DNA from: Nocardioidaceae bacterium
GTDB lineage: Bacteria; Actinomycetota; Actinomycetes; Propionibacteriales; Nocardioidaceae
Direction: 5' to 3'
Assembly: GCA_013813125.1 (NCBI GenBank)
Contig: JACCSH010000283.1
Span: 1 to 15,338 of the forward strand
DNA length: 15,338 nucleotides
The notes below the pieces were generated by a model. That model was not told where the DNA came from. It did not search any database and was given only the letters and a program-made list of their open reading frames with translations. Numbering within the stretch: position 1 is the first letter of the stretch; each line of letters starts with the position of its first letter. A program made the position numbers and the translations under genes. Positions 1-15,338 of the stretch are shown here, piece by piece.

Positions 1-474
1 GGCCTCATCGGCCTCCCGGACGCGACCGCGTGGTTGGGCTCGTTACCTGCTGCGTGGGTGGCGCTGGTGGGCGTCACTGTGTGGTGGACGCTGGGATTCA
101 ACGCAGTGATCTTCCTGGCCGGCTTGCAAGACATTCCGGGCGAGCTCTACGACGCGGCGAAGGTGGACGGTGCCAGCGCTTGGCAGAGATTCCGCAACGT
201 GACGCTGCCCGACCTGCGGCCAGTCACCGTCTTCGTCACCATGATCACGATCATCGCGTCCGCGAACATGTTCGGGCAGTCGTTTGTGATGACCAGCGGT
301 GCGCCCGGCGGGCAGACCCGCACGGCAATCATGTACATCGCCGAGCAGGGTCTGCAGAACTTCCAGATGGGCGAAGCGGCCGCGGCGAGCTGGATCCTCA
401 CCCTGTTCCTCATGGCCTTGTCTGTGCTGGTCTTTTGGGTCACTCGCGACCGGGCGGAAGGCCAGGCATCATGA
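1..474 (+). CDS. Carbohydrate ABC transporter permease, MalF-like (5' truncated)
   Basis: Inner-membrane permease of a CUT1-type (carbohydrate uptake) ABC importer. It would pair with the MalG-like permease that follows to form the sugar channel. The frame is open from base 1, so the gene begins upstream and only the last 157 residues are visible. They show hydrophobic segments (VALVGVTVWWTLGFNAVIFL near the start and a last one before the C-terminus) and, between them, the cytoplasmic EAA loop that contacts the ATPase (ELYDAAKVDGAS followed by F-x-x-V-T-L-P). The EAA loop and the tandem arrangement are diagnostic of the family; the sugar is not readable from a permease. The stop overlaps the next start as ATGA, implying translational coupling. 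The glycoside hydrolases downstream suggest plant-type oligosaccharides as substrate (inference). Confidence 0.9.
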   Translation, partial: GLIGLPDATAWLGSLPAAWVALVGVTVWWTLGFNAVIFLAGLQDIPGELYDAAKVDGASAWQRFRNVTLPDLRPVTVFVTMITIIASANMFGQSFVMTSGAPGGQTRTAIMYIAEQGLQNFQMGEAAAASWILTLFLMALSVLVFWVTRDRAEGQAS

Positions 475-1283
475 AGGTGCTCCGGTATTCGCTGCTGGGA
501 GTCTTGGCCCTGCTCTTCATCAGTCCGCTGGTGTTCATGGTGGGCACGTCGTTCAAGACGCCGGGTGAGGCGCAGGCAACCCCGCCGAGCTTGTTCCCGA
601 CGGCGCCGACGACGCAGGCGTACGAACGCATCCTGAACGCAGCCGACACCCCGGTCTTGCGGTGGTTCCTCAACTCGCTGATGTCCGCCTCCCTGCACGC
701 ACTGCTCGTGGTTGCCACCTCGGCTCTGGCGGCTTACGCACTCGCTCGGATGGACTTCCGCGGCAAGAAGGTGGTGTTCGCGACGATCATCGCGACCCTG
801 TTCGTGCCACCGGTGATTCTCGTAATCCCCAACTACGAGATCGTCGCGCGTTTGTACTGGCTGGACACGTTGATCGCAGTCATCGTCCCGACGGCTGCCA
901 GCGCCTTCGGCGTGTTCTTCCTGCGGGCGTTCTTTCTGCAGCTGCCGCGTGAGCTGGAGGAGTCGGCATTCCTTGACGGCGCCAACCGCTGGCAGGTGTT
1001 CAGCAAGGTGATCCTGCCGCTGTCGGCACCGGCGCTCGCAACCTTGGCACTGCTGTCGTTCCTCACCAACTGGAACGACTTCTTGTGGCCGATCTACGTG
1101 TTGTTCAGTCCGGAGAACCGGACTCTGCAGGCGGGGCTTGCGACCCTGCAGGCAGCCAACAGCGTTCGCTACGACCTGCTGATGGCCGGTGCTGTAGTGG
1201 CGAGCCTCCCCGTTCTTGTGCTGTACATGTTCGCGCAGCGCTACGTCATCGAGGGCGTGAGTCGGTCCGGGCTCAAGGGGTGA
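471..1283 (+). CDS. Carbohydrate ABC transporter permease, MalG-like
   Basis: Second inner-membrane permease of the CUT1 sugar importer; its 270 residues match the usual MalG-type length. The N-terminus has a membrane segment (LLGVLALLFISPLVFMV) leading into the typical periplasmic-side SFKTPGEA motif. The EAA loop lies in the second half (ELEESAFLDGAN followed by FSKVILPLSAPALA), and the C-terminus ends in the family's YVIEGVSRSGLKG-type tail. The ATG overlaps the stop of the preceding permease, and a GGAAGG lies 9 nt upstream at 456-461, which fixes the start. An ORF in this frame stays open upstream but is out of frame with the preceding permease and is not coding there. No ATP-binding gene is visible; CUT1 importers often share an ATPase encoded elsewhere. 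Confidence 0.95.
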   Translation: MKVLRYSLLGVLALLFISPLVFMVGTSFKTPGEAQATPPSLFPTAPTTQAYERILNAADTPVLRWFLNSLMSASLHALLVVATSALAAYALARMDFRGKKVVFATIIATLFVPPVILVIPNYEIVARLYWLDTLIAVIVPTAASAFGVFFLRAFFLQLPRELEESAFLDGANRWQVFSKVILPLSAPALATLALLSFLTNWNDFLWPIYVLFSPENRTLQAGLATLQAANSVRYDLLMAGAVVASLPVLVLYMFAQRYVIEGVSRSGLKG

Positions 1284-2779
1284 CCGCAGCTGCTGGAGCG
1301 GTACGACGACGCACGGCCCTGAAGGCGATGGGGTTGAGTGCCCTGATGCCGACGCTGGTTGGCGCCGGTTGCGATGGCAGCCGGTCACCATCGAGTCCGG
1401 GCGTCGACCAGCGGCACCCCGTACTGGATTTGTCTTTCCGCATCACCGAGCAGTTCCGGCCATTCGCGCTGATCGCTCCTGGATTCGAACAGGTGGACGA
1501 GACCGATGTCGGGAGGATCAGGGGTCTGCGACGCGCCGACGAGGTACCCGTTGCCCCGTTCGTCGCGGTCGAGCTCGGTGTCGAAGCGATGTCAGAAGCG
1601 GGAGTCGCGGTGGGGCTCGTTGGAAGCGACGGCGACTTCGTGCTTGCGGCCTACGACCCAGGGAAGCGCACCGTCTCGATCGAGGTCCGTCGCCTAGGGC
1701 GCACGACCGCGGTGGCGGACGCCGAGGTGACGCTCGAGGCGCCTTTCGGCTTTGCCTTCGTGCTGTGCGAGAACCAGGTCACGGCCGTCGCAGACACGGG
1801 GAAGGGCTGGCAGCCGCTCGTCACCTCTCGCGACGGCGTTTCTGCGCTCGTCGACCTTCGCGACCCCGCCACTTTGGCGGAGTACGCCTTCGCCTTCGGT
1901 ACGAAGACCGACGCAGCCGACGTGGTGGTGCGAACGGTACGAGCAGGCGCCTTCGGCTACACCGGGCTTCGCGACCCGCATCTGGTGCAACGACCGGACG
2001 GCTCGGCCCTGGTGCAAGGCGGCAAGGTGTACCTGACGTTCACCTGCGCAGGAATGGGCTTCTTCCAGCAGGCGCACTGGGGGGTTTTCACCCTGGATCT
2101 GGGGGATCCGACTCGGCTCGAACAGGTTGCCCAGCTCTACTCCCGGCGCGACGGGTTGCTGCTGGGTGACCATGCGGGGCAGCTCATCGTCGATGATGCG
2201 CGGCCGGCACCGGTCGGGGTGAGCTCATGGGGCGACTTCGCCTTCGACGGAGTACACGTGCGGCATGCCGCGAGCAGCGAGGACCTTTTGCAAGGAGTGC
2301 ATCTGCTCGAGACGGAGCCGCTCGACCTGCCGACTGACGTGAGCTCGTGGGACCCGTCCTTCACCCGCACCGACGACAGGTGGTATGTCGCCTTCGTTGA
2401 AAGCCCGTCGCAGGACCCCTTCGTCTTCCACCCTGCCCTCGCCGTCGGCCTGCCCGGGAAGTCCTACGCCGACGATTTGGAGCTGGTGGCAGCCGACGAC
2501 ACGTTGCGAGAGGGGGAGGGCACGATCATCCAGCAGGTGGACGGCGCCTGGCATGTCCTCGCCAGCGACGCGGCCTCGCAGACTTATCCGGTCTACGACC
2601 TGGCGATGAAAGCGCTCGGCACGCTGGACGCGCCATACGGCACCAACATCCCACATCCGCAGGTCGTCAACCTCCCCGGAGGTGCTCATCTCATGGTGAC
2701 CTTCGACGGCACGCAATACGCGGAGGAGGTGCTCGGGTACGGAGGCCACGGCGACGTCGTGGTGATGGCCGCGCAGTGA
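1280..2779 (+). CDS. Exported GH43-like beta-propeller glycosidase, predicted Tat/lipoprotein
   Basis: Predicted exported glycoside hydrolase, 499 residues. The chosen GTG overlaps the preceding permease stop (GTGA), which gives an N-terminus with a twin-arginine-like motif (RRRTALK), a hydrophobic stretch and a cysteine in VGAGC at about residue 31. That is consistent with a lipoprotein anchored outside the membrane, though the lipobox is imperfect. Residues about 40-225 look like an all-beta sandwich. Residues about 226-499 look like a five-bladed propeller of the GH43/GH62 type, with RDPHL (Asp232), WDPSF (Asp358) and EGEG (Glu411 or Glu413) in the order and spacing expected of the base, pKa-modulating Asp and acid. 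Assignment to GH43 is by motif only; a related family or a non-catalytic binder is possible. The gene sits within a sugar-import operon, so local release of oligosaccharides for uptake is the likely role. Confidence 0.7.
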   Translation: MTAAAGAVRRRTALKAMGLSALMPTLVGAGCDGSRSPSSPGVDQRHPVLDLSFRITEQFRPFALIAPGFEQVDETDVGRIRGLRRADEVPVAPFVAVELGVEAMSEAGVAVGLVGSDGDFVLAAYDPGKRTVSIEVRRLGRTTAVADAEVTLEAPFGFAFVLCENQVTAVADTGKGWQPLVTSRDGVSALVDLRDPATLAEYAFAFGTKTDAADVVVRTVRAGAFGYTGLRDPHLVQRPDGSALVQGGKVYLTFTCAGMGFFQQAHWGVFTLDLGDPTRLEQVAQLYSRRDGLLLGDHAGQLIVDDARPAPVGVSSWGDFAFDGVHVRHAASSEDLLQGVHLLETEPLDLPTDVSSWDPSFTRTDDRWYVAFVESPSQDPFVFHPALAVGLPGKSYADDLELVAADDTLREGEGTIIQQVDGAWHVLASDAASQTYPVYDLAMKALGTLDAPYGTNIPHPQVVNLPGGAHLMVTFDGTQYAEEVLGYGGHGDVVVMAAQ

Positions 2780-2813
2780 TCGCTGCGCCGACTCAACAGA
2801 GAGTGGAACCGTA

Positions 2814-4676
2814 ATGACGAAAAAAAGTTTGCTCGCTTTGGCGCTCGCGTTGCCTCTGCTGGCAGGTTCGCAAGTCTCCGCCGCACCAGTGCGCGACTCG
2901 TATGCCAACCCGCTCGCCCCGAAGGTGCCGGACGACGGAACGGTTGACAGCTGTGCGGACCCCACCGTCCTTCGCGGGCAACGGCCCGACGACGACTACT
3001 GGTACATGTACTGCACCACCGACCCGCTGAACGACAGCGACGTCGACGCAGAGGGAAACCTCCGGTTCCACCCTCTTCCGATGATGCGATCGCGCAACCT
3101 GATCGACTGGCGCTACCTCGGCGACGCGCTCCCCGAGCCGCCCGAGTGGGCCGCCGAAGGTGCCGGTATCTGGGCTCCCGACGTCGTCTACTCCAAGGCA
3201 ACCGATCGCTACTACCTGACGTTCGTGGTGACCGACGTGGACGATGACGTCAGCAACGCACCCGGTTGCACTTTTGACAACGCCATAGGGGTGGCGGTCA
3301 GCAGAGGGCCGACCGGTCCGTGGAGGACGTCGGATCAACCGGTGGTGGGTCCGCGACGCAACCCCAGCGGCGCGGAGTGTGACTTCCTGTGGACCTTCGA
3401 TCCAGACGTGCTCGGTGACAGCATCGGCGAGCGCGGCGTCTTGTACTACGGCTCATACGTCGGTGGGCTGCACGCCACCCGCATCGAGTTGACGCGAGAG
3501 GGCATGCGAGCGCGTGGAGTCGCGCAGCGTATCGCTGTCAACGATCGCTACGAAGGTTCGAATGTTGTGAAGCGAGGAAACTGGTACTACCTGTTCGCCT
3601 CGGCCACCAACTGCTGCAACGGCCCGCTCACGGGCTACAGCGTCTTCGTCGGCCGGTCACAGTCGAGGTTCGGGCCGTTCGTCGACCGTGAGGGCAACTC
3701 ATTCCTCGAAGGAAGAGTGGGTGGAACCCCGGTGCTGAGCATGAACGGCAACCGCTGGGTGGGGACTGGCCACAACAGCGTGTTCCGTGACTTCGGCGGC
3801 CAGTGGTGGACGGTGTACCACGCGGTTGACCGCTTCGACCCGTACTTCGAGACGGACCCCGGGTTCACGAAACGGCCCGCGCTGCTCGACCCGGTGGACT
3901 GGGTGGACGGTTGGCCGACTGTGCGCGCCGGTCGCTGGGCGTCTGACCGGCGCGTGCCGGCCCCGGCAGCGCAGCCCGGTGAGGAGTCACGCTACGACCC
4001 GCACCGGGTACGGGCGCAGCGTCGTGGCGACTTCCTGCCTCGCCCGTCCGCCGAGTTCAACGGCTCTGGTCTCGGCAAGCAGTGGACCTGGGTGCGTGAA
4101 CCAGCCGACAGCTCGTCGTACGGCGTCGAGAATGGACGCTTCCGTTTCGACACCCAGGCTGCCGACCTCTACGTGGACAGCAACGACGCATCGGTGCTGA
4201 CCACCCAAGCCCCAAGCCGGAACTACGTGGTGCAGACCAAGGTGCGGCTAGACGTCCCACCAGAGGGCTGCTGCTACAACTTCGTGCAGGCGGGACTGGT
4301 GATCTACGACAACGACGACCGCTTCTTGAAGCTCGTACACGTCTCCATCGGCGAGACTCGGCAGACGGAGTTCGCCAAGGAGGTCGCCAAGGCTCCGGCC
4401 GAGTACCCGCGCTACGGCAACACGGTCGTCGGGACACCGGGCGACTGGACCTTCCTTCGGATCGTCCGTGAAGCGGACACCACCCGCACAGGTGCTCCCA
4501 GGGAGCGCTACACCGCGTACACCCGGCAGGTCGGCAAGGACTGGGTCCGCGGTGGCACCTGGGTGCACCACCTGGGCGACACCGCCGACATCGGCCTGGT
4601 GTCCATGGGCGGAAGCGGGTTCACCGCGGACTTCGCGAACGTCAAGGTCTGGAAGCTCCGCCCATCTGAGCGCTGA
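2814..4676 (+). CDS. Secreted GH43 glycoside hydrolase with C-terminal beta-sandwich
   Basis: Extracellular glycosidase of family GH43 (arabinanase, arabinofuranosidase or xylosidase activities), 620 residues. A Sec signal peptide is clear: KK, a Leu/Ala core, then VSA-AP with predicted cleavage after about residue 23. The five-bladed propeller spans about residues 30-385. Candidate catalytic residues are Asp49 (SCADPTVL, base), Asp196 (TFDPDVL, pKa modulator) and Glu247 (RYEGSNVV, acid); a WAPD motif at 120-123 is also typical. Residues about 410-615 form a beta-sandwich of the GH43 C-terminal/DUF1349 type (FNG..L..QW, Y.VQTKV, QAGLVIYDND). Several cysteine pairs, such as CC within NCCNG and GCCYN, fit disulfides in a secreted protein. 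It lies 34 nt after the preceding hydrolase with only a weak ribosome site, probably in the same operon. Exact substrate cannot be read; arabinan is a guess. Confidence 0.9.
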   Translation: MTKKSLLALALALPLLAGSQVSAAPVRDSYANPLAPKVPDDGTVDSCADPTVLRGQRPDDDYWYMYCTTDPLNDSDVDAEGNLRFHPLPMMRSRNLIDWRYLGDALPEPPEWAAEGAGIWAPDVVYSKATDRYYLTFVVTDVDDDVSNAPGCTFDNAIGVAVSRGPTGPWRTSDQPVVGPRRNPSGAECDFLWTFDPDVLGDSIGERGVLYYGSYVGGLHATRIELTREGMRARGVAQRIAVNDRYEGSNVVKRGNWYYLFASATNCCNGPLTGYSVFVGRSQSRFGPFVDREGNSFLEGRVGGTPVLSMNGNRWVGTGHNSVFRDFGGQWWTVYHAVDRFDPYFETDPGFTKRPALLDPVDWVDGWPTVRAGRWASDRRVPAPAAQPGEESRYDPHRVRAQRRGDFLPRPSAEFNGSGLGKQWTWVREPADSSSYGVENGRFRFDTQAADLYVDSNDASVLTTQAPSRNYVVQTKVRLDVPPEGCCYNFVQAGLVIYDNDDRFLKLVHVSIGETRQTEFAKEVAKAPAEYPRYGNTVVGTPGDWTFLRIVREADTTRTGAPRERYTAYTRQVGKDWVRGGTWVHHLGDTADIGLVSMGGSGFTADFANVKVWKLRPSER

Positions 4677-4695
4677 CCTCAACCCTTCGGGGCCG

Positions 4696-5055
4696 TTAGG
4701 GTTCAGGGGCCGAAGGGACGTAGACGGGCCCGGTGAGCTTCTCGCCGGGCCCGTCACCCGGTGCGTCAGGGATCTCGGACGCCTCCCGGAACGCTAGCTG
4801 CAACGATTTGAGCCCGTCACGCAGCGGCGCCGCGTGGTGGTGCCCCAGCTGCGGGGTCGCCGCGGTGACGAGCCCAGCCAGCGCTTCGATCAGGCTGCGC
4901 GCCTCGTCGAGGTCTCGATGGGAGGGCAAGTCCTCCGCCAAGCCCAGATGTACGGCGGCTGCGCTCATCAGATGCAGTGCGGCAGTCGACACCACCTCGA
5001 CTGCGGGCACGTCGGCAAGATCGCGCGTGGCGTTGGTCGCTGGCTCGTCGATCAT
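4696..5055 (-). CDS. DUF1844 family protein
   Basis: Small conserved actinobacterial protein of unknown function, 119 residues. The core (residues about 18-95) matches the DUF1844 pattern: VEVVSTAALHLMSAAAVHLGL, then an acidic DLDEAR helix, LAGLVTAATPQLG, and LRDGLKSLQLAFREAS. It is predicted helical and cytosolic; no catalytic motif is visible. The C-terminal tail (about 96-119) is Pro/Gly-rich. It is divergent from infC, across a 332-base shared upstream region, and DUF1844 genes are commonly found next to infC in actinobacteria (recalled, not searched). That neighbourhood hints at a translation link but proves nothing. It converges on the GH43 gene with only 19 bases between stops. I see no good ribosome-binding site before its ATG. 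Confidence 0.85.
   Translation of the reverse strand: MIDEPATNATRDLADVPAVEVVSTAALHLMSAAAVHLGLAEDLPSHRDLDEARSLIEALAGLVTAATPQLGHHHAAPLRDGLKSLQLAFREASEIPDAPGDGPGEKLTGPVYVPSAPEP
4724..4754. terminator. Perfect 10-bp inverted repeat, possible terminator for the GH43 operon
   Basis: ACGGGCCCGG at 4724-4733 and CCGGGCCCGT at 4745-4754 are exact inverted repeats around an 11-nt loop. It begins 48 nt after the GH43 stop and would fold in the transcript of that operon. No T-run follows, as is common for actinobacterial terminators. It lies inside the 3' end of the opposing DUF1844 gene, whose codons for GEKLTGPV it must also encode. Termination activity is inferred. Confidence 0.5.
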
Positions 5056-5078
5056 GGCCGAACAGTAATGGCTGGAAG

Positions 5079-5108
5079 ATGACGAGACGTGGCGGAGACT
5101 GCTAGCCT
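5079..5108 (+). promoter_or_regulatory. Candidate promoter of the infC operon
   Basis: ATGACG at 5079-5084 (four of six matches to TTGACA) and TAGCCT at 5103-5108 (TAnnnT form usual in actinobacteria) are separated by 18 nt. Transcription would start near 5115 and give a leader of about 270 nt before infC. This is the best pair I can see in the gap, but both hexamers are loose matches. Confidence 0.4.
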
Positions 5109-5182
5109 GATCGCCGACTCAGATGTCTTCTCGTCGCACTGACGGAATGCACCGCCTGGATGGGGTGTTGGACATCAAGCAA

Positions 5183-5307
5183 GCGGAGGCCACCTGGCTC
5201 CCACCCGCATCGGCTCTTTCAGGTCGTCGGGTCCGGTCGCAACGCGTGAGGCTTCCCGCCTCGCGCGCTGCTCGTGCTCGACGTTCGAGCCGGTTGGTGG
5301 TTTTCGC
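5183..5307 (+). promoter_or_regulatory. infC leader: candidate antiterminator and structured region
   Basis: Bases 5183-5194 (GCGGAGGCCACC) can pair without interruption with 5296-5307 (GGTGGTTTTCGC): nine Watson-Crick pairs and three G-U pairs. Since 5296-5308 is also the 5' arm of the terminator stem, the two folds exclude each other. Between the arms lie two local hairpins: 5244-5252 with 5258-5266 (9 bp, one G-U, 5-nt loop) and 5276-5281 with 5285-5290 (GCTCGA/TCGAGC, 3-nt loop). I see no convincing leader peptide. Low-GC Gram-positives control infC-rpmI-rplT by L20-dependent leader attenuation; whether the same ligand acts here is inference. Confidence 0.5.
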
Positions 5308-5337
5308 GGATACGACGGCGCGAAGCCACCTTTTTTT
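5296..5337 (+). terminator. Intrinsic terminator (attenuator) in the infC leader
   Basis: GGTGG at 5296-5300 pairs with CCACC at 5326-5330, and TTCGCG at 5303-5308 with CGCGAA at 5319-5324; T5302 can wobble with G5325 and T5301 is bulged. The loop is 5309-5318. The stem is followed directly by seven T (5331-5337), which is a textbook Rho-independent terminator and rare in GC-rich genomes. It lies 50 nt before the infC start and downstream of the only plausible promoter, so it should act as an attenuator. A second GGTGG at 5338-5342, after the T-run, could also compete for the CCACC arm. Confidence 0.75.
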
Positions 5338-5377
5338 GGTGGGGCCTCGCCGAACCGCCCTCATCCGTAGAACTTCC

Positions 5378-5383
5378 AGGAGG
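5378..5383 (+). promoter_or_regulatory. Shine-Dalgarno deciding the AUC start of infC
   Basis: AGGAGG ends 4 nt before ATC 5388. No ATG, GTG or TTG in the infC frame lies at a suitable distance, so this strong site points to ATC as the initiator. Confidence 0.8.
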
Positions 5384-5387
5384 ACCT

Positions 5388-6065
5388 ATCAGCACGGAGC
5401 TACGCGTCAACGACCGTATCCGCGTTCCCGAAGTGCGCCTCGTCGGCCCCAACGGTGAACAGGTGGGCATCGTCAGGATTGACGACGCCCTGCGACTGGC
5501 CCAAGAAAGCGATCTCGATCTCGTCGAGGTGGCCGCAACCGCTCGCCCGCCCGTCTGCAAGCTGATGGACTACGGCAAGTTCAAGTACGAGAACGCCCAG
5601 AAGGCTCGCGAGACGCGGCGCAACCAAACCAACACCGTCATCAAAGAGATGAAGCTGCGCCCCAAGATCGACGCGCACGACTACGCAACCAAAAGGGGCC
5701 ACGTGGTTCGTTTCTTGAAGGCCGGCGACAAGGTCAAGATCACCATCATGTTCCGCGGCCGCGAGCAGCATCGTCCCGAGTTGGGCTTCCGGTTGTTGCA
5801 AAGACTGGCCGGCGATGTCGAGGAGCTCGGCTTCGTCGAGTCGTCACCGAAGCAGGACGGGCGCAACATGGTCATGGTGCTCGGCCCCCACCGCAAGAAG
5901 GCTGAGGCGAAAGCCGAGGTTCGGGCCGAACGCGACCGCAAGGCCGCAGAACGAGACGCTGACAAGGCACTCGAGCAGGCCGAGCGGGTGGAGCGATCTG
6001 CCGCCGCGAAGGACGAGCCGAGGCGTGAGCGTCGGCGCTCGGAGAACCTCGACCCTGACATGTGA
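5388..6065 (+). CDS. infC: Translation initiation factor IF-3, non-canonical AUC start
   Basis: IF-3 binds the 30S subunit, keeps subunits apart and checks start-codon and initiator-tRNA pairing. The product is 225 residues. The N-domain begins [15 protein letters not shown] and includes the conserved [16 protein letters not shown]; the linker/C-domain has [26 protein letters not shown] and a core ending at MVLGP (residue 167). A 58-residue Lys/Arg/Glu/Ala-rich tail follows, longer than in E. coli but usual in actinobacteria. The conserved protein starts at ISTELRVN, whose Ile codon ATC sits behind AGGAGG, so I take ATC as the start. The open frame extends to a GTG at 5274, but that stretch is the terminator-bearing leader. 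A rare start fits IF-3 autoregulation, since IF-3 discriminates against non-AUG/GUG/UUG starts. First gene of infC-rpmI-rplT. Confidence 0.95.
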
Positions 6066-6121
6066 CGACTTCTCCACGGTTCACCTTCACCACTGTTCGA
6101 TGCGTCACCACTACCAACGCA

Positions 6122-6145
6122 GCGCCTCTCCAACCGGTCAGGCGC
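6122..6145 (+). other. Small inverted repeat before rpmI
   Basis: GCGCCT at 6122-6127 is complementary to AGGCGC at 6140-6145 with a 12-nt loop, in the 103-nt gap between infC and rpmI and ending 23 nt before the rpmI ATG. It could be part of translational control by L20 or an RNA-processing site, but a 6-bp stem is weak evidence. Confidence 0.25.
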
Positions 6146-6168
6146 GTGAGATACGAAAGCAGCGGCAC

Positions 6169-6363
6169 ATGCCGAAGATGAAAAGCCACTCAGGCACCAG
6201 CAAGCGGGTGAAGACCACCGGGTCGGGCAAAATCGTGCGCCAGAAGACCGGCAAGCGGCACAACCTCGAGAAGAAGCCTTCGACGGTGACCCGCCGGATG
6301 AGCGGTGTTGTCGAGGTCTCGCCGGCGGACATCAAGAAGGTCAAGAAGCTGCTCGGCAAGTGA
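6169..6363 (+). CDS. rpmI: 50S ribosomal protein L35 (bL35)
   Basis: Small basic protein of the large ribosomal subunit, 64 residues, the normal length for bL35. Family marks are the N-terminal [15 protein letters not shown], the central [17 protein letters not shown] and the C-terminal [11 protein letters not shown]. The ATG at 6169 gives the canonical N-terminus; only a weak GAAAG (6155-6159) precedes it, so expression may depend on coupling or on RNA structure in the gap after infC. It lies 103 nt after infC and 47 nt before rplT, in the near-universal infC-rpmI-rplT order. Confidence 0.97.
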
Positions 6364-6410
6364 CTTCCCCGCTCGCCTCTACGCATCACACCAGCTAGGA
6401 GTACATCGAA

Positions 6411-6815
6411 GTGGCACGCGTCAAAAGGGCAGTCAATGCCCACAAGAAGCGCCGGGAGACCCTCGAGCGCGCCGCCGGATATCGCGGGCAGCGCTCGCGG
6501 CTCTACCGAAAGGCCAAGGAGCAGGTCACACATTCGCTGGTCTACAGCTACCGGGACCGCCGAGCCAAGAAGGGCGAGTTCCGCAAGCTCTGGATCCAGC
6601 GCATCAACGCGGCCTCCCGGGCCCACGGCATGACCTACAACCGCTTTATCCAAGGTCTTCGCGAGGCCGGAGTCGAGGTCGACCGCAAGATCCTCGCGGA
6701 CCTCGCGGTCAACGACACGGCAGCCTTCGCCTCGCTCGTAGAGACTGCTAAGGCTCATGTGCCGCCGCCGGGCGAAGCGACCGGCTCCACAGCTGCAGAA
6801 AAAGTCAGCGCCTGA
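6411..6815 (+). CDS. rplT: 50S ribosomal protein L20 (bL20)
   Basis: Primary 23S rRNA-binding protein needed early in 50S assembly, and in several bacteria the autorepressor of its own operon. The product is 134 residues with the expected basic N-terminus ([28 protein letters not shown]) and the globular C-domain ([49 protein letters not shown]). The last 15-20 residues ([17 protein letters not shown]) extend beyond the usual length of about 117. The GTG start has an AGGAG at 6397-6401, 9 nt upstream. Its stop is followed by an open frame that leads without interruption into the methyltransferase gene in the same frame. Confidence 0.97.
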
Positions 6816-6846
6816 CCTCGCGCTCGAATCGTCAGCGCCTGGCCTC
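6804..6846 (+). repeat. Near-exact 16-bp direct repeat around the rplT stop
   Basis: Bases 6804-6819 (GTCAGCGCCTGACCTC) recur at 6831-6846 with a single change that turns TGA into TGG. The offset of 27 bases is nine codons, so the copy keeps the reading frame. It looks like a small local duplication of the rplT 3' end. Confidence 0.7.
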
Positions 6847-6872
6847 ACCCTGGCAGCGCAGAGGCGCGTGCG

Positions 6873-8967
<2,095 letters not shown>

Positions 8968-8968
<1 letters not shown>

Positions 8969-11448
8969 TGCGGGTGCCCGTGTCGTGGCTACGTGAGTAC
9001 GTCGACCTGCCTGCCGAGGTAACGGTCAAGGAGCTGGCCGGACGGTTGACTCTGCTCGGCCTCAAGCTCGAGGCGTTGGAGTCGCCGGGCTCTGAGATAG
9101 CAGGTCCTCTCGTCGTCGGCCAGGTGCTGGACTTCGACATCGAGAAGCACTCGAACGGCAAGACCGTGCGGTGGTGTCAGGTCGACACCGGTGCCAGTGC
9201 CCCCAGGGGCATTGTCTGCGGCGCCGCCAATTTCGCCGTGGGTGATCTGGTTGTCGTCTCGCTGCCCGGCGCAGTGCTTGCCGGCGGGTTCGAGATCGGC
9301 GCCCGACAGACCTACGGCCACGTTTCCGATGGAATGATCTGCTCCGCCCGAGAGCTCGGCCTGGGTGACGACCACACCGGCATCATCGTGCTCGAAGGAG
9401 GAGAGGCGGCTCCCGGCGACGACGGGCTTGAGATCTTGCGGCTGCGAGACGACGTCATCGAGTTCGAGATCAACCCCGATCGTGCCTACGCACTCTCGAT
9501 GCGAGGGGTGGCCCGCGAGGCCGCGACGGCATACGACCTCGCCTTCGACGACCCGGCGCTGACCCTGGCAGCCGCTGAGGCAGGGTTGGGCTATCCGGTT
9601 CGCGTCGAGGACGATCAGGCGTGTGACCGCTTCACCGCCCTCGAGGTCACCGGTTTCGACGCCACAGCGCCGACGCCGCGTGAGATGTCCAGGCGGTTGC
9701 AGCTTGCGGGGATGCGGCCGATCTCGTTGGCGGTCGACGTCACCAACTACGTCATGCTCGAGCTGGGACAGCCGATTCATGGCTATGACCGGGCCAAGCT
9801 GCGAGAGCCGATCGTCGTACGACGAGCCAGCGCGGAGGAAAAGCTCACCACGCTCGACGGTGTGACCCGCGTGCTCGACCCTGAGGACCTGCTCATCACC
9901 GACGACTCAGGACCGATCGGGCTCGCCGGCGTGATGGGCGGCGAGGCGACCGAGATGAGCGCCACGACGACCGACGTCCTGATCGAGGCGGCGCATTTCG
10001 ATCCCGCCACCATCGCCCGTTCGGCCAGACGCCACAAGCTGCCGAGCGAGGCGTCCAAACGCTTCGAACGGGGGGCCGACCCGACGCTCGGACCGGTCGC
10101 TGCCCGTCGCGTCGCCGAACTGCTGACCAGGTACGGCGGCGGGACCATCGCCGAGACAGGCACCGTCGTGGGTGAGGTGCGAACCCGAGACGCGATCATC
10201 ATCGCTGCCGACCTGCCCGGTCGAGTCTCCGGGTTCGGCATCGACGCCGAGTCGGCGGTCGCAGCCCTGCGAAGGGTGAACTGTGAAACCGAACTGGTTG
10301 ATGGCCACATCGCCGCAACGCCACCCCCATGGCGTTCGGACATCACCGACCCTTATGACCTCGTCGAGGAGGTCGTGCGGATTGTCGGATACGACAAGGT
10401 GCCGAGTGTCTTGCCGTCGGCTCCGGCGGGTCGGGGGATGACCAAGCACCAGCGGCTGCGCCGCAGAGTCGGCCTGGTGCTTGCCTCTCGGGGCTGTGTC
10501 GAGGCGCTCAACTACCCCTTTGTCGGGGCGGTGGACTTTGCCGACCTTCAGCTGGATGACGCCGACTCCCGCCGAAACACGGTCCGGCTGGCCAACCCGC
10601 TCTCGGACACCGAACCCCTCCTTCGCACCACCTTGCTGCCGGGTCTGCTCAGAGTTCTGGCGCGCAATGCGGCGCGAGGCCAGCTGGACCTCGGTCTCTT
10701 CGAGCTGGGCGCCGTGTTCCTGCCCGCCTTCGGTGACCGGCCGAAGGCGCCGACACTGTCAGTCGACCACAGGCCCAGCGACGACGAGCTCAAGCAACTA
10801 GAAGCCGCGCTGCCGGACCAGCCCCTGCACCTCGGGCTGGTGCTGGGCGGTTACCGCAGCCAACCCGGCTGGTGGGGTGCTGGTCGGCAGACATCGTGGG
10901 CGGACGCTGTGGAGGCCTGCCGAGCTGTGGCGCGCGCCGTCGGGGTCGAGATCGAGGTGATGTCTGGTCAGCTTTCCCCGTGGCATCCGGGACGGTGTGC
11001 TCAACTCCTGGTCGGCACCGTCGTCGTCGGCCACGCGGGAGAGCTGCATCCCAAGGTCTGCCAGCAGTTCGGCCTTCAGCCGCGTTCGGTCGCGGCAGAG
11101 CTCGACCTGGACGCCATGTTCGCGCACGCTCCTGACATCGTGGCGGCTCCGAGTTTCGCCAGATATCCGGTCGCGAAGGCCGACGTGGCATTGGTGGTCG
11201 ATAACGCCGTACCGGCTGCCGCTGTCGAGGCGGCGCTGCGCGAGGGCGCGGGTGAGCTGCTCGAGTCTTTGCGCTTGTTCGACGTGTATGTCGGCCCGCA
11301 GGTCGGTGAAGGCAAGAAGTCGCTCGCCTACTCGCTTCGCTTCCGGGCCCCGGACCGAACCCTGACCGAGGTTGAGATCCGCACCGCCCGAGAAGCGGCG
11401 GTCCAGGCTGCTGCTGAGCGCCATGGGGCCGCTCTGCGCACCTCGTGA
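8968..11448 (+). CDS. pheT: Phenylalanine-tRNA ligase beta subunit
   Basis: Beta subunit of PheRS, 826 residues, full length. It begins MRVPVSWLREYVDLP, followed by the EMAP-like tRNA-binding fold (about 40-155, with GIVCGAANF and GMICSARELGLG), the B3/B4 editing domain that hydrolyses Tyr-tRNA-Phe (about 210-370, with QPIHGYD, TLDG and GVMGG), the B5 domain (about 400-470), the catalytic-like fold (EEVVRIVGYDKVP, EALNYPF, NPLSDTEPLLRTTLLPGLL) and the FDX-ACB anticodon-binding domain (about 727-826, starting PSFARYPVAKADVALVV). The ATG shares its A with the pheS TGA; GGAG at 8959-8962 sits 5 nt upstream inside pheS. Co-translation with pheS matches the required 1:1 stoichiometry. Confidence 0.97.
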
Positions 11449-11584
11449 CGACACAAGAGATCGTCGAGTACGGCGATCAGCACCACAACGCCTGGCGTAC
11501 CCAGCCAGAGGCTGCCATGCGTAGCGCCACCACTGGAATTGGAAGTAGCGCGGTGAGCGACCCGGGGCCAGCGGCTACGGCAAG
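11449..11584. other. Intergenic gap between pheT and the hydrolase
   Basis: This 136-base gap holds no gene. GTACG at 11468-11472 and CGTAC at 11496-11500 could form a weak stem after pheT, without a T-run; I do not call it a terminator. No clear promoter for the hydrolase is visible. Confidence 0.3.
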
Positions 11585-12436
11585 GTGAACAGGTCGCGGC
11601 ACACTGGGGGAGTGCGAGTGGTGGTCATCATCTTGTTGGTCGCCGCGCTGTTGCTCGGTGTTGCCTGGACCCTCCAGCGGCGGTTGATCTATTTCCCAGC
11701 AACTGGGCCGGTCCCGCGTGCCGAAGAGGTCATCCCCACCGCGCGGGACGTGACTCTCCATACCGACGACGGTCTGGAGTTGGGGGCCTGGTTGGTTCCC
11801 GCCGTGCAGCCGGACCGTGGTGTCACCGTGCTGGTGGCGAACGGCAATGCCGGCAACCGGGCCGCGCGAGCACCTCTTGCGCGTGCTCTCGCCGAGGAGG
11901 GCCTGTCGGTCCTGCTGTTCGACTATCGGGGGTACGGCGTTAACAAGGGCAACCCGTCCGAGGCGGGGCTGGCCCGAGACATCCGGGCCGCCCGCACGTT
12001 CCTGGTCGAAGTGATGGATGTGTCGCCGACGCGCCTTGTGTACTTCGGTGAAAGTCTCGGCGCCGGCGTTGTCACCGAACTTGCAGCCGAGCATCCCCCC
12101 GCCGGGTTGGTGCTGCGTTCGCCGTTCGTCGACCTCGCGTCGGTCGGGGAGGTGCACTACGGCGTGCTGCCGGTGAGGTGGCTGCTGCGGGACACGTATC
12201 CCTTGGCCGATCAGCTTGCAGGCGTCAAGGTTCCGGTCGTTGTCGTCTACGGCACCGAGGATTCGGTCATTCCGCCAGACCAGAGCCGCGCCGTCGCGAG
12301 CGCAGCCCCAGTGCTGGCCGGGGTCGTTGAGGTCGTCGGCGCTGACCACAACGACCCGGAACTAGTAGACGGCAGTCAACTGATCGACGCGGTTGTGGAC
12401 CTCACCGAGCAGATCGACGGTGAGTTTCGTCCGTAG
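11585..12436 (+). CDS. Membrane-anchored alpha/beta hydrolase, BEM46/YfhR-like
   Basis: Predicted serine hydrolase of the alpha/beta fold, 283 residues, with one N-terminal membrane anchor (about 12-30, VVVIILLVAALLLGVAW) and the domain outside or at the membrane. Family marks are QRRLIYFP just after the anchor, NGNAGNR (oxyanion region), FDYRGYG, the nucleophile elbow GESLG with Ser157, YGTED with Asp226 and GADHND with His255. The substrate is unknown; an ester or thioester is expected from the family. I use GTG 11585 because it gives a positively charged n-region; GTG 11618, with GGAG at 11609-11612 and a 5-nt spacer, is an equally plausible start. It stands between pheT and argC, converging on the glycosyltransferase, so it is probably not part of either operon. 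Confidence 0.88.
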   Translation: MNRSRHTGGVRVVVIILLVAALLLGVAWTLQRRLIYFPATGPVPRAEEVIPTARDVTLHTDDGLELGAWLVPAVQPDRGVTVLVANGNAGNRAARAPLARALAEEGLSVLLFDYRGYGVNKGNPSEAGLARDIRAARTFLVEVMDVSPTRLVYFGESLGAGVVTELAAEHPPAGLVLRSPFVDLASVGEVHYGVLPVRWLLRDTYPLADQLAGVKVPVVVVYGTEDSVIPPDQSRAVASAAPVLAGVVEVVGADHNDPELVDGSQLIDAVVDLTEQIDGEFRP

Positions 12437-12467
12437 CCAGTAGCGCGGTGCCGAGGACCGCTTGGCT
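12435..12467. terminator. Weak bidirectional stem-loop between convergent genes
   Basis: AGCCA 12435-12439 pairs with TGGCT 12463-12467 and GCGGT 12445-12449 with ACCGC 12457-12461, separated by an uneven internal loop (5 versus 1 nt). It begins at the hydrolase stop and ends 11 bases before the stop of the opposing glycosyltransferase. There is no T-run on either side, so a terminator role is only suggested by position. Confidence 0.35.
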
Positions 12468-12477
12468 GGAGGGACTC

Positions 12478-13992
12478 TCAGTCCTTGTGCTCGAGGGCCG
12501 GCCAGACCGCATCCCAGCCGCCGATCGGGCCGCGGCAAACCGCTATCGGCTGTCCCTGCTCCTCGTTGTCCACGTCGCGCCCGTTGTCGAGACGCCCGCG
12601 AGTCACGCACGACTGGAAGTGCGGAGCTGCGCGCTGGAGCTGAGCGCCGACGATGATCACGACTGTGGCAGATTCCGGTGGCTTCGCCTGGTAGTAGAGA
12701 TGGTTGTGGCCGCTGTACACCGGCGGCAGCCCGAACCTCTCGCCATATCGAGCCACCGCACCAGCCTCGCCGTAATTCGTGGTGACGATCACTGCCACGG
12801 CGCGATCCTGCGCCGGCAGCGTCTCGTGGATGTCGGCTACTTGCTCCACATAGGTCGGCCAGCCGACCGTGTCCCGGGCGACCTGGTTGATAGCAGGCAC
12901 TGGCGTGTCACCGAGGGCTGAGGCAGGGATCACGGGCAGCCCGATCACGACGCTGACCAGTGCGTTCAGTCCAACAGCAACCGCGAGGACAGGCCGCCGC
13001 CACTGCGCTCGCCGTACAACCCACTCGGCCGTCGGCACACACCCGATGGCGAAGAGCACGGCCACCAGACCGAACGGGTAGTAGGTCTGGGCGCCCATGA
13101 CGAAGACGAGCAGCAACAGCACAGGGAACGCCACGGCCAGGAAGCGCACGGGTCTCCAGGCCGGGCGTCGCATCAGGCTGACGAGCCCAGCGAGCCAGAT
13201 CGGGACCAGCGGTGGGCCGAGGATGAGGAACAGGAACGGCCACATCAGGATCCGAACTTCGTCGGCGTTGTTGTCCGCCAGCGCGCGCCCCATGCTCAGC
13301 TGTGGCCAGCCGGAAGTGGCCTGGTAGAAGAGGTTGGGCGCGCCGACGACCAGCGCGAGTGCCACTGCACCGAGAACCCACTTCGACCAGAGCAATCGCC
13401 GGGGCCCGACGAGAACAAGGGCTGCGGCCAGGGTCGCGAGAAGCACGGCGACGAGAAGCTTGTTGTACATGCTCAGCCCCACCACAACGCCGGCGGCCAA
13501 CCACCACGAAGGCTCGTGACGGCGCTGAGCCCGGATGATGAAGAAGAGCACCGCCGGCCAGACCGGCATGTCGAGGCTTGAGGTGAGAAGCGCGTGTCCC
13601 ATGACCAGGGGCAGCGCAGCGAACGCATACCCCCAGGCGCAGAGAGCTTGCGCTCCCCGCCCGCCGCCCATCTCGCGGGTGACCAGGGCGAGGACGAAAA
13701 CGGAGGCAACCGTGGCGATCGTAGCCGGGATCCGAACCGCCCACGGCTCAGCGGCGAGCCCATCGCTGAACAGCTGGGCGAGCAAGGGAGCGAGCGGCGG
13801 CTCGTCGACATATCCCCAAGCCGGGCGCAGCAGAAGGAAGTACAGCTCGTCGCGGTGGTACCCGTAGTTGCCGCTGAACGCTGTGAGAGCCAGGGCCACC
13901 GCCGCCATCGCGGCGAATACCGGTCCCCTGGCCAAGTCCGGCAGATCGTCCTGCGGAGTGTCACCTGAACCTAGCGATGACCGACCGCGCAT
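12478..13992 (-). CDS. GT39/ArnT-like polytopic glycosyltransferase
   Basis: Integral-membrane GT-C glycosyltransferase of the PMT/ArnT type, which moves sugars from polyprenyl-phosphate donors to envelope acceptors. The product is 504 residues with an N-terminal membrane segment (about 24-40), the first external loop carrying HRDE at 46-49 and YVDEPPLAP at 61-69 (the acidic residues expected at the active site), then about ten further hydrophobic segments up to residue 370 and a soluble C-terminal domain of about 130 residues. The acceptor is unknown. The ATG has a strong GGAGGAG (minus strand, 13998-14004) with a 5-nt spacer. It is divergent from argC with a 110-base shared upstream region. 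In M. tuberculosis the pheT-argC interval is also interrupted (by PE_PGRS30), so this site may be a variable spot (recalled). Confidence 0.88.
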   Translation of the reverse strand: MRGRSSLGSGDTPQDDLPDLARGPVFAAMAAVALALTAFSGNYGYHRDELYFLLLRPAWGYVDEPPLAPLLAQLFSDGLAAEPWAVRIPATIATVASVFVLALVTREMGGGRGAQALCAWGYAFAALPLVMGHALLTSSLDMPVWPAVLFFIIRAQRRHEPSWWLAAGVVVGLSMYNKLLVAVLLATLAAALVLVGPRRLLWSKWVLGAVALALVVGAPNLFYQATSGWPQLSMGRALADNNADEVRILMWPFLFLILGPPLVPIWLAGLVSLMRRPAWRPVRFLAVAFPVLLLLVFVMGAQTYYPFGLVAVLFAIGCVPTAEWVVRRAQWRRPVLAVAVGLNALVSVVIGLPVIPASALGDTPVPAINQVARDTVGWPTYVEQVADIHETLPAQDRAVAVIVTTNYGEAGAVARYGERFGLPPVYSGHNHLYYQAKPPESATVVIIVGAQLQRAAPHFQSCVTRGRLDNGRDVDNEEQGQPIAVCRGPIGGWDAVWPALEHKD

Positions 13993-14007
13993 GCCAGCTC
14001 CTCCACG

Positions 14008-14035
14008 AGCGTATTCGTCGCTGCAACACTGTCAT
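14008..14035 (-). promoter_or_regulatory. Candidate promoter of the glycosyltransferase gene
   Basis: On the minus strand, ATGACA (14035-14030, five of six to TTGACA) and TACGCT (14013-14008) are 16 nt apart, close upstream of the GGAGGAG site. The predicted leader is short. It does not overlap the argC operator. Confidence 0.4.
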
Positions 14036-14066
14036 GACTTGAGGGGTGGTGCAGTTCCTGCGTCGT

Positions 14067-15150
<1,084 letters not shown>

Positions 15151-15151
<1 letters not shown>

Positions 15152-15338
15152 TGTCAGTCACTTTCCCAAAGGGCTTCACGGCAGCAGGCGTCTCCGCCGG
15201 CCTGAAGTCGTCAGGCGGCAAAGACGTAGCCGTCATCGTCAACACCGGTCCTGCTGACGTCGCGGCCGGGGTGTGGACCAGCAACCGGTGCAAGGCGAAC
15301 CCGGTCTTGTGGAGCGAACAGGCGGCCAACGACGGCAA
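15151..15338 (+). CDS. argJ: Bifunctional ornithine acetyltransferase/N-acetylglutamate synthase (3' cut by window)
   Basis: ArgJ transfers acetyl from N-acetylornithine to glutamate, recycling the acetyl group in arginine synthesis; some members also use acetyl-CoA. Only the first 62 residues are present and the frame is open to the window end. The start matches the family: SVTFPKGFTAAGVSAGLK, a beta strand DVAVIVN, and AAGVWTSNRCKANPVLWS, where most relatives have a V/FTxNRxxAAPV pattern. The catalytic Thr lies beyond the window. ATG 15151 gives the canonical N-terminus, 22 nt after argC in the usual argC-argJ order, so ArgR control from the argC operator is expected. Confidence 0.95.

Follow-up and report, generated by a model that had tools for sequence, protein, structure and literature searches.

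An L20-leader-like core and a candidate attenuator before infC-rpmI-rplT in Actinomycetes

The infC-rpmI-rplT operon of a Nocardioidaceae bacterium, which encodes initiation factor IF3 and ribosomal proteins L35 and L20, is preceded by a leader that is probably a diverged L20 leader, an attenuator through which free L20 would lower expression of the operon. The leader lies in the window (the whole stretch of 15,338 nt that was analysed), and this reading comes from comparison with infC leaders of other Actinomycetota. In Firmicutes and in Gammaproteobacteria the L20 leader is reported as established (PMC7247131), and a 2021 paper describes almost nothing as known on ribosomal-protein regulation in Actinobacteria (PMC8470358). 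A search of titles and abstract openings, with few subscription papers, found no description of an actinobacterial L20/infC attenuator.

The leader and its predicted switch

The leader and its neighbouring genes are arranged as follows. A1 and A2 are leader alignments and R1 and R2 the models made from them.

2814-4676, + strand: GH43 glycosidase gene, ending more than 600 nt upstream of the terminator stem
4699-5055, - strand: DUF1844 protein gene, the next gene upstream of infC, divergent
5103-5108, + strand: probable -10 box TAGCCT (TAnnnT), predicted, read from the sequence
5175-5242, + strand: conserved core resembling an L20-leader sensor (models R1 and R2)
5181-5183, + strand: AAG with the AA dimer, without variation in all 73 rows of A1 and all 19 of A2
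5183-5194, + strand: putative antiterminator 5' strand, 12 pairs with 5296-5307 (swap and partner tests in relatives)
5185-5188, + strand: P1 5' strand GGAG, also in the antiterminator strand (P1 covariation)
5198-5201, + strand: P1 3' strand CUCC (alignment covariation)
5203-5207, + strand: P2 5' strand ACCCG, with two invariant C-G pairs (73 of 73 each)
5211-5226, + strand: apical helix of P2 (double changes in 5 of 5 alignment pairs, 89% of cells paired)
5228-5232, + strand: P2 3' strand CGGGU (alignment covariation)
5244-5290, + strand: two spacer hairpins, from folding; sequence apparently not kept (by eye)
5296-5337, + strand: predicted intrinsic terminator, stem 5296-5330 and seven T at 5331-5337
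5378-5383, + strand: ribosome-binding site AGGAGG, read from the sequence
5388-6065, + strand: infC (IF3; IF3_N and IF3_C, PF05198 and PF00707), with a rare ATC start
6169-6363, + strand: rpmI (L35; PF01632)
6411-6815, + strand: rplT (L20; PF00453)

From the -10-like box at 5103-5108 the RNA is predicted to start near 5115, and similar boxes are seen by eye 5' of the leader in relatives. A sigma-70 scan found no promoter. The infC start is ATC in 108 and ATT in two of 110 leaders, as placed by an ATC/ATT pattern, which would be in keeping with translational feedback by IF3. IF3 feeds back on its own rare start codon (Feeney 2017, PMC5472188), and this is a layer of control separate from the leader switch. 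Upstream, tblastn with the DUF1844 protein turned up a relative at 58 of 127 loci, short loci being common among the rest, and its matches are antiparallel to infC in 43 of 44 cases among the oriented loci L031-L110. This gene is a conserved neighbour of infC. An open frame at 1085-2776 (+ strand, 564 codons) adjoins the GH43 gene; a Pfam search with it gave no match.

The sequence-only reading had proposed a terminator/antiterminator switch before infC, and its parts stand up to folding. The stem followed by seven T folds at -18.6 kcal/mol (z -3.9), equalled in 0 of 200 shuffles. The spacer hairpins fold at -16.6 (5244-5266; z -5.0; 0 of 200 shuffles) and -7.6 (5276-5290, folded as 5276-5293; z -2.3; 7 of 200). 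A motif scanner found no terminator; it takes loops of 3-8, against 10 in this terminator. Checked pair by pair, 5183-5194 (GCGGAGGCCACC) and 5296-5307 (GGUGGUUUUCGC) form 12 contiguous pairs, each standard or G-U. With the arm 5296-5307 fixed, dinucleotide shuffling of 5115-5290 also gives a run of at least 12 pairs in 18 of 1000 cases, so the evidence of the single sequence for an antiterminator is modest. The further suggestion that GGTGG at 5338-5342 competes for the terminator's 3' arm did not hold: GGTGG lies within 18 nt past the terminator stem in just four of 88 leaders (the window, L009, L094, and L104). Directly behind the T run it is found in the window only among the 88, and also in L004, outside those 88.

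The stem could be the terminator of an upstream gene, or the hairpins could be due to chance, and the leader would then regulate nothing. The GH43 gene is indeed upstream on the same strand, and the shuffles show that a 12-pair run can arise by accident. However, more than 600 nt separate the end of that gene from the stem, the adjacent DUF1844 gene is opposite in direction, and the core recurs before infC class-wide, mostly with a terminator, a conservation that disfavours chance. This explanation is very improbable.

Comparison of relatives' leaders supports the switch, and for the antiterminator it is stronger evidence than the single sequence. A crude finder places terminator-like hairpins in 89 of 105 leaders (its picks in L019, L022, and L024 look wrong and were kept in the counts). 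In the 56 non-Streptomyces leaders among the 88 of 105 taken as having a terminator (two of them, L019 and L043, from one assembly), the antiterminator strand pairs with its own terminator arm at a mean of -15.49 kcal/mol, compared with -14.19 for swapped arms (sd 0.29; 1 of 5000 permutations). Thinning to 45 and to 29 leaders gave 0 of 5000 each, and the most thinned set of 13 was not significant (1408 of 5000). Because of this last result, and because no more than 36 of the 56 leaders pair better with their own arm than with swapped arms on average, shared descent may explain part of the difference. For 43 of the 56 leaders the best partner of the strand falls on the terminator arm (compared with 15% of windows), and for 13 it falls elsewhere. 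In Streptomyces it falls there in 15 of 32 leaders (12% of windows) and elsewhere in 17. Six genomes of the group f7, which we take to be mycobacteria- or Nocardia-like (a guess), have a weaker antiterminator (-11.0 to -14.9), and in two of them (L148 and L155) no terminator was found.

A conserved core in infC leaders

The strand at 5183-5194 sits inside a conserved core, and both this core and the overlap of the strand with it were missed in the sequence-only reading. A total of 110 infC leaders were collected, 30 from relatives' genomes and 80 from named contigs, and a regular expression for the core matched 105 of them. The five outside it are L004, which ends at a contig edge, and L048, L049, L084, and L100, yet R1 matches these last four at 36-48 bits. 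A1 contains 73 of the 105 leaders, after the removal of 29 of the 39 under a Streptomyces label, to thin that genus, and of L006, L043, and L081.

The core consensus is AAG-Y-[GGAG..CUCC]-C-[ACCYG..CRGGU]. Invariant in all 73 rows of A1 are AAG, a G, CCACC, and GG, while P1, P2, and the apical helix covary. In these actinomycete leaders 95.0% of cells in the core are paired, compared with 89.1 in shuffles, and double changes occur in nine of 14 pairs, a number reached in two of 500 shuffles. Covariation is 0.235 against 0.126 in shuffles (0 of 500 as high) and at most 0.099 when the core is slid. P1 by itself has 99.7% of cells paired and double changes in three of four pairs, with compensatory variants such as GGAA/UUCC in L023. 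The covariation that the sequence-only reading had sought among Propionibacteriales leaders is thus present in the core; for the antiterminator the expectation is borne out in part, by the swap tests. R1 matches the window at 59.2 bits (E 1.1e-16), the window being one of the 73 training rows. A second R1 match in the window (14968-15018; 11.4 bits, E 0.036) was treated as chance. A regular expression requiring AAG and P1 gave 29 of 42; it itself demands these elements, and therefore this count is not independent evidence.

Other structures around the core were considered. A pseudoknot in which the 5' part of the apical helix would pair with a downstream GGUC or GGAUC was rejected because, in the leaders with GGAUC, the inner strand varies while GGAUC is constant (by eye). 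In a possible outer helix, P0, GGUC following P2 would pair with a GACC close to where the RNA is presumed to start, and the Rfam model of Scr1601 (RF02830) includes such a helix. P0 was scored in 89 of 105 leaders: GATC and no GACC is upstream in eight of eight leaders with GGATC, and GACC is present in 70 of 81 with GGTC. This change is perhaps one event and the window has four P0 pairs only (5116-5119/5235-5238), so P0 was left out of the core. It may be an outer helix touching promoter-proximal bases, with a GATC/GGATC version in one clade. The 23S rRNA of two genomes (L158 and L160) contains UAAGUGG, which we take to be in the H39-H41 region; that the core mimics 23S rRNA is a lead only.

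In the class Actinomycetes the core precedes infC in 21 of 21 sampled genomes. The R1 genome scan matched 13 of these, and the other eight, whose upstream regions were searched with the filters off, reach 22.7-31.1 bits at sites before infC. Over 246 genomes of the phylum, 33 matched R1 at E<=0.01 under strict filters. At E<1e-6 there are 14 matches, one of them in the window, each about 100-207 nt 5' of the infC match. In other classes, 39 regions upstream of infC were compared with R1 (40 were taken, and L165, incomplete, was omitted), and six match it at E<1e-3. Weak genome-scan matches in L151-L153, with no IF3 start nearby by eye, were treated as chance.

The pattern AAGYGGAGN{2,16}CTCCCACC, which combines AAG, P1, and C-ACC and was derived from the same leaders, occurs in 45 of 58 relatives with 48 matches, 45 of these before infC; its reversed control gave 12 matches. 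Each of the six f7 genomes has a single occurrence of the exact core pattern, and it lies before infC. In L149 and L150, from another class, P1 is altered to GAGGG/CCCUC and the terminators hold complementary segments (by eye), with scripted energies of -14.0 and -9.2. The two cases are suggestive.

Relation to the L20 leader and to Scr1601

The Rfam L20 leader, RF00558 (cut-off 58.7 bits), has no match in the window, at the gathering threshold or at E<=5, none in the genome G000, and none in the 21 class genomes under strict filters. In the phylum it matches 56 of 246 genomes at E<=0.1, one over the cut-off and 55 below it. Comparison with the place of infC covers 31 of the 56 matched genomes: 27 matches lie 21-273 nt upstream and four elsewhere. 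Sub-cut-off matches before infC include those in L163, L175, L171, L197, and L173. The cut-off seems too strict for Actinomycetota.

RF00558 has the consensus AAG-a-[AGAAGC..GCUUCU]-C-[gCC..GGc], the same architecture as the core. Both have AAG-N with the AA dimer directly 5' of P1, then P1, one unpaired C, ACC/GGU with two invariant consecutive G-C pairs, and an apical helix. Both are placed before infC-rpmI-rplT and have a terminator 5' of infC that competes with a mutually exclusive second fold, predicted in the present case. The core differs from RF00558 in its shorter P1 (GGAG/CUCC vs AGAAGC/GCUUCU) and in P2, and the class leaders are below RF00558 detection. According to Eckert and Weinberg (2020), L20 leaders have in common two consecutive G-C pairs and an AA dimer (PMC7247131). 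Both parts of this signature are invariant in A1. A deltaproteobacterial L20 r-leader candidate in the same paper, of another lineage and scaffold, is described as having both features, split by a helix (PMC7247131).

Intermediates link the two families. On ten RF00558-matched loci, where its scores are weak throughout, R1 begins at the same base in four (L163, L173, L175, and L178), six bases off in L171 and L183, and elsewhere in L190 and L192, and has no match at L194 and L197. A less circular test is the model R2, from the alignment A2 of 19 RF00558-matched leaders of other classes (covariation 0.372 vs 0.171). These are 19 of 20 taken, L210 being omitted for its length; the 20 are mainly the top ones of the 56 matched genomes, and comparison with an infC place covers 12 of them. 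R2 finds the window at 5175-5239 with a low score (11.1 bits, E 0.0024 in 1.3 kb), the only match at E<=10 in the region 4800-6100 chosen by the analyst. It is in register, with AAG on AAG, P1 on P1, CACC on CACC, and GGGU on GGGU. Over 33 other class loci (88 kb), R2 gives six matches at E<=5, all beginning at the core start, with P2 put differently in L002, and no match at E<=5 in 27 of the loci.

The architecture and the linking intermediates make L20 the favoured ligand and the kind of RNA a known one, so the sequence-only reading was too open in suggesting an undescribed cis-regulatory RNA with the ligand undecided. New about the leader are its escape from RF00558 in the window and the cataloguing of its Streptomyces form solely as an sRNA.

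The same attenuating leader might instead sense IF3, L35, or a non-protein signal. IF3 is the product of the first gene and already regulates itself at its rare start codon (PMC5472188). It is also reported that the M. tuberculosis infA and infC 5' UTRs are similar (Arnvig 2011, PMC3207917), and this similarity would suggest a signal common to a gene outside the L20 operon. Against this, the architecture fits an L20 leader, R2 finds the window in register, and the six f7 genomes have the exact pattern before infC and at no second place. We know of no IF3 element with a matching architecture. A signal other than L20 is thus unlikely.

Another known RNA, Scr1601 (RF02830), is found at the same place in Streptomyces. 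The model covers the infC leader in L061 (192.8 bits, 2700-2915) and L107 (168.8 bits, 2706-2915) and ends at the U run, with 85 nt left to infC; this placement was checked in these two of ten sources. L061 is also in A1, with the same core. Judged by these matches, RF02830 is the Streptomyces form of the infC leader, core included, and seems misfiled in being catalogued as an sRNA gene. The model is narrow: it matches 12 of 148 genomes of the class, ten of them over the cut-off and all in the genus g35, presumably Streptomyces. In the window it gives 11.3 bits (E 4.9) at 5206-5337 over the full model length, under its 100-bit cut-off. The name scr1601 would come from S. coelicolor infC, which we take to be SCO1600.

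In a third explanation no ligand is involved: the 5' UTR would be structured, its terminator would leak constitutively, and the conserved core would serve to stabilise the RNA or to release a trans-acting Scr1601. Scr1601 is among the S. coelicolor ncRNAs with confirmed expression (PMC8388888), the M. tuberculosis infC UTR is long (326 nt) and abundant with UTR/CDS ratios of 2.6 during exponential growth and 4.9 in stationary phase (Arnvig 2011, PMC3207917), and the full leader folds with the terminator, no ligand being needed. However, a covarying sensor with an exclusive antiterminator exceeds the needs of a leaky terminator, and the S. ambofaciens scr1601 homologue was grouped with UTRs, not sRNAs (PMC8388888). 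The position of Scr1601 likewise argues for a leader product rather than a trans-acting small RNA. We consider this explanation slightly less probable again than a different ligand.

In the part of PMC3765725 considered, 12 earlier sRNAs look like 5' UTRs, and scr1601 is not named among them. The M. tuberculosis infC 5' UTR resembles the present leader in being long and abundant with UTR/CDS above 1; the portion of PMC3207917 considered aligns it with the infA UTR and describes no switch or L20 core. In S. clavuligerus some premature transcript ends are ascribed to ribosomal-protein leaders (PMC8269248), and the main-text account of these ends does not name infC or L20.

Proposed mechanism and meaning

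AAG and the P1 5' strand are part of the antiterminator strand, and therefore P1 and the antiterminator are mutually exclusive; the predicted antiterminator and terminator folds likewise exclude each other. For nascent RNA to 5312, the antiterminator fold is predicted at -92.7 and the fold with P1 and P2 at -83.6. For the complete leader the values are -106.3 for the terminator without P1 and P2, -101.3 for the antiterminator, and -100.1 for the terminator with P1 and P2. The complete leader favours the terminator even without P1 and P2, so the ON state would rest on the order of folding. The antiterminator is predicted to win early, and the outcome to hang on folding order and on whatever stabilises P1 and P2. 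Termination stabilised through P1 and P2 would have the shape of negative feedback.

In the proposed L20 mechanism, 5183-5194 would pair with the terminator 5' arm early during transcription, giving read-through (ON). Surplus L20 would bind the core of AAG, P1, and P2. In the bound core, P1 would take up GGAG (5185-5188) and free the arm 5296-5307. The freed arm would let the terminator close, and the RNA would end near 5337 with about 220 nt (OFF). In the L20 leader of B. subtilis, the terminator is helix H4, and it forms when L20 binds (PMC6097659).

A wider reading is offered tentatively, with slightly more doubt than belief. The L20 sensor would be older than the split between Firmicutes and Actinomycetota and be found phylum-wide in infC leaders, Streptomyces and mycobacteria-like genomes included. 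In Actinomycetes AAG and P1, the presumed L20 contact, would double as antiterminator, and Scr1601 would be the terminated product. If the sensor does double as antiterminator, L20 binding and switching use the same bases. The class-wide covarying core, together with the L20 hypothesis, is testable in Streptomyces and would explain a catalogued sRNA. With such a leader family, Rfam could broaden RF00558 and reclassify RF02830.
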